DNA of 64,000 nucleotides from Melioribacter roseus (lineage in GTDB: Bacteria > Bacteroidota > Ignavibacteria > Ignavibacteriales > Melioribacteraceae). Each line of letters opens with the position of its first letter. Positions within the stretch are counted from its first letter, which is position 1. The stretch spans positions 1-64,000 of the forward strand of contig DYHH01000012.1 of assembly GCA_020724265.1 (NCBI GenBank). The letters are read 5' to 3'. This document shows, one piece after another, positions 1 to 64,000 of this stretch. The notes beneath the pieces are model-generated. The model saw only the letters and a program-made list of their open reading frames with translations. It did no database searches and was not told the origin of the DNA. The translations under genes and the position numbers were made by a program.

Positions 1-4
1 ATTA

Positions 5-56
5 TGACATTTCTAAAGAGTTTTACATACTGACATTTCTAATGAGTTACTACACT
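5..56. repeat. Two tandem 26-bp direct repeats
   Basis: Both units begin TGACATTTCTAA, followed by A or T and GAGTT; unit one is 5-30 and unit two 31-56. The array reaches the window edge, so more units may lie to the left. The position next to DnaA-box-like sites suggests iteron-like elements, but no protein is known from this sequence to bind them. Confidence 0.6.
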
Positions 57-135
57 TATCAACAATTACCAAATACCTATATTTATTAGTCTTTTATAGA
101 TATTTAAAATAATAATAAATACAATACTGTTACTA

Positions 136-144
136 TGTGGATAA
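136..144 (-). promoter_or_regulatory. DnaA box
   Basis: TGTGGATAA on the plus strand is the exact complement of the consensus box TTATCCACA. It lies in the gene-free region downstream of dnaA. Confidence 0.65.
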
Positions 145-403
145 CCCTTCTTTTTTAACAAATTATTACAAAATCAAACAAAAATATTTCTTCAAAATGT
201 TGATATTATATTAACAGCAAGAAGTTGTCTAACAGCTCTTTAGTATTTTATATTTATTAACAAGTTGTCTATATTCAATTAACAATATATCAACACATTA
301 TTAGATAAAATAGGGAAATGAAAAAAGTATATCCAGAATAAATAACTTTTTGTTCGTAAATCAGTTGATTAAAATAATATAAGAGGAAGAAAGATAGTGG
401 TAG

Positions 404-1834
404 TTAAATACTCATTTCAATTTTGTTTTTTAACTCTTCTATCGACTGCTTTATACGAGAATCTTTAGTAATCATTTCTTCTATTGTGTTGTGGGCATGA
501 ATAACGGTTGAGTGATCTCTCCCCCCGAAATGTAAACCGATTGTTTTGAGAGAAGATTTGGTAAGTGTTTTGGATAAAAACATTGCAGTTTGACGGGCTA
601 ATACAACCTCTTTCTTGCGATTTTTTTCCCGGACTTTGTTTTCGTCTACTTTAAAATGTTCGCAAACGACATTTGTTATATACTCTATTGAAATATTAAC
701 ATGTCGCTTGGTTGAAATTTCTTTAACGGTTCGCTTGGTTAATTCGTAATCAATTTCTTTTCCGTTTAAAGAGGAATTTGCAAGTAGCTTAATTAAACAG
801 CCTTCCAACTCTCTAATATTGGAGGTTATATTGTGAGCAATATATTCAAAAATTTCATTAGAAAGATTAATGCCGAAACTATTGCTTTTGTTTTTTAGAA
901 TAGCAATTCTTGTTTCGAAATCCGGCGGTTGAATATCAGTTGTTAATCCCCAGGAAAATCTTGAAATTAATCTTTCGTTTAGCCCTTTAAGTTCTTTTGG
1001 GGGTTTATCGCTGGAAAGGATAATCTGTTTTCCTGATTGATGAAGTGTGTTAAAAATATGAAAAAACAAATCTTGCGTTTTTTCTTTGCCTATTAAAAAT
1101 TGAATATCATCAATGATTAAACAATCCATTGATTTATATCTGTTGGAAAAGTCGTTTACGCTGTTAGATTGAATTGCCTCAACAAACTCTACCGTAAACA
1201 GATCTGAAGAAAGATAAATAACTTTTTTGTTTGGATAGTACTCTAATATTTTGTTTCCAATTGCTTGAATAAGATGAGTTTTTCCTAAGCCAACCCCTCC
1301 GTAAATAAACAACGGATTAAATGAAGTCTCACCCGGGTTTTCGCCGACAGCATAAGCGGCAGCCCGCGCAAGTTGGTTCCCTTCTCCTTTAACAAAATTC
1401 TCGAAGCGATATCTTGGGTTTAAAGAAGTTTCGTGAGGTTCTTCGGTCGGGGAAACAACAGGTTGGTTGGAAATTTCATCTGTTATTTTTTTCTTTTCCT
1501 CATCTTTAATAATTACATTTATTTCATCATCATTCTTTTTGTCATCTAAAACAGTATAAATTAATTTCCCGCTGTCACCCAACACCTCGTTAATGGTTTT
1601 ATTAATGAGTGTGTTATAATGCTCTTCAATCCATTCAACAAAAAATCCGTTCGGCACTTGAACTTTAAGAGCGCTGTCGGAAATTTCGACGGGTTTAATT
1701 GGTAAAAACCAGGTGTTATACGTAATGTGGGGCACGCTTTCTTTAATAATTGATAAACAATCTTTCCATGCAGTTGTGCAATCGGTATGAATGTTGATGG
1801 TTCTTAAAAAGGATTTGTTGTTAATCTTATCCAC
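404..1834 (-). CDS. dnaA: Chromosomal replication initiator protein DnaA
   Basis: DnaA binds origin boxes, melts the origin and loads the helicase. All four domains are visible: the N-terminal oligomerisation domain (about 15-95), a polar variable linker (about 96-138), the AAA+ ATPase core with Walker A GGVGLGKT (179-186) and Walker B LIIDDIQF, and the C-terminal DNA-binding domain with the signature GGRDHSTVIHAH (437-448). The length of 476 aa is normal. The chosen start is GTG at 1834, and it overlaps a perfect DnaA box (1827-1835), which suggests autoregulation. No clear Shine-Dalgarno sequence precedes it, so a start shifted by a few codons is possible. The gene stands alone: dnaN, recF and gyrB are absent, and the divergent neighbour is an asparaginase. 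Confidence 0.98.
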   Translation of the reverse strand: MDKINNKSFLRTINIHTDCTTAWKDCLSIIKESVPHITYNTWFLPIKPVEISDSALKVQVPNGFFVEWIEEHYNTLINKTINEVLGDSGKLIYTVLDDKKNDDEINVIIKDEEKKKITDEISNQPVVSPTEEPHETSLNPRYRFENFVKGEGNQLARAAAYAVGENPGETSFNPLFIYGGVGLGKTHLIQAIGNKILEYYPNKKVIYLSSDLFTVEFVEAIQSNSVNDFSNRYKSMDCLIIDDIQFLIGKEKTQDLFFHIFNTLHQSGKQIILSSDKPPKELKGLNERLISRFSWGLTTDIQPPDFETRIAILKNKSNSFGINLSNEIFEYIAHNITSNIRELEGCLIKLLANSSLNGKEIDYELTKRTVKEISTKRHVNISIEYITNVVCEHFKVDENKVREKNRKKEVVLARQTAMFLSKTLTKSSLKTIGLHFGGRDHSTVIHAHNTIEEMITKDSRIKQSIEELKNKIEMSI

Positions 1835-1835
1835 A
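1827..1835 (+). promoter_or_regulatory. DnaA box overlapping the dnaA start codon
   Basis: TTATCCACA is a perfect consensus box. Its last bases form the complement of the GTG start of dnaA, so DnaA bound here could block its own translation start or promoter region. Autoregulation is an inference from the position. Confidence 0.6.
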
Positions 1836-2260
1836 ATTATTATTTCAGCAAGAGGTTTTATAGTTTGACAAAATAATTAACTAATTTAACACCGGCAAAA
1901 CTTTTTCAACAACTTACTAACATTAAACAAAGGCTGCAAGACATTATAAAACAAGCCGTTATAAAAAAGAATTATGTCTTGCCAACAAAAGAAAGAATAT
2001 ATAAATCAGAAAAACAAAAATAGAGCACCACGTGAAACGTTTCACAAAAACAAGTTGTCAACAAGTTATCAACATACGAGATCGGTCTCTTAGGCGAGTC
2101 AATAATATGATAATGAAATCATTTCTGCAAATTAAATCTTTCGCTTTTTTGTAAGTTGTTAATAAAAAACAAAATAAAATTTTTGTATAAAGAAAATTCT
2201 TCAACAAGAGATATTTTTGTAATAGAGTAAAAAGTAAAATTAATAAGGAAATGTAACAAG
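1836..2260. promoter_or_regulatory. Divergent dnaA/ansA intergenic region, candidate oriC half
   Basis: This gene-free stretch of about 425 bp separates the divergent genes dnaA and ansA. It holds two tandem 11-bp units (ACAAGTTGTCA then ACAAGTTATCA, 2050-2071) that place the DnaA-like 9-mers TTGTCAACA (2055-2063) and TTATCAACA (2066-2074) one helical turn apart. A parS-like palindrome lies at 2029-2045. An AT-rich tract at about 2100-2235 could be the unwinding element. It must also carry both divergent promoters; I could not assign these confidently. Confidence 0.5.
2029..2045. promoter_or_regulatory. parS-like palindrome (half-sites in swapped order)
   Basis: The sequence CACGTGAAACGTTTCAC contains the perfect 14-bp palindrome GTGAAACGTTTCAC (2032-2045). 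The usual ParB site is a palindrome of GTTTCAC joined to GTGAAAC. Here the same two half-sites are present but in the reverse order, and the left flank of CACGTG does not match. ParB binding is therefore uncertain. Confidence 0.35.
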
Positions 2261-3235
2261 ATGAAAAATATTCTTATTGTATTTGCAGGCGGAACATTTT
2301 CGATGAAGATTGACGAAGAAACCGGCGGAGCGATTCCTTTCTTTCATGGTGACCAACTTTTGGAAATGATTCCTAATGTAAGAAACCTTGCACAAATTTC
2401 TATTCATGATTTTGGAATGTATCCCGGGCCACATATGACACCCGAATTAATGCTTGAGCTTTCGAAAGAAATTAAAAAAAGAATTAATCAAAAAGGGGTT
2501 GATGGAATAATAGTTACACACGGAACCGACACACTTGAAGAAACAGCATATCTCTTAGATCTTACAATTAAAACAAATAAACCAATAGTTGTAATTGGAG
2601 CAATGAAAACTTCTTCTGAGCAGGATTGGGACGGGCCGAGAAATTTGTTAGACGCTATTCATATTATAAACTCTACAAACAGTTATGGGATGGGAGTCTT
2701 AGTTTGTTTGAATGGTGAGATTAACGCTGCAAGCGAAGTTACAAAAACACACACAGAAGATATTGAAACGTTTCACAGTCTAGATTTTGGAGCGCTCGGA
2801 TTTGTTGATAGAGGAAGAGTAATTTTTAATAGAATGCCGAGAAAACTTGAAACAATAGAGACGGATAAAATAAATTCTAATGTTGATTTAATTAAAGTTC
2901 ATGCCGGAATGGGCGATAAATTTTTTAAATTTTCTGCTGATTCCGGTGTCGAGGGGATAGTAATTGAAGCAATGGGAGTAGGTAATGTTCCCCCAACTGC
3001 CTTTGAAGGAATTAAATACGCAGTTGAAAAAGGAATCCCGGTAGTTTTAACCTCGCGCTGTCCTGCCGGGGAAACACTTGATATTTATAGTTATCCGGGC
3101 GCAGGAAAATGGTTAAAAAAATTAGGAGTAATTTTCACCGATTATTTGAACGGACAGAAAGCAAGAATAAAATTGATGCTCTGTCTTGGTTTAACTAAAG
3201 ACATAAATAAACTTCGAGAATTAATAGAAGAGTAA
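2261..3235 (+). CDS. ansA: Type I (cytoplasmic-type) L-asparaginase
   Basis: It hydrolyses L-asparagine to aspartate and ammonia. Both family signatures are present: the N-terminal threonine motif AGGTFSM (9-15), where most members have GGTI, and HGTDTLEET (87-95), which carries the second catalytic threonine and aspartate. A lysine at about 115 follows in AMKTSSEQ. There is no signal peptide, and 324 aa matches the cytoplasmic class. The ATG start follows a purine-rich stretch (AAGGAAATG). The next gene starts one base after the stop, so the two are probably co-transcribed. Glutaminase side activity cannot be judged from sequence. Confidence 0.93.
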   Translation: MKNILIVFAGGTFSMKIDEETGGAIPFFHGDQLLEMIPNVRNLAQISIHDFGMYPGPHMTPELMLELSKEIKKRINQKGVDGIIVTHGTDTLEETAYLLDLTIKTNKPIVVIGAMKTSSEQDWDGPRNLLDAIHIINSTNSYGMGVLVCLNGEINAASEVTKTHTEDIETFHSLDFGALGFVDRGRVIFNRMPRKLETIETDKINSNVDLIKVHAGMGDKFFKFSADSGVEGIVIEAMGVGNVPPTAFEGIKYAVEKGIPVVLTSRCPAGETLDIYSYPGAGKWLKKLGVIFTDYLNGQKARIKLMLCLGLTKDINKLRELIEE

Positions 3236-3236
3236 A

Positions 3237-3749
3237 TTGGAAAACTTAAAACCTTGGTTCGGTTCTTTAGCCCTGATTCCAATAATTGTTTGGCTTTCAA
3301 TAAATGCGGGTGATTTTATTTTTTTACTCGACCACTTTAATTTATTAATTCATGAAGGTGGACACGGAATATTTAGTTTGTTCGGCGGGTTCATTTATAC
3401 TCTCGGTGGAACATTAATGCAGATAATTCTTCCACTTCTTTTTGTTTATTATTTTGTTTCTCACAGAAAAAGATTTGGAACTCAAATCTCGCTTGTTTGG
3501 CTCGGACAAAATTTAATGAATATCAGCGTCTATGTAGCCGATGCACAAGAAAGAACTCTTCCTCTTTTAGGCGGAAATAAAGTCTATCACGATTGGCATT
3601 TTCTTTTGGGAAGAGTGGGATTATTAGAATACGATAATCACATAGCAATTGGTTTTTATCTTATAGGAATTATTTTTTTCATACTAGCTATATTGATTCC
3701 GCTATTCATGAAGGAATATAAAGAGACAAAAATAGAGTTAACTCTATAA
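3237..3749 (+). CDS. Small polytopic membrane protein with HExxH motif (M50B-like)
   Basis: The protein of about 170 aa has four or more hydrophobic segments. HEGGH (39-43) lies at the end of the second and fits the zinc-binding HExxH of membrane-embedded site-2-protease-like peptidases. The usual second ligand motif is not obvious; YHDWHFLLGR near 121 could supply one. The predicted start is TTG, one base after the ansA stop, which implies translational coupling. Peptidase activity is an inference from one short motif; it may be a non-proteolytic relative. Confidence 0.6.
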   Translation: MENLKPWFGSLALIPIIVWLSINAGDFIFLLDHFNLLIHEGGHGIFSLFGGFIYTLGGTLMQIILPLLFVYYFVSHRKRFGTQISLVWLGQNLMNISVYVADAQERTLPLLGGNKVYHDWHFLLGRVGLLEYDNHIAIGFYLIGIIFFILAILIPLFMKEYKETKIELTL

Positions 3750-3834
3750 GAATTTTTATGTATCACCACAAAAATTTATTATAATTAGACCTCGGCTCCA
3801 CAATTAACAACACATACATCAAATAGGGGGAAAT

Positions 3835-4200
3835 ATGAATCCAGTAGGTTGGTTTGAATTACCAGCAAAAGATATAAACGATTCAAAATCATTTTACGAT
3901 TTTGTTTTTGGAATAGATATTCAAATAAATGATTTCGGTGGACTAATAATGGGATGGTTTCCGTACGATCACGAGAAACCCGGTTGTTCCGGGTCGTTAG
4001 TACAAGCCGAATCTTACAACCCTTCCTATGACGGTACAATGATATATTTTTCTGTTGATGATATCGAAAGCACTTTGGCGAAAGCCAAAGAGAAAGGCGG
4101 AAAAATTGTAACCGAAAAAATGAGCATCGGTGAATACGGCTTTGTCGGTCACTTTGAAGATACAGCCGGAAATAGGGTTGGACTTCATTCCACAAAATAG
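3835..4200 (+). CDS. VOC-superfamily (glyoxalase-like) protein
   Basis: A 121-aa single VOC module: MNPVGWFELPAKDINDSKSF opens the first beta-alpha-beta-beta-beta unit, and GFVGHFEDTAGNRVGLHS is the typical closing strand motif of these proteins. The fold is used by glyoxalase I, dioxygenases and antibiotic-resistance proteins. The strong site GGGGGAAAT precedes ATG. The substrate is unknown. Confidence 0.85.
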   Translation: MNPVGWFELPAKDINDSKSFYDFVFGIDIQINDFGGLIMGWFPYDHEKPGCSGSLVQAESYNPSYDGTMIYFSVDDIESTLAKAKEKGGKIVTEKMSIGEYGFVGHFEDTAGNRVGLHSTK

Positions 4201-4214
4201 TTCTATCACGATTC

Positions 4215-4243
4215 GTAGAGACACAGCAATGCTGCGTCTCTAC
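4215..4243. repeat. 29-bp palindrome, hairpin-forming
   Basis: Arms GTAGAGACACAGC and GCTGCGTCTCTAC face each other across the loop AAT, with one mismatch in 13 pairs. It lies just after the VOC gene but no T-run follows, so it is either a weak terminator or a REP-like dispersed palindrome. Confidence 0.7.
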
Positions 4244-4311
4244 ATAAAACTCTCCCAAATTTAAATCACACAATTAGCTATCTTTGTTTATTGTAAACAA
4301 AGAGCAAATCA

Positions 4312-5052
4312 ATGAAAAAATATAGAAATCTCTCCCCAGAAGAGAGCATTAAAACAGTAACAATAGAAATTATCGAACGTGCAATTAAGCTCGGCAGAAA
4401 AAAGAACCGTGAAATTTTCATAAGCAAAACATCCGGAGGAAAAGGCACAAGTGTTTTCGAATTAAATCCTAAAACAAAAGTAGGAAAAGAAAATTTAGAG
4501 AAATTTTTAACTCCGGTTAGAAGACATTATACATTCAGCGGTCTCGGTTCCCCTGAAGAAAAAAACGCAATCAATTGGCGCGTACTTAATCTACCTTTTA
4601 GTAGAAGATTACTTTTGCAGTTTCAAGTCGCGGCAACATTTTTTATGAAAGGGGTTCCATTCAAAAATAAATTTTACAGATGGATGGGCGCACATATTGA
4701 TAAAGGCACAGAAATTATGCAGTTAGTCTGGCTCGATCATTTCAGACCGGAATTAATTTATGTTGGGGAAAATACAGTGCTTGGCGCATTTACGAGGTTA
4801 ACCGTTCACGCTTATGAAGGATCTGGTAAATTTAGATATGGTTTAATCACAATCGGCGATAACTGTATGATCGGTGCGGGCACCGGTATGGGACCGATTG
4901 ATATAGAAGACAACTCGCGGACACTTCCCGGGGCAACGCTTTCGCCATATCTTTCAAAAATAAAATCTGGCTCAGTCGTTGGTTGGGATCCGCCGAACAT
5001 AAAAGAGCCGAAAGAAGAAAAAAACGAAGACGATTCATCTAATAATGATTAA
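4312..5052 (+). CDS. Left-handed beta-helix (hexapeptide) acyltransferase-like protein
   Basis: The 246-aa protein has a charged N-terminal helical part and then hexapeptide-like turns from about 135 (IDKGTEIMQL, VGENTVLGAF, IGDNCMIGAG), as in acetyl/acyltransferases that form a left-handed beta helix. The last 20 residues are very acidic and polar. There is no signal peptide or clear membrane segment. It ends 4 nt inside the convergent acyl-CoA synthetase relic. An acyl donor from that enzyme family would make sense, but that link is only an inference. Confidence 0.6.
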   Translation: MKKYRNLSPEESIKTVTIEIIERAIKLGRKKNREIFISKTSGGKGTSVFELNPKTKVGKENLEKFLTPVRRHYTFSGLGSPEEKNAINWRVLNLPFSRRLLLQFQVAATFFMKGVPFKNKFYRWMGAHIDKGTEIMQLVWLDHFRPELIYVGENTVLGAFTRLTVHAYEGSGKFRYGLITIGDNCMIGAGTGMGPIDIEDNSRTLPGATLSPYLSKIKSGSVVGWDPPNIKEPKEEKNEDDSSNND

Positions 5053-6865
5053 CTATACCCATCAAACCTCTCAACAATTTTCATATTTTGATGATTATAA
5101 ACATCTTTTCCTTCAGGGGTATATAAGTATTCAATTCTATTTTGATAAAACTCAGTAATCTTTCCCCGCACCATTTTTAATGTGCTGTTCATAAATTGAT
5201 TTTGTTCAGTGAAACCTTCGCCGAGTAAAGCAAAAGTTGCCGGCAACCATCGTTCGGGAAACTCGTTTTCATATTCACCGCCGGACTTAAACTTGTCAAT
5301 ATCTTTTTGAACTATTTCTATCGCCTTTGTTTGTCCTTCTTTCGTTTGAATAGATAATGAGTATTTTTTCAATTCATTTTTTATTGTTTCTTTATTCGGC
5401 ACTATTATAGCAATGGTATATGGATTTTGATTGTTGTGCAACATTACTTGTTCAATAAAATTTGATTTCTCTACAAGCGCTTCTTCAATTCCTTCGGGAG
5501 AATATTTTTCACCGTCGCTCGCGATCAATAAACTTTTAAATCTTCCTAACACATACAAGTAACCATCTTCATCAAAGTAACCCATATCGCCGGTGTAAAG
5601 CCAACCGTCTTTAATTGTTTCGTTGGTTGCTTTATCGTTTTTCCAGTATCCCTTCATTACATTTTCACCTTTACAAACAATCTCGCCTTTTTGTCCGGTG
5701 GGAACTTCTATTCCGTCTTCGTTGCAAATTTTTACTTCGAGATTCACGACAATCTTACCGGAAGAACCGAGTTTGTGTTGAGCCGGAACGTTTGCCGAAA
5801 TAATAGGCGCGGCTTCTGTTAATCCATATCCTTGAAACATCGGAATTCCGATTGCATAAAAGAACTTTTGTAATTCAATATCGAGTAACGCGCCGCCGCC
5901 GATAAAGAATTCTAATCTTCCACCAAACCCGTCACGAATTTTGCTGAAAAGAATTTTGTCGAAGAGAGTCAACAACGGCTTCTTCAATTTTTTTAATCCT
6001 TTTCCCCGGTCGCAGCCTAATCCATTATAATCATAAGCGGTTTCAAGCGCTTTGTTAAAAAGCTTTTCAACTTTTTCTCCTTTTGCACGAATTCCCGCTT
6101 CAATATTTTTTCTAAAGTTTTTTGCAAGTGCCGGAACGCTTAACAAAAATGTCGGCTCAATTTCTTTTATGTTTTGCGGAATGTTTCGCAAAGTTTCAAT
6201 AGGGATATATAATATTCCGGTATCGGTAAAAGAGCGGTTGCCTGTTCGACATTTGCAGTATAATTTCTATGTGTTAAAATTATTCCTTTCGGGTCTGCAG
6301 TTGTGCCGGAGGTATAACAAATATTTGCGTTGTCATTTTCTTTTATTGATTGCCAACTTCGATTGAAGAACTCCTCATTAACTTGTAAAAAGTCTTCCCC
6401 TATTTTGAACACTTCATCTTTTGTGATTTCATCGTCGTGCAAATCCGAAATATTATCTAACACAATAATCTTTTCTAAAACCGGCAAATCATTTTTTATG
6501 CGGAGAATTTTTTGCAGATGATTTTTTGATACAACGACAAACTTGGATTCCGAATGAGCTATTCGAAATTTCAAATCATTCGGCTCATCAATTTTAACAG
6601 AGATAGGAACATTAACTCCACCGCAATACAAAATTGCGAGTTCGCTCATTACCCAATCATTTCTTCCTTCCGAAATTAAAGTTGCGCGGTCTCCTTTCTG
6701 CAAACCAAGTTTCAGAAGTCCGGCAGCAAACTTGTAAACAAGTGATTTCATTTCACCGTAAGTCAGAGGTTCATACTTATCGGTTTTCTTTTCCCACATC
6801 AATGGATTGTTTGAATATTTTCTTACGCTTTCTTCGAATAAGTTTGGGAGAGTTCGTTGTGCCAC
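5049..6865 (-). pseudogene. AMP-forming acyl-CoA synthetase, disrupted by internal deletion/frameshift
   Basis: Two overlapping reading frames together encode one long-chain acyl-CoA synthetase-like enzyme, which would activate fatty acids with ATP and CoA. The upstream part (6865 to 6167, 232 aa) holds the P-loop motif YTSGTTADPKG (184-194). The downstream part (from about 6200 to 5049) holds GYGLTEAAP, YTGDMGYFDEDGYL and the later core motif GRFKSLLIASDGE. At the junction the reading passes from PEYYISLL directly to ETLRNIPQNI in another frame. The roughly 35-40 residues that normally lie between, including the adenylation motif with PWDHSF-like residues, are missing. I infer a deletion of about 100 nt that is not a multiple of three. 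The gene is probably inactive, unless this is an assembly error. Confidence 0.8.
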
Positions 6866-6879
6866 GGAGTCCTCTTAAG

Positions 6880-7695
6880 CTATTTTAATATTTTGTCCAT
6901 TGCGGCTTGATCCAAGTTTGTTTCGAGTAAAACATACTTTGTATGTGAAATTGTTTCAATAATTTTGAGATGCTCAGTTGTTGTAATAAATCGTTCAGCA
7001 TCTTCATCTGAACGAAAATCAATTAACGCAATATTTATAGACCCCTCGTCTACTTTTATCGGAAGCAAAACAATTTCATAATTATTATAACCGGCGAAAT
7101 ATTTTTCCCATCTCGGAAAACCATTTTGTAAACCAAGCCGTCCTTTAATTAACTTAACTTGGCTGCGATATCCTTCAAATTGTTTTTGCTCAAAGTAATC
7201 CGGAAGCATAAAGTTTTCTATATCGATTTTAGCAAGCAAGTTTTGAAATAAATGAAGAGAATATTTTTGAGCAGCTCTATCACCGGATTGATTAGAAATA
7301 GAAAAGTAAAATCTTCCAACCGCTGCTTGAATTTGATACGGAGTAATACAAATATGTTTAACAATAGTATCGGACTTAGCACAATTAAATTTGTTGATGG
7401 AAAAAATTCCGAATGCTTCTTCTAATCCTGTCATACCATAAACTTCAACCCGATAAATGTTATCGTCATAATTTATCTCTTGAAGTAAAGTTCTATCAAG
7501 ACCATATTCAAGATAAAGATCTGCGCCGCCGTTAATTAATCCCCAAAGTTCATCGCCTACATAAAATTCAGTTCTTGTGATAACTCCACCATCTACATCT
7601 TCTTGATAAAGCTTAGGAAACTCATCTTGCCGAGCCTTTAATAAAAGCGAGAGTGAAAAAAGGAAAATAAGTGTAAAAGATTTTTTGTTATTCAT
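6880..7695 (-). CDS. Conserved secreted protein, DUF6599-like
   Basis: The 271-aa product starts with a signal-peptide-like segment (about 1-21). The motif WGLINGGADLYLEYG (about 51-65) recalls the DUF6599 family of exported proteins with no known activity. The rest looks like an alpha/beta domain without known catalytic residues. It lies 2 nt downstream of the DUF362 gene on the same strand, so the two are almost certainly one transcript, with the broken acyl-CoA synthetase next in line. The family assignment is from memory of the motif. Confidence 0.6.
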   Translation of the reverse strand: MNNKKSFTLIFLFSLSLLLKARQDEFPKLYQEDVDGGVITRTEFYVGDELWGLINGGADLYLEYGLDRTLLQEINYDDNIYRVEVYGMTGLEEAFGIFSINKFNCAKSDTIVKHICITPYQIQAAVGRFYFSISNQSGDRAAQKYSLHLFQNLLAKIDIENFMLPDYFEQKQFEGYRSQVKLIKGRLGLQNGFPRWEKYFAGYNNYEIVLLPIKVDEGSINIALIDFRSDEDAERFITTTEHLKIIETISHTKYVLLETNLDQAAMDKILK

Positions 7696-7697
7696 AT

Positions 7698-8870
7698 TTA
7701 AGTCAGATCAATTTTTTTGAAATCAATTTTGTCGTTATTTCCAATACCAAGATTTAAGTTTTCAGACATCTTTAAAAAAGCAGAACCGCGGGGTGATTCT
7801 TCTTCCTGCAACCCTTCTTCGATTCGTTTTTTAGTAACTATGTTTAATCCAACTCTATCAACAGCAACTGGATCTGTACCAATTAGTATTGTATTATAAT
7901 TTGTAAAGAATTGAGGAACAGCCGATGGTCCGCCGTTAAAACATCCTTTAATACCGTCAACAATATTTAAAACAACTTTATCGCGCAATGGAGGAAAAGC
8001 ACAAACTTCCGCAACTGTTTCCGACCAAAGTTTTTCGTGAAGTCGTCCGGTGTTTGTAATTGCACCATAAGATAAGTTCTTCATACAAAGGGTAACCGAG
8101 GTTCCGGCATTTTTTAGTACTGGTATGTTTATAATTTTATCACACATCTCGGTAACAATTTTTGTGAAATAAGAATACTTGCCTGTGTTTACCATATAGG
8201 GTAAAGTTTCCGGTCGATATTCCGCTTCAACATCAGCCCAGTAATACCAGTCTTTGTCAATCATTCTTAGTGAATACAGCTCTTCGTTTTCATCATACAT
8301 TGTTCCGTTTTCGCCTTTGCGTTCGGTTCCAATAATTTTAATTCCGGGAAAGTTTTCCTCGGTTATTCCCGATTCAAAAATTTGTTCTTCTCGTCTATCC
8401 CATATGATCAAATTGTTTCTCGGTATGCCCGCTTCTTCAAGTTGATTTACAATTGCAAGCGTAACTTCAACCGAAGTTGATAATGTTGGTCCCGCAACCG
8501 GATTTACTTTTAAACCGATTTTATCATTTTCATCTACAAACTGAAGCCAAGCTTCTTTTAAGGTTTTTGCACCCGTTAATGACAACATTCCTTCGGCTAT
8601 CATTTTATAAACGGCATCATAAACAATTTTGTTATCAAGAACAGGATTGGAATGATTGATCTGCACTACTTTTCCCGGATATTTACCCGGCATTGAATTT
8701 TCGTTGCGAGGATGTTTTAATGCATCCTCAATATTCGTTTTGGGCTTGTCTTCTTCTTGTAAAGTCTTAGCAATTTTGCTATTCGTAAGTATTGGAGATA
8801 AAGCAAATCCGGCGCCTGTTATAGATGAAATTTTAAAAAAGTTTCTTCTGGAAAGTTTGTTCGATTTCAT
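7698..8870 (-). CDS. Tat-exported DUF362 family protein
   Basis: The N-terminus SRRNFFK (7-13) followed by a hydrophobic stretch is a twin-arginine signal, so the 390-aa protein is probably exported folded. The body resembles DUF362 proteins, with VGLKVNP-like strands, NIIIWDRREE and a late segment NTILIGTDPVAVDRVGL. DUF362 members are often linked to redox or iron-sulphur proteins, but no ferredoxin cysteine cluster is present here. It starts the minus-strand unit that continues into the DUF6599-like gene, and is divergent from the SnoaL-like gene. Confidence 0.82.
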   Translation of the reverse strand: MKSNKLSRRNFFKISSITGAGFALSPILTNSKIAKTLQEEDKPKTNIEDALKHPRNENSMPGKYPGKVVQINHSNPVLDNKIVYDAVYKMIAEGMLSLTGAKTLKEAWLQFVDENDKIGLKVNPVAGPTLSTSVEVTLAIVNQLEEAGIPRNNLIIWDRREEQIFESGITEENFPGIKIIGTERKGENGTMYDENEELYSLRMIDKDWYYWADVEAEYRPETLPYMVNTGKYSYFTKIVTEMCDKIINIPVLKNAGTSVTLCMKNLSYGAITNTGRLHEKLWSETVAEVCAFPPLRDKVVLNIVDGIKGCFNGGPSAVPQFFTNYNTILIGTDPVAVDRVGLNIVTKKRIEEGLQEEESPRGSAFLKMSENLNLGIGNNDKIDFKKIDLT

Positions 8871-9014
8871 TTTCGATTCCTTATTTGTAGTAGAAGGAAA
8901 AGTTGAGACGTGTAATTTAGTTATTAGTTCTGTAAATTATTTGTTAACAAATCAGCCGTTGAGTCCGATATTGTTAGCTTAATAAGTAATAAATAATCGT
9001 AAAAGGAAAATGAT

Positions 9015-9371
9015 ATGAGTTCACCAAAAGAAATTTTAAAACAGTGGGTCGAACACTTCAATAAAGCAGATGTTGAATCATTAATAAATTTGTATGCCGA
9101 TGATGCAGTCAATCATCAAGTAGCAAATGAGCCAGTAAAAGGTAAAGCGGCAATTAAAGAAATGTTTGAAAAAGAATTTGCTCAAGCCGAGATGGCTTGT
9201 ATAGTTGTAAATATGTTTGAAGACGGCGAGTGGGCAATAATGGAATGGAAAGATCCGCTAGGTTTAAGAGGATGCGGATTCTTTCATGTCGTTAACGGAA
9301 AAATAATTTTTCAAAGAGGTTACTGGGATAAACTTTCTTTTTTAAAGATGCATAACTTACCGATAGAGTAA
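9015..9371 (+). CDS. SnoaL-like / NTF2-fold protein
   Basis: A compact 118-aa protein with the pattern of small NTF2-fold proteins: an N-terminal helix (PKEILKQWVEHFNKADVESL), then LYADDAVNHQV, a GKAAIKEMF helix, and strands ending in GCGFFHVVNGKIIFQRGYWD. Members act as small-molecule isomerases, cyclases or binding proteins. No signal peptide is seen. AAAGGAAAATGAT precedes the ATG. It is convergent with the haem-binding gene, only 10 bp away. The substrate is unknown. Confidence 0.8.
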   Translation: MSSPKEILKQWVEHFNKADVESLINLYADDAVNHQVANEPVKGKAAIKEMFEKEFAQAEMACIVVNMFEDGEWAIMEWKDPLGLRGCGFFHVVNGKIIFQRGYWDKLSFLKMHNLPIE

Positions 9372-9381
9372 AATTAAATCG

Positions 9382-9828
9382 TTATTCTTTCAAATTATCT
9401 TCTCTGTTAAAAGTAGCTTTCAATCCTGCAATAAACTTTTGCTTATGTTCACCTTCTAGCTTTGCTTCGGGATGAAGAGGAAGATAAATCGGGAGTGGCA
9501 TTTTATCTCTTTCAACTTCTTCGTATGCTTCATCTGCATCTTTCATGCCCTCGGCGATGGAAATGTTAAAATGTCTTCTTCCCTTTTCAACATCACTTTG
9601 AATTAACCAAGAAAATGGTGCAATGTTACTATACCAAGGCCACTTGGTTTCATTGCTGTGGCAATCGGCGCAAGCATTGTAAAACGTTTCCTTTGTAAAA
9701 TCGCTGTCCCAGTCAATTTGATTTGTAACAGGGGGATTTTCGTGATCTCTTCCAAAAGGATAGAATTGAATGACAATAAAAATTACAATAAGCACAAAGA
9801 ATAACTTTATGATGAAATTATTTTTCAT
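9382..9828 (-). CDS. Membrane-anchored haem-binding domain protein
   Basis: The 148-aa protein has one N-terminal membrane segment (about 5-22) and then CADCH (53-57), a c-type haem attachment motif. The following KWPWYSNIAPFSWLI and the late DKMPLPIY, where the methionine may be a second ligand, match the haem-binding domain family found in Bacteroidota. It should face the periplasm. It is last in the minus-strand run after the DUF4136 lipoprotein (44 bp gap) and could be part of the efflux transcript. Function as an electron carrier or sensor is unknown. Confidence 0.82.
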   Translation of the reverse strand: MKNNFIIKLFFVLIVIFIVIQFYPFGRDHENPPVTNQIDWDSDFTKETFYNACADCHSNETKWPWYSNIAPFSWLIQSDVEKGRRHFNISIAEGMKDADEAYEEVERDKMPLPIYLPLHPEAKLEGEHKQKFIAGLKATFNREDNLKE

Positions 9829-9872
9829 AACACACCTTTTTTAAATAAAACACGCAAAAGAAATGATGGATA

Positions 9873-10388
9873 TTACCGGTCTAATCCTAAAATGTTATCC
9901 GGCGGATATTTAGATAATATTTCAGAGACCGACGCATTAATTCTTTCTTCCAAGTTCTGAGAAGACAAAACATCCTTAGCCCATCCTCGCCAAACAACAC
10001 CGTTGTTTTCTAAATCAATTATGTCAATAATTAACATACCGCTATCGCTTTCATTAAAATAAGATTGCCATCCGGAAAGAGATTCACCGGTTGTATAAAC
10101 TTTCTCATCTAATGAAGTATACCAGATAATTCCAAAATTTGCGAAAAGATCGTTTTTACCAACACCGCGCTTAGACATTTCAAAATCAATTGCGCTTGCT
10201 ATTAGATTGTAAGTTAAAGAAGGCATCTGAGAACCATCGGGAAGTGTAGGAAGTTCTTTTAAGATTTTATATGTGGAGAAATTTGTAAAATCAAATGATC
10301 TATTATGAACGCTATCAACCTTTAGCGATGAACATGAGAGTAGTAAAATGCTTAAAGTCAGAAATAACAAAAAATATTTCAACTTCAT
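9873..10388 (-). CDS. DUF4136 lipoprotein
   Basis: I chose the internal ATG at 10388 because AGGAAA lies just upstream and it gives a proper lipoprotein signal (hydrophobic core then LLLSC at about 13-17). The frame is open further upstream but without a better start. The body (YKILKELPTLPDG..., ending SKYPP) matches DUF4136, a family of outer-membrane or periplasmic lipoproteins of unknown function. It follows the second ABC-2 permease by 70 bp on the same strand. Confidence 0.8.
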   Translation of the reverse strand: MKLKYFLLFLTLSILLLSCSSLKVDSVHNRSFDFTNFSTYKILKELPTLPDGSQMPSLTYNLIASAIDFEMSKRGVGKNDLFANFGIIWYTSLDEKVYTTGESLSGWQSYFNESDSGMLIIDIIDLENNGVVWRGWAKDVLSSQNLEERINASVSEILSKYPPDNILGLDR

Positions 10389-10458
10389 TCGGTTTCCTTT
10401 ATGTGCGATTTTTTTGAAAAAGCTAAGATATAAAAACAAACTAAATAATATCGAAAAA

Positions 10459-11589
10459 TTAATCTATCCTTTTTTGAAAACGCTGTACGCTTAAACCGAG
10501 AATAAAAACACCAAGACCAAACATAGCGGCAAGTTGAATCCAAAGATCGGCAAAGCCGATTCCTTTTAATATTATTCCGCGGATGATAGTCATAAAATAT
10601 CTAAGCGGAATTATATATGTAATTGCTTGTATTATTTGCGGCATATTTTCAATCGGGAATGCAAAACCGGAAAGAAATACCATCGGCATCATAATTAGAA
10701 ATATTGCAAGCATCATCGCCTGCTGCTGCGTTTTTGAAATTGTTGAAACAAATAATCCAAGTCCAAGTGTTGAGAGAATAAAAACAAAAGAAGAAATCAA
10801 AAGAAAAGTCACGCTCCCCTTTACCGCGATTCCGAATATTATATACATTGCAGTAATTACCAATATCACCGCAGCAAATCCCAATAGTGTAAATGGAATA
10901 AGCTTACCGATTATCATTTGTATTGGTTTTATAGGCGTAACTATTAACTGCTCAAGCGTACCGATTTCTTTTTCTTTAACTATCGCAAGAGATGTTAAAA
11001 TTAATGTGATAATCATTAACAACAGCGCAACTATTCCCGGCACCATAAAGTTTCTTGTTTTTAATTCGGGATTATACCAAACACGTGTTTCCGGTTGAAC
11101 GGAACCAACCGGAATTACCTGCATACCTATTTTGTTTCGAATTTCGGTTACAATTTTTTTAGAATATTTTTGAGTTATACCTTGTAGATAGCCCGCAGCA
11201 ATTGAGGCTGTGTTCCCGTCCGAGCCGTCAAATATTGCTTGTACCTGAACGGGTTCTCTTCGGTTGATTTTTTCTTCGAATCCGCGAGGGATTACTAATC
11301 CCATAATAACTTCGGCGTTATCAATATGTTTTGTAAGTTGATCATAATTATCTACGTAATAATCAAACGAGTAATACCCGGTCGATTCAAAACTTTCAAT
11401 ATACTTTCTGCTTGCTTCGGTTTTTTCCATATCATACACTACAGTATGAACAACATTTACATCAAAGTTTGCCGCGTAACCGAGAAAGATCAGTTGAATG
11501 ATTGGCGCGACTAAAATCATTGCAAACATCTTCGGATCACGTTTGAATTGCAGAAACTCTTTTTGTATGAAGTAAATTATTGTTTTCAT
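10459..11589 (-). CDS. ABC-2 type permease, efflux (YbhR/YhhJ-like)
   Basis: This inner-membrane permease has one N-terminal transmembrane helix (about 20-40), a large periplasmic domain (to about 170) and five C-terminal helices including LALVKEKEIGTLEQL-like and FLSGFAFPIENMP motifs of the ABC-2 family. I prefer ATG at 11589 over an upstream TTG at 11604. It is the paralogue of the next permease upstream; the pair probably forms a heterodimer that works with the two ATPases, the HlyD adaptor and TolC. A palindromic repeat (11611-11687) fills the gap to the previous gene. Confidence 0.9.
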   Translation of the reverse strand: MKTIIYFIQKEFLQFKRDPKMFAMILVAPIIQLIFLGYAANFDVNVVHTVVYDMEKTEASRKYIESFESTGYYSFDYYVDNYDQLTKHIDNAEVIMGLVIPRGFEEKINRREPVQVQAIFDGSDGNTASIAAGYLQGITQKYSKKIVTEIRNKIGMQVIPVGSVQPETRVWYNPELKTRNFMVPGIVALLLMIITLILTSLAIVKEKEIGTLEQLIVTPIKPIQMIIGKLIPFTLLGFAAVILVITAMYIIFGIAVKGSVTFLLISSFVFILSTLGLGLFVSTISKTQQQAMMLAIFLIMMPMVFLSGFAFPIENMPQIIQAITYIIPLRYFMTIIRGIILKGIGFADLWIQLAAMFGLGVFILGLSVQRFQKRID

Positions 11590-11610
11590 TATCGATGTTC
11601 TCAAAATGCA

Positions 11611-11687
11611 ATAGAACGCAGATGCAACAGATAACCACAGATTTAATCTGCGGAAATCGGCTTTTTCTGTGTCATCTGTGTTCCATT
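11611..11687. repeat. Intergenic palindromic repeat, copy 1
   Basis: This imperfect palindromic element has ends related to AATAGAACGCAGATG and CATCTGTGTTCCATT, with an inner CAGATTTAATCTGCGG hairpin. It shares its sequence with copies at 13781-13868 and 16124-16232 and sits between the two permease genes of one operon. Confidence 0.75.
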
Positions 11688-11695
11688 GGTTTATA

Positions 11696-12838
11696 TTAAC
11701 TTTTTGCTTCTCTCCTTTTTGAAATCAAATTACCAAGTCCTAAAAATAACATTGTAAAAATTCCGAGATAAATCCATTGCAGCCAAAATGCTTCTAGCCC
11801 GACTCCGCGCAGCATAATTGCACGAAGTGTTTTTAAGTAAAACTTAGCAGGAGTTATGTTCGTCAACCATTGTATAATTTCCGGCATACTTTCTATCGGG
11901 AAAATGAATCCGGATAAAATTAACGACGGCAGCATAGAAGCAAACGTTGCCGCAGTAAATGCAACTTGTTGAGAATCCGAAACGGTCGAAATAAATATGC
12001 CTAAGCTTGTGCTTGCAATGATGAATATTAGCGTACTCAAAAACATAAGTAAATAACTTCCTTTAACAACAACATCGAACAAAATATATCCGGCGATTAA
12101 AATGAAGACAGCATCAATTAATGCAATAATTATATAAGGCAAAACTTTGCCAAGCATTACCTCTAAAGTGTTTAGAGACGAAACATTTATCTGTTCAATG
12201 GTTCCACGTTCTTTTTCGCGAACTAATGAAAGAGCAACACTTACAACTGATGTAATGATTAATATCATTGCGATTAAACCGGGAATTAAAAACACCGTTG
12301 TTTCCAATTCCGGATTGAACCAAAAAATCGGCTGTAAATCGATTGGAATAACGGGGTTGATACCGAGCTTGGCAAACATCTCCTTCTGAAATTCCGAGTT
12401 ATATTTTAATGTTGAGGCCTCAACATAATTTTTAATGATGGTTGACGTGTTGCCGTCAACACCGTCTATTAAAAATTGAACCTTGGCTTCTTCTTTTGCG
12501 CGATACATTTTTTCAGAAAGGTCAGAAGGTATTACCATTACAACTTGTGCTCGTTTTTCATCAAGCGCTGATGTTGCTTTTGCTTCTTCGTTAATATATT
12601 CAACAAGATCAAAGTACTCTGAGATTGTTAACGACTGAATAAACTCCCGGCTTTCTTTTGATTTATCTAAATCTTGAACGGCAAGTTTGATATGTTTTAC
12701 ATCGAAGTTGACGGCATAACCAAAAAGAACAAGCAGAAAAACCGGAAGTGAGAATAGAATAATTAAAAATCTCGTATCGCGGCTGATTTGCTTTACTTCT
12801 TTTTTTGCAACCGCTTTTATTCTTGCCGGACTAATCAT
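11696..12838 (-). CDS. ABC-2 type permease, efflux (YbhS-like)
   Basis: The 380-aa protein has the same plan as its neighbour: an N-terminal helix (about 22-45), a periplasmic domain, and five helices with SLVREKERGTIEQI and LSGFIFPIESMP motifs. The start codon overlaps the stop of the upstream ATPase gene (ATGA), so the two are translationally coupled and probably form a stable unit. Together with the second permease it should make the membrane channel of a tripartite efflux pump. The exported compound is unknown. Confidence 0.9.
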   Translation of the reverse strand: MISPARIKAVAKKEVKQISRDTRFLIILFSLPVFLLVLFGYAVNFDVKHIKLAVQDLDKSKESREFIQSLTISEYFDLVEYINEEAKATSALDEKRAQVVMVIPSDLSEKMYRAKEEAKVQFLIDGVDGNTSTIIKNYVEASTLKYNSEFQKEMFAKLGINPVIPIDLQPIFWFNPELETTVFLIPGLIAMILIITSVVSVALSLVREKERGTIEQINVSSLNTLEVMLGKVLPYIIIALIDAVFILIAGYILFDVVVKGSYLLMFLSTLIFIIASTSLGIFISTVSDSQQVAFTAATFASMLPSLILSGFIFPIESMPEIIQWLTNITPAKFYLKTLRAIMLRGVGLEAFWLQWIYLGIFTMLFLGLGNLISKRREAKS

Positions 12839-13767
12839 CTGTTGTACTCTTTGTCTAATAGATGAATAAAAGCATCTTCAAGCGTTGGTACGATTTTATC
12901 TATTCGTTTGATTTCAATAGAATGGACTTCTGTAAGTGTCTTCTTGATTTGTTGTTCGTTGTTAAAGTTATCATTAACTATAATGTGAATGTTGTTGCCA
13001 AAGATTGATATATCATCCACATAATTTTCATTTTGCAGAATATCGAGCGCATCAACAACACGCTCACACTCTATTTCATAAATTTTATTTTTGATGTAAT
13101 TAGTTTTCAGTTTACTTGCGGTTCCTTCCGCAATAATTTTGCCCGCATTAATTAATGTGATGTTGTTGCAGTATTCTGCTTCTTCTAAATAGTGAGTTGT
13201 TACAAAAACGGTTGTTCCGTTTGCCGAGAGATCGTTGATCAGATCCCAAAAGTTTCTTCTTGAAATCGGATCAACACCGCTTGTGGGCTCATCTAAAAAG
13301 ACAATTTCGGGTTCGTGAATAACAGCCGCACCGAGCGCAAGTCGTTGTTTAATTCCTCCCGGAAGCGAACCGGTTAATAATTTTTCTTTCCCTTTTAAGT
13401 TGGCTATTTGCAGAACCCAATCCTTTCTTTCTTTGAATTTCTTTCCCTCCAATCCATAAACACCACCGAAAAAATTTATGTTTTCTTCAACGGACAGATC
13501 ATTATAAAGCGAAAACTTTTGCGACATATAACCAATTACTTTTTTTACTTTGTCCGGTTCATTCATCACACTATAACCGCCGACAATTGCATCACCGGAA
13601 GTTGGTGAAAGTATTCCGCATAACATTCTAATAGCCGTAGATTTGCCCGCTCCATTAGCACCTAAAAATCCAAACACTTCTCCCTCTTTCACGTTAAAGG
13701 AAATATTATCAACGGCAGTGAAGTTGCCGAAGCGTCTTGTCAAATTATTTACTTCGATTGAGTTCAT
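12835..13767 (-). CDS. ABC transporter ATPase, second NBD of the efflux pump (YbhF C-half-like)
   Basis: The 310-aa ATPase has Walker A GANGAGKS (36-43), a signature LPGGIKQR (135-142) where the usual sequence is LSGGxxQR, Walker B IVFLDE (155-160) and a switch histidine in TTHYLEEAE (H192). The C-terminal 80 residues are a small accessory domain. It overlaps the permease gene by 4 nt. E. coli YbhF carries two ATPase domains in one chain; here they are separate genes on either side of tolC. The altered signature and the partner's missing switch histidine would fall in the same ATP site. Confidence 0.92.
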   Translation of the reverse strand: MNSIEVNNLTRRFGNFTAVDNISFNVKEGEVFGFLGANGAGKSTAIRMLCGILSPTSGDAIVGGYSVMNEPDKVKKVIGYMSQKFSLYNDLSVEENINFFGGVYGLEGKKFKERKDWVLQIANLKGKEKLLTGSLPGGIKQRLALGAAVIHEPEIVFLDEPTSGVDPISRRNFWDLINDLSANGTTVFVTTHYLEEAEYCNNITLINAGKIIAEGTASKLKTNYIKNKIYEIECERVVDALDILQNENYVDDISIFGNNIHIIVNDNFNNEQQIKKTLTEVHSIEIKRIDKIVPTLEDAFIHLLDKEYNR

Positions 13768-13780
13768 TTGTTTGTTCTAC

Positions 13781-13868
13781 AATGGAACACTGATGACGCA
13801 GATGCGACTGATTTACACTGATTTAAATCAGCGTTAATCTGCTTTTTCTGTGTTATCTGTGTTCCATT
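13781..13868. repeat. Intergenic palindromic repeat, copy 2
   Basis: This is the most complete copy: 88 bp with terminal inverted repeats AATGGAACACTGATGACGCA and the matching TTATCTGTGTTCCATT end. An inner hairpin is formed by CTGATTTAAATCAG. It fills the gap between tolC and the second ATPase gene. Confidence 0.82.
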
Positions 13869-13873
13869 CAGTT

Positions 13874-15187
13874 TTAATATATTCTCCGACCTACTGATTT
13901 TTCAAGTTTCGTTTTCGCTAACTCTAAGTCAACCAACGCATTAGTTAGATTTGTTTGGGCGTTTAATAAAGCAACTTCAGCATCAATTAAATCCGTGCTT
14001 GTTGCAAGCTGTTGATTGTATTTGTCTTTTGTAATTCTGTAATTCTCTTCGGCTTGTTCAACGGCTTTGTTTGATACACTTACTTTTTCAAATTCACTAA
14101 GAGTTGTTAAATAATCTTTGTAAACCTCAAGCTCTATGTTTTCTTTTATAATTTGATAACTCGTTTCCGCTTGAATTAATTGCTGCTCGGCTTGAGTTGT
14201 TTTTGCTGAGGTTTCACCCCAATCAAAAATATTCCAGTTAAGTCCGACGCCAACTGCCCAAGTATCTTCGAACTTATCTTCAAGCGGCATAATTCTTTGG
14301 TTGGGTTTGCTGTAATAATAATCGCCGAAAAGAAAGATTGAAGGAAACCATCCTGCTTGAGCCGCATCAATATTTTCTTCACCGGCTTTGATTTTATATT
14401 CGAGTGATTTTATCTCTTCGCGCGATTGCAGGGCTTCGGTTAACAATTCATCGAACTTCGTTGTGAGTGAAATTGCTTGTGGCTTTTCTGCCATCACTTG
14501 CGAGCTTGTGTTGAGCGGTAAACCGACCGCTTTGTTGAATGACGTTCTTGCAAGCTCGACTGCATTTTTGGCTTCTATCTTTTTTAACTCTGTGTTTGAA
14601 TACTGAACTTCCAACTTCAGCAAATCGTTTCTTGTAACAAGTCCGTTTTCTAAAAAGTTTTTTGTGTCGGCTAAGTGTTTCTCTAAAGATTTCAAATTTT
14701 CTTCAACAAGTTGTAAAACTTTTTGAGCTTTGTAGTAATTCCAAAATGTTTGATGAATACGAAGCGCTTCTTCATTTATTTCTTTTGTATGTTCGAACTC
14801 TACTGCTTTATTGTTGTATTCGGCTGCGCTTTTTAGCGAGGACAATCTGAATCCCGTAAACAAAGGCTGCTGCAGCGATAGTTTTAGTTGATAGTTATCT
14901 AAAATAGTTTCTTGAATTGTTATCGGTGTTTGTGAAAAAGGAACGCTTACGGCAAACGGTTTTACATCGCTTAATCGTGTATAAGATGCACCAAAACTTA
15001 ATCGCGGCAGCATTTGTGAGCCGACTTCGGTTATTTTCGCTTCGCTGCTTTTCAATACAGCTTGAGATATTTTTATCTGTTTGCTGTTCCGTAAACCGAT
15101 TTGAAGACTTTCTTCCAATGTAAGTACTCTTTCTTGTGCGCTTAAAAGTCCAACACCAAGTAAAAGTGTTATTATTAATTTTTTCAT
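13874..15187 (-). CDS. TolC-family outer-membrane efflux protein
   Basis: The 437-aa protein begins with a signal peptide (about 1-17, ending LLSAQ) and shows the two-fold repeated coiled-coil/beta pattern of TolC-type channels, with TLEESLQIGLRNS at the start of the first repeat. It would form the outer-membrane duct of the pump encoded around it. Its gene lies between the two ATPase genes, 12 bp after the first one, an unusual position since tolC is unlinked in E. coli ybhGFSR. Confidence 0.93.
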   Translation of the reverse strand: MKKLIITLLLGVGLLSAQERVLTLEESLQIGLRNSKQIKISQAVLKSSEAKITEVGSQMLPRLSFGASYTRLSDVKPFAVSVPFSQTPITIQETILDNYQLKLSLQQPLFTGFRLSSLKSAAEYNNKAVEFEHTKEINEEALRIHQTFWNYYKAQKVLQLVEENLKSLEKHLADTKNFLENGLVTRNDLLKLEVQYSNTELKKIEAKNAVELARTSFNKAVGLPLNTSSQVMAEKPQAISLTTKFDELLTEALQSREEIKSLEYKIKAGEENIDAAQAGWFPSIFLFGDYYYSKPNQRIMPLEDKFEDTWAVGVGLNWNIFDWGETSAKTTQAEQQLIQAETSYQIIKENIELEVYKDYLTTLSEFEKVSVSNKAVEQAEENYRITKDKYNQQLATSTDLIDAEVALLNAQTNLTNALVDLELAKTKLEKSVGRRIY

Positions 15188-15199
15188 TTTGGCTACCTG

Positions 15200-16108
15200 T
15201 TAACCTGCTTCTTTTATTAAATGCATAAAAACATTTTCGAGTGATGGCGTAATAACTCGTTTATCATTAATAGTTATTTTGTTTTGAATGAGAAGTTTTT
15301 CTATTTCGGGATAATCTTTGGTCTCATCATCAACAACCAAATTTATTCTATCACCGAACATTTGGGATTCGTATTTATCTTTTAAAATTTCATATGCTTT
15401 ACGTGAAGGCGTACTAACAATCTCAACGACCTGTTTGTTAATTGATTTTTTAATTTCGGCCGGTTTATCGATAGCTATAATTTCTCCTTTATTCATCATC
15501 GCAACGCGGTTGCAGCGTTCGGCTTCGTCAAGATAGGGAGTCGTCATAAAAATTGTAATTCCCTCTTTGATTAGGTTGGAAAGGATTTTCCAAAAGTCAC
15601 GACGCGAAACCGGGTCGACTCCGGTTGTCGGTTCATCTAAAAATAAAATTTGTGGTTTGTGAATTAACGAACAAGCAAGCGCAAGTTTTTGCTTCATTCC
15701 ACCGGAAAGATTATCCGCCAGTCGATCTCGAAAATTTGTAAGTCGGGTAAACTCAAGCAGTTCATCTCTTCTTGATTTATAATTCTTAACGTTATGAATA
15801 TCAGCGAAGAACTCGATGTTCTCATCTACTGTTAAATCACCGTATAAACTGAAGCGCTGTGATAAATACCCTATTTGATTTTGTACTGCTTGTCTTTCTT
15901 TTGTAATGTTTTTGTCGATTAAATTTGCTGTTCCGCTGTCGGGATTTAAGAGTCCGCACAATATTCTAATTGTTGTTGTTTTGCCTGCGCCATCGGGACC
16001 TACTAATCCGAACATTTCACCTTTGGCTACTTCGAAGGAGATTTCTTTTACGGCTTCAATTTCGCCGTAACTTTTTGAGAGACTTTTTATTTTGATTATC
16101 GAATTCAT
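15200..16108 (-). CDS. ABC transporter ATPase, first NBD of the efflux pump (YbhF N-half-like)
   Basis: The 302-aa ATPase has Walker A GPDGAGKT (37-44), a canonical signature LSGGMKQ (134-140) and Walker B ILFLDE (154-159). The switch histidine is replaced: TTPYLDEAE (P191) stands where TTHYLEEAE is usual. GPDGAGKT is the form I associate with the first domain of YbhF-like double ATPases. With the second ATPase gene it should make a heterodimer with one normal and one weakened ATP site. A palindromic repeat separates it from hlyD. Confidence 0.92.
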   Translation of the reverse strand: MNSIIKIKSLSKSYGEIEAVKEISFEVAKGEMFGLVGPDGAGKTTTIRILCGLLNPDSGTANLIDKNITKERQAVQNQIGYLSQRFSLYGDLTVDENIEFFADIHNVKNYKSRRDELLEFTRLTNFRDRLADNLSGGMKQKLALACSLIHKPQILFLDEPTTGVDPVSRRDFWKILSNLIKEGITIFMTTPYLDEAERCNRVAMMNKGEIIAIDKPAEIKKSINKQVVEIVSTPSRKAYEILKDKYESQMFGDRINLVVDDETKDYPEIEKLLIQNKITINDKRVITPSLENVFMHLIKEAG

Positions 16109-16123
16109 TTTAAGTTCTTCAAC

Positions 16124-16232
16124 AATGGAACACGGATGACGCAGATGTTACTGATTTACACAGATTTTTATCTGTGCTGATTGGCTTTTTCTGTGCCTGC
16201 CCGTCTCTTGACGTGGTCATCTGCGTTCTATT
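16124..16232. repeat. Intergenic palindromic repeat, copy 3 (with internal insertion)
   Basis: The copy starts AATGGAACACGGATGACGCA and ends ATCTGCGTTCTATT. About 22 bp around CCCGTCTCTTGACG are inserted between the usual CTGTG and ATCTG parts. Its right end reaches into the hlyD gene and supplies that gene's TAG stop codon (16228-16230). Confidence 0.75.
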
Positions 16233-17193
16233 CCTCTAGATTAATTACTGCATCAACCGGCATACCGGCTTTTAGTTCATAGTTCGGATTTGGGACTTTG
16301 ATTTTTACTGCAAAGACAAGTTTCGTTCGTTCTTCCTTTGTTTGAATATTTTTCGGAGTAAACTCTGCTTCAGGTGAAATGTAGGTTACTTTTCCCTTAT
16401 ACGCTTTATCTTTATAAGAATCGGAAAACACTTCAGCTTTTTGACCAAGCTTAACTTTTCCCAAATCAGTTTCTTGAATGTAAACAACCACCTCAACTTC
16501 GCTCAAATTAGAGATTTTCACTAAAGAAGATTGGGGAGTTACAGTTTCTCCGATTCTGACGAAATTTTTAACAATTTGTCCATTTATAGGAGACAAAACA
16601 TAACAATCGTTCACTCGTTTTTGAAGAAGTTTTACATTTGCCCCCGCAGCACTTAAAGCCGCCAACGCTTGATCTAACTCTTCCGGTCTGGCAAAATTTT
16701 CAATTTTTTTGAGATTCTGCTTTGCTGAATTTAGTTGAGCCTCTGCAATTGTTAATCTTGTTTTGGCGTCATCGTACTGCTTTTTTGTAACCGATTGATT
16801 TTCGAAGAGATTTTCGATCCGTTCAAAATCTGTTTTAGCGGATTGATAATTTGCTTCTGTTTGTTTCAATCCTTCGGCGGCTTGATTTTTATCCTCGCTT
16901 CGCGCTCCCTTCACAAGTAAATCATAATTTGCTTTTGCCAAGTCTCTTTGTGCCTCAGCTTGATTTCGCTGTAAAATGTAAGTTTCCGGATCAATTTTTA
17001 GTATTGTATCACCGGCATTAATCCGGGTTCCTTCTTCTTGGATAACTTGCATTACATTTCCCGCCACCTGGGAACTAAGAATTATGTTCGTGGTTTCTAT
17101 GGTTCCCGAAAGCTCAATTTTGTCATTATCTCCGTTATCACCGCAACCAATCAATAGAGCGATAACCGAAGCTATTACAAGTAATTTTTTCAT
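16228..17193 (-). CDS. HlyD/YbhG-family periplasmic adaptor lipoprotein
   Basis: The 321-aa membrane-fusion protein starts with a lipoprotein signal (LLIGC, C17). An N-terminal lipoyl half-motif (GNVMQVIQEEGTRINAGDTI), a long coiled-coil hairpin (about 75-190), a second lipoyl half (NDCYVLSPINGQIVKNFVRIGE) and a beta-barrel domain follow. It should link the inner-membrane ABC permeases to TolC. Its start lies one base after the tetR stop. The last codons and stop lie inside an intergenic repeat, so the C-terminus VINLEE may have been shaped by the repeat's insertion. Confidence 0.93.
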   Translation of the reverse strand: MKKLLVIASVIALLIGCGDNGDNDKIELSGTIETTNIILSSQVAGNVMQVIQEEGTRINAGDTILKIDPETYILQRNQAEAQRDLAKANYDLLVKGARSEDKNQAAEGLKQTEANYQSAKTDFERIENLFENQSVTKKQYDDAKTRLTIAEAQLNSAKQNLKKIENFARPEELDQALAALSAAGANVKLLQKRVNDCYVLSPINGQIVKNFVRIGETVTPQSSLVKISNLSEVEVVVYIQETDLGKVKLGQKAEVFSDSYKDKAYKGKVTYISPEAEFTPKNIQTKEERTKLVFAVKIKVPNPNYELKAGMPVDAVINLEE

Positions 17194-17194
17194 A

Positions 17195-17806
17195 TCAATT
17201 ATCCGAGTTGTATTGTTTAAATAATTTTCTGCCTTTTTTGGTAGAAATACCGGAAAAGATAATTTCTAGCGTTAATTCTCCGGCTTCATGAAGAGATATG
17301 TTGTTATGCAAAACGAAATTTGGGTTTACTACACCCTGGATTGCCGAAATTAAGACTCCCATTATTATTGTATTAGGATAATCAATTATCAAGCCCTCGG
17401 TTTTTCCCTGTTCGACTAACAGCATCATGTTTTTCTGCATCATTTTTTCTCTAAAATCTTCCACTTCGCGCCAAACATCGGGGGCATAAAATTGCAAATC
17501 GCTTAACCAGTTGTTTGAAATTGCTGCAATTCTCTTTGAAAAAAGCGTACTTATTCTGTAAAGCTTTATCATTGTATCGCCGTTTCCGTTAATAATTGCT
17601 TCAATTTGTGCTGACAAATCGTTTCTAATTCTAACAAAAACAGCTCTAACCAGCTCATCTTTACTTGAGAAATGCTTGTAGATTGTCTTTTTACTGATGC
17701 GTAATTCTTTGGCGATATCATCCATTGTGGTTTTGTGGAAACCATAGTGCATAAAATGAGTTTCGCAAAACTCAAGAATTTTTAGACTCTCTGATAATTC
17801 TTTCAT
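17195..17806 (-). CDS. TetR/AcrR-family transcriptional regulator (CecR-like position)
   Basis: The 203-aa repressor has the N-terminal helix-turn-helix MDDIAKELRISKKTIYKHF (about 27-45) followed by SSKDEL, and a larger ligand-binding half. It is the first gene of the efflux operon, 1 bp from hlyD, so it probably represses its own operon and responds to a pump substrate. The E. coli ybhGFSR operon is likewise preceded by a TetR regulator, CecR. Inverted repeats related to TGGAAACCA and TGGTTTCTA directly abut the start codon. Confidence 0.93.
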   Translation of the reverse strand: MKELSESLKILEFCETHFMHYGFHKTTMDDIAKELRISKKTIYKHFSSKDELVRAVFVRIRNDLSAQIEAIINGNGDTMIKLYRISTLFSKRIAAISNNWLSDLQFYAPDVWREVEDFREKMMQKNMMLLVEQGKTEGLIIDYPNTIIMGVLISAIQGVVNPNFVLHNNISLHEAGELTLEIIFSGISTKKGRKLFKQYNSDN

Positions 17807-17887
17807 TGGAAACCATAATAGTTTTTGTGGTTTCTAAACTACGCAATGGAAACCAAAATGTCAAGTATTAGTTTTCTTAGTTTCTAA
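17807..17887. promoter_or_regulatory. Putative TetR operator array upstream of the efflux operon
   Basis: TGGAAACCA occurs at 17807-17815 and 17847-17855, exactly 40 bp apart. The inverted partner TGGTTTCTA lies at 17828-17836 and the variant TAGTTTCTAA at 17878-17887. The first copy touches the tetR start codon and takes the place where a ribosome site would be. Self-regulation by the TetR protein is an inference. Confidence 0.6.
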
Positions 17888-17917
17888 TATGTTTTTTCGG
17901 TGAGTAAAACGAAGAAA

Positions 17918-18514
17918 TTATGATTTTAGTCCAACATATCGAATAACCTCAGCCCTACCTTGATGATGAGGGCTTTCATTTAACTCAATAGTCTCCTTTG
18001 AAAATGAGATTATATTCAAATCGCTAAAATCTGTGAAAATCTCCTCGAGAGAGTACAATAAATCTAAATCTTTTGGTCCGCCCGAAGAATTATTTATTTG
18101 TTCCTTTTCATAAGATTCAAGAATAACAACTCCTCCACTTTTCAGTGAGTTAATTACTTTTCTATGAATATCTTCGCGTAATTCAGGATTCATGTGGAGA
18201 AAAATTAATCCAACGGCATCATAGTAATTTGCTTTTGGGTTATGAACGGAAAGATCATTAATGATATAATTAATTTTCACTTCGAATTGATTTGCTAATT
18301 TTTCGGCTTTCTCTTTTCCCTTTTCGCTCCAGTCAACGGCATCAACATCCCAGCCAAGTTTGGCAGCGTAAACACCATTACGTCCTTCACCCTCCCCCAG
18401 AAGGAGTAATTTTCCCGGGTTTAGTTTGTCTATTTCCTGTTTAAAAAACAGATTTGGATTTTTTCCATAAGTATAACTCTCTTTGGCAAATCGCTCATTC
18501 CATAATTCTTTCAA
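17918..18514 (-). CDS. Class I SAM-dependent methyltransferase (TehB-like)
   Basis: The 198-aa protein begins WNERFAKESYTYGKNPNLF, typical of small methyltransferases of the TehB type. The SAM-binding motif I is LLLGEGEGRNGVYAAK and the acidic end of the second strand is AVDWSEKG. The substrate is unknown. It lies upstream of the efflux operon on the same strand, with 111 bp containing the operator array between them, so it is probably transcribed separately. Confidence 0.82.
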   Translation of the reverse strand: MKELWNERFAKESYTYGKNPNLFFKQEIDKLNPGKLLLLGEGEGRNGVYAAKLGWDVDAVDWSEKGKEKAEKLANQFEVKINYIINDLSVHNPKANYYDAVGLIFLHMNPELREDIHRKVINSLKSGGVVILESYEKEQINNSSGGPKDLDLLYSLEEIFTDFSDLNIISFSKETIELNESPHHQGRAEVIRYVGLKS

Positions 18515-18650
18515 TTTATGCTCAACTGATTATAATGTTGGAGATAAAATTAATACTTAATTGTGATTTATTGAAGTAAGAAGAATATTATGTTGTAAAA
18601 ACCGATTAATATTTTTCAAAAGAGGCAGTCTCAAAAATAAATATCAAATA

Positions 18651-18725
18651 AAAAATCTGTGGAAATCTCGCCAGAGTTCGGCGTAGTCTGCCGACAGTTC
18701 AAATCTGCGGTATCTGCGTTCTAAT
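18651..18725. repeat. Divergent copy of the palindromic intergenic repeat (copy 4)
   Basis: The segment from AAAAATCTGTGGAAATCTCG to ATCTGCGTTCTAAT matches the right half of the efflux-operon repeats, but an unrelated GC-rich hairpin (CGGCGTAGTCTGCCG) sits in the middle. The rest of the 18515-18765 gap shows nothing else I can name. Confidence 0.5.
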
Positions 18726-18765
18726 CTTATAATGAACTTTACTTTTTAGACTGCTTCCGTTGATT

Positions 18766-19215
18766 CTACTCTTTTCTGTTGGCTTTAACGCTTACCTTGT
18801 GTAACGATGAACCGGAATCTTTCAAATAAGCAATTGAAAAACCAATACCGGGTTTATGGAGTTTAAAATGAGATGTTGACAAAGTATCGGATGAAAAACC
18901 ATCTTCAATTGCGCTTTGAACAACTTTGTTTAATAATTTCATTGATTCTGTTTCTCCGGAATAAAAAAGATTCGCCTCTGCTTGAAAAACAGAATTTTCG
19001 TCGGATACAAACACCATGCTGTTTTGGTTCTTTTTGTAAAAGAAACAGACCATGCTCGGATTACTATTGTCGGTATGAGCAGGTTTTCCATAAGTGTTTA
19101 CAACTTGTGATTTGGGTTTGCCAATCATTTTGTAAACATAAGCGTCTTGAGCTGTTAAGTAGAATTGCGCGAATAAGAATAAAGCTATAAAAAGAAGTGA
19201 TATCCTTGTTTTCAT
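18766..19215 (-). CDS. Small exported protein of unknown function
   Basis: The 149-aa protein has a clear signal peptide (about 1-22, ending LTAQ), preceded by the strong ribosome site GGAGGG. The mature part (MIGKPKSQVVNTYGKPAHTD..., MVCFFYKKNQNSMVFV) recalls small periplasmic domains in which a helix and a curved sheet bind partners, but I recognise no family. It follows the 38-residue membrane protein on the same strand. Confidence 0.75.
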   Translation of the reverse strand: MKTRISLLFIALFLFAQFYLTAQDAYVYKMIGKPKSQVVNTYGKPAHTDNSNPSMVCFFYKKNQNSMVFVSDENSVFQAEANLFYSGETESMKLLNKVVQSAIEDGFSSDTLSTSHFKLHKPGIGFSIAYLKDSGSSLHKVSVKANRKE

Positions 19216-19236
19216 ACTTTCCCTCCTTATTATTTA

Positions 19237-19262
19237 GCGAGGCGGATTAGAATCCGCCTCGC
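19237..19262. repeat. Perfect 12-bp-arm palindrome
   Basis: GCGAGGCGGATT and AATCCGCCTCGC are separated by AG. The hairpin is GC-rich in an AT-rich setting and lies between the 38-aa gene and the next gene on the minus strand. No T-run follows, so it may be a REP-like element or processing site. Confidence 0.75.
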
Positions 19263-19270
19263 TTAGAAGT

Positions 19271-19387
19271 TTAAGTAAAAAACAGCAAGTAAAGTATAAT
19301 CATCAAAATAAATGGTGAAAAAAGTACAGATAAATCTTTATACCAATCTTTTGCTGTTCTTTTCGGTTCTATATTTTTTTGTGACAT
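19271..19387 (-). CDS. 38-residue single-span membrane protein
   Basis: The short frame starts with ATG at 19387, 8 bases after GAGG, and ends TAA at 19273. Its product has a polar basic half (MSQKNIEPKRTAKDWYKDLS) and then a hydrophobic segment of about 17 residues (FSPFILMIILYLLFF) at the very C-terminus. This is the plan of tail-anchored small proteins. No function can be given. The ribosome site and the sharp polar/hydrophobic division argue that it is real. Confidence 0.6.
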   Translation of the reverse strand: MSQKNIEPKRTAKDWYKDLSVLFSPFILMIILYLLFFT

Positions 19388-19517
19388 AATATGCCTCGTG
19401 AAATTTGTTAGTTATGAATCTCTATTAATAAAAGTTTTTGAATAATAGAATAATTCCAAACAATCATTCGAGTTTTCAAGAATAACTATTTACATAAAAC
19501 AAATAGAAGCCTGTAAC

Positions 19518-19904
19518 CTAACATGGAGGTGAACGAGCAAAATTATTTTTTGAATAAACACTTAATACTATTCGAAGATCGAATGCTAATCCGGCACCAT
19601 TGGCAAACGGAATTTTGTTTTTAATGTCGGCTTCGGAAATAAACAAAACTAAGTGATTCACATTGCTTGAATCGCGAAAATCAAACCGCGTCCAACTCTC
19701 TTTTGCAATGAATTTTTCAACCGGGATGTTTTCTTTATCGGCAATTTGTACTCTTTCGCACGAATACGAGAAGATTTTATAAACACTATTTTGTATTGAG
19801 GAAATAAAATTTAGGTAAAGCAGTTGAGAAAAAAAGATAATTAGGAAGAGAAAGAAATATCCTTTATTACGTGAAGCAACATTATGAATTTTACTTAAAA
19901 GCAT
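19518..19904 (-). CDS. Small membrane-anchored protein of unknown function
   Basis: The 128-aa protein has one N-terminal membrane span (GYFFLFLIIFFSQLLYLNFI, about 15-34) and a periplasmic domain without a recognised family. The C-terminus ends abruptly in FARSPPC. There is no good ribosome site before the ATG. It lies upstream of the 38-aa gene on the same strand and opposes the PAP2 gene. I am only moderately sure that it is expressed. Confidence 0.5.
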   Translation of the reverse strand: MLLSKIHNVASRNKGYFFLFLIIFFSQLLYLNFISSIQNSVYKIFSYSCERVQIADKENIPVEKFIAKESWTRFDFRDSSNVNHLVLFISEADIKNKIPFANGAGLAFDLRIVLSVYSKNNFARSPPC

Positions 19905-20112
19905 TGTTAACGGGATAAACCCGCCAAATGAAATAAAATATGCGTATCTAATTTAATCAAAAGAAAAGGATATACTCAATAGAGTACTTTACTCGACAAT
20001 TTTATTGTCTGAATCAAATATATTAATCAAACACATTCTTCTTTTTCTGGTTAAGATAAACATCTCTCCTAAAGCTTTCTTATTTTTGGCAAGATTAATT
20101 CTTTTGAGAATA

Positions 20113-20808
20113 ATGTTAATAGATAAACTTCGATTACAAATAAAAAAATATTTCCCGCGCGAGATTTACTTCCTTTTTATTTTATTGGGAATGATTCTTT
20201 CGTTATTCTTGTTTGTTGAAATTGCAGATGCTGTAACGGAAGGAAAGACTGCTTCGATAGATAATCAAATTCTATTACTCTTCAGAGATGTTGATAACCC
20301 GGGAAAACCTATAGGTAATGAAAGGTTTCCTTATATAGTTAGAGATATAACCTCACTCGGAAGCTCAACTATTCTAACTATTATTGTTCTTTTGGTTGTC
20401 TTGTTTTTATTGCTTAAGAAAGAATACCGGTCAATTATATATGTATTATCAGCATCAATTGGCGGAGGAATTCTTGTTCAGGTATTGAAATTTATTTTCT
20501 CAAGAGAAAGACCGGATACCGCTCTTTATTTAGCATCAGAGATAACCATGAGTTTTCCGAGCGGGCACTCCGCAATGTCGGCGGTCGTTTATCTCTCTCT
20601 TGCAGTTTTAATTTCAAGAATCGAAAACTCACGAAAAAGCAGAATATTCATCATAACTGCAGCACTAATTATATCGTTTATAGTTGGGCTAAGCAGAATC
20701 TATCTTGGCGTTCATTATCCAACCGACGTTTTAGCCGGGTGGATGATCGGACTTTTTTGGGCTTTGTTCTGCTGGTTTATTGCAGTATTAATTGAAAAGA
20801 GAAATTGA
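20113..20808 (+). CDS. PAP2-superfamily membrane phosphatase
   Basis: The acid-phosphatase signature is complete: KFIFSRERPD, then SFPSGHSA, then SRIYLGVHYPTDV, which supply the Arg/Pro, His and Arg/His/Asp of the active site. Six hydrophobic segments surround them. Likely substrates are undecaprenyl or phosphatidylglycerol phosphates at the periplasmic face. I use ATG at 20113 because the longer frame opens with TTG and adds 36 residues that lie between weak signals. The next gene, a phosphoesterase, follows after 51 bp and may share the transcript. Confidence 0.9.
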   Translation: MLIDKLRLQIKKYFPREIYFLFILLGMILSLFLFVEIADAVTEGKTASIDNQILLLFRDVDNPGKPIGNERFPYIVRDITSLGSSTILTIIVLLVVLFLLLKKEYRSIIYVLSASIGGGILVQVLKFIFSRERPDTALYLASEITMSFPSGHSAMSAVVYLSLAVLISRIENSRKSRIFIITAALIISFIVGLSRIYLGVHYPTDVLAGWMIGLFWALFCWFIAVLIEKRN

Positions 20809-20859
20809 ATTAATTATTCATCTTCTGTGTTTATCTAAATAACAACAGCTAAGGAAAAA

Positions 20860-22017
20860 ATGAAGTTCTGGAATTTTTTAATATTTATCTCGATCGTGTT
20901 ATTGGTTTATGGCTCCGTTAACTATTACATTTTTCTCCGGGGTTTACAGGCTATTCCGAAAGAAACGATTTTCCGAAATTATTATGTAATCTTTTTTATT
21001 CTTATAGCACTAACCTTTTGGGCGGGAAGAATTTTAGAGAATTACATGCTCAATTGGTTTACAGAGACTCTTGTCTGGATCGGCTCATTTTGGCTGGCTT
21101 TCATTCTATATTTCTTTTTGTTTGCAGTGCTTTTTGATTTACTCAGAATCTTAAATCATTTCTTAGGGATTTTTCCTTCATTTATAACCGAAAATTATGC
21201 AAAAGTAAAAGTGGTTTCGCTTTTATCTGTTATTGGAATAGTAATAGCAATAGTAATTTACGGTCATATAAATTTTCTCAATCCGAGGATTCATAAATTT
21301 GATATCACAATGCCGAAAAAAGACTCTCAATTAAATTCATTGAATATTGCTGTTGCCTCCGATCTTCATTTAGGCACAATCGTTGGCAAAAAAAGATTGG
21401 ATGATTTTGTGGAAAAAGTTAATTCTCTTAATGCTGATATTGTCTTGCTTCCCGGGGACATTTTTGACGAAGACCTTGGTCCGATTATAAAAGATAATCT
21501 CGGAGATAGTTTAAAGTTGTTAAAATCTAAATACGGTGTTTATGCAGTAACCGGGAATCATGAATTTATTGGCGGTGTTAATGCGGCAGTAAAATATATG
21601 GAAGATAACGGTATTACCGTAATACGCGATACTGCAATATTTATTGACTCAGCTTTTTATTTGATCGGCAGAGAAGACTTGAGTATTAATCGCTTTACTG
21701 ATGATCAAAGAAAAGATTTATCCAAAATAATAGAAGCAATAAATAAAAACCTGCCCATAATTCTTTTGGATCATCAACCACACAATCTACATCTTGCAAG
21801 AGAAAACGGAGTTGATTTGCAGCTTTCCGGACATACACATCACGGTCAATTATGGCCGTTGAATTATATTACATCAATGATTTATGAAATAAGCTGGGGA
21901 TACGAAAAAATAGGAAGTACTCATTATTATGTGTCAAGCGGATTTGCCGGTTGGGGACCGCCGGTTAGAACGGGAAGCAGAACAGAGGTTGTAAATATTA
22001 TAGTTAATTTCGAATAG
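20860..22017 (+). CDS. Membrane-bound metallophosphoesterase (YkuE-like)
   Basis: Four hydrophobic helices (about 5-140) precede a calcineurin-type phosphoesterase domain with all metal-site blocks: SDLHLG (about 168), PGDIFDE, GNHE, LDHQP and SGHTHHGQ. The catalytic domain should lie on the side of the membrane after the last helix. Related proteins act on lipid headgroups or cyclic nucleotides; the substrate here is open. Co-transcription with the PAP2 gene suggests lipid phosphate turnover. Confidence 0.9.
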   Translation: MKFWNFLIFISIVLLVYGSVNYYIFLRGLQAIPKETIFRNYYVIFFILIALTFWAGRILENYMLNWFTETLVWIGSFWLAFILYFFLFAVLFDLLRILNHFLGIFPSFITENYAKVKVVSLLSVIGIVIAIVIYGHINFLNPRIHKFDITMPKKDSQLNSLNIAVASDLHLGTIVGKKRLDDFVEKVNSLNADIVLLPGDIFDEDLGPIIKDNLGDSLKLLKSKYGVYAVTGNHEFIGGVNAAVKYMEDNGITVIRDTAIFIDSAFYLIGREDLSINRFTDDQRKDLSKIIEAINKNLPIILLDHQPHNLHLARENGVDLQLSGHTHHGQLWPLNYITSMIYEISWGYEKIGSTHYYVSSGFAGWGPPVRTGSRTEVVNIIVNFE

Positions 22018-22113
22018 TGTTTTGTGTATTTCTTATGATCAAAAAAGTAATCAGTTAGTTATATTTGAACAACATTTTTAAGACAAAATATCAATTTATA
22101 AATAGGAGGTAAT

Positions 22114-22539
22114 ATGCCAGTAAGAAAAGCATCAGCCGTTTGGAACGGTAAATTAAGAGACGGAAACGGAACAATGAAAATGGAAAGCCGTGCTTATGAG
22201 GGACAGTATTCTTTTTCCTCGCGTTTTGAAGAGGGAACTGGAACCAACCCGGAAGAATTAATAGCAGCTGCACACGCCGGGTGTTTCTCTATGGCTTTTT
22301 CGGCTGCATTAGAAAAGGAAGGATTCGATCCGAAATCCGTTAGCACTGAAGCAAAAGTTAACTTAGTAAAAGGCGATGCCGGTTTTAGTATTACTGAAAT
22401 TACACTCGAATGCAAAGCCGAAATTCCAAACATAGATGAAGCAAAATTTCAAGAAGTAGCCGAGGGTGCAAAAAAAGGCTGTCCTGTATCCAGAGCCCTT
22501 GCAGGTGTTGATATTAAGTTGAATGCTGAGTTGGTTTAA
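22114..22539 (+). CDS. osmC: OsmC-family peroxiredoxin
   Basis: The 141-aa protein carries the two conserved cysteine motifs of OsmC: AAHAGCFSMA and KKGCPVSRAL, which reduce organic hydroperoxides. The N-terminus MPVRKASAVWNGKLRDGNGT is the typical OsmC opening. The strong site AGGAGGT precedes the start. It stands alone in its orientation before a convergent lipoprotein gene. Confidence 0.93.
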   Translation: MPVRKASAVWNGKLRDGNGTMKMESRAYEGQYSFSSRFEEGTGTNPEELIAAAHAGCFSMAFSAALEKEGFDPKSVSTEAKVNLVKGDAGFSITEITLECKAEIPNIDEAKFQEVAEGAKKGCPVSRALAGVDIKLNAELV

Positions 22540-22548
22540 TTAGCAACC

Positions 22549-22577
22549 TACGAGGTCGCAATGTATGTGACCTCGTA
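22549..22577. terminator. Hairpin between convergent osmC and lipoprotein genes
   Basis: TACGAGGTC (22549-22557) pairs with GACCTCGTA (22569-22577), extended by three inner pairs around a five-base loop. Its place between two convergent stops fits bidirectional termination, although no T-run follows. Confidence 0.55.
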
Positions 22578-22610
22578 AGTTATAACAATCCATTTATTAT
22601 TATAATACTC

Positions 22611-23207
22611 TCAATTCCTTCTACTGCTTTGAGGAACTAATTTAAGATAAATTATTCTTCCGGTTTTCAATTCAACTTTTATAAAAGCAATACCGCTCTT
22701 GTTAAAGTTAATAGGAGATTTTTCGTCGTATTGTCTTAGGTTTTGTTCGTCATGATTCCCGGGAATAATTTTTTCTACATTTGTCCAAAAAGCTTGAGGA
22801 AGCTGTAGAAAAATTTCAACTGATTCTCCGGGATTAACATAAACAGGATAGCGATGCAATTTAATGGGGTCTAGTGGTAAAAGGACTTCACTTCCGTCAG
22901 TGAGTCTTATAATATATTGATCTTCGTTTCTGTTCATGTTTATTGTTTCATCTGTAGCATTGTTTATCATAATCCTTAAATTTTTTGATTCTACTTCAGC
23001 CCAAGCATAAAAATTTGGGTTCATGTTGTTGTTGCTGTAATATGAAATTCCTGTTTCTTCGGTATATGCTCTTATTTTAAAATTTTGATATTCCTCTTCG
23101 GGCATTTCAATTCCGAAAAAATCATTCACCGGGTTTAATGAAGAGCAAGATGTTAATAGAAAGAAAATAAATAATGAAAACAGCAATATTATTTTTTGAT
23201 GCGTCAT
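22611..23207 (-). CDS. Lipoprotein of unknown function
   Basis: From ATG at 23207 the product starts MTHQKIILLFSLFIFF and reaches a lipobox LLTSC at about 20, so it should be a lipid-anchored envelope protein. The body is mostly beta-strand-like with no motif I can name. A longer frame beginning at 23222 adds five residues. The gene is the last of a minus-strand group after the M64 peptidase, with 45 bp between them. Confidence 0.75.
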   Translation of the reverse strand: MTHQKIILLFSLFIFFLLTSCSSLNPVNDFFGIEMPEEEYQNFKIRAYTEETGISYYSNNNMNPNFYAWAEVESKNLRIMINNATDETINMNRNEDQYIIRLTDGSEVLLPLDPIKLHRYPVYVNPGESVEIFLQLPQAFWTNVEKIIPGNHDEQNLRQYDEKSPINFNKSGIAFIKVELKTGRIIYLKLVPQSSRRN

Positions 23208-23252
23208 TTTTAATATTCCCATATTGATTTTAATTAACTGTATATGAAAAAT

Positions 23253-24728
23253 CTAATCCTCAGAGTAATGCAGAATCACTTTTCTAATTGCACTTTGACA
23301 GACATCGCAAAAAGGTTTTACACCTTTAGAAAACATTATACAATCAAGCATTGGTCTATACAGTCCGTGCTGCATATAACCGGCTCCTTCAAATGCACCA
23401 ACTTTTCCATAATATTCATTAGCCCGTAAATGTGCGACGACTTTCTCTGTATTCGCTTTATCCAGCATATCATATTTTTTTTCAGCGGCTTCAATCACTT
23501 CTTTTGATGCTTTGTTCTTTTTCAATTCCGCAATTTCATTGTTTAATTTGTTTCTTTCTTTTTGCCATTCGTAACCTAACAAATCAAACTCTTCTTTATT
23601 CCATGATGTTGGAATTGGTGTATCTTCTTCAACAAGATCTTTCCATTTCAAATTATCTTTGTCTAAAAGCGCTGAAATGTTTGGCTCGGCAGGTTCTATA
23701 TCCGGCTTGTAAAAATCTGTATATGCTACATCAGAGGTGTAGTATTCATCGGCAAGTCCGGTAAACGAATGACCGAACTCATGCAAAAAAACATAATCGC
23801 GGAATTGTGTATCGGAAGTAAACGTACAGTAAAAGTTATAAATACCGCCTCCGCCGTATCTTTTATGATTTGCCATTATAAAAATTGCATCAAATGGAAC
23901 AGCCGAAGCAACATCATAAACAGCGTGAACAGACTCTGTTAACAAATACCTTTCCGAGCCCATAGAATTAAATGTAGAGTTAAGAGAGGTTTCCTTAAAA
24001 ATTTCAGCGCGAGGTTCATCAACCCCGCTTTCTTCGGATGGATTTAACACACCGTAAATATTGAAGTAATCTTTCATCGAAGTATATGGCTCAAGTGAGA
24101 AAAAGACTTCGGTAAAATGATTAATATCTTTTTCAAATTTATCAATTTCATCTTTTGTATAACCGTCACCAAGAATTACAACATCAACTTTTGAATGTGG
24201 ATCACCCCCGATGTATGATTTAATAATTTTGTAATCGGTATAGTCGATTTGTAGATCGTTAAAAGAATCTTCTCCCGGATTAATGTTCAGACCAAACACT
24301 TCTTTGAAAGAGCCGTCATCTTGTCTTTTCTCGATGGTAAACCTAACCGGCACTTTGGGAAAGGGAACTAACGCAACTTCTTCAAAACTTTTTACTTTAC
24401 CATCAATTGCATCTTTACTTGTTTGATATTCTTTAAAGTAGCTGTCAAATCCTTTTGAATAGATAACTTCGCTCGTATTAGGCTCGTTAAGTTTAAGATA
24501 GTAAGCTCCGTTGTTAAAATTATCGATCAAGTTTTTTCTACTACCCGCCCAAGTTCCGTATTTAAATTTTTCAACTAATGAAAAGCTTTCTGTTCCGGCG
24601 TCGCCGCTATGAATGTAATCGATTCTTAATGTGGAGTCTTCGAAGTATTTTTCATACAAATCAAAATCTTGTGCTCCTATTAATGTGGTTAAGACAATCA
24701 AAATAAATGAGATTAAAATTTTATTCAT
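23253..24728 (-). CDS. Secreted M64-family (IgA peptidase-like) metalloprotease
   Basis: The 491-aa protein has a signal peptide (about 1-19), an N-terminal beta domain, then VVILGDGYT and the zinc motif HEFGHSFTGLADE (316-328), which together are typical of family M64. A charged coiled-coil-like stretch (EWQKERNKLNNEIAELKKNK and following, about 385-430) is inserted after the catalytic core. Two late cysteines (CDVC) could form a disulphide. There is no T9SS tail, so it may stay in the periplasm. The target is unknown. Confidence 0.87.
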   Translation of the reverse strand: MNKILISFILIVLTTLIGAQDFDLYEKYFEDSTLRIDYIHSGDAGTESFSLVEKFKYGTWAGSRKNLIDNFNNGAYYLKLNEPNTSEVIYSKGFDSYFKEYQTSKDAIDGKVKSFEEVALVPFPKVPVRFTIEKRQDDGSFKEVFGLNINPGEDSFNDLQIDYTDYKIIKSYIGGDPHSKVDVVILGDGYTKDEIDKFEKDINHFTEVFFSLEPYTSMKDYFNIYGVLNPSEESGVDEPRAEIFKETSLNSTFNSMGSERYLLTESVHAVYDVASAVPFDAIFIMANHKRYGGGGIYNFYCTFTSDTQFRDYVFLHEFGHSFTGLADEYYTSDVAYTDFYKPDIEPAEPNISALLDKDNLKWKDLVEEDTPIPTSWNKEEFDLLGYEWQKERNKLNNEIAELKKNKASKEVIEAAEKKYDMLDKANTEKVVAHLRANEYYGKVGAFEGAGYMQHGLYRPMLDCIMFSKGVKPFCDVCQSAIRKVILHYSED

Positions 24729-24795
24729 AGTTTCCTCACAAAAAAGTTAGTTTGTTTTACAAATCAAAATGAAGAAAAGAAATATATTTGCCAAA

Positions 24796-26220
24796 TTATT
24801 CTTTTATTAGCAGCGCTACATTTTCAATATGGTAGGTGTGCGGAAACATATCCACCGGTCTAATTTTTATTAACTTATATCCTGCTTCGGATAGCAGTTT
24901 TATATCTCGAGCTTGTGTTGCCGGATTGCAGCTTACGTAAACTATATTCTTGGGCGAGAGTTCAATAACATCGTTAATAGTTTTGGGATTCATGCCCGCA
25001 CGCGGCGGATCTGATATTAAAACGTCAGGTTTCGGAATTGATTTCTCGGTTAATACCGGAAGAAATGACTTGTTTAAGTCAGCTAACACAAAGTGAACAT
25101 TTGTTATTTCGTTTAACACTACATTTGTGTGGGCATCTTTAACCGCATCTTCAACACTTTCAAATGCGTAGACTTCTTTTACATGAGGCGAGACAAATAT
25201 TGAAATTGTACCTGCGCCGGAGTATAAATCATATACGATTTCATCTCCCGAAAACCCGGCAAAGTCAAGTGCCGTTTGGTAAAGATTTTCAGCTTGAATT
25301 GAGTTTGTTTGGAAAAACGAATTTGGACTGATTCTGAACAAAAACTGTCCGATTTTATCAAAAATCACTCCGTTTCCGTGAAAAACTTGCTCAAAATCGC
25401 CAATTGCAACTTGAGCTTTTTTCTCGTTTATATTATTTACAACTGTGGTGATTTTCGGCTCAAATTCGAGAAGTTCTTTTGTATATTTCCCGAACAGTTG
25501 TTCATCTAATTTTGAGGTTACCAAGTTCACCATTAGGTCATCGGTGTGATGAGATTGTTTTATTACCAGATTTCTTAAATAACCTTCGTGTGTTTTCGTG
25601 GAATAAATGGTTGTGTTTTTTGGCTTAAAAAAGTCTCGAGTAAAATTAAGAATACGTGTGCTTTCTTCAGATTGAAGATAACACTCGTTAATATCCAAAA
25701 CCTTGTCGAACATTCGGGGAATATGCAGCCCTAATGCAAAACTCTGGTCTTTAATTTCATCTTTATTATTAATCTCATCCGGGAATAACCATCGTTTATC
25801 TGCGAAAGAAAACTCCATTTTATTACGATAATAAAATATTTTCTCCGATGGGACAATCGGTAAAATTTTGAAATCCCTTAATCCACCGATTCTTTCAAAT
25901 ACATCTTTTACTTGTTCTTCTTTGTATTTGAGCTGTATCTCGTATTTTAGATCCTGTTGTTTGCAGCCTCCGCAAATACCGAAATATTTACAACGTGCTT
26001 CTACTCTGTCTTCTGACGGCTCAAGAATTTCTATTGCTTTCGATTCGGAATAGGATTTTTTTATTCTTCTTAATTCGGCTTTAACTTTATCACCGGGATA
26101 TGCACCATCAACAAAAACAACATATTTTTTATCCGTTGCTTCTCTGGTAATCTTCGCAATCCCTTTCCCTTCAAATGCATAGTCGGTAACTTTTAGTGCT
26201 ATTATATCGCCTTTTTTCAT
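24796..26220 (-). CDS. rlmD: 23S rRNA (uracil-5-)-methyltransferase, RlmD/RumA family
   Basis: I start at ATG 26220 because the product then opens with a TRAM RNA-binding domain (MKKGDIIALKVTDYAFEGKG). A four-cysteine iron-sulphur cluster site (CKYFGICGGCKQQ) follows. The SAM domain has YDLYSGAGTI and DPPRAG, and the catalytic cysteine lies in VSCNPATQARD. The enzyme methylates a uracil in 23S rRNA. Members of this family include other U-methylases, so the exact site is not certain. The upstream methyltransferase ends one base before the ATG. Confidence 0.88.
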   Translation of the reverse strand: MKKGDIIALKVTDYAFEGKGIAKITREATDKKYVVFVDGAYPGDKVKAELRRIKKSYSESKAIEILEPSEDRVEARCKYFGICGGCKQQDLKYEIQLKYKEEQVKDVFERIGGLRDFKILPIVPSEKIFYYRNKMEFSFADKRWLFPDEINNKDEIKDQSFALGLHIPRMFDKVLDINECYLQSEESTRILNFTRDFFKPKNTTIYSTKTHEGYLRNLVIKQSHHTDDLMVNLVTSKLDEQLFGKYTKELLEFEPKITTVVNNINEKKAQVAIGDFEQVFHGNGVIFDKIGQFLFRISPNSFFQTNSIQAENLYQTALDFAGFSGDEIVYDLYSGAGTISIFVSPHVKEVYAFESVEDAVKDAHTNVVLNEITNVHFVLADLNKSFLPVLTEKSIPKPDVLISDPPRAGMNPKTINDVIELSPKNIVYVSCNPATQARDIKLLSEAGYKLIKIRPVDMFPHTYHIENVALLIKE

Positions 26221-26221
26221 A

Positions 26222-26938
26222 TTAACGCTTGTTAAGTTTTGCTGCAACCGTGTAGAATCCAATATATTTATCAGCCCCCTGTTTTAGGTATGCTTTCGAT
26301 TGGTGACTGATTTGGTTTATTAATTTCTTGTAATAACTCTTTTCGTTTTCGGTCAATTCCGAAACAGAGAATTTTAGTTTTCCCAGATTGGAAGAATAGT
26401 ATTCTTTAAGAGTTTTTGTATAATCCACAACATCTTGAATTTCGAAACCACGCGAGTAATAATAATTCTTCAAATCATCAATAAAGAGAGGGTCTAAGTC
26501 GGATTGTTCAAAGATATCTCTTACAAATTGCGGGATATCTTTTTCCAATTTAATAATTTCTCCGACAAGTAGAACACCGTCATTTTTAAGTATTCTTTTA
26601 ACCTCTTTTATTATTTTGTTTCTTCGAGTGTTTGAAATAGATGCTTGAGCATAGACTATGTCAAAAGTATCTTTTGCAAAATCAGTTAATTCGAAGTCCA
26701 TTAACTTTGGGGTAATTTTACTAATGTTTTCAAGAGAGAGTTGAGAAATTATCAACGATTCATAATCTTCTACAATCAATTCGATTGAAGCAGCGTTATT
26801 CTTTAGCAATTCTATTGCAATATTTCCACTACCGGAACCAAGGATAAGAATTCGTTTTCCATTTATTTCTACATTTCCTGTAGTATATCGAAGTTGAGAA
26901 TCTCCGCCGGGCAGAAGTATTTCGGTTTTTGTTTTCAC
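26222..26938 (-). CDS. Class I SAM-dependent methyltransferase, unknown substrate
   Basis: The 238-aa protein has a Rossmann-type SAM fold: GKRILILGSGSGNIAIEL is motif I and FELTDFAKDTFDIVYAQ is the later acidic part. A helical C-terminal lid follows. The start is GTG without a clear ribosome site. The gene is coupled to rlmD, which suggests but does not prove a role in RNA modification. Confidence 0.75.
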   Translation of the reverse strand: MKTKTEILLPGGDSQLRYTTGNVEINGKRILILGSGSGNIAIELLKNNAASIELIVEDYESLIISQLSLENISKITPKLMDFELTDFAKDTFDIVYAQASISNTRRNKIIKEVKRILKNDGVLLVGEIIKLEKDIPQFVRDIFEQSDLDPLFIDDLKNYYYSRGFEIQDVVDYTKTLKEYYSSNLGKLKFSVSELTENEKSYYKKLINQISHQSKAYLKQGADKYIGFYTVAAKLNKR

Positions 26939-27083
26939 GAAACAAAGATATAAAATGTTTGCGAGAGTGTTGAGGAGAAAATTGTTGCAAGCAGGATTAC
27001 GATAAACGTAGATACAACAAAATTATAATGATCAATCTGGGCTTATCTTTTATTCTATGTTAGTGTGTTTTATTAATTAATAA

Positions 27084-28130
27084 TCATTCGCCAAAATAAG
27101 TATATAGAACATCTTCCCATTTCTTATCGCTGATGTACTTTATTATTTCGCGGTTTAATTCTTCGCGTAATTTACTTCCTTCCGGAATAGCAAACCCGTA
27201 ATATACAGGCTCAAGTGTTGTGGGAAGCACTTTAACTTTAGAACCCAAATTGTAATTTTTGATTAGATACTTTAAAATAGGAGCATCATATACAAATGCA
27301 TCTAAGTTTCCGTTTGCTATTTCTTCTAATCCGTCAGATACGGATTTGAAAGTTGAGTAATTAATTCTTTTATCAACAAGAAATGATTCTGCAGAAGATT
27401 CTGCAATCGTTCCAACGCTTGATTTATATAAATCCCCAAGACCTTTAATATTAGTTTCAAGCTGACCGACGGTTAAAGCAGAAGCAATTGCAGCTGTTAT
27501 ACTCGATATAATTATGATTGCGGCAAACATCCATACCAAGGCAACAACTCTTCCGCCGATTGATTTTGGAGCTTTATCGCCGTAGCCAACCGTTGTCATA
27601 GTAACGGCAGCAAACCAAAAACTCGACCACAAACCTTTTGATCTGCCGTCACCGAACTGATCAGGGTTTTTATCTTTTTCAAATAACCAAGTTATAAAAC
27701 CGACAACGGATAAGATTAATACCAAAGCACCTATCGCTTGAAAAAATTCCAATGAGATAATTCTTTTAAATAAGCTTAATAAGCCCGCTTCTTCTTTCGC
27801 GGCAACCGCAATGCTTAATCCGGTAACATAATATGGATGAGTAAAATCGAACCTCTCTTCTCTTTCGGCGGTAATTGTAAGAGGAGAAACAACCACGCCT
27901 ACTTCTTCGGTTTCAACTGATTTAATTACTCCCTCAAGGTCATATTCAATAACATCATAATTCAGTTGAAGTTCATTTGAAACAACCCTCCAAAGCTCGA
28001 AAGACACTCCGCCCCAGCTTCCATCTTGTTGTTTGATGACAAATGGCTCAGCGGTTTTTGTCCCTACAATGATTTTATTTTGAGCAGAGAGTGATGTGAG
28101 TAGAATTAAGAATGTAAATAAGTATCGCAT
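27084..28130 (-). CDS. GluR0-like ligand-gated potassium channel
   Basis: The chain joins a solute-binding receptor to a pore. A signal peptide (1-16) is followed by binding lobe S1 (about 17-128, VGTKTAEPFVI... RFDFTHPYYVTG), then membrane helix (about 131-150), a pore helix and the canonical K+ filter TTVGYGD (179-185), a second helix (about 193-215), then lobe S2 to residue 348. The second helix ends SITAAIASALTVGQLE, which mirrors the SYTANLAAFLTV motif of animal glutamate receptors. The ligand is probably an amino acid. It lies 63 bp after the Mrp antiporter operon, on the same strand, and may be co-transcribed. Confidence 0.9.
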   Translation of the reverse strand: MRYLFTFLILLTSLSAQNKIIVGTKTAEPFVIKQQDGSWGGVSFELWRVVSNELQLNYDVIEYDLEGVIKSVETEEVGVVVSPLTITAEREERFDFTHPYYVTGLSIAVAAKEEAGLLSLFKRIISLEFFQAIGALVLILSVVGFITWLFEKDKNPDQFGDGRSKGLWSSFWFAAVTMTTVGYGDKAPKSIGGRVVALVWMFAAIIIISSITAAIASALTVGQLETNIKGLGDLYKSSVGTIAESSAESFLVDKRINYSTFKSVSDGLEEIANGNLDAFVYDAPILKYLIKNYNLGSKVKVLPTTLEPVYYGFAIPEGSKLREELNREIIKYISDKKWEDVLYTYFGE

Positions 28131-28193
28131 GGAACTCTCCTCAAATTATCATACAATTCCGGATATTAAAGCAGTAATACCTGCCGTTTCCGA

Positions 28194-29918
28194 TTAAATG
28201 ATTAAGCTGAAGATATAGAACACAGCAAAGCTTAGAATGATTAGCATCAGCAATAAATGTGTTGTAGCGCGGTGAAGATCCGGATCATAATCTCTCTCTT
28301 CTTCACTCTTATTAAAAAGCATAAGGGGATTGCGACTTACTCGAATTAACTTTTGAGAAAAATCCATAGAAACAGTTTCAATAAAGTTGAATGCAGCCTC
28401 AACTCCATCAACAAAAACCCTCTGAACAAATTGAGCGGGTTTTCGATAAAACCAATCAGTATCCAAGGCAACTGTGGGCTCACCTTCAAGTTTTTTACGA
28501 AGCAGCCAAAACGCGATGAAGGTAAATGTTAGTATCTGCACAGATTCTGTTAAGTGATAAATTGTATATGGTTCGTAATTAACGGTGAACGGTAAGTAAT
28601 CATAAAGCAAAGTTGGATAAACACCGAATAAAGTACAAAGTATTGCTGCAAGCAGCATTCCAATATGCATGTTAACCGGTGGTTTTGTCGGTTCGATTTC
28701 TTCTTTTGATTTACTCCACCAAGTAAAATATGGAAGTTTTAATCCGGTATGTAGAAAAGTACCGACCGATGCAAGCAACAACAATAACATTGCAGTATCA
28801 AAATGTGCTTCTCCGGCAGCTGAAACTACCATGGATTTGCTAATGAATCCATTAAATAATGGGAAGCCGGAAATTGAAAAAGCGCCGATCATATAAAGCC
28901 ACAAAGTAATTGGTTGTTTTTTTGCAATCCCTCCAAGTTCCGTAAGTTTACTTCTACCGGTTGTGTGAAGAACAACACCCGCTCCCATAAAAAGAAGTGC
29001 TTTATACAAAATATGGCTGAATGCATGAGCAGTTGTTCCATTAATCGCCATTTCGGTTCCGATACCGACACCCGCAACCATATAGCCAACCTGACTAATT
29101 ATATGATAAGCAAGGATTTCTCTTATATCGTTTGCAAGAACAGCATAAACAACACCGTATAATGCCATCATTACGCCAAAGAAAATTAAAACTTCCCATC
29201 CGGCAAAAATTTTGATAAGAATTAATACAGCAGACTTTGTTGTAAATGCACTTAAGAAAACCGCTCCAGTGACAGTTGCTTTTGGATAAGCATCAGCCAG
29301 CCACGCGTGAAGAGGTGGGATAGCAGTGTTTAGAGCAACACCTAGAAGTATTAACCAAGATGAAAGCGATCCATCTGGTGTAAGACTTGTAATAATAATC
29401 GAACCTGTATTTGAAATGTTGAGTATTATTCCGGCAAGTAAAAGACTTCCACCGAAGAGATGCACAATTAAATAACGCATACCCGCATTAATTGATTCAT
29501 TGGTTCTTCTTGCCCAAACCAAATAAGTTGAAGCAACCGCCATTAATTCCCAGAAGATAAAGAGTGTAAAATAATCACCGGCAAACGTAACACCGAGCGC
29601 ACCTCCGGCATAAAGCAAAGCCGCCGATTGCTGACCTTTTTCTTTTAAGTGATATGAATAAACACCGCCGATTATTGCTATGATTGAAAATATAGTACCG
29701 AAAATTCTGTTTAACCTGCTAAACTCACCGATAATTAATTGATAGTTAAGAAAGTCCGCTTTTATTAAATAACCCTCTGGGAAAGACCAGATTGTAATCA
29801 ATGCTATTAAAGGAAAAAGCATAAAGCTTCCGGCGCGAATTTGTTTCGGCAGCAGAGGCAAAACAAGTGCGCCTAAAATCATATAATATGCAGGTGCTAT
29901 GAACATACTAATCTGCAT
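28194..29918 (-). CDS. Mrp/Mnh antiporter MrpD-like subunit, third copy
   Basis: A 574-aa proton-conducting membrane subunit of the NuoL/M/N type, with about 14 helices and a long C-terminal extension. The key glutamate is kept in FWELMAVAS (E124). The TM7 lysine is replaced by asparagine: GVALNTAIPPLHAWL (N197). This is a known feature of one MrpD subgroup. The last 70 residues carry a basic tail and a final helix. The gene overlaps the preceding small gene by 11 nt. Loss of the lysine suggests a changed proton path in this copy. Confidence 0.85.
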   Translation of the reverse strand: MQISMFIAPAYYMILGALVLPLLPKQIRAGSFMLFPLIALITIWSFPEGYLIKADFLNYQLIIGEFSRLNRIFGTIFSIIAIIGGVYSYHLKEKGQQSAALLYAGGALGVTFAGDYFTLFIFWELMAVASTYLVWARRTNESINAGMRYLIVHLFGGSLLLAGIILNISNTGSIIITSLTPDGSLSSWLILLGVALNTAIPPLHAWLADAYPKATVTGAVFLSAFTTKSAVLILIKIFAGWEVLIFFGVMMALYGVVYAVLANDIREILAYHIISQVGYMVAGVGIGTEMAINGTTAHAFSHILYKALLFMGAGVVLHTTGRSKLTELGGIAKKQPITLWLYMIGAFSISGFPLFNGFISKSMVVSAAGEAHFDTAMLLLLLASVGTFLHTGLKLPYFTWWSKSKEEIEPTKPPVNMHIGMLLAAILCTLFGVYPTLLYDYLPFTVNYEPYTIYHLTESVQILTFTFIAFWLLRKKLEGEPTVALDTDWFYRKPAQFVQRVFVDGVEAAFNFIETVSMDFSQKLIRVSRNPLMLFNKSEEERDYDPDLHRATTHLLLMLIILSFAVFYIFSLII

Positions 29919-30129
29919 CGTAATAATCTTCTTTCCTTTGAATGAATAATTTTCCCAACCACTTTGATATATAAATTATTGCAACACATCCAACAAATCC
30001 CCAAAGTATGTAAAACATCGGGACATAACTCCACCAATGTTTCTTAGGATAATCTGCGAGCAAGACAAACTCTGCAAATAATGTTATCAACGTAATAACA
30101 CCCAATAATATCCAATGCCATTTTTTCAT
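29908..30129 (-). CDS. Small two-helix membrane protein in the Mrp operon
   Basis: The 73-aa product has two predicted helices (about 6-26 and 38-58) and a basic to acidic tail. It starts one base after the end of the previous D-like gene and overlaps the next by 11 nt, so it is embedded in the operon. No known Mrp subunit matches it by sequence. It may be an accessory subunit. Confidence 0.7.
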   Translation of the reverse strand: MKKWHWILLGVITLITLFAEFVLLADYPKKHWWSYVPMFYILWGFVGCVAIIYISKWLGKLFIQRKEDYYDAD

Positions 30130-30130
30130 C

Positions 30131-31627
30131 TTATAATCCTTTCATAACATCAGTTGTAATACTTACAGCGAGATCAAAGAAATTAAAAAATAGATCAGGG
30201 AACAAACCGAACAAAACTGATAACACAGCCGTAATAGTTATTGGAACAACCATAAGTTTGTTCGCCTCGCCATAATTTTCCAAACCACTTCCTTCCTTAA
30301 AATAAGCTCGATAAATAATAGGGAAGAAGTAACCTGCATTTAACAATCCGCTTAATAATAAAATCGTTAATCCTATATCCATCCCGGCTTCTAAAGATCC
30401 GATACCCAAAAACCATTTACTTATAAATCCATTTATTGGCGGAATACCGGCTAAACCAATTGAGCCGATAGTAAATGCCCCCATTGTCCAAGGCATCACT
30501 TTTGCAATACCATCAAGTTGACTAATGTTTTCTCTATGAAGATTAACATAAATAGCACCCGCGCAGAAGAACAAAGTTATCTTCATAGTTGCGTGTGTTG
30601 ATATGTGCATAATTCCGCCGGTAAATCCTGAAGTTGAAAGTAACGAAACACCAAGAACAATATAGGAAAGATGTCCGACCGTAGAATACGCAAGTCGTCT
30701 TTTTAAATTATCTTGTTTGAATGCAAGCAAAGATGCAAGAATTATTGTTGTGCCGGCAAACGCAAATAGAATATTATTCAGACCATATTGTTCCATCATC
30801 TCGGGACCGAATACGAAACCAACAACTCTTACAACACCGAACACACCGGATTTAACAACTGCGACTGCATGCAGCAAAGCACTAACGGGAGTCGGTGCTG
30901 CCATTGCCGCGGGAAGCCAGCTATGTAAAGGCATAATACCGGCTTTAACTCCTACTCCGGCTAAGAATAACATGAATAAAACAATTACGGCATCTTTTGA
31001 TAAGTTAACATCGGAAAAGATTCCGCCGGCGGAAAAATCTAAAGTGTTTGTGTAGTGATAAGTTAATCCGGCTGCGGCAATAAGAATAACACCGGCAGTT
31101 AATGTATATAGTAAATATTTTCTACCCGCAGCAATTGCTTCTTTGTTTTCTTTATGAATAACAAGCGGGTAAGTTGCAATAGTCAACACTTCATAAAAAA
31201 TTATAAACGTAAGTAAGTTTGCAGAAAAAGCAATTCCGATTGTAGCAGAAAGACAAACGGCAAAACTTGCAAAATAACGAGTTTGTTTTTTTTCATTATT
31301 GCCGCGCACATAACCTATTGAATAAAATGAAGTGAATATCCAAAGTCCAGAAGCAATAATTGCAAAGAATATTCCGAATTGATCTGCCTTTAGTGCGAGC
31401 TCAACACCGGGTGCAATTTCTAAAATGTTAAATACTGCAGCCTTGCCTTCCAATGCTGCAGGAAGTAATGTTAACACTAAAACAAACTTCACAAGTGCCG
31501 CAAGTATTGTCCACCCTTCGCGTAAGTTGGGATTGCTTCTGCTGATAATAATTAACGGAACCGCAAGCAGCGAAACCATCACAGCATAAAAGGGAATTGT
31601 AGAATTATATGTAGAAATTATTTCCAT
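30131..31627 (-). CDS. Mrp/Mnh antiporter MrpD-like subunit, second copy
   Basis: The 498-aa protein resembles MrpD/NuoM. The key residues are kept: E146 in IIFYEVLTI and K228 in GVKAGIMPLHSWL. The motif AAMAAPTPVSALLHA is close to the NuoL/MrpA type, so it may take the place of the missing N-terminal MrpA domain. It starts 13 bp after the first copy. Confidence 0.87.
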   Translation of the reverse strand: MEIISTYNSTIPFYAVMVSLLAVPLIIISRSNPNLREGWTILAALVKFVLVLTLLPAALEGKAAVFNILEIAPGVELALKADQFGIFFAIIASGLWIFTSFYSIGYVRGNNEKKQTRYFASFAVCLSATIGIAFSANLLTFIIFYEVLTIATYPLVIHKENKEAIAAGRKYLLYTLTAGVILIAAAGLTYHYTNTLDFSAGGIFSDVNLSKDAVIVLFMLFLAGVGVKAGIMPLHSWLPAAMAAPTPVSALLHAVAVVKSGVFGVVRVVGFVFGPEMMEQYGLNNILFAFAGTTIILASLLAFKQDNLKRRLAYSTVGHLSYIVLGVSLLSTSGFTGGIMHISTHATMKITLFFCAGAIYVNLHRENISQLDGIAKVMPWTMGAFTIGSIGLAGIPPINGFISKWFLGIGSLEAGMDIGLTILLLSGLLNAGYFFPIIYRAYFKEGSGLENYGEANKLMVVPITITAVLSVLFGLFPDLFFNFFDLAVSITTDVMKGL

Positions 31628-31640
31628 TGTTGTTTCTTAT

Positions 31641-33134
31641 TTATAACGAGAACATTCCTTCCGGCATCATTTTGTAAATGTGTTCTACTATAATAAAGTT
31701 CAATATACCCAGTACAATCAAACCGATTGCCAAAACTAATATCGGCATCAACATAGAAAATTGAATTTCGTTTCTCTTTACTTCTTCTTTTACTTCCGAT
31801 GCATCAGGAGATTTCATATACACCTTTTCAAGAATTCTGAAAAAGTAAACAGCATTCAATAAACTGCTGATTAATATTACGGCAAGAAATAACCAGCTTG
31901 AATTTTCAATTGTTCCCAAAGCGAGATACCACTTACTGAAAAACCCGGCTAAAGGCGGTAATCCCACCATTGATAAAGCGGCAACTGTAAAAGCCGCCAT
32001 CGTCCATGGATATTTTTTTCTATAAGTATCATCAAATTTGAAAATGTCTGAATGACCTTCTTTCGTTATAATACTGCCCGCTACCATAAACAAAGTTGCT
32101 TTCATAAAAGCATGATTAAGTAAATGCAAAACTGCTCCAATAAATCCAAACGGATTTGCAAGACCAATACCCAAGCCGATATAACCAATTTGTGCAACAC
32201 TGCTGTATGCAAGCATCCGTTTCATTTCTTTTTGTGCAATTGCTAAAATTGATCCGAAAATAATTCCTGCGGAAGAGAAGATTGCAATTAAGTCGGAAAC
32301 CGCTAATTCCTGGCTGAAATAATTTAAACCGAACACGAAGTACAGCAATCTAATCATTGCATAAGCACCAACCTTAGTTCCGATAGGTGCAATTAAAGCG
32401 GACGATGAAGAAGGAGCGTGAGTATATGAATCGGGTAGCCATCCGTGCATCGGGAAAATTGCCATCTTTATTCCTAATCCAACGACAATTAATATTAACG
32501 CAACAATTATTGTTGGGCTATCGTTCATATGCGGCAGGATATTATAGAGATCATTCATATTTAATGTGCCGCTCATAAAGTATAAGTAACCGATTCCCAG
32601 TAAATAAAACGATGCGCCGATTGTTCCGATTATCAAATATTTGAATGCCGCAAACGGAGCTTTTTTATCACCAACTCCGATTAACGCATAACTTGCTAAA
32701 GAGGAAATTTCTATAAAAACGTAAAGATTGAATAAATCACCTGTAATTATCATCCCGTTAAAACCCGTAAGCAGAAGCATTACAACGGAATAATATGCAG
32801 TTTGCTTTCCGGGTAATTCCTTTTCAACAGGTTGGTATGAATAAGCAATTACAAAAAGGGCAACAAAATTTATTACAAGTACAACAAAAGATGAGAGATG
32901 GTCGTAGACATATTCAATTCCAACCGGGGGAATCCATCCGCCGAAATAATAATTAATCGGTCCGGTTAGAATTACAAAAACAAAGCCATATAAAGAAAGA
33001 ATTGCCGAAGTTAGAGCCGTTAAAGCAGCAATAGGATATGCAAGATTTTTCTTCCAAACCCCTAAGAGCGGAATGATCAGAGACGCAAACAAAAAAAGCA
33101 GCGGTATTATTGCGGGAAGATTTTTTTCGATCAT
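31641..33134 (-). CDS. mrpD: Mrp/Mnh antiporter MrpD-like subunit, first copy
   Basis: The 497-aa protein is the classical D subunit: YVFIEISSL (E142) and GIKMAIFPMHGWL (K223) keep both transfer residues. It directly follows MrpC with a 4-nt overlap, the usual gene order in Mrp and Mbh clusters. It should be a proton or Na+ translocating half-channel in the cytoplasmic membrane. Confidence 0.9.
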   Translation of the reverse strand: MIEKNLPAIIPLLFLFASLIIPLLGVWKKNLAYPIAALTALTSAILSLYGFVFVILTGPINYYFGGWIPPVGIEYVYDHLSSFVVLVINFVALFVIAYSYQPVEKELPGKQTAYYSVVMLLLTGFNGMIITGDLFNLYVFIEISSLASYALIGVGDKKAPFAAFKYLIIGTIGASFYLLGIGYLYFMSGTLNMNDLYNILPHMNDSPTIIVALILIVVGLGIKMAIFPMHGWLPDSYTHAPSSSSALIAPIGTKVGAYAMIRLLYFVFGLNYFSQELAVSDLIAIFSSAGIIFGSILAIAQKEMKRMLAYSSVAQIGYIGLGIGLANPFGFIGAVLHLLNHAFMKATLFMVAGSIITKEGHSDIFKFDDTYRKKYPWTMAAFTVAALSMVGLPPLAGFFSKWYLALGTIENSSWLFLAVILISSLLNAVYFFRILEKVYMKSPDASEVKEEVKRNEIQFSMLMPILVLAIGLIVLGILNFIIVEHIYKMMPEGMFSL

Positions 33135-33511
33135 TTCATTAACTCAAGAAGTTCGTTTTCATCGAGGGTTTTATAATTTTTATAAATTAAAATCAGTAAT
33201 GTAAAAGCAACACCAACGGTAGCAACACCAACAACAATTGCCGTCAGCATTAAAGCATGCGGCAACGGGTTAATATAATTTGCCGGATTATCCACAGATA
33301 AATTTTCCATAATGATTGGAACAGTCGCATCAGCCTTTATCGCACTAGATATATAAAATAAAATAACCGCAGCCTGGAAAATGGTCATGCCGATAAGTTT
33401 CTTTACCAAATTTTTCTTTACCGTCATCCCGTACAAACCGATTGCCAGCAGAATAATGATGAACCAATAATCATAATGACCCGCAATAAAATCAAATAGA
33501 TTCATCGTCAT
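33131..33511 (-). CDS. mrpC: Mrp/Mnh antiporter subunit C (NuoK-like)
   Basis: The 126-aa protein has three hydrophobic helices and the NuoK-like LIGMTIFQAAVILFYI and NPLPHALMLTAIVVGVAT motifs of MrpC. It overlaps the B subunit gene by 20 nt and the D gene by 4 nt. The predicted start may be two codons early (M3 is also possible). Confidence 0.9.
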   Translation of the reverse strand: MTMNLFDFIAGHYDYWFIIILLAIGLYGMTVKKNLVKKLIGMTIFQAAVILFYISSAIKADATVPIIMENLSVDNPANYINPLPHALMLTAIVVGVATVGVAFTLLILIYKNYKTLDENELLELMK

Positions 33512-33938
33512 CTTCCTCTAAAAGGTTATCATAAATAGAAACAAGAATAGTCATAACAGCTAACCCTACTCCAACTTCGATAAGAAGAATTCCGTAGAAA
33601 CGTAACTCGGCAGTAATCATACCCGGAAAGGGAAGCAGACCGTAGTCGAGAAAATATCCCCCCATTATCAATGCAATAAACCCAACACCGAAGAAAATTA
33701 ATACACCAATCGCTCCAAGCGGAATACCGTAATCTTTATTAAAATGAAGCTGATGTACTTTTTCTTCCATTGCAATTCTTATAAGTATTATAGAAGAAGC
33801 AAGAAGCGCCCCTCCTTGAAAACCACCGCCGGGACTATAATGACCGTGAAAAATCACATACATTCCAAACAGCATTATGTAAGGCGATAATACTCTGCTT
33901 AAAAGAAGTATAATTGGACTACTGCTTCCGTGCTTCAC
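33492..33938 (-). CDS. mrpB: Mrp/Mnh antiporter subunit B
   Basis: The 148-aa protein has the typical MrpB motif FHGHYSPGGGFQGGALL and four helices. The gene overlaps its neighbours on both sides by 20 nt, which implies translational coupling and a fixed stoichiometry. Confidence 0.92.
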   Translation of the reverse strand: MKHGSSSPIILLLSRVLSPYIMLFGMYVIFHGHYSPGGGFQGGALLASSIILIRIAMEEKVHQLHFNKDYGIPLGAIGVLIFFGVGFIALIMGGYFLDYGLLPFPGMITAELRFYGILLIEVGVGLAVMTILVSIYDNLLEEDDDESI

Positions 33939-34233
33939 GTTTTCTTTCTCTGTTTAATAGTAAGAAACAAATCATTCCCGCGGCAAAAATTACAACTTCT
34001 TCACCGAGCGTATCAAAAGCTCTATAATCACCCAAAACGGATGTAACCATGTTGGGTGTATTTGCATCCTTCATTGCATTTTCAATATAATATGAAGAAG
34101 CAACCGGTGTTCCCGTCAAACTTATTTCTTGATTAACCAATGCATTCGGGTCGCCCCGGTAAGGAAGACCATATGCGGCATAAATCAGCAATAAAGCAAA
34201 AACACCAATACTTATGTAAGTTAGATATTTCAA
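33919..34233 (-). CDS. MbhE-like subunit (C-terminal MrpA-derived module)
   Basis: The 104-aa protein carries VTSVLGDYRAFDTLGEE, the mark of MbhE and of the matching region in long MrpA. Two helices flank a periplasmic stretch. In archaeal Mbh and group-type Mrp clusters this is a separate gene, as here. It overlaps the MbhD-like gene by 4 nt and MrpB by 20 nt. Confidence 0.88.
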   Translation of the reverse strand: MKYLTYISIGVFALLLIYAAYGLPYRGDPNALVNQEISLTGTPVASSYYIENAMKDANTPNMVTSVLGDYRAFDTLGEEVVIFAAGMICFLLLNRERKREARKQ

Positions 34234-34475
34234 TCGTTACTTTTCCTTGTTGTTCTGAAAATCATAACAATATATAACACGCCGGTAATACCCGCCCCGA
34301 CAACCGCCTCGGTGAAGCCCACATCGATTGCACCCATGGATACAAACAGCATTGCAAGGATATAACTAAACACGCTAAGCGATACAACAGCAGTTAGTAA
34401 ATCTTTCACATGTAAAGAAACAACTGCCGAAATTACCAAGAAGATGTATAGTACAAGCTCAAGTTCCCAGTGCAT
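34230..34475 (-). CDS. MbhD-like subunit (DUF4040, MrpA-derived module)
   Basis: The 81-aa three-helix protein contains GAIDVGFTEAVVGAGITG, the conserved stretch of DUF4040 and of the C-terminal part of MrpA. The gene lies directly after MrpG and overlaps the MbhE-like gene, which gives the E-F-G-D'-E'-B-C-D order known from Mbh operons. Confidence 0.88.
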   Translation of the reverse strand: MHWELELVLYIFLVISAVVSLHVKDLLTAVVSLSVFSYILAMLFVSMGAIDVGFTEAVVGAGITGVLYIVMIFRTTRKSND

Positions 34476-34799
34476 TTATTCTTCCTTTTTATCTTCCTTT
34501 TTGAACCAAGGTTTAATCCCGAAACTTAAAGCGGCACGCGCTAATGCATGGGCTCCGACGGGATTAGCAATTGCAACAAACACAAAAATGATTAATAATT
34601 TTAAGCTGTTTAAACAGAATCCTTCATAAACCATAAGACCCAAGATGATTAGCATAATTCCTAAAGTATCGCTTTTACTTGTAGCGTGTGATCTTGTAAA
34701 AAAGTCAGGTAAACGAATAACGCCGATACTGCCGACCAGCATAAAAAACGAACCGGTAACGATTAATAAAACTGTTAATATATTTTGTATTTCAGCCAT
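34476..34799 (-). CDS. mrpG: Mrp/Mnh antiporter subunit G
   Basis: The 107-aa protein has three helices and the MrpG motif GVIRLPDFFTRSHATSKSDTLG. The C-terminus is basic and then acidic. It starts 11 bp after MrpF. Confidence 0.92.
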   Translation of the reverse strand: MAEIQNILTVLLIVTGSFFMLVGSIGVIRLPDFFTRSHATSKSDTLGIMLIILGLMVYEGFCLNSLKLLIIFVFVAIANPVGAHALARAALSFGIKPWFKKEDKKEE

Positions 34800-34810
34800 T
34801 CTTTAGAATT

Positions 34811-35065
34811 CTATGTAGAAAAATATTTTGCAACAATTAATGAACCGATAAAATTTAATATAGAATAAGCAAGAGCTATATCTATAAACATTTCGAGTCT
34901 ACCGAAAAGATGCCCCAGCAATAAAATTAATACTAAGGTTTTTGTGCCAATTGCCCCGGCACCGAGCAATCTATCAAAAACCGTCGGTCCCTCTATTACG
35001 CGGTAAAAAGGGATGATTATAATGATCGTCAATCCGATAGCTACAAAAATGAAAAATGATTCCAT
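34811..35065 (-). CDS. mrpF: Mrp/Mnh antiporter subunit F
   Basis: The 84-aa protein has three helices and the typical RVIEGPTVFDRLLGAGAIGT loop. It starts one base after MrpE ends, within a continuous operon. Confidence 0.9.
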   Translation of the reverse strand: MESFFIFVAIGLTIIIIIPFYRVIEGPTVFDRLLGAGAIGTKTLVLILLLGHLFGRLEMFIDIALAYSILNFIGSLIVAKYFST

Positions 35066-35066
35066 A

Positions 35067-35624
35067 CTATAAATCTTCCTCCGAATCTATAATAACTTCA
35101 TCACAAACAACGCGCTCAACTTCGGTTTTATATAATTTTGCAACTTCAACAGCCAGCGAGTGGTCTATATGTGCTTCGTCGGTTTCATTTGTTAATGAAT
35201 GAACAAGGAAATCATCTCCTTCAATATGAAGCGTAACCGTTCCGGGAGTTATTGATATTGAATTACCGAGAATAACTTTTGAAACCATGTTCGGTAGATT
35301 CGTCTTAAATTTTATTAAGCCTGTCTTAATAGGCATTTGGGGATGGATAATCAAATATGCAATTCTCATACTTGATGTAATTATTTCCCACACCAAAAAG
35401 AATATAAAATAAAAAAAACGAAGAACACTAAAATTTGTTTTTACCAGAACATTATCGGGGAAGAAAACATATCTGCGTAATTTGGAATTGAACCAAAGTA
35501 CCGAGCCGACGGAAAGAACTCCGAGCGAAATATGAAACAAGTCAAAATATCCGCTTAAGATAAGCCAGAATGCCATCATTAATATAAAGTTGAGTACGAT
35601 ATTTCTCGGATTAATTCTTTTCAT
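35067..35624 (-). CDS. mrpE: Mrp/Mnh antiporter subunit E
   Basis: The 185-aa protein is the first gene of the operon. Two hydrophobic helices near the N-terminus precede a soluble part with SITPGTVTLHIEGDDFLVHSL, the family's most conserved segment. The gap of 158 bp to the next gene upstream (DinB) should hold the operon promoter. Confidence 0.9.
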   Translation of the reverse strand: MKRINPRNIVLNFILMMAFWLILSGYFDLFHISLGVLSVGSVLWFNSKLRRYVFFPDNVLVKTNFSVLRFFYFIFFLVWEIITSSMRIAYLIIHPQMPIKTGLIKFKTNLPNMVSKVILGNSISITPGTVTLHIEGDDFLVHSLTNETDEAHIDHSLAVEVAKLYKTEVERVVCDEVIIDSEEDL

Positions 35625-35782
35625 ATGCTCTAATAAGACTGCAAAAGTTATAGAAAAAAGGATATTTTTCCAAGGAAATGCGTATTAAACCGGCGCTCTA
35701 TGGAATAGAGTTAGTGATATAAATTAATAATAATAACCTTTGCTGCAGCTTAGTAATATTGTTGTAATTGTAACAATGTTAC

Positions 35783-36283
35783 CTATTCTTGTGGTTCCAT
35801 TCCGTAGTTTTTCCACTCTTCTTTTGAAGGACCGTAAATCCCCGGAACTTGTAATCCAAGCAATCTCATTATAACTGTCATTTGTGCGCGGTGATGAATT
35901 TGATGATTTACGAGCATTGCCAAAATTTTTCCTCGTTCCCAACTCTCTCCGTATAAATCCATTTTTAACGATAATTCTTCATCGCTCCATTTTTCTTTAA
36001 CACCATTTGTCAAGATTTCCGAATATTCTTTGTAGTCATTAATGATTTCAGACATTCTTCCGGGAACGGGTTTTCCTTCAAGATAGTCACTGTCAACTAA
36101 TCCGGCTTTACTTCCCATTTCGGTTAGAGTTTGTGTGATGTGCCATGCTAATCTTCCCAAACTGCGTGTGTTGTCGGAAACAGTTTTGGAAAGATATTCA
36201 TCTTTAATACTTGAAAAGATTTTTACGGTTGCTTCTTCTTCGGTTTTCCATGTGTTAATAAAGTCTTCGATTTTGCGGTACAT
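35783..36283 (-). CDS. DinB-like metal-binding four-helix protein
   Basis: ATG at 36283 follows GGGGGTTAT and gives a 166-aa protein that starts at the expected DinB position. The upstream open frame is not needed. Metal ligands are likely from H about 48 (LAWHITQTL) and NHQIHHRAQM. DinB/YfiT proteins catalyse thiol transfer or isomerisation; the partner is unknown. Confidence 0.82.
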   Translation of the reverse strand: MYRKIEDFINTWKTEEEATVKIFSSIKDEYLSKTVSDNTRSLGRLAWHITQTLTEMGSKAGLVDSDYLEGKPVPGRMSEIINDYKEYSEILTNGVKEKWSDEELSLKMDLYGESWERGKILAMLVNHQIHHRAQMTVIMRLLGLQVPGIYGPSKEEWKNYGMEPQE

Positions 36284-36464
36284 ATAACCCCCATTGTTTT
36301 TTATTGTTGATTGCAAATTACTACAGTAAATATTTTTATGAAAGATATATTGAAAAAGAAATTTGTTCAGAGTTGTCGAGGGCTCAATGATGATCGATTT
36401 ATATTCATTAGATAAATTAAAAAGGGTCGTTAATAATTCTAATTGATCGGTTTTTAAATTCAAC

Positions 36465-37067
36465 TTAAGCCGGCTTCTGTTTATTAAGCATTTCAAGAAT
36501 CCAATCCGCCTTGTCAAATTTAGGAGGTATGTAGTTTTGTAATTGAGTAAGCATCGCTTCAGGATCATTATCTACCAATATCATTTCGCGGTGTTCCGGT
36601 TTAATAAAATTTTCATTTACGGAATGGTCTAAAAACTTAATGAGATTATTGTAATAGCCGTTAACATTAAGCAATCCCAAAGGTTTGTTGTGGAAGTTTA
36701 GCTGTCCCCAAGCAACAACCTCAAAAACTTCTTCAAGTGTTCCGAATCCCCCGGGCATTGCAATAAATCCGTCTGAAAGCTCAGCCATTAAAGATTTTCG
36801 TTCGTGCATTGAACCGACAATTCGTAAATCATTAAGCCCGGTATGCGCAACTTCTTTTTCAATGAGTTGTTTGGGAATAACGCCGGTTACTTTTCCTCCC
36901 GCGTTAAGAACCGCAGAAGCTATCTCGCCCATTAATCCTACACTTGCACCTCCGTAGACAAGCTCAATATTATTTTTTGCAATAAGATTACCAAGGATAT
37001 TAGCGGTATCGGAATAACTTTTATTATTGCCAAAACTTGAACCGCAAAACACACATATTTTTTTCAT
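36465..37067 (-). CDS. LOG-family Rossmann-fold nucleoside monophosphate phosphoribohydrolase-like protein
   Basis: From ATG at 37067 the product opens MKKICVFCGSS and contains PGGFGTLEE, the defining LOG motif, plus VYGGASVGLMG and MHERK. Such proteins release bases from nucleoside 5-prime monophosphates; annotation as lysine decarboxylase is a known mistake. The length of 200 aa is normal. Confidence 0.9.
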   Translation of the reverse strand: MKKICVFCGSSFGNNKSYSDTANILGNLIAKNNIELVYGGASVGLMGEIASAVLNAGGKVTGVIPKQLIEKEVAHTGLNDLRIVGSMHERKSLMAELSDGFIAMPGGFGTLEEVFEVVAWGQLNFHNKPLGLLNVNGYYNNLIKFLDHSVNENFIKPEHREMILVDNDPEAMLTQLQNYIPPKFDKADWILEMLNKQKPA

Positions 37068-37404
37068 AATTACAATCCAAAGAAGTATTAATGAGAACAA
37101 AATTCAAATAAGTACTCAAGCACTCAAATGAAAAATCAAGTTAAATAAAAACTCTTTTATTATCTATAAAATTTGTGTGAGTGAATAAACACGTGTTTGT
37201 TTGTGCAAGAAAATTAAACTCAGATTGTCCATTAGGAAAATTTATCAATAACGTAATAGTGACATAACTTGTTAAATGATAAGTGTTTAATCCCGACTTA
37301 GATTTTCTTGGGCTTGAAAGATTTTCTTATAGTTATGTTGCAGTCAAGCCCTTAGAAAATATTAGTCGATTTGTCATTAGCGTTTTTCTAATGACAAATT
37401 TGGG
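37068..37404. other. Gene-free region with two hairpins
   Basis: Between the LOG gene and the DUF1801-like gene I see no coding sequence. A perfect 12-bp-arm hairpin (ATTTGTCATTAG at 37369-37380 with CTAATGACAAAT at 37388-37399, seven-base loop) ends just before the stop of the DUF1801-like gene. A second, looser inverted repeat joins TTTTCTTGGGCTTGA (37303-37317) to TCAAGCCCTTAGAAAA (37344-37359). Confidence 0.6.
37369..37399 (-). terminator. Hairpin after the DUF1801-like gene
   Basis: Twelve perfect pairs with a seven-base loop, six bases beyond the stop codon of the minus-strand gene. A T-run is not obvious, so termination is inferred from position only. Confidence 0.5.
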
Positions 37405-37776
37405 TTAAATTTTATCGCCCCGCTTCTGAAATTCTTTGAAACATTTGTCTGTAAACTTTTCCATCTCTTTGAAAAGCTCTTCGTTATAAGTCTTAAAGTT
37501 GAAACAAGATTTGCCCTGCATTCTCTTCTTTAAATTTTCAGGTACGGATTCGGAAAGATTTTTATACATGTAAACAGGCATCAAATGATAGCTTACATAA
37601 TTCTTTTTTATTTCAATTGCACCAAACCATAAAGTTCTATTAAAGACTTTAGAAAACGGGCCCTCTAAGGAATAACTTTTATTATTATCGACGATTACGG
37701 AAAGATGTTTTTCATATTTCTTGAATATCTTTTTTAACCGGTTAAATATTGTTTGAAAATCTTTTTGGTCAGTCAT
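37405..37776 (-). CDS. DUF1801-like small protein
   Basis: The 123-aa protein is basic and without a signal. LKKRMQGKSCFNFKTYNEELFKEM recalls the C-terminal part of DUF1801/YdhG-like proteins, but the match is from memory and partial. It starts 18 bp downstream of the end of the cyclophilin gene on the same strand. Confidence 0.5.
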   Translation of the reverse strand: MTDQKDFQTIFNRLKKIFKKYEKHLSVIVDNNKSYSLEGPFSKVFNRTLWFGAIEIKKNYVSYHLMPVYMYKNLSESVPENLKKRMQGKSCFNFKTYNEELFKEMEKFTDKCFKEFQKRGDKI

Positions 37777-37794
37777 TGTTTTAATCCTCTTTGT

Positions 37795-39249
37795 CTATTT
37801 TAAAAGAATCATTTTACGAGTTTGACTGAATGATTCGGTTTCTAATCGATAATAATAAACACCGCTTGTTAAATCTGATGCATCAAAATTAACTTCATAT
37901 ATTCCCGGCTGCATTGATTGGTTTAATAAAGTTTGAGCTTCTCTTCCGGTTATGTCGAAAATTTTCAACACTACATTGCTTCTTTCGGCAATCTGTAGCT
38001 TTATAGTTGATTCGGGGTTAAATGGATTGGGATAATTTTGAAATAGAAAAAACTCATTTGGAGTCTGCTCATCACTATCAACACTTGTTGCTGCTTCTGT
38101 TGTGAAAAGCCATACAATAGAATTTGGACCTTCATATTCTTCGGTTTCTCCAAATACTCGCCAATAGTGTCTGGTATTTTCCTCAAGATTTTCTATTTGC
38201 TGTTCTGTTGACGTAATTCCGGATTGATCGAAAACAATTCTCGATTCGGTAAAACTTGGGAGTGTTTTAGCAATTTGTAATCTATAAGATATTGCTCCGT
38301 CAACCGCATCCCATTGAAGTAGGGGGCTTCGCGAAACACCTGTTGCGGTATTTTCGGGAGCAATTAAATTGGGGGATTTAATTGATGAGGTAAAACTTCT
38401 GATTTCGGAATAATCGCTGAACTTTGCTCCGTTATTGCTTCTAACTCGCCAAAAGTATTTAGCTTTTCCAAGTTCAACATTGGGAAATTGTGCAGAAGTA
38501 TTCCCTGAAGTCACGGCAAAGCTGTCGGCAAATATAATTTCCGAAAAACTCGAGTCTCTCGCGATTTCTAAAAAAGTTAAAACTGCATCTTCAACATAGC
38601 TCCATACTAAAGAAGAACCCGGCATAAACCCAACGGCATTGTCGTCTGGTTGCAGTAATCCTGGAATTTCCGGTATGCTTTCATTAACTCCGATTTTTGT
38701 AATGAACATTTCAATTTTTTCTAATGGATTATCATTGTTATCACGCGGAGAGTTTTCGATATCGTGTACAACCTCCATTCCTTCAATAACAATTCCGTAT
38801 GCGGTATACCTTCCGTCAAGACCTGTGTTGTTTACCGTGTTGATATAAAATTGAGATGTGGCACTGTTAATATCGGTATCTCTTGCAGCGCCAATTATTC
38901 CTATTCGATGTGAAACTTTACTAAACTCAGCCGGTACTGTAGCCTGGGTTGAATCTCCCTCACCCCAGGTATTTCGCGGTCCGCTTTTCGAATTCGGATC
39001 GCCGCCTTGAATTACAAAATTGGGAACAACTCTATGCCATGCAGTACTGTCATAAAAAGAAATCGAAACAAGACTATCGAAATTAGCAACATGTAAAGGT
39101 GCAACGTAAGGAAAAAGTTCAATAATTATATCACCGATGTAAACCCCGGAACGTTCATTACTGATTTTGTATTGTGGTCTGCCGTCTTGTGATAAGATCA
39201 TTCCCGATAGAAAGATTATACTCACTAAAATTGATAGAGACTTTTTCAT
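37795..39249 (-). CDS. Secreted cyclophilin-type peptidyl-prolyl isomerase with T9SS sorting domain
   Basis: I use ATG at 39249 (GAGGG upstream), which gives a signal peptide (about 1-19). A cyclophilin domain (about 20-180) keeps WHRVVPNFVIQGGDP and SQFYIN; the family arginine of FHR is present though F is replaced by W. Two fibronectin-like beta domains (about 200-380) and a C-terminal T9SS domain with NYPNPFNPE and FDITGRE follow. A cell-surface or secreted prolyl isomerase is the natural reading; cargo is unknown. Confidence 0.85.
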   Translation of the reverse strand: MKKSLSILVSIIFLSGMILSQDGRPQYKISNERSGVYIGDIIIELFPYVAPLHVANFDSLVSISFYDSTAWHRVVPNFVIQGGDPNSKSGPRNTWGEGDSTQATVPAEFSKVSHRIGIIGAARDTDINSATSQFYINTVNNTGLDGRYTAYGIVIEGMEVVHDIENSPRDNNDNPLEKIEMFITKIGVNESIPEIPGLLQPDDNAVGFMPGSSLVWSYVEDAVLTFLEIARDSSFSEIIFADSFAVTSGNTSAQFPNVELGKAKYFWRVRSNNGAKFSDYSEIRSFTSSIKSPNLIAPENTATGVSRSPLLQWDAVDGAISYRLQIAKTLPSFTESRIVFDQSGITSTEQQIENLEENTRHYWRVFGETEEYEGPNSIVWLFTTEAATSVDSDEQTPNEFFLFQNYPNPFNPESTIKLQIAERSNVVLKIFDITGREAQTLLNQSMQPGIYEVNFDASDLTSGVYYYRLETESFSQTRKMILLK

Positions 39250-39453
39250 ATTTGCCCTCATTAAATTTTTTGTTAAATGCGGATTGAACTTTGTTTTATC
39301 GTTGATTAAAAATAAGCAGTGAGAAGGTATTTTCAAATTATTTTGTAGGTAATTTGTGCCAAGCCGGAATTATATTTTTTGAGGTTCTTAAGTGATAATT
39401 TTTTTGCTCGGAATTTTCGAAATGGTTTTTTATACCTACAATAAAAATTTGCT

Positions 39454-41631
39454 TTATTCGGAAGACAAAGCGTTATTAATTAGCGATTTCAAATTTGCCA
39501 GCTTAATCGGCTTAACAAGAATATAATCAACACCATATTTCATTTTGTCTTCATCGTTAAGCTGTTTATTCCAGCCTGTAATCACTGCAACTTTTATTTT
39601 CCCGAAATGTTTCTCTTTAATTTTTTCTGCTAAACGCCAGCCGTTCATATCCGGCATACCAATATCAGTGATAACTAAATCAAATTTTCTTTTTTCGATT
39701 AATTCGAGAGCCTGATATCCGTTCTCGGCAATTACCCCGTCATGTCCCAAAACTTGGAGCATTTCGCCGGCAATTTCACGTATCATCGCGTCGTCATCCA
39801 CCCAAAGTATATTTCCCTTTTTAAAACTGTTTCCATTTATGTCATCTTCTTCTAAAGAACTTTCTTTAATGGTAAGCGGAAGTGAAATTTCAATAGCCGT
39901 CCCTTGATTGGGAGCAGTCTCCAATATTTTTATATTTCCTTTATGTTCTTGAATTATACTATAAGCTCCGCTCATACCCAATCCTCGTCCGGCTTCAAAT
40001 CCTTTTGTTGTAAAGAATGGTTGAAACAGCCTTGTCTTTGCTTCTTCGTTCATACCTATACCGGTATCAATAATATGAACAAAAACATTATTTCCTTTTA
40101 CCCCGGTTTTGAAAATGATTTTTCCTCCTTTCGGCATTGCTTCAATACTGTTTTTAACTACATTATAAAATACAGATCTTAGTTCACCGTCATTCCCCAG
40201 TATTTCGGGAATATCTTCGTAACAAGTTTCTATAGAAATATGAAGTCCATTTGCTTCCATTTCGTCTTTCCACATCGGGCGTGCTTGAACAATAACATCC
40301 GAAATAACTTTATTTAATTTTACCGGTTGATAGTTGCTTGCATTTTTTTTCTTACCGGCAAATCTCTGTAGCAATTGTACTCTTGTAGCAGCATCGGTCG
40401 CTGAAATCTGTATGGTTGCCAGATATTTTTTTATCTCTTTAGGGATACTCGGTTTTAATAAGGCGAGTTCAAGGTTGCCTGAGATTGCTTGCAGTGAATT
40501 ATTAAAATCATGAGCTACTGCACTAGCCATTTCTCCGATAGCGCTTAATCTTTGGCTTTCTATTACAGCTTTTTCTGCGTGTTTTCGTTCACTGATATCA
40601 CGAGCAATTCCAATATAGGAAATTACTTTGCCATCTTCACCGAATTGAGGTGTTGCACTTGAAACATGCCATTTCCAATCGCCGTTTTTATTTTGAATCC
40701 TGTATTCAACATAATTTTGTTTTTTATCAGGCTCAGAAATTTTTCTAAGGAAGTTTAAATAATTGTTTACATCGTCGGAGTGAATAAAATCGATAAATTG
40801 TTTTCCTTGTACCTCTTCAATATCGTGACCTAATAGAGCCGTCCAGTTTGGTGATACATAACTTATAATTCCGTTTGATGAGATAGAGTAAATTATATCA
40901 CTTGCTTTTTCAACAAGCGTACGAAATTTCTTTTCGCTATCGGCAAGAGCTTGGGTTCTTAGTTTTACTTCGGACTCAAGATTTTTATTTGATTCTTCAA
41001 GTTCGGCTTTCTTTTGATTCAATTGATTTGTTAGCAAGTAATTTTTTCGATCGAAAAACTCAATATAATATGCAGCGACCATACTGATAAGATTTGCAGA
41101 AATATAAAAAAAGCTGTATGCTATAATTAATTCATAAGTTATATCAGAATACCAAATTACGGCAATAATAAATGAAATAAGGGTTAACCATCCGGCAAGT
41201 GTGGCAAAAATAAAACGTAATTTAATTAGAAAATAACCCGCGGAAAAAACCAACATTAAACCGGCATAGTACGTTATGTTTTCCGGCATTTTCACAATCA
41301 TTATAATTATTCCCCAGCCACCGACAATAAATGAAAGGAATAATAACCACTGCCATATTTTTTCAAAAATTTTTAAGTATGAAAAGGCGAAAACAGATAG
41401 TAATAAAGGAATTACTACCCAGAAACGAATGATATAAAATAATTCGATATGTTCTTGAGCAATTTCACTATCTAAAAATCCAAATAAACCATATAGAAGG
41501 GCAACAAACAAAAACGCAACACGAAAAATCTTGAGCGAGGATTTAAAATAATATGCTTGATAATCTTTCTCTCTTTGACCTTTGAAAGACAATGTGAACT
41601 TGTTGATATCCGTATCCTTATAAAAAATCAT
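39454..41631 (-). CDS. Hybrid sensor histidine kinase with PAS and receiver domains
   Basis: The 725-aa kinase has six membrane helices (about 35-190), a coiled coil (about 205-232), a PAS domain (about 235-350), a phosphorylation helix with the acceptor histidine in AVAHDFNNSL (H374), an ATPase core with GLGMSGAY (a G-box), and a C-terminal receiver (608-725) with acidic DDD, phospho-acceptor D656 and K707. No response regulator or target gene lies next to it, so the phosphate probably goes to a separate histidine phosphotransfer protein. Confidence 0.92.
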   Translation of the reverse strand: MIFYKDTDINKFTLSFKGQREKDYQAYYFKSSLKIFRVAFLFVALLYGLFGFLDSEIAQEHIELFYIIRFWVVIPLLLSVFAFSYLKIFEKIWQWLLFLSFIVGGWGIIIMIVKMPENITYYAGLMLVFSAGYFLIKLRFIFATLAGWLTLISFIIAVIWYSDITYELIIAYSFFYISANLISMVAAYYIEFFDRKNYLLTNQLNQKKAELEESNKNLESEVKLRTQALADSEKKFRTLVEKASDIIYSISSNGIISYVSPNWTALLGHDIEEVQGKQFIDFIHSDDVNNYLNFLRKISEPDKKQNYVEYRIQNKNGDWKWHVSSATPQFGEDGKVISYIGIARDISERKHAEKAVIESQRLSAIGEMASAVAHDFNNSLQAISGNLELALLKPSIPKEIKKYLATIQISATDAATRVQLLQRFAGKKKNASNYQPVKLNKVISDVIVQARPMWKDEMEANGLHISIETCYEDIPEILGNDGELRSVFYNVVKNSIEAMPKGGKIIFKTGVKGNNVFVHIIDTGIGMNEEAKTRLFQPFFTTKGFEAGRGLGMSGAYSIIQEHKGNIKILETAPNQGTAIEISLPLTIKESSLEEDDINGNSFKKGNILWVDDDAMIREIAGEMLQVLGHDGVIAENGYQALELIEKRKFDLVITDIGMPDMNGWRLAEKIKEKHFGKIKVAVITGWNKQLNDEDKMKYGVDYILVKPIKLANLKSLINNALSSE

Positions 41632-41835
41632 TCAATTTTTTTATAATTATCACAAAAATATCTCATTTAAACAATTAAGTCATTGAAATTCGAGTTTATT
41701 TAAGTGCTTTTCTAAAAGTTTTTAAAAATAACTTAATATTCTATTTCTATTATCGAAACAATAAAGTGTAAATTAATATGCGAGAAGCAGAAAAAGGTTA
41801 TTTATAAAAGAGGTGATGTCCAGAGATGAGCGTTT

Positions 41836-42087
41836 TTATCTTAATAGAACCATCTTCTTCGTTTGATTAAGACTACCACAATTCAATCTATATAAATAAA
41901 CTCCGCTCGGAAGTCCTGTCGCATCGAATTCAATTTCGTATTCACCGGGCTGCAGTTGTTTATTAATGAGAGTTTTTATTTCCCGTCCCAAGACATCATA
42001 TACTTTAAAACTAACATTCTCGATACTTGCTACTTGATACTTGATTCTTGTTGTCGGGTTGAATGGGTTGGGATAATTTTGATTCAA
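41836..42087 (-). repeat. T9SS sorting-domain DNA cassette, copy A
   Basis: The last 84 codons of the CotH gene. The inner part, from LKVYD-like codons to NYPNPFNPTT, agrees almost base for base with the copies at 43809-44060, 45118-45369 and 59276-59527, while the upstream parts of these genes are unrelated. Confidence 0.8.
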
Positions 42088-43743
42088 CGAAAACTTAAAT
42101 GGAAGTATGTTTTCTTCCACGTTGGTTATTCCAACATTAACCAAATAAGATGGAGACAGTTCGGTTCTTTTATCTGAGTACCATCCTTCAATTTTTATTT
42201 TATATGTACCTATGATAGATGAGCTAATTTTAAAGCCACCAGCTTCTTTTATAATATTTAGTCTTTCATCGTTTGCGTCAATTTTGAAAGAGTCAATATT
42301 TTCTGTGTAGCTGAAGAAATCCTGTGGTGATACAATTTTTTCTTCATTTACGTCAATATTAATTTCAACTTCTTCGGGAATTTTCCAATCAATTGTTGAA
42401 TAGTTTGCCGAGAAAAATTCATCAAACCAATCCCAGCGGTAGCGTATCCATGATTTTAAGTAACTTACTTCCAATTCATAAGTCGCGCCGATGTAATAAT
42501 TCGGCCAGACATAAGTACCTATAACATTCCATCTTTGGAAATTTCTTATTCGGGCTTCTTCCAAGTGTGTTGTTAGTGAATCAATAATAGAAAAAATTCT
42601 TTCTTTACTGAAAGTTGTCAATTTAATTTCATTCCACCTCTTGGCTATTTTATTGAAAAATACGGGATCATCATATAATTTCTTCCACCAAAAAGGAGAT
42701 TGAAAATGATCTTCAGGAATAGGAACACTAACTTGCAGCCCATCATGATTCCACGCATCATGATAATTAACATTTCCAAAGGCAAGATTAAAATCCCATA
42801 TCGGACCCATTTTTAATAACGGGTTTATATCATCTCTATCTTTATACATAAATGTGCTGAGACGGTAAGCATCAACATTACGAGGGAATTCGTTCAATAA
42901 TGAGTAATCAATAAAAGTATCTATATCGATAATATCGTAATATCCTAAAAACGGATCGGTATAATTATTAGAGTACAAATTGGATTCAAAGTTAAAAATG
43001 AAGTTTTGTATATAATTAATTTGCTGCGGCATAATATTAGTTTCTTTCGGATAATCATATTGGTAAAATACTTTTTGCCAGGCTCCGTTGTATGGAGCAA
43101 ATGAAGATTCCCACCCTTGAGTATTTGCGCCGTCTTGCTTATCGATCTTAATTAAATAACCCCCGGTTAAAGCTGTTCCGGTTGTATCTTTTGATTCACA
43201 CTTTTTAATATTAACTCTGTTTTTATCTCGTTTAATCTTTTCCATAAATACATATACGCCCATGTACTCACCGTTTAAAACTAACTCGACGAACTTGGAT
43301 TTGGTTGTGTACCTGTTTATTTCATTCGAGAGTTTATATATAAGTGCATTTCTTATCAGCGATTTATCGGAATAGGGCGCATACAAAACCCAATCGGCTT
43401 CCTCCGGCATTCCCAAAAGTGAAACGTCAAGGTCTTCTTCTTCGTCAATTCTTGTTTCAACCGCGTAAGATTTTTTAGGAAATTGCTGTGATGAAGAACC
43501 TCTTATCTCAATTCCGATTTTTCCGTTGTAGTGATTGAATTCATCGAGTAGATTATTTAGTTTGCCCTCTCCGTTATAAATAATTCCCATATCAGCCATA
43601 ATTTTTGGCTCGTCGACAATTTCTTGTCCGTTTGTATTTATAACAATAATCGGCAAGTTTGATGAAGTGAAGTTTACTTGTGAGAACAAATCAGCGTAAG
43701 GAAGAGTTAATAATGCAATGACTAAAACAACGAGTGTTTTCAT
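41836..43743 (-). CDS. Secreted CotH-like kinase protein with T9SS sorting domain
   Basis: The 635-aa protein has a signal peptide (about 1-21) and a CotH domain with IRGSSSQQFPKKSY, ADWVLYAPYSDKSLIRN and MEKIKRDKNRVNI, the conserved segments of spore-coat-like kinases. A beta domain (about 470-550) and a T9SS domain (NYPNPFNPTT) end the chain. CotH proteins phosphorylate secreted proteins; in T9SS bacteria they occur as surface proteins of unknown target. The last 252 nt are nearly identical to the next two genes. Confidence 0.88.
   Translation of the reverse strand: MKTLVVLVIALLTLPYADLFSQVNFTSSNLPIIVINTNGQEIVDEPKIMADMGIIYNGEGKLNNLLDEFNHYNGKIGIEIRGSSSQQFPKKSYAVETRIDEEEDLDVSLLGMPEEADWVLYAPYSDKSLIRNALIYKLSNEINRYTTKSKFVELVLNGEYMGVYVFMEKIKRDKNRVNIKKCESKDTTGTALTGGYLIKIDKQDGANTQGWESSFAPYNGAWQKVFYQYDYPKETNIMPQQINYIQNFIFNFESNLYSNNYTDPFLGYYDIIDIDTFIDYSLLNEFPRNVDAYRLSTFMYKDRDDINPLLKMGPIWDFNLAFGNVNYHDAWNHDGLQVSVPIPEDHFQSPFWWKKLYDDPVFFNKIAKRWNEIKLTTFSKERIFSIIDSLTTHLEEARIRNFQRWNVIGTYVWPNYYIGATYELEVSYLKSWIRYRWDWFDEFFSANYSTIDWKIPEEVEINIDVNEEKIVSPQDFFSYTENIDSFKIDANDERLNIIKEAGGFKISSSIIGTYKIKIEGWYSDKRTELSPSYLVNVGITNVEENILPFKFSLNQNYPNPFNPTTRIKYQVASIENVSFKVYDVLGREIKTLINKQLQPGEYEIEFDATGLPSGVYLYRLNCGSLNQTKKMVLLR
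42023..42050 (-). repeat. Heptanucleotide tandem repeat in the sorting-domain cassette
   Basis: Four 7-bp units read on the plus strand: ATACTTG, CTACTTG, ATACTTG, ATTCTTG. They encode part of RIKYQVASIE. Slippage by one unit would shift the reading frame of the sorting domain. Equivalent arrays lie at 43996-44023, 45305-45332 and 59313-59340. Confidence 0.75.
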
Positions 43744-43808
43744 TTTTATATCATAATTGAGTTAACCAAATATAAATAGATTGCAAGCAATATGCGTGGA
43801 TATAATTT

Positions 43809-44060
43809 TTATCTAAGCAAAACCATTTTTCTTGTTTGACTAAAACTACCCGAAGATAATTTATAAAAATAAACTCCGCTTGGTAAATCCGTTGCATCGA
43901 ATTCAACTTCATATTCACCGGGCTGCATTGGTTTATTTATAAGAGTTTTTATCTCCCGTCCCAATGCATCATATACTTTTAAACTAACATTCTCGATACT
44001 TGCTACTTGATACTTGATTCTTGTTGTTGGGTTGAATGGGTTTGGGTAGTTTTGGGACAA
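43809..44060 (-). repeat. T9SS sorting-domain DNA cassette, copy B
   Basis: The last 84 codons. A stretch of more than 70 nt around 43981-44056 is identical to the same stretch in the next gene (45290-45366). Confidence 0.8.
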
Positions 44061-45080
44061 ATTAAAAGCGCTTGGTAACTCTTTGTCAAAATCATAAATA
44101 CCAACTATTTTATCTTCGTTGTACAGCCCAACACCAGCAAAGGAAATGATAAACCAAACATTCTTGTTTTTGTCAATGTTAAGATTTCTAATTTCACCTC
44201 CCAGAGATTCTAAAGCAATTTTTACTTTGTCGCCATTATACTTCAGCAACATACCATTATCTGTTCCGAGCCAAATCACCGTATCGTTTTGTGCAATTGC
44301 TGCACTGACATTGGTATTGTTTTGTGATAGTATGTTGTCTATCGCTAAACTGTATGATTCAAATGTGACTCCATTAAAACGATATGAAGATTGATTGCTA
44401 AATAGTATGATTTTATTATTAAGATTGGAGATATACCCCAACCATCTATCTAGGATTAGTGTATCTAAAAGACTCCAGCTACCGTTAGTATATATTCCAA
44501 AAGGAGCAGAGGGGACAAACAATGAATCGTTTCTGTAAGCCAGTGATGATATATAACTTAATTTCGGGTCTTCTAAATTTCTAAGTGTATCATTTTCGAA
44601 AAGCGCTACATCATCGAAGCCATATTGATGAGGCCAATCGTTTTGTAGAATTATCCATACTCTTTCTTTATTATCAATTAACATTTTTATTGGTTGGTAA
44701 ATAGTACTATTTGGACTAACATTGAAGTTTTTTCTTTCATTTCCATTAATTGTGTAAAGAAAAGAGTCATCTTTGTAATTCCATGGAGAATTTAGAAAAA
44801 AAATAGTACCTGAGTAGGAAACCTTAATATCATTTGTTATCAACAAATATGAAGTAGTATCACCGAAAAAAGTTGAGTCGTACTTGATCCAATTCATCCC
44901 ATCTTTAAATAACATCCCGGAATAAGAGCTAACCCAGATATGATTAGAAGAGTCAATGGCCAAGGCAAGAGGGGTTCTAAAAATAGGTGAATCACTTTCA
45001 TCGTAAAGAATAAAATCTTGCCCGAATAGGATGTTTATCGAAAAAAGGAAAAAGAATATTTGGCTGTTGAAAATTTTCAT
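43809..45080 (-). CDS. Secreted beta-propeller-like protein with T9SS sorting domain
   Basis: The 423-aa product has a signal peptide (about 1-20) and repeated segments of the type DSSNHIWVSSYSG, DNKERVWIIL, IWLGTDNGML and DKNKNVWFI, which match two-component-regulator-type propeller blades. It ends with a T9SS domain (LSQNYPNPFNPTT). Such surface propellers may bind ligands or partners; the role is unknown. It is followed by the CotH gene after 65 bp. Confidence 0.85.
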   Translation of the reverse strand: MKIFNSQIFFFLFSINILFGQDFILYDESDSPIFRTPLALAIDSSNHIWVSSYSGMLFKDGMNWIKYDSTFFGDTTSYLLITNDIKVSYSGTIFFLNSPWNYKDDSFLYTINGNERKNFNVSPNSTIYQPIKMLIDNKERVWIILQNDWPHQYGFDDVALFENDTLRNLEDPKLSYISSLAYRNDSLFVPSAPFGIYTNGSWSLLDTLILDRWLGYISNLNNKIILFSNQSSYRFNGVTFESYSLAIDNILSQNNTNVSAAIAQNDTVIWLGTDNGMLLKYNGDKVKIALESLGGEIRNLNIDKNKNVWFIISFAGVGLYNEDKIVGIYDFDKELPSAFNLSQNYPNPFNPTTRIKYQVASIENVSLKVYDALGREIKTLINKPMQPGEYEVEFDATDLPSGVYFYKLSSGSFSQTRKMVLLR

Positions 45081-45117
45081 TGAGTTAACTTTTCCTTATT
45101 GTTTAGGTCACATGATA

Positions 45118-45369
45118 CTATTTTATTAATAACATTTTTCTTGTCTGACTAAAACTACCCGAACTCAATCTATAAAAATAAACTCCGCTTGGTAAACCCG
45201 TAGCATCGAATTCAACTTCATATTCACCCGGTTGCATTGGTTTGTTGATGAGAGTTTTTATTTCCCGTCCCAATGAATCATATACTTTTAAACTAACATT
45301 CTCGATACTTGCTACTTGATACTTGATTCTTGTTGTTGGGTTGAATGGGTTTGGGTAGTTTTGGGAAAG
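45118..45369 (-). repeat. T9SS sorting-domain DNA cassette, copy C
   Basis: The last 84 codons of the interrupted gene. They agree with copy B over more than 70 identical bases and contain the heptanucleotide array at 45305-45332. Confidence 0.8.
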
Positions 45370-46980
45370 GGAAAATTTTGTCTGTAAATCCTCTTCGTTT
45401 TCAACGGAAACAACTAATGACGTATCACCGTATGCAATTCCGTCAATCACGCAACCTTTAAGTGTTGTTTTTCTAACGCCGTAATCCCACCCCTCGTCTT
45501 TTTCAATTATTCCAAGACCCTTTGCCAGCACAACACCATAATTGTATGTCTCAAAATATTTCAGATGCCTGTTCTCATTAAATATATGCTTATAAGAATC
45601 ATTTACATGCTCGAAATCTAATGAGATATCAAAAAAATAATCAGAAAAAAGTGCTTTGAAAACATCACCCCTCACAGTTGTTAAATCATAGCTTAAAAAC
45701 TCTTGATTTTCATTTGCTTCGAAAAATTTGTAATACATCCATACTTTAGTTTCAGTTGAATCATACCTCTCAAAGTATTTTTCGCTTTGTTCTTCAATAA
45801 CGAAATATTTCTGGCCGTTATCAAGCGTTGTATCTCTGCGAACAACTTTTCTGTACTCGTAATCAAAAGTGTTGTTAGGAGACGAGTCCCAGCCATTTGT
45901 TCGATATATCCAAGTATTACCAACTTTCAACGGATAGAATTGGGCTGGATTAAAATTATCAATAGTTCTGATTATTGTGAGTTCCTCGGTTTCTAAATTA
46001 AGTTCATAAATCTTATAATATGTTGAAATGAATAACCGGTTTGTTTTAGGTTTTTTATAAAGACCTGTGACTTTAAAATCAAACTCATAAATTGGTTCAA
46101 AGTAATTACCATAATCGAGTGATTGATAAACTGTTTTGCCAGCAGCATAATAAAGTTCGCCAGAACTTGAGTCATCAATACAAAAAATTATTTTACTTGA
46201 GGAAGATATTAAATTTGACCAGCTATTCAATTCTCCTTGGTCATTTGAAATCTTCAATTTATATTCGTTTTCACTCTTTGTAATAGCATAGATATAGAGG
46301 CCGTTAATGTCATAGTGAATGTCTGTATTATTGCTAGTCCAAGTTTCATTTGATACTATTAAATAAGACTCTCCTCTGTCATTAGTTTTTAGTAGTTTGT
46401 TTTCATTATTTACTCCGAACATCTGGCTATCATCGTAAGGATTTACAGAGATTAGTGGAAATTCAACGAATTTATTTGTACTTCCTTGAATCAAACTATC
46501 AATACTGGGCCAAGTAAAACCACCATCCGTACTAATCATATATCCATCACCGATAGTTGCAAAAACTAAATCCATATTTTGATTAGAGATTTCAATTTCA
46601 TTGATATAAGAAAACGTCATATAAAAAACGTAATCGTTGTTGGAGTGACTTATGTAACCAGAGTTGTCATAATAACCTATTTCAACACCGCCGAATAAAT
46701 AGTCATCTACGGAACTTGGAAAAAACTAAATATCTCGGATTCGCTGGCCTGTAATAGAATGAGGAGTGGTTTGTATGCCATCATATGCTATGAAGGACTC
46801 CTGCGAAACCCTAAGATCTAGTTTGTAATAACTTCTTTGGTAATCAGAAAAATGTTTTCTATAAACAAGGTGGGTATTACTTAAAGAATCCTCAATTCCG
46901 AAAAAATCTAAATAAATATACTCTTGAGCAAATATAGGCGAAAACATCATTGCTACTATGAGAATCGTCTTTTTCAACAT
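45118..46980 (-). pseudogene. Secreted T9SS protein interrupted by an in-frame amber stop
   Basis: Two open segments in one frame (46980 to 46726, then 46725 to 45118) are separated by a single TAG at 46726-46728. The upstream part has a signal peptide (MLKKTILIVAMMFSPIFAQ). Reading through, the frame continues without another stop into DDYLFGGVEIGYYDNSG and then the 500-aa remainder with BNR-like ISTDGGFTW, a domain with WIYRTNGWDSSPN, and a T9SS tail (LSQNYPNPFNPTT). It may be an inactivated gene, a strain variant or a sequencing error; readthrough is less likely. An internal ATG at 46620 has no signal peptide. Confidence 0.85.
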
Positions 46981-47159
46981 TACAAGTCTCCAAAGTCTTT
47001 ATTAACGTACGAATCATTTCTTTAAACTGCAACAGTCAAATTAGTCTCTATCTATATTTTGAAACTTTTTTTCTTGTCTTGCTGTAATATTGCGGAATCC
47101 ACTTATTCGGATATATTTATATATTTACTTTAATAGATTTGTAAACGAGGTGATATAAA

Positions 47160-49778
47160 ATGTCATTCAATTTTAACAAGTTTACTGTGAAGGCACAGGA
47201 AACTGTTCAAAACGCGGTTGAGATTGCGCAAAATTATAACAACCAAGTCGTTGAACCAGAACATATATTGGCTGCAATGCTGCAGGATTCCGATAATGTT
47301 GCTGTCTCACTCTTGCAAAAAGCAGGGGCAAACTTAAACCAACTTAAAATAAAAGTAACCGGAATAATTGAAAACTTTCCTGAAGTAACCGGTGCGGGAG
47401 TCGGTAATCAGCAGCTTTCTCAAAATACTGCACGACTTTTTGATGCTGCTGCCAAGGAAGCAAAAAATCTAAAAGATGAATACATATCATCAGAACATAT
47501 TTTACTCGCGTTATCTGAAGAAAAAGGAAAAGCCGGGTCGCTTCTTAACGATAACGGAATAAACAAAAATGTTTTACTCAATGCTTTAAAAGATATAAGA
47601 GGTAATCAAAGAGTAACATCTCAGAATCCCGAAGACACTTATCAATCATTAAAAAAATATGGGCGCGACTTAAATGAACTTGCAAGAAGCGGGAAACTCG
47701 ATCCCGTAATCGGGAGAGATGAAGAAATTAGAAGAGTGCTTCAAGTTTTATCACGAAGAACTAAGAACAATCCGGTGTTAATCGGTGAACCCGGTGTCGG
47801 TAAAACCGCAATTGCCGAAGGACTTTCACATAGAATAATTTCCGGTGATGTACCTGAATCACTTAAAACAAAAACAATCGTTGCGCTTGATATGGGTGCG
47901 CTTGTTGCCGGGACACAATTTCGCGGACAGTTTGAAGAACGAGTAAAAGCGGTCGTTAAAGAAGTTCAAGATTCCAACGGAGAAATAATTTTATTTATTG
48001 ATGAACTTCATTTGTTAGTTGGTGCAGGAAAAACCGAAGGCGCCATGGATGCCGCAAACATATTAAAACCTGCGCTTGCAAGAGGTGAACTTCACGCAAT
48101 CGGTGCAACAACTTTAAAAGAATATAAAAAGTATATAGAAAAAGATGCCGCACTCGAAAGAAGATTTCAACCGGTGATGGTTGAAGAACCTAACGAGGAG
48201 GATGCAATTTCAATTTTACGCGGATTGAAAGAACGTTATGAAGTTCATCATGGTGTACGAATTACCGACGGAGCAATTGTAGCGGCAGTTCAACTTTCTA
48301 ATAGATATATAACCGACAGATTTCTTCCCGACAAAGCAATTGATTTGATTGACGAAGCCGCTTCCAAACTAAGAATCGAAATCGATTCGATGCCGGAAGA
48401 GCTTGATGTGATAGAAAGAAAAATTCGTCAGCTTGAAGTTGAAAAAGAAGCTTTGAAAAGGGAAAGCGACAGCGAATCAAAATCCAGACTTGACGAAATC
48501 AAAAAAGAGTTAAGTAATCTAGAAGAAGAAAGAAACAGCTTGAAAAGTCATTGGCAATTAGAGCGGGATAAAATTCAGTCGATTCGTAAAATGAAAAGTG
48601 ATATAGAAAACACTAAACTTGAAGCCGAACGATACGAACGCGAAGGAAATCTGGCAAAAGTTGCCGAGCTTCGTTATGGAGTTATAAATGATTTACAAAA
48701 GAAACTCGAAAATGAAACACTATCGCTTGCGGAATTTCAAAAAGATAAGAAAATGTTGAAAGAAGAAGTTGAAGCTGAGGATATAGCCGAAGTTGTAGCA
48801 AAGTGGACTGGCATTCCGGTAAGCAGAATGCTGGAAAGTGAACGCAGCAAATTGCTAAGAATGGAAGATGAATTACATAAAAGAGTAATCGGACAAGAAG
48901 CAGCAGTTGAAGCTGTATCGAATGCAATAAGAAGATCACGAGCGGGAATGCAGGATGCTAATCGTCCGATCGGTTCGTTTATTTTTATCGGAACAACCGG
49001 CGTAGGTAAAACTGAATTAGCCAGAGCACTTGCCGAATTTTTATTCAACGATGAACATGCAATGGTACGGATTGATATGTCCGAGTACATGGAAAAGTTT
49101 TCCGTATCAAGATTAATCGGTGCCCCTCCGGGATATGTCGGTTATGAAGAAGGAGGACAATTAACAGAAGCCGTAAGAAGAAGACCGTATTCGGTTTTAC
49201 TTCTTGATGAAATTGAAAAAGCTCATCCCGAAGTTTTTAATGTTCTTCTTCAATTGCTTGACGAAGGAAGATTAACCGATAATCAAGGTAGAACAGTTGA
49301 TTTTAAGAATACGATAATCATAATGACATCAAACATCGGTTCGCATTTAATTCAAGAAAAAGTAATGAATGTTAATGAAGAGAATATTGATTACGTAATG
49401 GGTGATCTTAAATCACAGCTAAGTGAATTACTAAGAAACACTATTCGTCCCGAGTTCTTAAATAGAATTGATGAAATTGTTCTCTTCAAACCATTGTTGA
49501 AATCAGAGTTGAAAAAAATCATAGATATTCAGCTGACACGTGTTGCTAAAATGCTCGAAGATAAAAACATCAGCATGGAAGTAAAAGAAGAAGTGAAAGA
49601 GTTCATAATTAATCTTGGTTATGATGTAACTTATGGAGCCCGTCCGTTGAAACGAACTATACAAAAGTATATAACAAATCCGCTTGCTACTGAATTATTG
49701 ATGAATAATTTTTCTTCAGGTGATACTATTGTTATAAGTTATGAAGGAAACGGAAGGGTTTTATTTAATAAGAAATGA
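47160..49778 (+). CDS. clpB: ATP-dependent disaggregase ClpB
   Basis: The 872-aa chaperone has all parts of ClpB: the N-terminal double-repeat domain (about 1-145), AAA+ module 1 with GEPGVGKT (209-216), the middle coiled coil (about 405-530, rich in charged heptads) that sets ClpB apart from ClpC, and AAA+ module 2 with GTTGVGKT (near 610) and [11 protein letters not shown]. Pore loops and the C-terminal D2-small domain are intact. It works with DnaK to resolve aggregates. AGGTGATATAAA precedes the start. It stands alone. Confidence 0.97.
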
Positions 49779-49785
49779 ATTTAAA

Positions 49786-49830
49786 ACCAAACCCCGGGAT
49801 TTTTTTTGTAAATCCCGGTGGTTTATTTGT
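49786..49830. terminator. Bidirectional terminator between clpB and the outer-membrane protein gene
   Basis: CCGGGATTT (49794-49802) pairs with AAATCCCGG (49810-49818), and outer ACC/GGT pairs follow past a one-base bulge. T-rich stretches on both strands make it a good two-way rho-independent terminator. Confidence 0.8.
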
Positions 49831-50360
49831 TATAATTTAAAATCAACGCCCACATCAAACGCACTGTAGCTGTAAGAACCGAAACCAAATCTGCCCGTGA
49901 TAGCCATTGTCGGAGAAATCCAATAACGCATACCTGCATGTAGACCAACCCAGAACCCGCCGTATGATGGTTCGTGGTACCATTGGCTTTGCGGACCTTT
50001 GTAGTCAACAGACCCAATGTCAAAGGCGATAAGTAATCCCAACCAAGGATCTAATTTTTTGTTATCTAAATTAAAATGATAGTTGCCTTGTGCACCGATT
50101 AACAAATCGGAATATGACCACCATCCTGCATCATAAGTATAGTAACGCATAATTCCACCGACACCAATTTTGCCTATATCCTTTAATTCCATACCATACT
50201 CATAATTCGCTCCAAATATTACCGAACTACCATGAAAATAAAATCCTAACGATGGACCTAAATGATGTTTACCTACTTCAAATTGTGCATTGTTTGTTAT
50301 TGGAAATAATAATAACAAAAGAATTGCCGTACCAATGAACCTGTAAAAAGAATTAATCAT
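49830..50360 (-). CDS. Small outer-membrane beta-barrel protein
   Basis: The 176-aa protein has a signal peptide (about 1-26) and then alternating aromatic/polar strands (GPSLGFYFHG, VIFGANYEYG, GGFWVGLHAGMRYW) ending in FDVGVDFKL, which is the pattern of an eight-stranded barrel. No family name can be given. Confidence 0.75.
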   Translation of the reverse strand: MINSFYRFIGTAILLLLLFPITNNAQFEVGKHHLGPSLGFYFHGSSVIFGANYEYGMELKDIGKIGVGGIMRYYTYDAGWWSYSDLLIGAQGNYHFNLDNKKLDPWLGLLIAFDIGSVDYKGPQSQWYHEPSYGGFWVGLHAGMRYWISPTMAITGRFGFGSYSYSAFDVGVDFKL

Positions 50361-50489
50361 CTTTACTCCGCTTTGTGTTAATTGACTAAGATTATATTTG
50401 TAATATTAATAAATTGGAAAAGATTATTTTATATAAATCGAATGAGTTGTGATGTGGTCAACATTAAAAGAATACAATAAGACTATATA

Positions 50490-51770
50490 TCAGGTTACAA
50501 CGCTTTTTATTTCCTGGTATTTTTGATATTCTTTTGTTAGAACTATTTCTTCAATTCTATTTACGGTATGCCAAAGTTCTTCGAATGTTGTATAGAGAGG
50601 GCTTAGTCCTAAACGAATATTATCCGGTTCTCTAAAATCGGGAATTACAACTATATTATTTTTTTCGTCTGTCATTGCTTTAACAATCTTAAATGCCTCC
50701 GGGTGTCTTATAGAAATATGTGAACCTCTAAAGTTTTCATCAAGGGGAGATCCGATTTTAAACTCAAGAGGTAATAAAATATTACTTATCAAGAAGATCA
50801 GGTACTCGGTTAGTTTAATGCTTTTGAATCGGATGTTTTCTATTCCGGCATCCAATATTAAATCTATACTTGAATCAATAGCGGATAGAGAAACAATTGG
50901 AGGTGTTCCAGTAAGAAATTTTTTAATTCCTTCAGAAGCACTGTATTCTAAATTAAATTCGAATGGACTGCTGTCGCCAAACCACCCCGAAATAGAAGGA
51001 TTCAGTTTATCTTGAAGATCTTTCCTAACATAAATAAAAGCAGGCGCACCCGGACCCCCGTTTAAGTATTTGTATGTACAACCAATTGCCATGTCTACAT
51101 TTGATTTGTTTAGATCAATATCAACAACTCCCACAGAGTGACTTAAATCCCATAGCATTAATGTGTCTGAATCATGTGCCAATTTTGTTATTCTTTCCAT
51201 GTCGTAAAGAAAGGCGCTTTTAAAACAAGCATGAGACAATGTTAATAGAGCAGTCTCGGAATTTATTGCCATGTTTATGTTTTCCGAATCAATTGTTATT
51301 CCATCATTACTTTTAACAATTACAAGGTTATGATCTTTTTGTAATTGCTTTATAATTCCTTGAATAACATAAAGATCGGAAGGGAAATTAAACTCATCGC
51401 TGACAATTGTTTTTCTTTCGCGGTTATATTGTAAGGCTGCCAAAACAAGTTTATATAAATTGATGGATGTTGAATCGGCAATTATAACTTCATCTTCTTG
51501 AGCTCCTATAATCTTGGCAATTTTGGCTCCGACTTTGCTTGGCAAATCATACCAGCCTTCGTTCCAGTTTCTAACTAACCTTTCACCCCATTGTTTATTA
51601 ACTACTTGGTTTAGGTTGGATTGAGTTTTCAGCGGTAATCGTCCAAGTGAGTTTCCGTTAAGATAAATTGTTTTTTCTTCGGTAATTACAAACTCACCTC
51701 TAAAACTTTTTAGAGGATCATCCGCGTCAAGTTTTTTGGCAAGGGAAATATCTTTCGAATGAAATTTCAT
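50490..51770 (-). CDS. kynU: Kynureninase
   Basis: The 426-aa PLP enzyme cleaves kynurenine to anthranilate and alanine. The N-terminus YLNGNSLGRLP, the aspartate in LWDLSHSVGV (D208) and the PLP lysine in CTYKYLNGGPGAPAF (K234) are all present. It is the last gene of a three-gene operon after a VOC protein and a GDSL hydrolase, each overlapping by 4 nt. Tryptophan 2,3-dioxygenase and formamidase are not in the window. Confidence 0.95.
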   Translation of the reverse strand: MKFHSKDISLAKKLDADDPLKSFRGEFVITEEKTIYLNGNSLGRLPLKTQSNLNQVVNKQWGERLVRNWNEGWYDLPSKVGAKIAKIIGAQEDEVIIADSTSINLYKLVLAALQYNRERKTIVSDEFNFPSDLYVIQGIIKQLQKDHNLVIVKSNDGITIDSENINMAINSETALLTLSHACFKSAFLYDMERITKLAHDSDTLMLWDLSHSVGVVDIDLNKSNVDMAIGCTYKYLNGGPGAPAFIYVRKDLQDKLNPSISGWFGDSSPFEFNLEYSASEGIKKFLTGTPPIVSLSAIDSSIDLILDAGIENIRFKSIKLTEYLIFLISNILLPLEFKIGSPLDENFRGSHISIRHPEAFKIVKAMTDEKNNIVVIPDFREPDNIRLGLSPLYTTFEELWHTVNRIEEIVLTKEYQKYQEIKSVVT

Positions 51771-52456
51771 TGTTTTTTCTTATTCATAATTATTGTTTCG
51801 CAAATAGGGAAAATTCTTTCAACCCATAACGAATACATTTTGCCGGAAGGATGCAGCCCGTCATCAGCCAGAAGAGCTTCATCATCTTGTGCTTTTTTTG
51901 AAATGTCGGTTATATAAATGTAACGCGCACCGGCTTTTTCCGTCTCTTCTTTTTTTATTGAATTATACAAATCAATTTCTTCAGAAACTATTTCTTTATC
52001 TCTTCCTTTGCTAATTGCAAAAGGAGTAACACCCCAATCAGGTATTGATACTACAATTACATTTTTAATAGAATGTGTATAGCCCGCAACCCTATTTAAT
52101 AATTTTACAAACTCCTTTCTATAGTTTTCAACATCTCTTCCGCGGTATTGATTGTTTACGCCAATAAGAAGAGTAACAAAATCGAATTTACCGATAGGTT
52201 CTTTTTCATCGAGAGCAACGGAAAGTTCATCGGTTGTCCAACCGGTTTTTGCTATTATTCGTGGAGTGTCAACTTCATAACCATGTTCGTTCAACAATGA
52301 CGCTAACCGAATAGGGAAACGTTCAGTTTCTAAAACTCCTTCGCCTATTGTATATGAATCACCGAGGGCAAGATAAGTAAATTTATTTGATGTTTGAGAG
52401 AATACCATTATCGTTAATATAGGTATAATCAAAAGGAAAGTATTTATAGACTTCAC
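51767..52456 (-). CDS. Secreted SGNH/GDSL-family esterase-like hydrolase
   Basis: The 229-aa protein has a signal peptide (about 1-20) and GDSYTIGEG (block I, serine), GVNNQYRG (block III, asparagine) and DDGLHPSGKMY (block V, Asp and His). These make a complete SGNH triad. It should act in the periplasm or at the surface on an ester. It overlaps kynU by 4 nt and the VOC gene by 4 nt. Confidence 0.88.
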   Translation of the reverse strand: MKSINTFLLIIPILTIMVFSQTSNKFTYLALGDSYTIGEGVLETERFPIRLASLLNEHGYEVDTPRIIAKTGWTTDELSVALDEKEPIGKFDFVTLLIGVNNQYRGRDVENYRKEFVKLLNRVAGYTHSIKNVIVVSIPDWGVTPFAISKGRDKEIVSEEIDLYNSIKKEETEKAGARYIYITDISKKAQDDEALLADDGLHPSGKMYSLWVERIFPICETIIMNKKKQ

Positions 52457-52947
52457 TTTGTTGTTTTTCCTTCATAGAGATTTTCAAATGTAACATCAAC
52501 AGGTTCCCAAAGTTCAATTTTATTCCCGTCGAGATCCATTATATGAACAAACTTTCCGTATTCGTAAGTTTCGATTGTATCCAAAATAGTTACGCCATTT
52601 GCTTTTAGTTGCTCAACTAAATTTTCAATATTTACTACACGGTAATTTATCATAAAATCTTTTTCGGATGGCTCAAAGTATTTTGTCTGTTTATTAAACG
52701 GACTCCATTGTAGATATGCAATGTTTTTGGAATCGGATTCTCTAAACTCAAACATTGAGCCGTAATCATTAGGCGCTAAGCCGAGATTTTTATAATACCA
52801 CTCTCTTGTTTGTTGTGGATTTTCGGTTTTGAAAAATATTCCGCCTATGCCGGTTACTCTTCCTTTCTCATTTTGTCCGGTTTGTGCAATACTTATAAAT
52901 ACTAATAGAGTTATTAGCAAAAGAAGTACTCGGTTGGTCTTTGACAT
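52453..52947 (-). CDS. Exported VOC-fold protein
   Basis: The 164-aa protein has a signal peptide (about 1-20) before a VOC domain (GIGGIFFKTENPQQTREWY..., IMDLDGNKIELWEP). VOC proteins are mostly cytoplasmic, so export is notable. AGGAATAAT precedes the start. It heads the operon with the GDSL hydrolase and kynureninase. Confidence 0.8.
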   Translation of the reverse strand: MSKTNRVLLLLITLLVFISIAQTGQNEKGRVTGIGGIFFKTENPQQTREWYYKNLGLAPNDYGSMFEFRESDSKNIAYLQWSPFNKQTKYFEPSEKDFMINYRVVNIENLVEQLKANGVTILDTIETYEYGKFVHIMDLDGNKIELWEPVDVTFENLYEGKTTK

Positions 52948-53328
52948 ATTATTCCTCTGTATTATTAATCATTCGGAAAAATATGAATAGATGAGTAAAC
53001 CATCAATGAAATTTAATAACAGGAGTTACCCCCAAATTCTAAGAACAGTTATTTCGACAATTTATCATTAGCGTATCCACGGCAAAAAAAGGGACTCGTT
53101 TAATGTGCTGTGTTTTTATTCGCTCAATCCAAAGGTAAAAGCGTAAGCCGGTAGTGCGCGAATAAATACAATATTGTTATACTACATATAGTTAATTTTT
53201 CCATTAGTAAATGTGTTATAAACTAAACAACTTAGATGAATACTCAATTAAATTTCGGGAGAACTCCTGAATTTAATAAAAGTGATGCAGGGGATACTTA
53301 TATATTAAGCACCCCCCACGTAAATTTA
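52948..53328. other. Gene-free region
   Basis: This 381-bp gap has only short open frames without ribosome sites. A loose inverted repeat pairs TTTATTCGC (53115-53123) with GCGAATAAA (53158-53166) across 34 bases. It should hold the promoter of the VOC-GDSL-kynU operon at its left end; nothing else was seen. Confidence 0.4.
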
Positions 53329-54285
53329 TTATTTCAGCAGTATCATTTGCTTTGTTTCAATCATTTGATCCGACTTGAGCTGGTATATATAAACGCCGGA
53401 TGCAACATTTTGACCAAACTGATTTTTACCGTTCCAGACAACTTGATGTTGCCCGGAACTCAATGGGCGGTCTAGTAGAATTTTTACCAACTCACCCGTA
53501 GAGCTGTATATTTTCAATACAACATCGGATAGTTTCGGTATTTCAAACTTTATTGTTGTACTGGGATTAAAAGGGTTCGGATAGTTTTGACCAAGGCTAA
53601 AAGTTAATTTCAAATCATCAATTACATTTGTAGGGTCAACTATTGTAAATACATTATCGCTTTGATCAAAGGCGTTGCTTCCATTATCACTTACCCTAAC
53701 TAAACACTCGTTAGAAGAAATGTTCGGGACGGTCCATAAATAGCTCCCATTCGAGGATGTAGAACCAATTACCTCGGACCAACTTCCCCCGTTATCCGAA
53801 GTGAATTCGATGGTAACATTATCAACAAGATTGCTTGCCCAGGTTATTTCGGTTTGCTGATCTGGCTCAAAAGATTCTCCGCCATTTGGAGATAAAACAA
53901 TAATTGCCTCAACCGGGAAACTATTAGGATCTCCCGGGTTTGTAACAAACGCAGGATGACCGGGAAGAGGATTACCGGGTCGCCATTCGCCATTTGGGTC
54001 TTGAAGTTCTTCACCGTTTGTGAATCCATCACCATCAGAATCAAGAGCTGCAAGTTCGGGACCCCATTGAACATTCCCCGATGGACCGGGAACAGTAAGA
54101 AAATTATTTTCAACTTCCGTTCCGAAAGCATTTCTTGCTCCGCCACCGGCGGGATTAAAATGGCAGTTAGAGCAAGTGTTTATATTTCCGTGTGGTATTT
54201 GATTTACTCTAAAAGATTGAGCAATAACAACGACGGCAACTAAAGCTAAAAGGACAAGAGTAAATTTGGAGTTTTTGCTTTTCAT
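53329..54285 (-). CDS. Temptin-like CxxCH protein with T9SS sorting domain
   Basis: A 318-aa secreted protein. After the signal peptide, CSNCHFNPAGGGARNAFG (38-55) and LDSDGDGFTNGEEL (about 80-93) follow the pattern of temptin-like extracellular domains, with a calcium-type loop. CSNCH could also bind haem c. A beta domain with LSPNGGESFEPDQQTEITW (about 135-220) and a T9SS tail (LGQNYPNPFNPST) come next. Its sorting domain is clearly different from the shared cassettes. Confidence 0.75.
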   Translation of the reverse strand: MKSKNSKFTLVLLALVAVVVIAQSFRVNQIPHGNINTCSNCHFNPAGGGARNAFGTEVENNFLTVPGPSGNVQWGPELAALDSDGDGFTNGEELQDPNGEWRPGNPLPGHPAFVTNPGDPNSFPVEAIIVLSPNGGESFEPDQQTEITWASNLVDNVTIEFTSDNGGSWSEVIGSTSSNGSYLWTVPNISSNECLVRVSDNGSNAFDQSDNVFTIVDPTNVIDDLKLTFSLGQNYPNPFNPSTTIKFEIPKLSDVVLKIYSSTGELVKILLDRPLSSGQHQVVWNGKNQFGQNVASGVYIYQLKSDQMIETKQMILLK

Positions 54286-54486
54286 ATTGACCTCCTCTAT
54301 TTATACTTATACCGGTAAAATAATTGAGCTGAAGCATTTATAAATCAGGCAAAAAACACCCGGTGTCCCAATATCGCAATTAATTACTTTAAAAAGTATG
54401 TACTTAGTGCAGTTAAATAAAAAAACAGATAAAAATTGGTGAGTGATTTTTACATATTCGAACAAAAGAAAAAAATCAACGATGAA

Positions 54487-54978
54487 TTAGTATCTATCGT
54501 CGTCATCAAAGTAATTGTCCTCAAAATCATCTAAGTCATCATCTTCAAACATGTCGTCATCTATTGCATCGTCATAATCATCGTCATCGGAAAAATTTTT
54601 ATCGAGGTTTTTTGCTTCCGGTATATAATATTCCTCCCGGGGAACGGAATCTTCAATTCTATCTAATGTTAAGTCAAGTAATTCTTCGCTTAATTCTTCA
54701 ACGATAACGCCGTTGTCGGGTTCATTGTTTCCCGAATAATTTTCAGCCGCTGTTTCGCTATCTTCCCATAAATCCATGAGATCACTTTTTTTTAATTTTT
54801 GAACCCACTCAACAATTATTTCTTTTACTTGGTTTATAAGATTATTGTCCCATGTTCCTTCTTCTGTTAATTGCTCGCTCATTAAACTCCAATAAGTTTT
54901 TTTCTTGTCGTTAGTATGCACTTGCTTTTTTAACAATGATACTATTTCATTGGTAGCTTTGCTGATAGTTATCGCCAT
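54487..54978 (-). CDS. Highly acidic protein of unknown function
   Basis: The 163-aa protein has a helical N-terminal half (about 1-70) and a C-terminal tail dominated by Asp and Glu (NFSDDDDYDDAIDDDMFEDD to the end). There is no signal peptide. Acidic tails of this kind occur in chaperone-like or nucleic-acid-mimic proteins, but no family is recognised. The neighbours (MarR, T9SS protein) give no hint. Confidence 0.7.
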   Translation of the reverse strand: MAITISKATNEIVSLLKKQVHTNDKKKTYWSLMSEQLTEEGTWDNNLINQVKEIIVEWVQKLKKSDLMDLWEDSETAAENYSGNNEPDNGVIVEELSEELLDLTLDRIEDSVPREEYYIPEAKNLDKNFSDDDDYDDAIDDDMFEDDDLDDFEDNYFDDDDRY

Positions 54979-55128
54979 CTTAATTCTCCGATAAATAAAT
55001 TATTTCTTCTGTAATAAGTTAGTAAAAGGAAATAAAAAAAATATTGGAAAAAATTTTTCTGATGAAAAATTTTTATATGTACAAAGATTTGTAATTATGA
55101 ATTAATTTTTATAGAATCTTTGAAAGGA

Positions 55129-55578
55129 TTATCCGCGGATTTTGTCAAGCAGGTCATTAACAACCTTAGCGTCATCTTCACCGATGTTTATAAAAATAGA
55201 TTGGAATTTATCTTCGAGAATATCAAGTTCTTGAAGAACCTTAAGCCCCTTTTCTGTGATTATTACTTCTGCTCTTCTTCTGTCTTCTTTACAATTTTTT
55301 CTTTCTACAAGGTCTTTTATGCGCAGGCGTTCTACCAATCGAGATGTATCGCTCATCTTATCTAGCATCCGTTCCTTTAATAAATTAACAGTTGCAGGAT
55401 TAGGATGTTGACCGCGCAGAATTCTTAATATATTGTATTGCTGCGGGGTAAGGTTAAATCTATTCAGTATTTGAACTTGATGATAATTAAGCCAGCTGTG
55501 AGTATAAATAATATTCACAGCCAGCTTGTGAAATTCACTTTTGAATTTCTCTTGTTTTATCTCGTCTTCAAGTTTCAT
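55129..55578 (-). CDS. MarR-family transcriptional regulator
   Basis: The 149-aa protein has a winged helix-turn-helix: FNLTPQQYNILRILRGQ, LKERMLDKMSDTSRLVERL (recognition helix) and KEDRRRAEVIITEKG (wing). The start ATG overlaps the yceI stop by one base. MarR proteins bind small ligands or sense redox; the likely target is its own yceI-marR transcript. Confidence 0.9.
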   Translation of the reverse strand: MKLEDEIKQEKFKSEFHKLAVNIIYTHSWLNYHQVQILNRFNLTPQQYNILRILRGQHPNPATVNLLKERMLDKMSDTSRLVERLRIKDLVERKNCKEDRRRAEVIITEKGLKVLQELDILEDKFQSIFINIGEDDAKVVNDLLDKIRG

Positions 55579-56177
55579 TATGATTCTGTCGTTACTTCTT
55601 TTTTCAATTGTATGTCAATGTTAAGATACACGGTTTTTCCAACCACCAAACCTCCGGTTTCAATTGCGGTGTTCCACTTTAACCCATATTCAAACCTATC
55701 TAAAGAACCGGCAAGCTTGAACCCGGCTTTAGTATTTCCCCACGGATCTTGTACCGTACCGTTATGAGTAACGTCCAATTTAATTTCTTTTGTTGTTCCC
55801 CTAATGGTAAGATCACCAACGAGTTCGTATTTGTTCTCGCTGATTTTTTTCATTGATTTCCCTGTAAAAGTAATTTGCGGATATTCGTCGGCAGCGAAGA
55901 AGTCATCAGATCTTAAGTGATTATCTCTTCTTTCATTATCGGTATTGATACTGTTGGCTTCTATTGTGAAGTTAACTTGAGCACCTTCAAAATCTTCACC
56001 TTCTGTAACAACGGTACCCTCATACTCGTTGAATTTTCCGTCAACATCGGTAATAACCATATGTGAAACGGTAAAACCGATTTTTGAGTGTGCTTTATCG
56101 AAACTCCAATTTGTTTGGGCGCTTACAGTTAATACGGCAAAAAGCAAGAAATACAAGATTATGTTTATTTTTTTCAT
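55578..56177 (-). CDS. YceI-family periplasmic lipid-binding protein
   Basis: The 199-aa protein has a signal peptide (about 1-20) and the YceI fold: WSFDKAHSKIGFTVSHMVITDV, DDFFAADEYPQITF and WNTAIETGGLVVGKTV. YceI proteins bind isoprenoid-like lipids. It is co-transcribed with the downstream marR. Confidence 0.92.
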   Translation of the reverse strand: MKKINIILYFLLFAVLTVSAQTNWSFDKAHSKIGFTVSHMVITDVDGKFNEYEGTVVTEGEDFEGAQVNFTIEANSINTDNERRDNHLRSDDFFAADEYPQITFTGKSMKKISENKYELVGDLTIRGTTKEIKLDVTHNGTVQDPWGNTKAGFKLAGSLDRFEYGLKWNTAIETGGLVVGKTVYLNIDIQLKKEVTTES

Positions 56178-56221
56178 TGTTATGCTCCTTTTATGTTAAA
56201 ATTGTTGTATTGATTCCCCCC

Positions 56222-56256
56222 ACAATATTTAAGAACATTGTAGGTTGCAACATTGT
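56222..56256. promoter_or_regulatory. Putative MarR operator upstream of yceI-marR
   Basis: AACATTGT repeats at 56234-56241 and 56249-56256, with ACAAT (56222-56226) inverted to ATTGT (56237-56241) and a perfect GTTGCAAC (56244-56251) between. Such short palindromes are typical MarR sites, but binding is inferred. Confidence 0.45.
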
Positions 56257-56411
56257 TCCAAATTAAAACCATTATTATTGTTTCACTTAACTAAACAAAT
56301 AATTGTTGTCAAAAGTGCCCAATTAGAATGATTCTAAAATAAATCAGTAAAAAGATGCAAACAATTTGAATAAAGCGTATTTTTCTAACGATTCTTAAAA
56401 CTAAAAAACAA

Positions 56412-57713
56412 ATGACAAACGTCGCTACCGACGAATACAATGATCGTCCTAATTATTCAGACTTGATTGAGCGATTACTTTTCTTTAATAAAGTCTCTCA
56501 AAATATCCTTGAGAAAAAACCCCTTCCCGATTTACTGAATGAAATAATCAGTTCCAGTAAAAGTCTGTTGAATGCCGAAGCAAGCTCTTTGCTATTATAT
56601 AACAACTCTGAGAAGCACTTATATTTTCATACTGTTTCCGGCGAAAAGAGAAAAGCATTAACACATAAAAAGATAAAAATCGGTGAAGGAATTGCCGGCT
56701 GGGTTGCTCATCACAAAAAAGAAATTAATATTGATGATTGCTATTCCGACCCAAGATTTAACAAAGATTTTGATATTGCAACAGGCTTCAAAACAAGAAA
56801 CATGCTCTGTGCGCCGATGATTAGAAAAAATGAATTGGTTGGAGTAATTCAGGTAATTAATAAAAAAAATAACCGGCTTTTTAATCAACAAGATATTGAT
56901 TTGTTTAATCTGCTTGCTTCAGAATGTGCACTTGCAATTGAAAACGCCCGTCTTACCGAAGTTGAGATTAAAACCGAACAACTTAATTATGAATTAAAAA
57001 TTGCACATCAAATCCAACAAAAACTTCTTCCTTCGGAACTTCCCTCATTTGATAATATCGATATGAGCGCAAAACTAATCCCGGCAAAAGAAGTCGGCGG
57101 TGATTATTATAACGTAATAAAAATAAATGATAACCAAACTTTATTTTTTGTTGCGGATGTTTCGGGCAAAAGTGTATCTGCAGCGTTAATTGTCTCAACA
57201 ATTTACTCCTTTATTCAAACCTATTTAATAATAAGTAAGGAGAAGTTTGACTTAAAAGATTTTGTTCAATCGTTAAATAGGTTTTTAATTACATCTACTA
57301 CTCAAGATAAATTTGCAACAGCTTGGTTCGGACTATTAATACATCCAGAAAAAAAAATAATAAGTATCAATGCAGGTCACAACCCAACATACTTTTTTGA
57401 TAGTAGTATATCGGAATTAATTGAGTTAAATAAAGGCGGATTATTGTTGGGAAGTATAGATTTTACCTATGATTCCGAGACAATCAATTTAAAAAGTGAT
57501 GACTTGATTATTTTTTATACAGACGGCATACCCGAAGCAATGAATAAATCTAATATTGAATACGGAGAAGATCGGTTCAAGAAATTAATTGTAAAATATG
57601 CCGGACTTCCCCCGGATAAACTTTTAGACAAAATAATCAGTAGTGTAAGTAAGTTCAGAGGCAGTGCTGAACAAAGCGATGATGTTACTCTCGGAATAAT
57701 AAAAATTCTATAA
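56412..57713 (+). CDS. GAF-domain PP2C (RsbU/SpoIIE-type) serine phosphatase
   Basis: The 433-aa protein has a GAF domain (about 20-180), a short coiled coil, and a PP2C phosphatase with EVGGDYYN, FVADVSGKS, NAGHNP, YTDGIPEAMN and SDDVTLGII, all metal-site residues. Such enzymes act on anti-sigma factor antagonists in partner-switching stress pathways. No anti-sigma gene is next to it. There is no classical ribosome site before the ATG. Confidence 0.92.
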   Translation: MTNVATDEYNDRPNYSDLIERLLFFNKVSQNILEKKPLPDLLNEIISSSKSLLNAEASSLLLYNNSEKHLYFHTVSGEKRKALTHKKIKIGEGIAGWVAHHKKEINIDDCYSDPRFNKDFDIATGFKTRNMLCAPMIRKNELVGVIQVINKKNNRLFNQQDIDLFNLLASECALAIENARLTEVEIKTEQLNYELKIAHQIQQKLLPSELPSFDNIDMSAKLIPAKEVGGDYYNVIKINDNQTLFFVADVSGKSVSAALIVSTIYSFIQTYLIISKEKFDLKDFVQSLNRFLITSTTQDKFATAWFGLLIHPEKKIISINAGHNPTYFFDSSISELIELNKGGLLLGSIDFTYDSETINLKSDDLIIFYTDGIPEAMNKSNIEYGEDRFKKLIVKYAGLPPDKLLDKIISSVSKFRGSAEQSDDVTLGIIKIL

Positions 57714-57811
57714 AACTTTCCCGCAACTTATTTTTTTCTTGCATAATATCAGAAAAATTTTAAATTGACTCCTAAGTCTTTTTAATTCAACTCAGAAACA
57801 TGGGGGGTCTG

Positions 57812-59527
57812 ATGAATTATTTAATCAAATTATCGCAAATCTCTATCTATTATTTCGCAGCATTTATCTTTTTTCAAATCAATTCGCTTGCTCAGGAAGA
57901 AAAACATTATTCATCGATCCATAATGAAAAACCTGATCATGAATATGTAAAGAGTAAACCTCATCGCCAATACTCTCTTCCGTTTGAGTTTAAAAGCAAA
58001 AAAATCTCAGTTACTCAAGTAAATGTTAACGAAAACGGAATGACTATTTTAGGCGATGCTGCAAATGAACCATCGATAGCCATTGATTTTAAGAATCCGA
58101 ACAAAATGGCAATTGGCTGGAGACAATTCGATCATGTAACAAGTAATTTTAGACAAGCCGGCTATGCTTTTACCAAAGATGGTGGGAAGACATGGACTTT
58201 CCCGGGAGTATTAGAACCAGGTGTATTCAGATCAGACCCAGTATTAGATTCTGATGCTGAAGGTAACTTCTATTATTTGAGTCTTCACTCAGCTAGCGGT
58301 AATTATTCTTGTCAGTTATTTAGATCAACTGATGGAGGAGAAACTTGGGGAGTAGCTACCGATGCCAAAGGAGGTGATAAACCTTGGCTGGCGATTGACA
58401 GGTCACAATCTCCGGGCAAGGGTCATATCTATTCTTATTGGAATGGAACTTATAGTTCTTGTCAGTGGAAAGGATTTACACGCTCGGTTGATGGTGGAAA
58501 TTCTTTCGACGAATGCACAGGCATACCCTTTCGTCCGTATTGGGGAACAATGACTGTTGGGCTGAACGGAGATTTATTCTTAACCGGTTATGACGGAGTA
58601 TATTTTAGCGTTTGGAAATCAACAAATGCAAAATATGCAGATTCTGTTGTTACATTTAATGTTCCCAATTCTATTTATGAAATGAATGGTAGGATGCCTT
58701 CTCCCGGTGGACCAAATCCGGTAGGAATTGTTGGACAAGCAAATGTCGGGATTGATACATCTCATGGGAGATATCACAATAATCTATACGTTCTTGCGAC
58801 AATAAGGGATTTAGGATCACAAGATCCAGCAGAGATTTATGTTGTAAGAAGTAGTGACGGCGGAGATAGTTGGTCACAGCGATCAAGAGTAAATGATGAT
58901 AATAGTGATAATAATTACCAATGGTTTGGAACGCTCTCTGTTGCGCCTAATGGAAGAATTGATGCTGTTTGGTTGGATACAAGGAATTCACCACCGGGGA
59001 AATATGAATCGGAGTTGTTTTATTCTTTTTCTACGGATGGAGGATATTCTTGGTTTCCAAATGTAAATTTACTCGAACAAAGTTTTGATCCTCACGTTGG
59101 CTGGCCTCAGCAAAACAAAATGGGCGATTATTTTGATATGATTTCGGATAATGAAGGAGTACATTTGGCATGGGCGGCTACTTTCGGAGGCGAACAGAAT
59201 GTTTATTATTCAAGAATATTTACCGATGTTATCAGCGGTTTAAAAGAAGCGGAAATAATACCTAAAGAATTTGTTCTTCATCAAAATTATCCGAATCCAT
59301 TTAATCCAACAACAAAAATCAAGTATCAAGTAGCAAGTATCGAGAATGTTAGTTTAAAAGTATATGATGTCTTGGGGCGGGAAATAAAAACTCTTATTAA
59401 CAAACCACAGCAGCCGGGTGAATATGAAATTGAATTCAACGCAGAGAATTTTTCATCAGGCGTATATTTCTATACTTTACGTGCCGGTAATCTAATTGAA
59501 ACGAAAAAAATGTTACTGGCAAAATAG
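57812..59527 (+). CDS. Secreted BNR-repeat (sialidase-like) protein with T9SS sorting domain
   Basis: I use ATG at 57812 because GGGGGGTCTG lies directly upstream. The product has a signal peptide (about 1-27) and at least five Asp-box repeats (TKDGGKTWTF, STDGGETWGV, SVDGGNSFDE, SSDGGDSWSQ, STDGGYSWFP) of a six-bladed propeller, then a T9SS domain (LHQNYPNPFNPTT). The catalytic residues of a true sialidase were not confirmed; a non-enzymatic surface propeller is as likely. Confidence 0.87.
   Translation: MNYLIKLSQISIYYFAAFIFFQINSLAQEEKHYSSIHNEKPDHEYVKSKPHRQYSLPFEFKSKKISVTQVNVNENGMTILGDAANEPSIAIDFKNPNKMAIGWRQFDHVTSNFRQAGYAFTKDGGKTWTFPGVLEPGVFRSDPVLDSDAEGNFYYLSLHSASGNYSCQLFRSTDGGETWGVATDAKGGDKPWLAIDRSQSPGKGHIYSYWNGTYSSCQWKGFTRSVDGGNSFDECTGIPFRPYWGTMTVGLNGDLFLTGYDGVYFSVWKSTNAKYADSVVTFNVPNSIYEMNGRMPSPGGPNPVGIVGQANVGIDTSHGRYHNNLYVLATIRDLGSQDPAEIYVVRSSDGGDSWSQRSRVNDDNSDNNYQWFGTLSVAPNGRIDAVWLDTRNSPPGKYESELFYSFSTDGGYSWFPNVNLLEQSFDPHVGWPQQNKMGDYFDMISDNEGVHLAWAATFGGEQNVYYSRIFTDVISGLKEAEIIPKEFVLHQNYPNPFNPTTKIKYQVASIENVSLKVYDVLGREIKTLINKPQQPGEYEIEFNAENFSSGVYFYTLRAGNLIETKKMLLAK
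59276..59527 (+). repeat. T9SS sorting-domain DNA cassette, copy D
   Basis: The last 84 codons of the BNR gene. IKYQVASIENVSLKVYD and the codons for them agree with copies A-C, which lie 14-17 kb away on the other strand. The heptanucleotide array (CAAAAAT then CAAGTAT, CAAGTAG, CAAGTAT) is at 59313-59340. Confidence 0.8.
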
Positions 59528-59562
59528 TTATTAGTCAGTAAACTAAATTAATTTTTTCTTTG

Positions 59563-59601
59563 CAATTGTAAGTTGCCGCAATTAAGCGGCAGCTTCAATT
59601 G
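59563..59601 (+). terminator. Terminator hairpin after the BNR-repeat gene
   Basis: Sixteen base pairs with a single bulge connect CAATTG and AAGTTGCCGC to GCGGCAGCTT and CAATTG across the loop AATTAA. It lies 36 bp past the stop. No clear T-run follows. Confidence 0.6.
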
Positions 59602-59691
59602 TTGTGTGCTATATGGTTTATTATGCAACAAGTTTTAAATTTACTGAAGCTATATTTACCGGTCGGATTTATAATTTGGGATATTTGACAT

Positions 59692-62106
59692 ATGCGGGTA
59701 ACAAAAAAATATTTATACCTCTTAACTCTAATTGTTCTTTTTGCTGAAAACTTTGCACAAGTAATCACGATAAAAGATAATGAAACAAGTCATCCACTTG
59801 AACTTGTAAACATATCCAGTGAAAACCCCAAAACATTTACCGTAACAAACGCCTCCGGTAAAGCCGACATTTCCAGGTTTGAAAATGCAGAAATTATTTC
59901 CTTTCAAATGCTGGGCTATAAAACAAAGAGGCTTACTTTTTCAGAAATTGAAGACCTCAAATTTATAATTCATTTGGAAGCAACTAATATTTCATTGGAT
60001 CAAATTGTAGTATCTGCTGCAAAATGGAATCAGCTTGCGAGAGAGAATCCGACAAAAGTTTCAATGGTAACTCCTAAAGATTTGGCTTTGCAAAATCCGC
60101 AAACAGCCGCCGATTTGTTGAATATCTCCGGTGAGGTTTTCATTCAGAAAAGTCAGCAGGGCGGTGGAAGCCCTATGATTCGAGGCTTTGCAACAAATCG
60201 TTTATTAATTGCGGTAGATGGTATTCGAATGAACACCGCAATATTCAGAAGCGGAAATTTACAAAATGTAATTTCTCTCGATCCGTTTGCAATAGAAAGA
60301 GCCGAAGTTATGTTTGGTCCCGGTTCAATTTTATACGGTAGCGATGCAATCGGAGGTGTAATGAGTTTCTACACTTTGAATCCACAGTTTTCATTAAATG
60401 AATCAATTTTTATTAAGGGAAATTCATCCGTTCGTCATTCGACAGCTAACAATGAATTTACCGGTCACATTGATATAAATCTTGGTTGGAAAAACTTTGC
60501 AATGATTACAAGTATAACCCATACGGATTACGGTGATTTGAAAATGGGATCTGTCGGACCCGATGAATATCTTAAACCGTTTTACGTAAACCGAATAGAT
60601 GGTGAAGACAAAGTTTTTGAAAATGACGATCCCGAATTACAAACACCAACCGGTTATTCACAAATTAACTTAATGCAAAAGTTAAGATACAAGCCTAATG
60701 AGAATTGGAACTTGAGTTACGGCTTCCATTATTCCAGTACATCTAACTATGATCGTTATGACAGATTAATTAGAACAAGAAACGGTTTGCCAAGAAGTGC
60801 CGAGTGGTATTACGGTCCGCAAAAATGGATGATGAATAATCTGGAAATCACAAATCAATACAATAATTCGGTTTATGATGATATGACAATTCGATTGGCT
60901 CATCAATTTTTTGAAGAAAGCAGAGTCGATAGAGATTTTAACGATGATATAAAAAGAAGCAGAATCGAAAAAATAAATGCATACTCGATCAACTTTGATT
61001 TCAATAAGTCTTTCGATCAACAACATAATATTATTTACGGATTAGAATTTGTTTACAACGATGTAGTTTCTAACGGAACTGATGAAAATATTTTGACAAG
61101 CGATATTGTTCCCGGACCATCGAGATATCCGCAATCAAACTGGTCATCGTATGCGGCGTATTTAACTTATCAATTTAAGATGAGTCAAAATTTACTTTTA
61201 CAAACCGGTGCGCGGTACAATTATTTTAATATAAATGCCGAGTTCGATAAAACATTTTATCCTTTTCCATTTACAAAAACTGAATTAAACAATGGCGCAT
61301 TAACGGGAAGTATCGGTTTGGTTTATACACCGGAGAAATCCTGGTCAATTGGATTTAATCTTTCAAGCGGTTTCCGTTCACCGAACATAGATGATATGGG
61401 AAAAGTATTCGATTCCGAACCGGGTAGTGTTGTTATTCCGAATCCAAATCTTAAAGCCGAGTATGCATATAACGCTGAGCTTGGTATAGCAAAAGTCTTT
61501 AACGATTTCATGAAAATTGATTTAACCGGTTACTACACTTTTCTTGATGAAGCAATGGTTAGAAGAAATTATTCATTAAACGGATTAGACAGTTTAGTTT
61601 ATTCGGGCGAACTCAGTCAAATTCAAGCTATACAAAATGCGGCAAGCGCTTATGTTTGGGGGATTCAAACCGGTGTAGAATTGAAACTTCCGGTGGGATT
61701 CGGATTTTCAACTCGCTTCAATTATCAACAAGGTGAAGAAGAACTTGACGACGGAAGTAAAAGTCCGCTTAGACATGCGGGTCCTTGGTTCGGCTCAACT
61801 CATTTAACATTTTCCGCGCAAAGAATGAAAATGGATTTGTATGCAGTTTACAACGGTGAAGTAAGCTATGATAATCTTGCAGAAGAAGAAAGAGGTAAAA
61901 CTTATCTATATGCCGAAGACGAAAACGGAAATCCATATTCACCAAGCTGGTACACGCTTAACTTAAAAATGAGTTATCAATTAAGTGATTTGTTATTTAT
62001 AAGCGGCGGTATAGAAAATATAACCGATCAAAGATACAGACCATATAGTTCAGGATTAGCCGCGGCGGGAAGGAATTTTGTTCTTTCTTTACGTGCCGGG
62101 TTTTAA
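59692..62106 (+). CDS. TonB-dependent outer-membrane receptor
   Basis: The 804-aa protein has a signal peptide (about 1-22), an N-terminal carboxypeptidase-regulatory-like domain (about 23-95), a plug (about 105-230; PMIRGFATNRLLIAVDGIRM, then GPGSILYGSDAIGGV) and a 22-stranded barrel ending in the terminal phenylalanine (LSLRAGF). The plug wording resembles haem- or hydroxamate-type receptors, but the ligand cannot be fixed. There is no neighbouring SusD-like or TonB gene. Confidence 0.92.
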   Translation: MRVTKKYLYLLTLIVLFAENFAQVITIKDNETSHPLELVNISSENPKTFTVTNASGKADISRFENAEIISFQMLGYKTKRLTFSEIEDLKFIIHLEATNISLDQIVVSAAKWNQLARENPTKVSMVTPKDLALQNPQTAADLLNISGEVFIQKSQQGGGSPMIRGFATNRLLIAVDGIRMNTAIFRSGNLQNVISLDPFAIERAEVMFGPGSILYGSDAIGGVMSFYTLNPQFSLNESIFIKGNSSVRHSTANNEFTGHIDINLGWKNFAMITSITHTDYGDLKMGSVGPDEYLKPFYVNRIDGEDKVFENDDPELQTPTGYSQINLMQKLRYKPNENWNLSYGFHYSSTSNYDRYDRLIRTRNGLPRSAEWYYGPQKWMMNNLEITNQYNNSVYDDMTIRLAHQFFEESRVDRDFNDDIKRSRIEKINAYSINFDFNKSFDQQHNIIYGLEFVYNDVVSNGTDENILTSDIVPGPSRYPQSNWSSYAAYLTYQFKMSQNLLLQTGARYNYFNINAEFDKTFYPFPFTKTELNNGALTGSIGLVYTPEKSWSIGFNLSSGFRSPNIDDMGKVFDSEPGSVVIPNPNLKAEYAYNAELGIAKVFNDFMKIDLTGYYTFLDEAMVRRNYSLNGLDSLVYSGELSQIQAIQNAASAYVWGIQTGVELKLPVGFGFSTRFNYQQGEEELDDGSKSPLRHAGPWFGSTHLTFSAQRMKMDLYAVYNGEVSYDNLAEEERGKTYLYAEDENGNPYSPSWYTLNLKMSYQLSDLLFISGGIENITDQRYRPYSSGLAAAGRNFVLSLRAGF

Positions 62107-62114
62107 GTAAACAG

Positions 62115-62150
62115 AGAGATTCCATCTGTTGGCTAACGGATGGAATCTCT
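62115..62150. terminator. Hairpin between convergent TonB-receptor and metalloprotease genes
   Basis: AGAGATTCCATCTGT (62115-62129) pairs with ACGGATGGAATCTCT (62136-62150) across TGGCTA, 15 pairs with one G-T wobble. The place between convergent stops suggests termination for both genes. Confidence 0.65.
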
Positions 62151-62167
62151 GGCTTACAAACTAGAAT

Positions 62168-64000
62168 CTATTTTAGTAGTAAAAGTTTTTTTGAGTCTGT
62201 AAAATCACCCGCTGTAATTCTGTAAATATACGTCCCGCTGGGTAAATCAGAACCGTCAAAGCGAAGTGAGTAATTACCAGCATCTTTACTTTCATTTACT
62301 AGTAATGCAACAACTTCACCAAGCATATTATAAACTTTAATACTTACAAAGCTTTGCTCTGGTATTCTGTAATTTATAGTTGTTGTAGGGTTAAATGGAT
62401 TTGGATAATTAAATGAAAGAAAATGTTTTGTAATTGCTTTATTATCTTTTTCATCATTTTCGCCGGTTTTAGGAGCTATGCTTGCATTACCGCTTGCTAT
62501 TTCACTAAAGACCGAATATTTGCTTTGATTGTCCTTCGCTCTCACTCTATAGAATATATCCAGATCCCCTCCCCAGAAATAATCATTGTCATTAAAGTAA
62601 GTAGTACTGGTAGTACCTTTTAATATCCAATTGCCGGTTCCTACTTTTCTATATATTTCATATAAGGAAAGATCAGGTTCATTATTAGCATACCACGTGA
62701 CTTTTATATAATATTTACGAAGACTAGAATTATATGCACCTTTTCCAATTTTTACATTTTGTGGTTTTGATGGTTTGCCAGCGTATGGGTCTGTAAAATA
62801 AAATTGAATTGTATTTGTACCGGTTACTTCAATGGTAAAGTCAAGCGAACCACCATTGTTTGAACGAGGGTTACTTACCGGAGATAATACATTATTGAAA
62901 GTTAAGTCAAATGCATCTTCATCATCCCCCCACGCTGAATTTTCGTGATAAATTGGAGTATAGCAAGCATATTTTACCCCACCAATTTCATTATAAAAAT
63001 TCATTTCATCTTTACCGTTTACATTTGGTGTAGTTCTGGTAAGAGTTTGAGTTGAAGTATTAATACTAAAGTCCCAATTCCCATCTGCACATAGAACATC
63101 TATTGATGGGGGGAATGATGATGCACCGGTCACTCTATAAAAATAAAAACCAGTATCTCCAGCTTTATCGTGAGGACTTATCTTTTTTCTATTTTCTATT
63201 AAGAAATATTCGCTGCTGCTTATTGGAACTCTGTAAACTTGATCAGCAGTCATATAATCCGACATTGTAACCGAGCCATCTGTTGATTTATCGGTATAAT
63301 TTATCCATCCTAATTTTTGTCTTTCCCATGAATGCATTCCTTTACTACCACTCCAAACAGGAATTTGAGCTGACATTAAACAAAGATTTGCTGCATCTGT
63401 TATATGATTACCACCCAGTAGGTAATGACCCATTTCGTGGGCTGCTACATATAACGTATAATCACGCCCGTTGTATCCGCCTCTCTGTTGAACGCCACCT
63501 CCAATAAAATTATTGTTTACGATTTGTTTACCATCGACATTTATTGTTGAACTTACTTCTAAATGAGCAATTCCTGTATAATACATTAAAGTATCTCCAT
63601 TTACATTTCTATAAATAATATAAATAAAATCAACAATTCCGTCACTGCCCGGGCTGTTGCCGTTTAAATTGTCATATTCAGCAAAGTTTACATAGGGATC
63701 AACTTTCAAAATAATTTCTCTGTTAACCTGACCAATACTGCTGTAATAACGTTGGTTATAGTCAGTTATGACTAAATCATCATAAACATCGCCAATTACT
63801 TGAAACGTATCATTTGACATTTCATTAAAGTAATGCGATAAGTTGTTCCACGGATAGCTGCCTCCTGTTGAAGGATTTACAAACGTATTTGCCCAACTCG
63901 GATAACTATTCTTTGCCCATCCATTATTATCAATTTGTGGATCGTCCTTAAATTGTGCAAAAATTACATATACTTTTATTGTGCCGCTTGTTGGTAAATA
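62168..64000 (-). CDS. M6-like metalloprotease with T9SS sorting domain, partial (runs off the window)
   Basis: The gene is open through the right edge of the window: the frame continues without a stop for 60 codons upstream of the first in-window ATG at 63820, and includes IKVYVIFAQFKDD, a typical early M6 segment. The visible chain has AAHEMGHYLLGGNH, the zinc motif of family M6 (immune-inhibitor-A-like), then beta domains with GKPSKPQNVKIGKG and a T9SS tail (NYPNPFNPTTT). The sorting domain is of the divergent type, not the shared cassette. The N-terminus and signal peptide lie beyond the window. Confidence 0.88.
   Translation of the reverse strand, partial: YLPTSGTIKVYVIFAQFKDDPQIDNNGWAKNSYPSWANTFVNPSTGGSYPWNNLSHYFNEMSNDTFQVIGDVYDDLVITDYNQRYYSSIGQVNREIILKVDPYVNFAEYDNLNGNSPGSDGIVDFIYIIYRNVNGDTLMYYTGIAHLEVSSTINVDGKQIVNNNFIGGGVQQRGGYNGRDYTLYVAAHEMGHYLLGGNHITDAANLCLMSAQIPVWSGSKGMHSWERQKLGWINYTDKSTDGSVTMSDYMTADQVYRVPISSSEYFLIENRKKISPHDKAGDTGFYFYRVTGASSFPPSIDVLCADGNWDFSINTSTQTLTRTTPNVNGKDEMNFYNEIGGVKYACYTPIYHENSAWGDDEDAFDLTFNNVLSPVSNPRSNNGGSLDFTIEVTGTNTIQFYFTDPYAGKPSKPQNVKIGKGAYNSSLRKYYIKVTWYANNEPDLSLYEIYRKVGTGNWILKGTTSTTYFNDNDYFWGGDLDIFYRVRAKDNQSKYSVFSEIASGNASIAPKTGENDEKDNKAITKHFLSFNYPNPFNPTTTINYRIPEQSFVSIKVYNMLGEVVALLVNESKDAGNYSLRFDGSDLPSGTYIYRITAGDFTDSKKLLLLK

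What the first reader, a model, noticed from the sequence alone, without database searches (positions are those of the whole stretch)
1..2260. dnaA lies between two AT-rich regions rich in DnaA-box-like sites: possible bipartite origin
Perfect boxes occur at 136-144 and 1827-1835 and one-mismatch or related 9-mers at 56-64, 198-206, 287-295, 2055-2063 and 2066-2074. Clusters on both sides of dnaA recall bipartite origins. dnaN and recF are absent and an asparaginase gene takes the divergent place.
Basis: partly seen in the sequence, partly recalled or inferred. Interest (0 to 1): 0.5.

Follow-up and report, generated by a model that had tools for sequence, protein, structure and literature searches.

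The report
Replication origin flanking dnaA, two-part
The start of this contig is very likely the chromosome's replication origin, split in two halves around the dnaA gene as in Bacillus, and beside a pair of DnaA sites it carries a palindrome, widespread in this bacterial order, that looks like two back-to-back halves of the site bound by the segregation protein ParB.

Summary
Both AT-rich gaps around dnaA carry more DnaA boxes than shuffles, as do the same gaps in relatives. The unwinding half is the dnaA-dnaN gap: box, degenerate second box and TTA trios, window 144 down to about 104. The missing dnaN is an artefact. The contig ends in an insertion sequence (1-54), and its 17-bp target duplication (55-71) recurs at the start of contig C15, which continues dnaN-recF-dciA. 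Same-genus G002 has uninterrupted asparaginase<- ->dnaA->dnaN. GC skew flips at dnaA in a same-family genome but is uninformative in the same genus.

New here: upstream of dnaA, 86 of 93 distinct Ignavibacteriales loci (0 of 279 shuffles) carry a fixed module: two co-oriented DnaA boxes 2 bp apart, then after 9-10 bp GTGRAAM-(N)-GTTYCAC (window 2032-2074). In a phylum draw it is in 39 of 40 in-order genomes and 19 of 355 others. Its arms match the ParB half-site heptamer GTTYCAC, inside-out. Near-canonical parS pairs lie elsewhere. LacI-type regulators are absent from four genomes with the exact palindrome. My reading: a B. subtilis-type bipartite origin with an added regulator site, possibly for ParB; binding is untested.

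The parts
1..54 (+). End of an ISNCY/IS1202-like insertion sequence, read outward; the contig breaks inside the element
   Evidence: Same end at 6 further contig ends at 94-100% and a second end type (81%) at 7; related element with ISNCY transposase in relative G039
55..71 (.). 17-bp target-site duplication; the other copy is C15:55-71, 63 bp before the dnaN start codon; contains a DnaA-box-like TTATCAACA (56-64)
   Evidence: sequence
104..144 (-). Unwinding element (BUS-like): DnaA box 144-136, degenerate second box 135-127, TTA/TAT trios about 126-104
   Evidence: Box + half-box + trio in 29 of 35 dnaA-dnaN gaps under 470 bp (25 of the 60 gaps are longer and were left out), 5 of 700 mono-shuffles; alignment
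254..262 (+). DnaA-box-like TTATTAACA in the dnaA-dnaN gap
404..1834 (-). dnaA
   Evidence: TIGR00362 547 bits, cut-off 343.9
1827..1835 (+). Perfect DnaA box overlapping the predicted GTG start of dnaA
   Evidence: TGTGGATAA at the matching place in several relatives
2032..2045 (.). Palindrome GTGAAACGTTTCAC: two GTTTCAC heptamers back to back
   Evidence: Only exact copy in the 3.77-Mb assembly; column counts
2055..2063 (+). DnaA-box-like TTGTCAACA, inner box of the module, 9 bp from the palindrome
2066..2074 (+). DnaA-box-like TTATCAACA, outer box of the module, 2 bp from the inner box
2157..2165 (-). DnaA-box-like TTATTAACA in the upstream gap
2261..3235 (+). Asparaginase-family gene, divergent neighbour of dnaA in many relatives
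   Evidence: PF00710 and PF17763; synteny

Best explanation
This is the chromosomal origin, bipartite in the Bacillus subtilis manner. The unwinding half is the dnaA-dnaN gap: DnaA binds the box at 136-144 and its weaker neighbour and runs onto the TTA trios, opening the duplex. The second half is the asparaginase-dnaA gap, where a fixed module (two co-oriented DnaA boxes plus the inverted heptamer pair GTGAAAC/GTTTCAC at 2032-2045) gathers DnaA and, I propose, a second protein that tunes initiation or dnaA expression. ParB is the leading candidate for that protein. An insertion sequence has landed between the unwinding element and dnaN without breaking either. Shown: sites, spacing, conservation, synteny, the insertion. 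Inferred: DnaA binding, unwinding, and the identity and role of the second protein.
For: Box enrichment in both gaps. In relatives, TTRTYMACA 118 times in 33 upstream gaps against a shuffle mean of 3.7, and 98 in 35 dnaA-dnaN gaps under 470 bp against 4.2. Unwinding element in 29 of those 35. Module in 86 of 93 loci, 0 of 279 shuffles; 39 of 40 in-order genomes against 19 of 355 outside. G011 skew: the 9 samples from -1366 to -45 kb negative, the 11 from +34 to +1669 kb positive. A parS pair (one mismatch each) on C14, joined to C7 by a 16-bp duplication. Melioribacter roseus authors placed the origin between dnaA and dnaN (PMC3534657, passages).
Against: In same-genus G002 the skew is noisy: 9 of 16 left samples negative, 18 of 26 right samples positive, cumulative minimum about 0.6 Mb from dnaA. 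The window itself has mostly negative skew where positive is expected. No binding, footprint or marker-frequency data. The unwinding and module patterns were written after seeing the same alignments.
Confidence: 0.85

Rival explanations
1. On what the palindrome is: a ParB site made of two half-parS heptamers in inside-out order, so that ParB sits beside DnaA and couples segregation to initiation.
For: In the 52 spacer-0 modules the left arm is GTTYCAC (reverse complement) in 51 and the right arm in 48; GTTCCAC and GTTTCAC are the heptamers that P. aeruginosa ParB prefers (PMC10419367, passages). parS-like sites of several of these genomes show the same T/C exchange. The right arm stays while a 1-bp variable spacer appears in other loci. 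One strong ParB per genome in 24 of 24. In V. cholerae chromosome II, ParB2 binds an origin element through a half site (PMC3688505, passages).
Against: In 31 of 34 spacer-1 modules the left arm ends in A, so only one perfect heptamer remains. The T/C place is also the free place of the DnaA box TTWTNCACA (recalled), so it is not specific to parS. B. subtilis ParB shows no half-site binding and Caulobacter ParB relatively weak binding (PMC10419367). The half-site order is opposite to parS, so clamp loading may not occur. Heptamer matches are cheap after many comparisons.
Confidence: 0.4
2. On what the palindrome is: an operator for another regulator (CRP/FNR, Rex or an unidentified HTH protein) controlling dnaA.
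For: TGTGA-N6-TCACA fits the CRP-type consensus, and TTGTGAA-N4-TTCACAA resembles Rex sites (both recalled). Palindromic form. Exact TGTGA-N6-TCACA sites exceed the reversed control in some genomes (9 against 0 in G030, 8 against 1 in G020), so a CRP-type regulator may be at work in them.
Against: The spacing between arms changes by 1 bp between groups of loci; the 5' flank is T in 41 and C in 11 of 52, and A4 is G in 10 of 52, so TGTGA is not the conserved unit; the TGTGA-N6-TCACA sites listed away from dnaA have other centres, and the window genome has 2 against a control of 2. Presence of Rex or CRP proteins was not searched.
Confidence: 0.35
3. On what the palindrome is: a LacI-family operator.
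For: TGAAACGTTTCA with a central CG is typical of LacI-family sites such as Cra (recalled; one search lists a paper on Cra holding this string).
Against: No LacI HTH in G005, G013, G021 and G031, all 99-100% complete; each has the exact palindrome.
Confidence: 0.03
4. On the origin: the boxes are only dnaA autoregulation and chance AT-rich matches, and the origin is elsewhere.
For: Skew in the genus does not point to dnaA; box 1827-1835 overlaps the dnaA start.
Against: Conserved unwinding element on the other side of dnaA, skew flip at dnaA in G011, parS pairs within about 115 kb of dnaA in G000 (inferred join), G002 and G011.
Confidence: 0.08

Closest known systems
Bacillus subtilis bipartite oriC (incAB-dnaA-incC-dnaN) with basal unwinding system
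   Same: Box clusters on both sides of dnaA; unwinding element with box pair and trios in the dnaA-dnaN gap (BUS and bipartite oriC described in PMC6669920 and PMC10721633, passages)
   Different: Asparaginase gene upstream; an order-specific palindrome module; boxes often TTATCAACA/TTATTAACA
Melioribacter roseus predicted oriC (PMC3534657, passages)
   Same: Same family as the nearest named relatives; origin placed in the 303-bp dnaA-dnaN gap with DnaA boxes and a skew transition
   Different: The passages seen do not mention an upstream half or the palindrome; the supplementary figure was not seen
parS and half-parS sites (P. aeruginosa, PMC10419367, passages)
   Same: Heptamer GTTYCAC
   Different: Arms in inside-out order, beside DnaA boxes just upstream of dnaA
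V. cholerae chromosome II origin 39-mer bound by ParB2 (PMC3688505, passages)
   Same: Would be a ParB half-site inside an origin
   Different: Initiator RctB, not DnaA; different half-site; secondary chromosome
IS1202 family, long-duplication group (PMC10132070, passages)
   Same: ISNCY transposase, about 1.45 kb, duplications of 16-17 bp
   Different: Transposase and length were read from a relative's element; the inside of this genome's element is not on the contigs seen

Membership tests
B. subtilis-type bipartite oriC | DnaA-box clusters on both sides of dnaA | tested here: met
   window and relatives
B. subtilis-type bipartite oriC | dnaN follows dnaA | tested here: met
   G002, one of 59 relatives' loci with dnaN within 1.2 kb after dnaA; other loci end first, lack a dnaN hit, or have it further away (L049 and L065); in the window's genome across an IS
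B. subtilis-type bipartite oriC | Both halves needed for origin activity | not testable with these tools
   Needs genetics
Basal unwinding system | Co-oriented box pair next to DnaA-trios | tested here: met
   29 of 35 gaps under 470 bp, 5 of 700 mono-shuffles; second box degenerate in the window; pattern written after seeing the alignment
Basal unwinding system | DnaA opens DNA there | not testable with these tools
   Biochemistry needed
Chromosome origin | GC-skew minimum at the site | tested here: inconclusive
   Met in same-family G011; unclear in same-genus G002; not tested genome-wide in the 56-contig assembly
Canonical parS | TGTTNCACGTGNAACA (recalled) | tested here: not met
   The 2032-2045 element has the half-sites in opposite order; parS sites with one mismatch are on C14
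LacI-family operator | A LacI-family protein in every genome with the site | tested here: not met
   No LacI HTH in 4 of 16 genomes that have the palindrome at up to one mismatch
IS1202 family | ISNCY-type transposase and 16-28 bp duplications in the long group | tested here: met
   NF033594 369.8 bits, cut-off 250, on the relative's element; 16-17 bp at 7 of 7 pairs

The most novel reading that the evidence does not exclude
In a whole bacterial order the main chromosome origin carries a fixed DnaA-box-pair plus inside-out parS module, to which the segregation protein ParB binds directly to control DnaA, a DNA-level coupling of replication start and segregation.
Probability: 0.33. Interest if true: 0.8.

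Novelty: new variant of a known kind. Interest (0 to 1): 0.5.

Why it matters
It gives a two-sided origin map for the Ignavibacteriales and exposes an origin element, widespread in the order, with rigid geometry next to DnaA boxes. If ParB binds it, replication-segregation coupling would act through origin DNA itself, which can be tested with one gel shift.

Tried and rejected
The palindrome as canonical parS: rejected, parS-like pairs occur elsewhere. As LacI operator: rejected by absence. As a pair of DnaA boxes: unlikely, because in the 51 loci the arms keep C at the place where the neighbouring boxes mostly have A (48 and 41 of 51); in the spacer-1 loci box 2 often has C there, so this argument holds only for the first group. 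As an asparaginase operator: unlikely, because 0 of 34 spacer-1 modules have the asparaginase in their locus. As a site for a second ParB paralogue: only weak, partial second hits in G000 and G006. The one-mismatch copy inside the asparaginase gene (2763-2776) is not kept in G002 (by eye). G002 skew sampling gave no clear minimum. The window-wide box search showed no enrichment. Counting the 14-mer genome-wide is uninformative: 22 places against 21 for the reversed control in 24 genomes; only the place beside dnaA singles it out.

Paper searches: none holds the exact 14- or 16-mer, seven hold the inner 12-mer.

Full report
What is there. The window is contig C7 from its first base. dnaA (404-1834, minus; TIGR00362) has an asparaginase-family gene divergently upstream (2261-3235). 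Both gaps around dnaA are AT-rich: GC 0.213 at 56-403 and 0.261 at 1836-2260, against 0.342 in dnaA.

They exceed shuffles in each gap with the relaxed motif TTRTYMACA, which I chose after seeing them (3 against 0.10 and 4 against 0.11), and with the stricter one-mismatch count (2 against 0.14 and 2 against 0.11). Leaving out the box at the dnaA start, the strict upstream count is 1 (96 of 1000 shuffles reach it). Twenty-one AT-rich pieces from elsewhere in the window average 0.10 (all). In relatives the relaxed motif occurs 118 times in 33 upstream gaps (window included; shuffle mean 3.7, largest of 60 shuffles 9) and 98 times in 35 dnaA-dnaN gaps shorter than 470 bp (mean 4.2, largest 10); 25 of the 60 dnaA-dnaN gaps found are longer and were left out of this count. 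Sequences in these sets are related, so sites are not independent.

Why dnaN seemed absent. dnaN is at C15:135 onward, followed by recF and dciA. Window 1-54 and the start of C15 are the two end types of one insertion sequence. Fourteen contig ends carry such ends, and they fall into 7 pairs by exact duplications of 16 or 17 bp; 91 combinations were tested and only these 7 matched. C7 start pairs with C15 start (17 bp, containing the box-like 56-64) and C7 end pairs with C14 start. A related element in G039 encodes an ISNCY transposase, and duplications over 15 bp mark the long group of the IS1202 family (PMC10132070, passages). In same-genus G002 the order asparaginase<- ->dnaA->dnaN is uninterrupted. 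The element sits between the unwinding element and dnaN and leaves both in place.

Origin evidence. The dnaA-dnaN gap carries a box, a second degenerate box and TTA trios in the order of the basal unwinding system (PMC10721633 and PMC6669920, passages; the strand sense of the trios is from my own knowledge of the 3'-GAT-5' consensus). A pattern for it, written after seeing the alignment, matches 29 of 35 gaps and 5 of 700 mono-shuffled gaps. In complete same-family genome G011, twenty 12-kb samples show one block of 11 positive skews from +34 to +1669 kb and one block of 9 negative skews from -1366 to -45 kb, so one flip is at dnaA and the other near the opposite pole. In same-genus G002 the picture is poor: 9 of 16 left samples negative, 18 of 26 right samples positive, and the cumulative minimum about 0.6 Mb away. 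The window has mostly negative skew where positive would be expected. A parS pair, one mismatch each, lies at C14:12616 and 12694, which through the C7-C14 duplication is roughly 95 kb from dnaA if the element is about 1.45 kb; in G002 a pair lies about 114 kb away and in G011 about 32 kb. The authors of the Melioribacter roseus genome placed the origin between dnaA and dnaN (PMC3534657, passages).

The upstream module. I took 93 distinct dnaA loci: the window plus 92 others, deduplicated by the end of dnaA. The pool was the 80 loci kept of 101 and 18 relatives' loci fetched; one search had found DnaA in further genomes that I did not fetch at length. In 86, two boxes within 3 mismatches of TGTTGATAA, 2 bp apart, are followed after 9 bp (one case 10) by GTGRAAM-(N)-GTTYCAC with at most 2 mismatches. 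Dinucleotide-shuffled upstream regions gave 0 of 279. The pattern was derived from these same loci. Five of the 7 misses (L046, L108, L115, L128, L137) have the full inverted element but one poor box; L058 and L060 have only degenerate arms. The element begins 209-281 bp before the dnaA match; L072 has a second copy at -723 and G016 two copies 458 bp apart. Fifty-two modules have no spacer and 34 have one variable base (C 19, T 12, G 2, A 1). In the spacer-0 form the only frequent change is A/G at place 4 (10 of 52) and its mirror T/C at place 11 (3 of 52). In the spacer-1 form the right arm is GTTYCAC in 34 of 34, but the left arm ends in A in 31 of 34.

In a phylum-wide draw of 395 genomes, the composite pattern (boxes plus GTGRAA, at most 2 mismatches) is in 39 of 40 in-order genomes and 19 of 355 others; at most 1 mismatch, 36 of 40 and 1 of 355. 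The reversed control pattern is in 6 of 40 and 5 of 355 (my counts from the table; the one in-order miss is G388). The outside hits thus exceed the control somewhat; whether they lie near dnaA was not examined. At up to one mismatch the 14-bp palindrome is in 17 of 24 genomes, and in 16 of these one match lies just upstream of dnaA; the total number of places (22) is no higher than for the reversed control (21) to any useful degree, so it is the position that matters. In G000 it is present once exactly, with one 1-mismatch copy in the asparaginase gene.

What binds it. The arm GTTYCAC equals the two half-parS heptamers that P. aeruginosa ParB prefers (PMC10419367, passages), and parS-like sites of several of these genomes vary at the same place. 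Each of 24 genomes has one strong ParB; the window genome's ParB aligns with solved ParB and Noc chains. Against ParB: the inside-out order, the weaker left arm in spacer-1 modules, the fact that the variable place is also free in the DnaA-box consensus (recalled), and absent or weak half-site binding by B. subtilis and Caulobacter ParB. LacI-type repressors are excluded as a universal binder. CRP- or Rex-type binders are disfavoured by the changing spacing and the unconserved TGTGA but not excluded: CRP-type sites exceed the control in some genomes, and the proteins were not searched for. I give ParB 0.4.

Verdict. The bipartite origin is well supported by sequence and comparison, and is a known kind of structure. 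The module, widespread in the order, is the unexpected part: its existence is shown, its function is inferred.

Noticed in passing
window 1-54 and 13 other contig ends of G000: Seven copies of one ISNCY/IS1202-like element break this assembly; their 16-17 bp duplications suggest seven contig joins.
   Followed up: yes
window 1827-1835: The predicted GTG start codon of dnaA lies inside a perfect DnaA box (TTGTGGATAA on the coding strand); a similar box stands there in several relatives.
   Followed up: partly
window 2763-2776: A second, one-mismatch copy of the palindrome lies in the asparaginase coding sequence; not conserved in G002.
   Followed up: partly
L072 upstream of dnaA, and G016:C25:55901 and 56359: The upstream module is present twice, 455-458 bp apart.
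   Followed up: no
G000:C14:12616-12709, G002:C1:38851-38924: parS doublets lie on opposite sides of dnaA in the two same-genus genomes (in G000 through an inferred join), suggesting inversion around the origin.
   Followed up: partly
window 5000-57000: GC skew mostly has the sign opposite to that expected for this side of the origin.
   Followed up: partly
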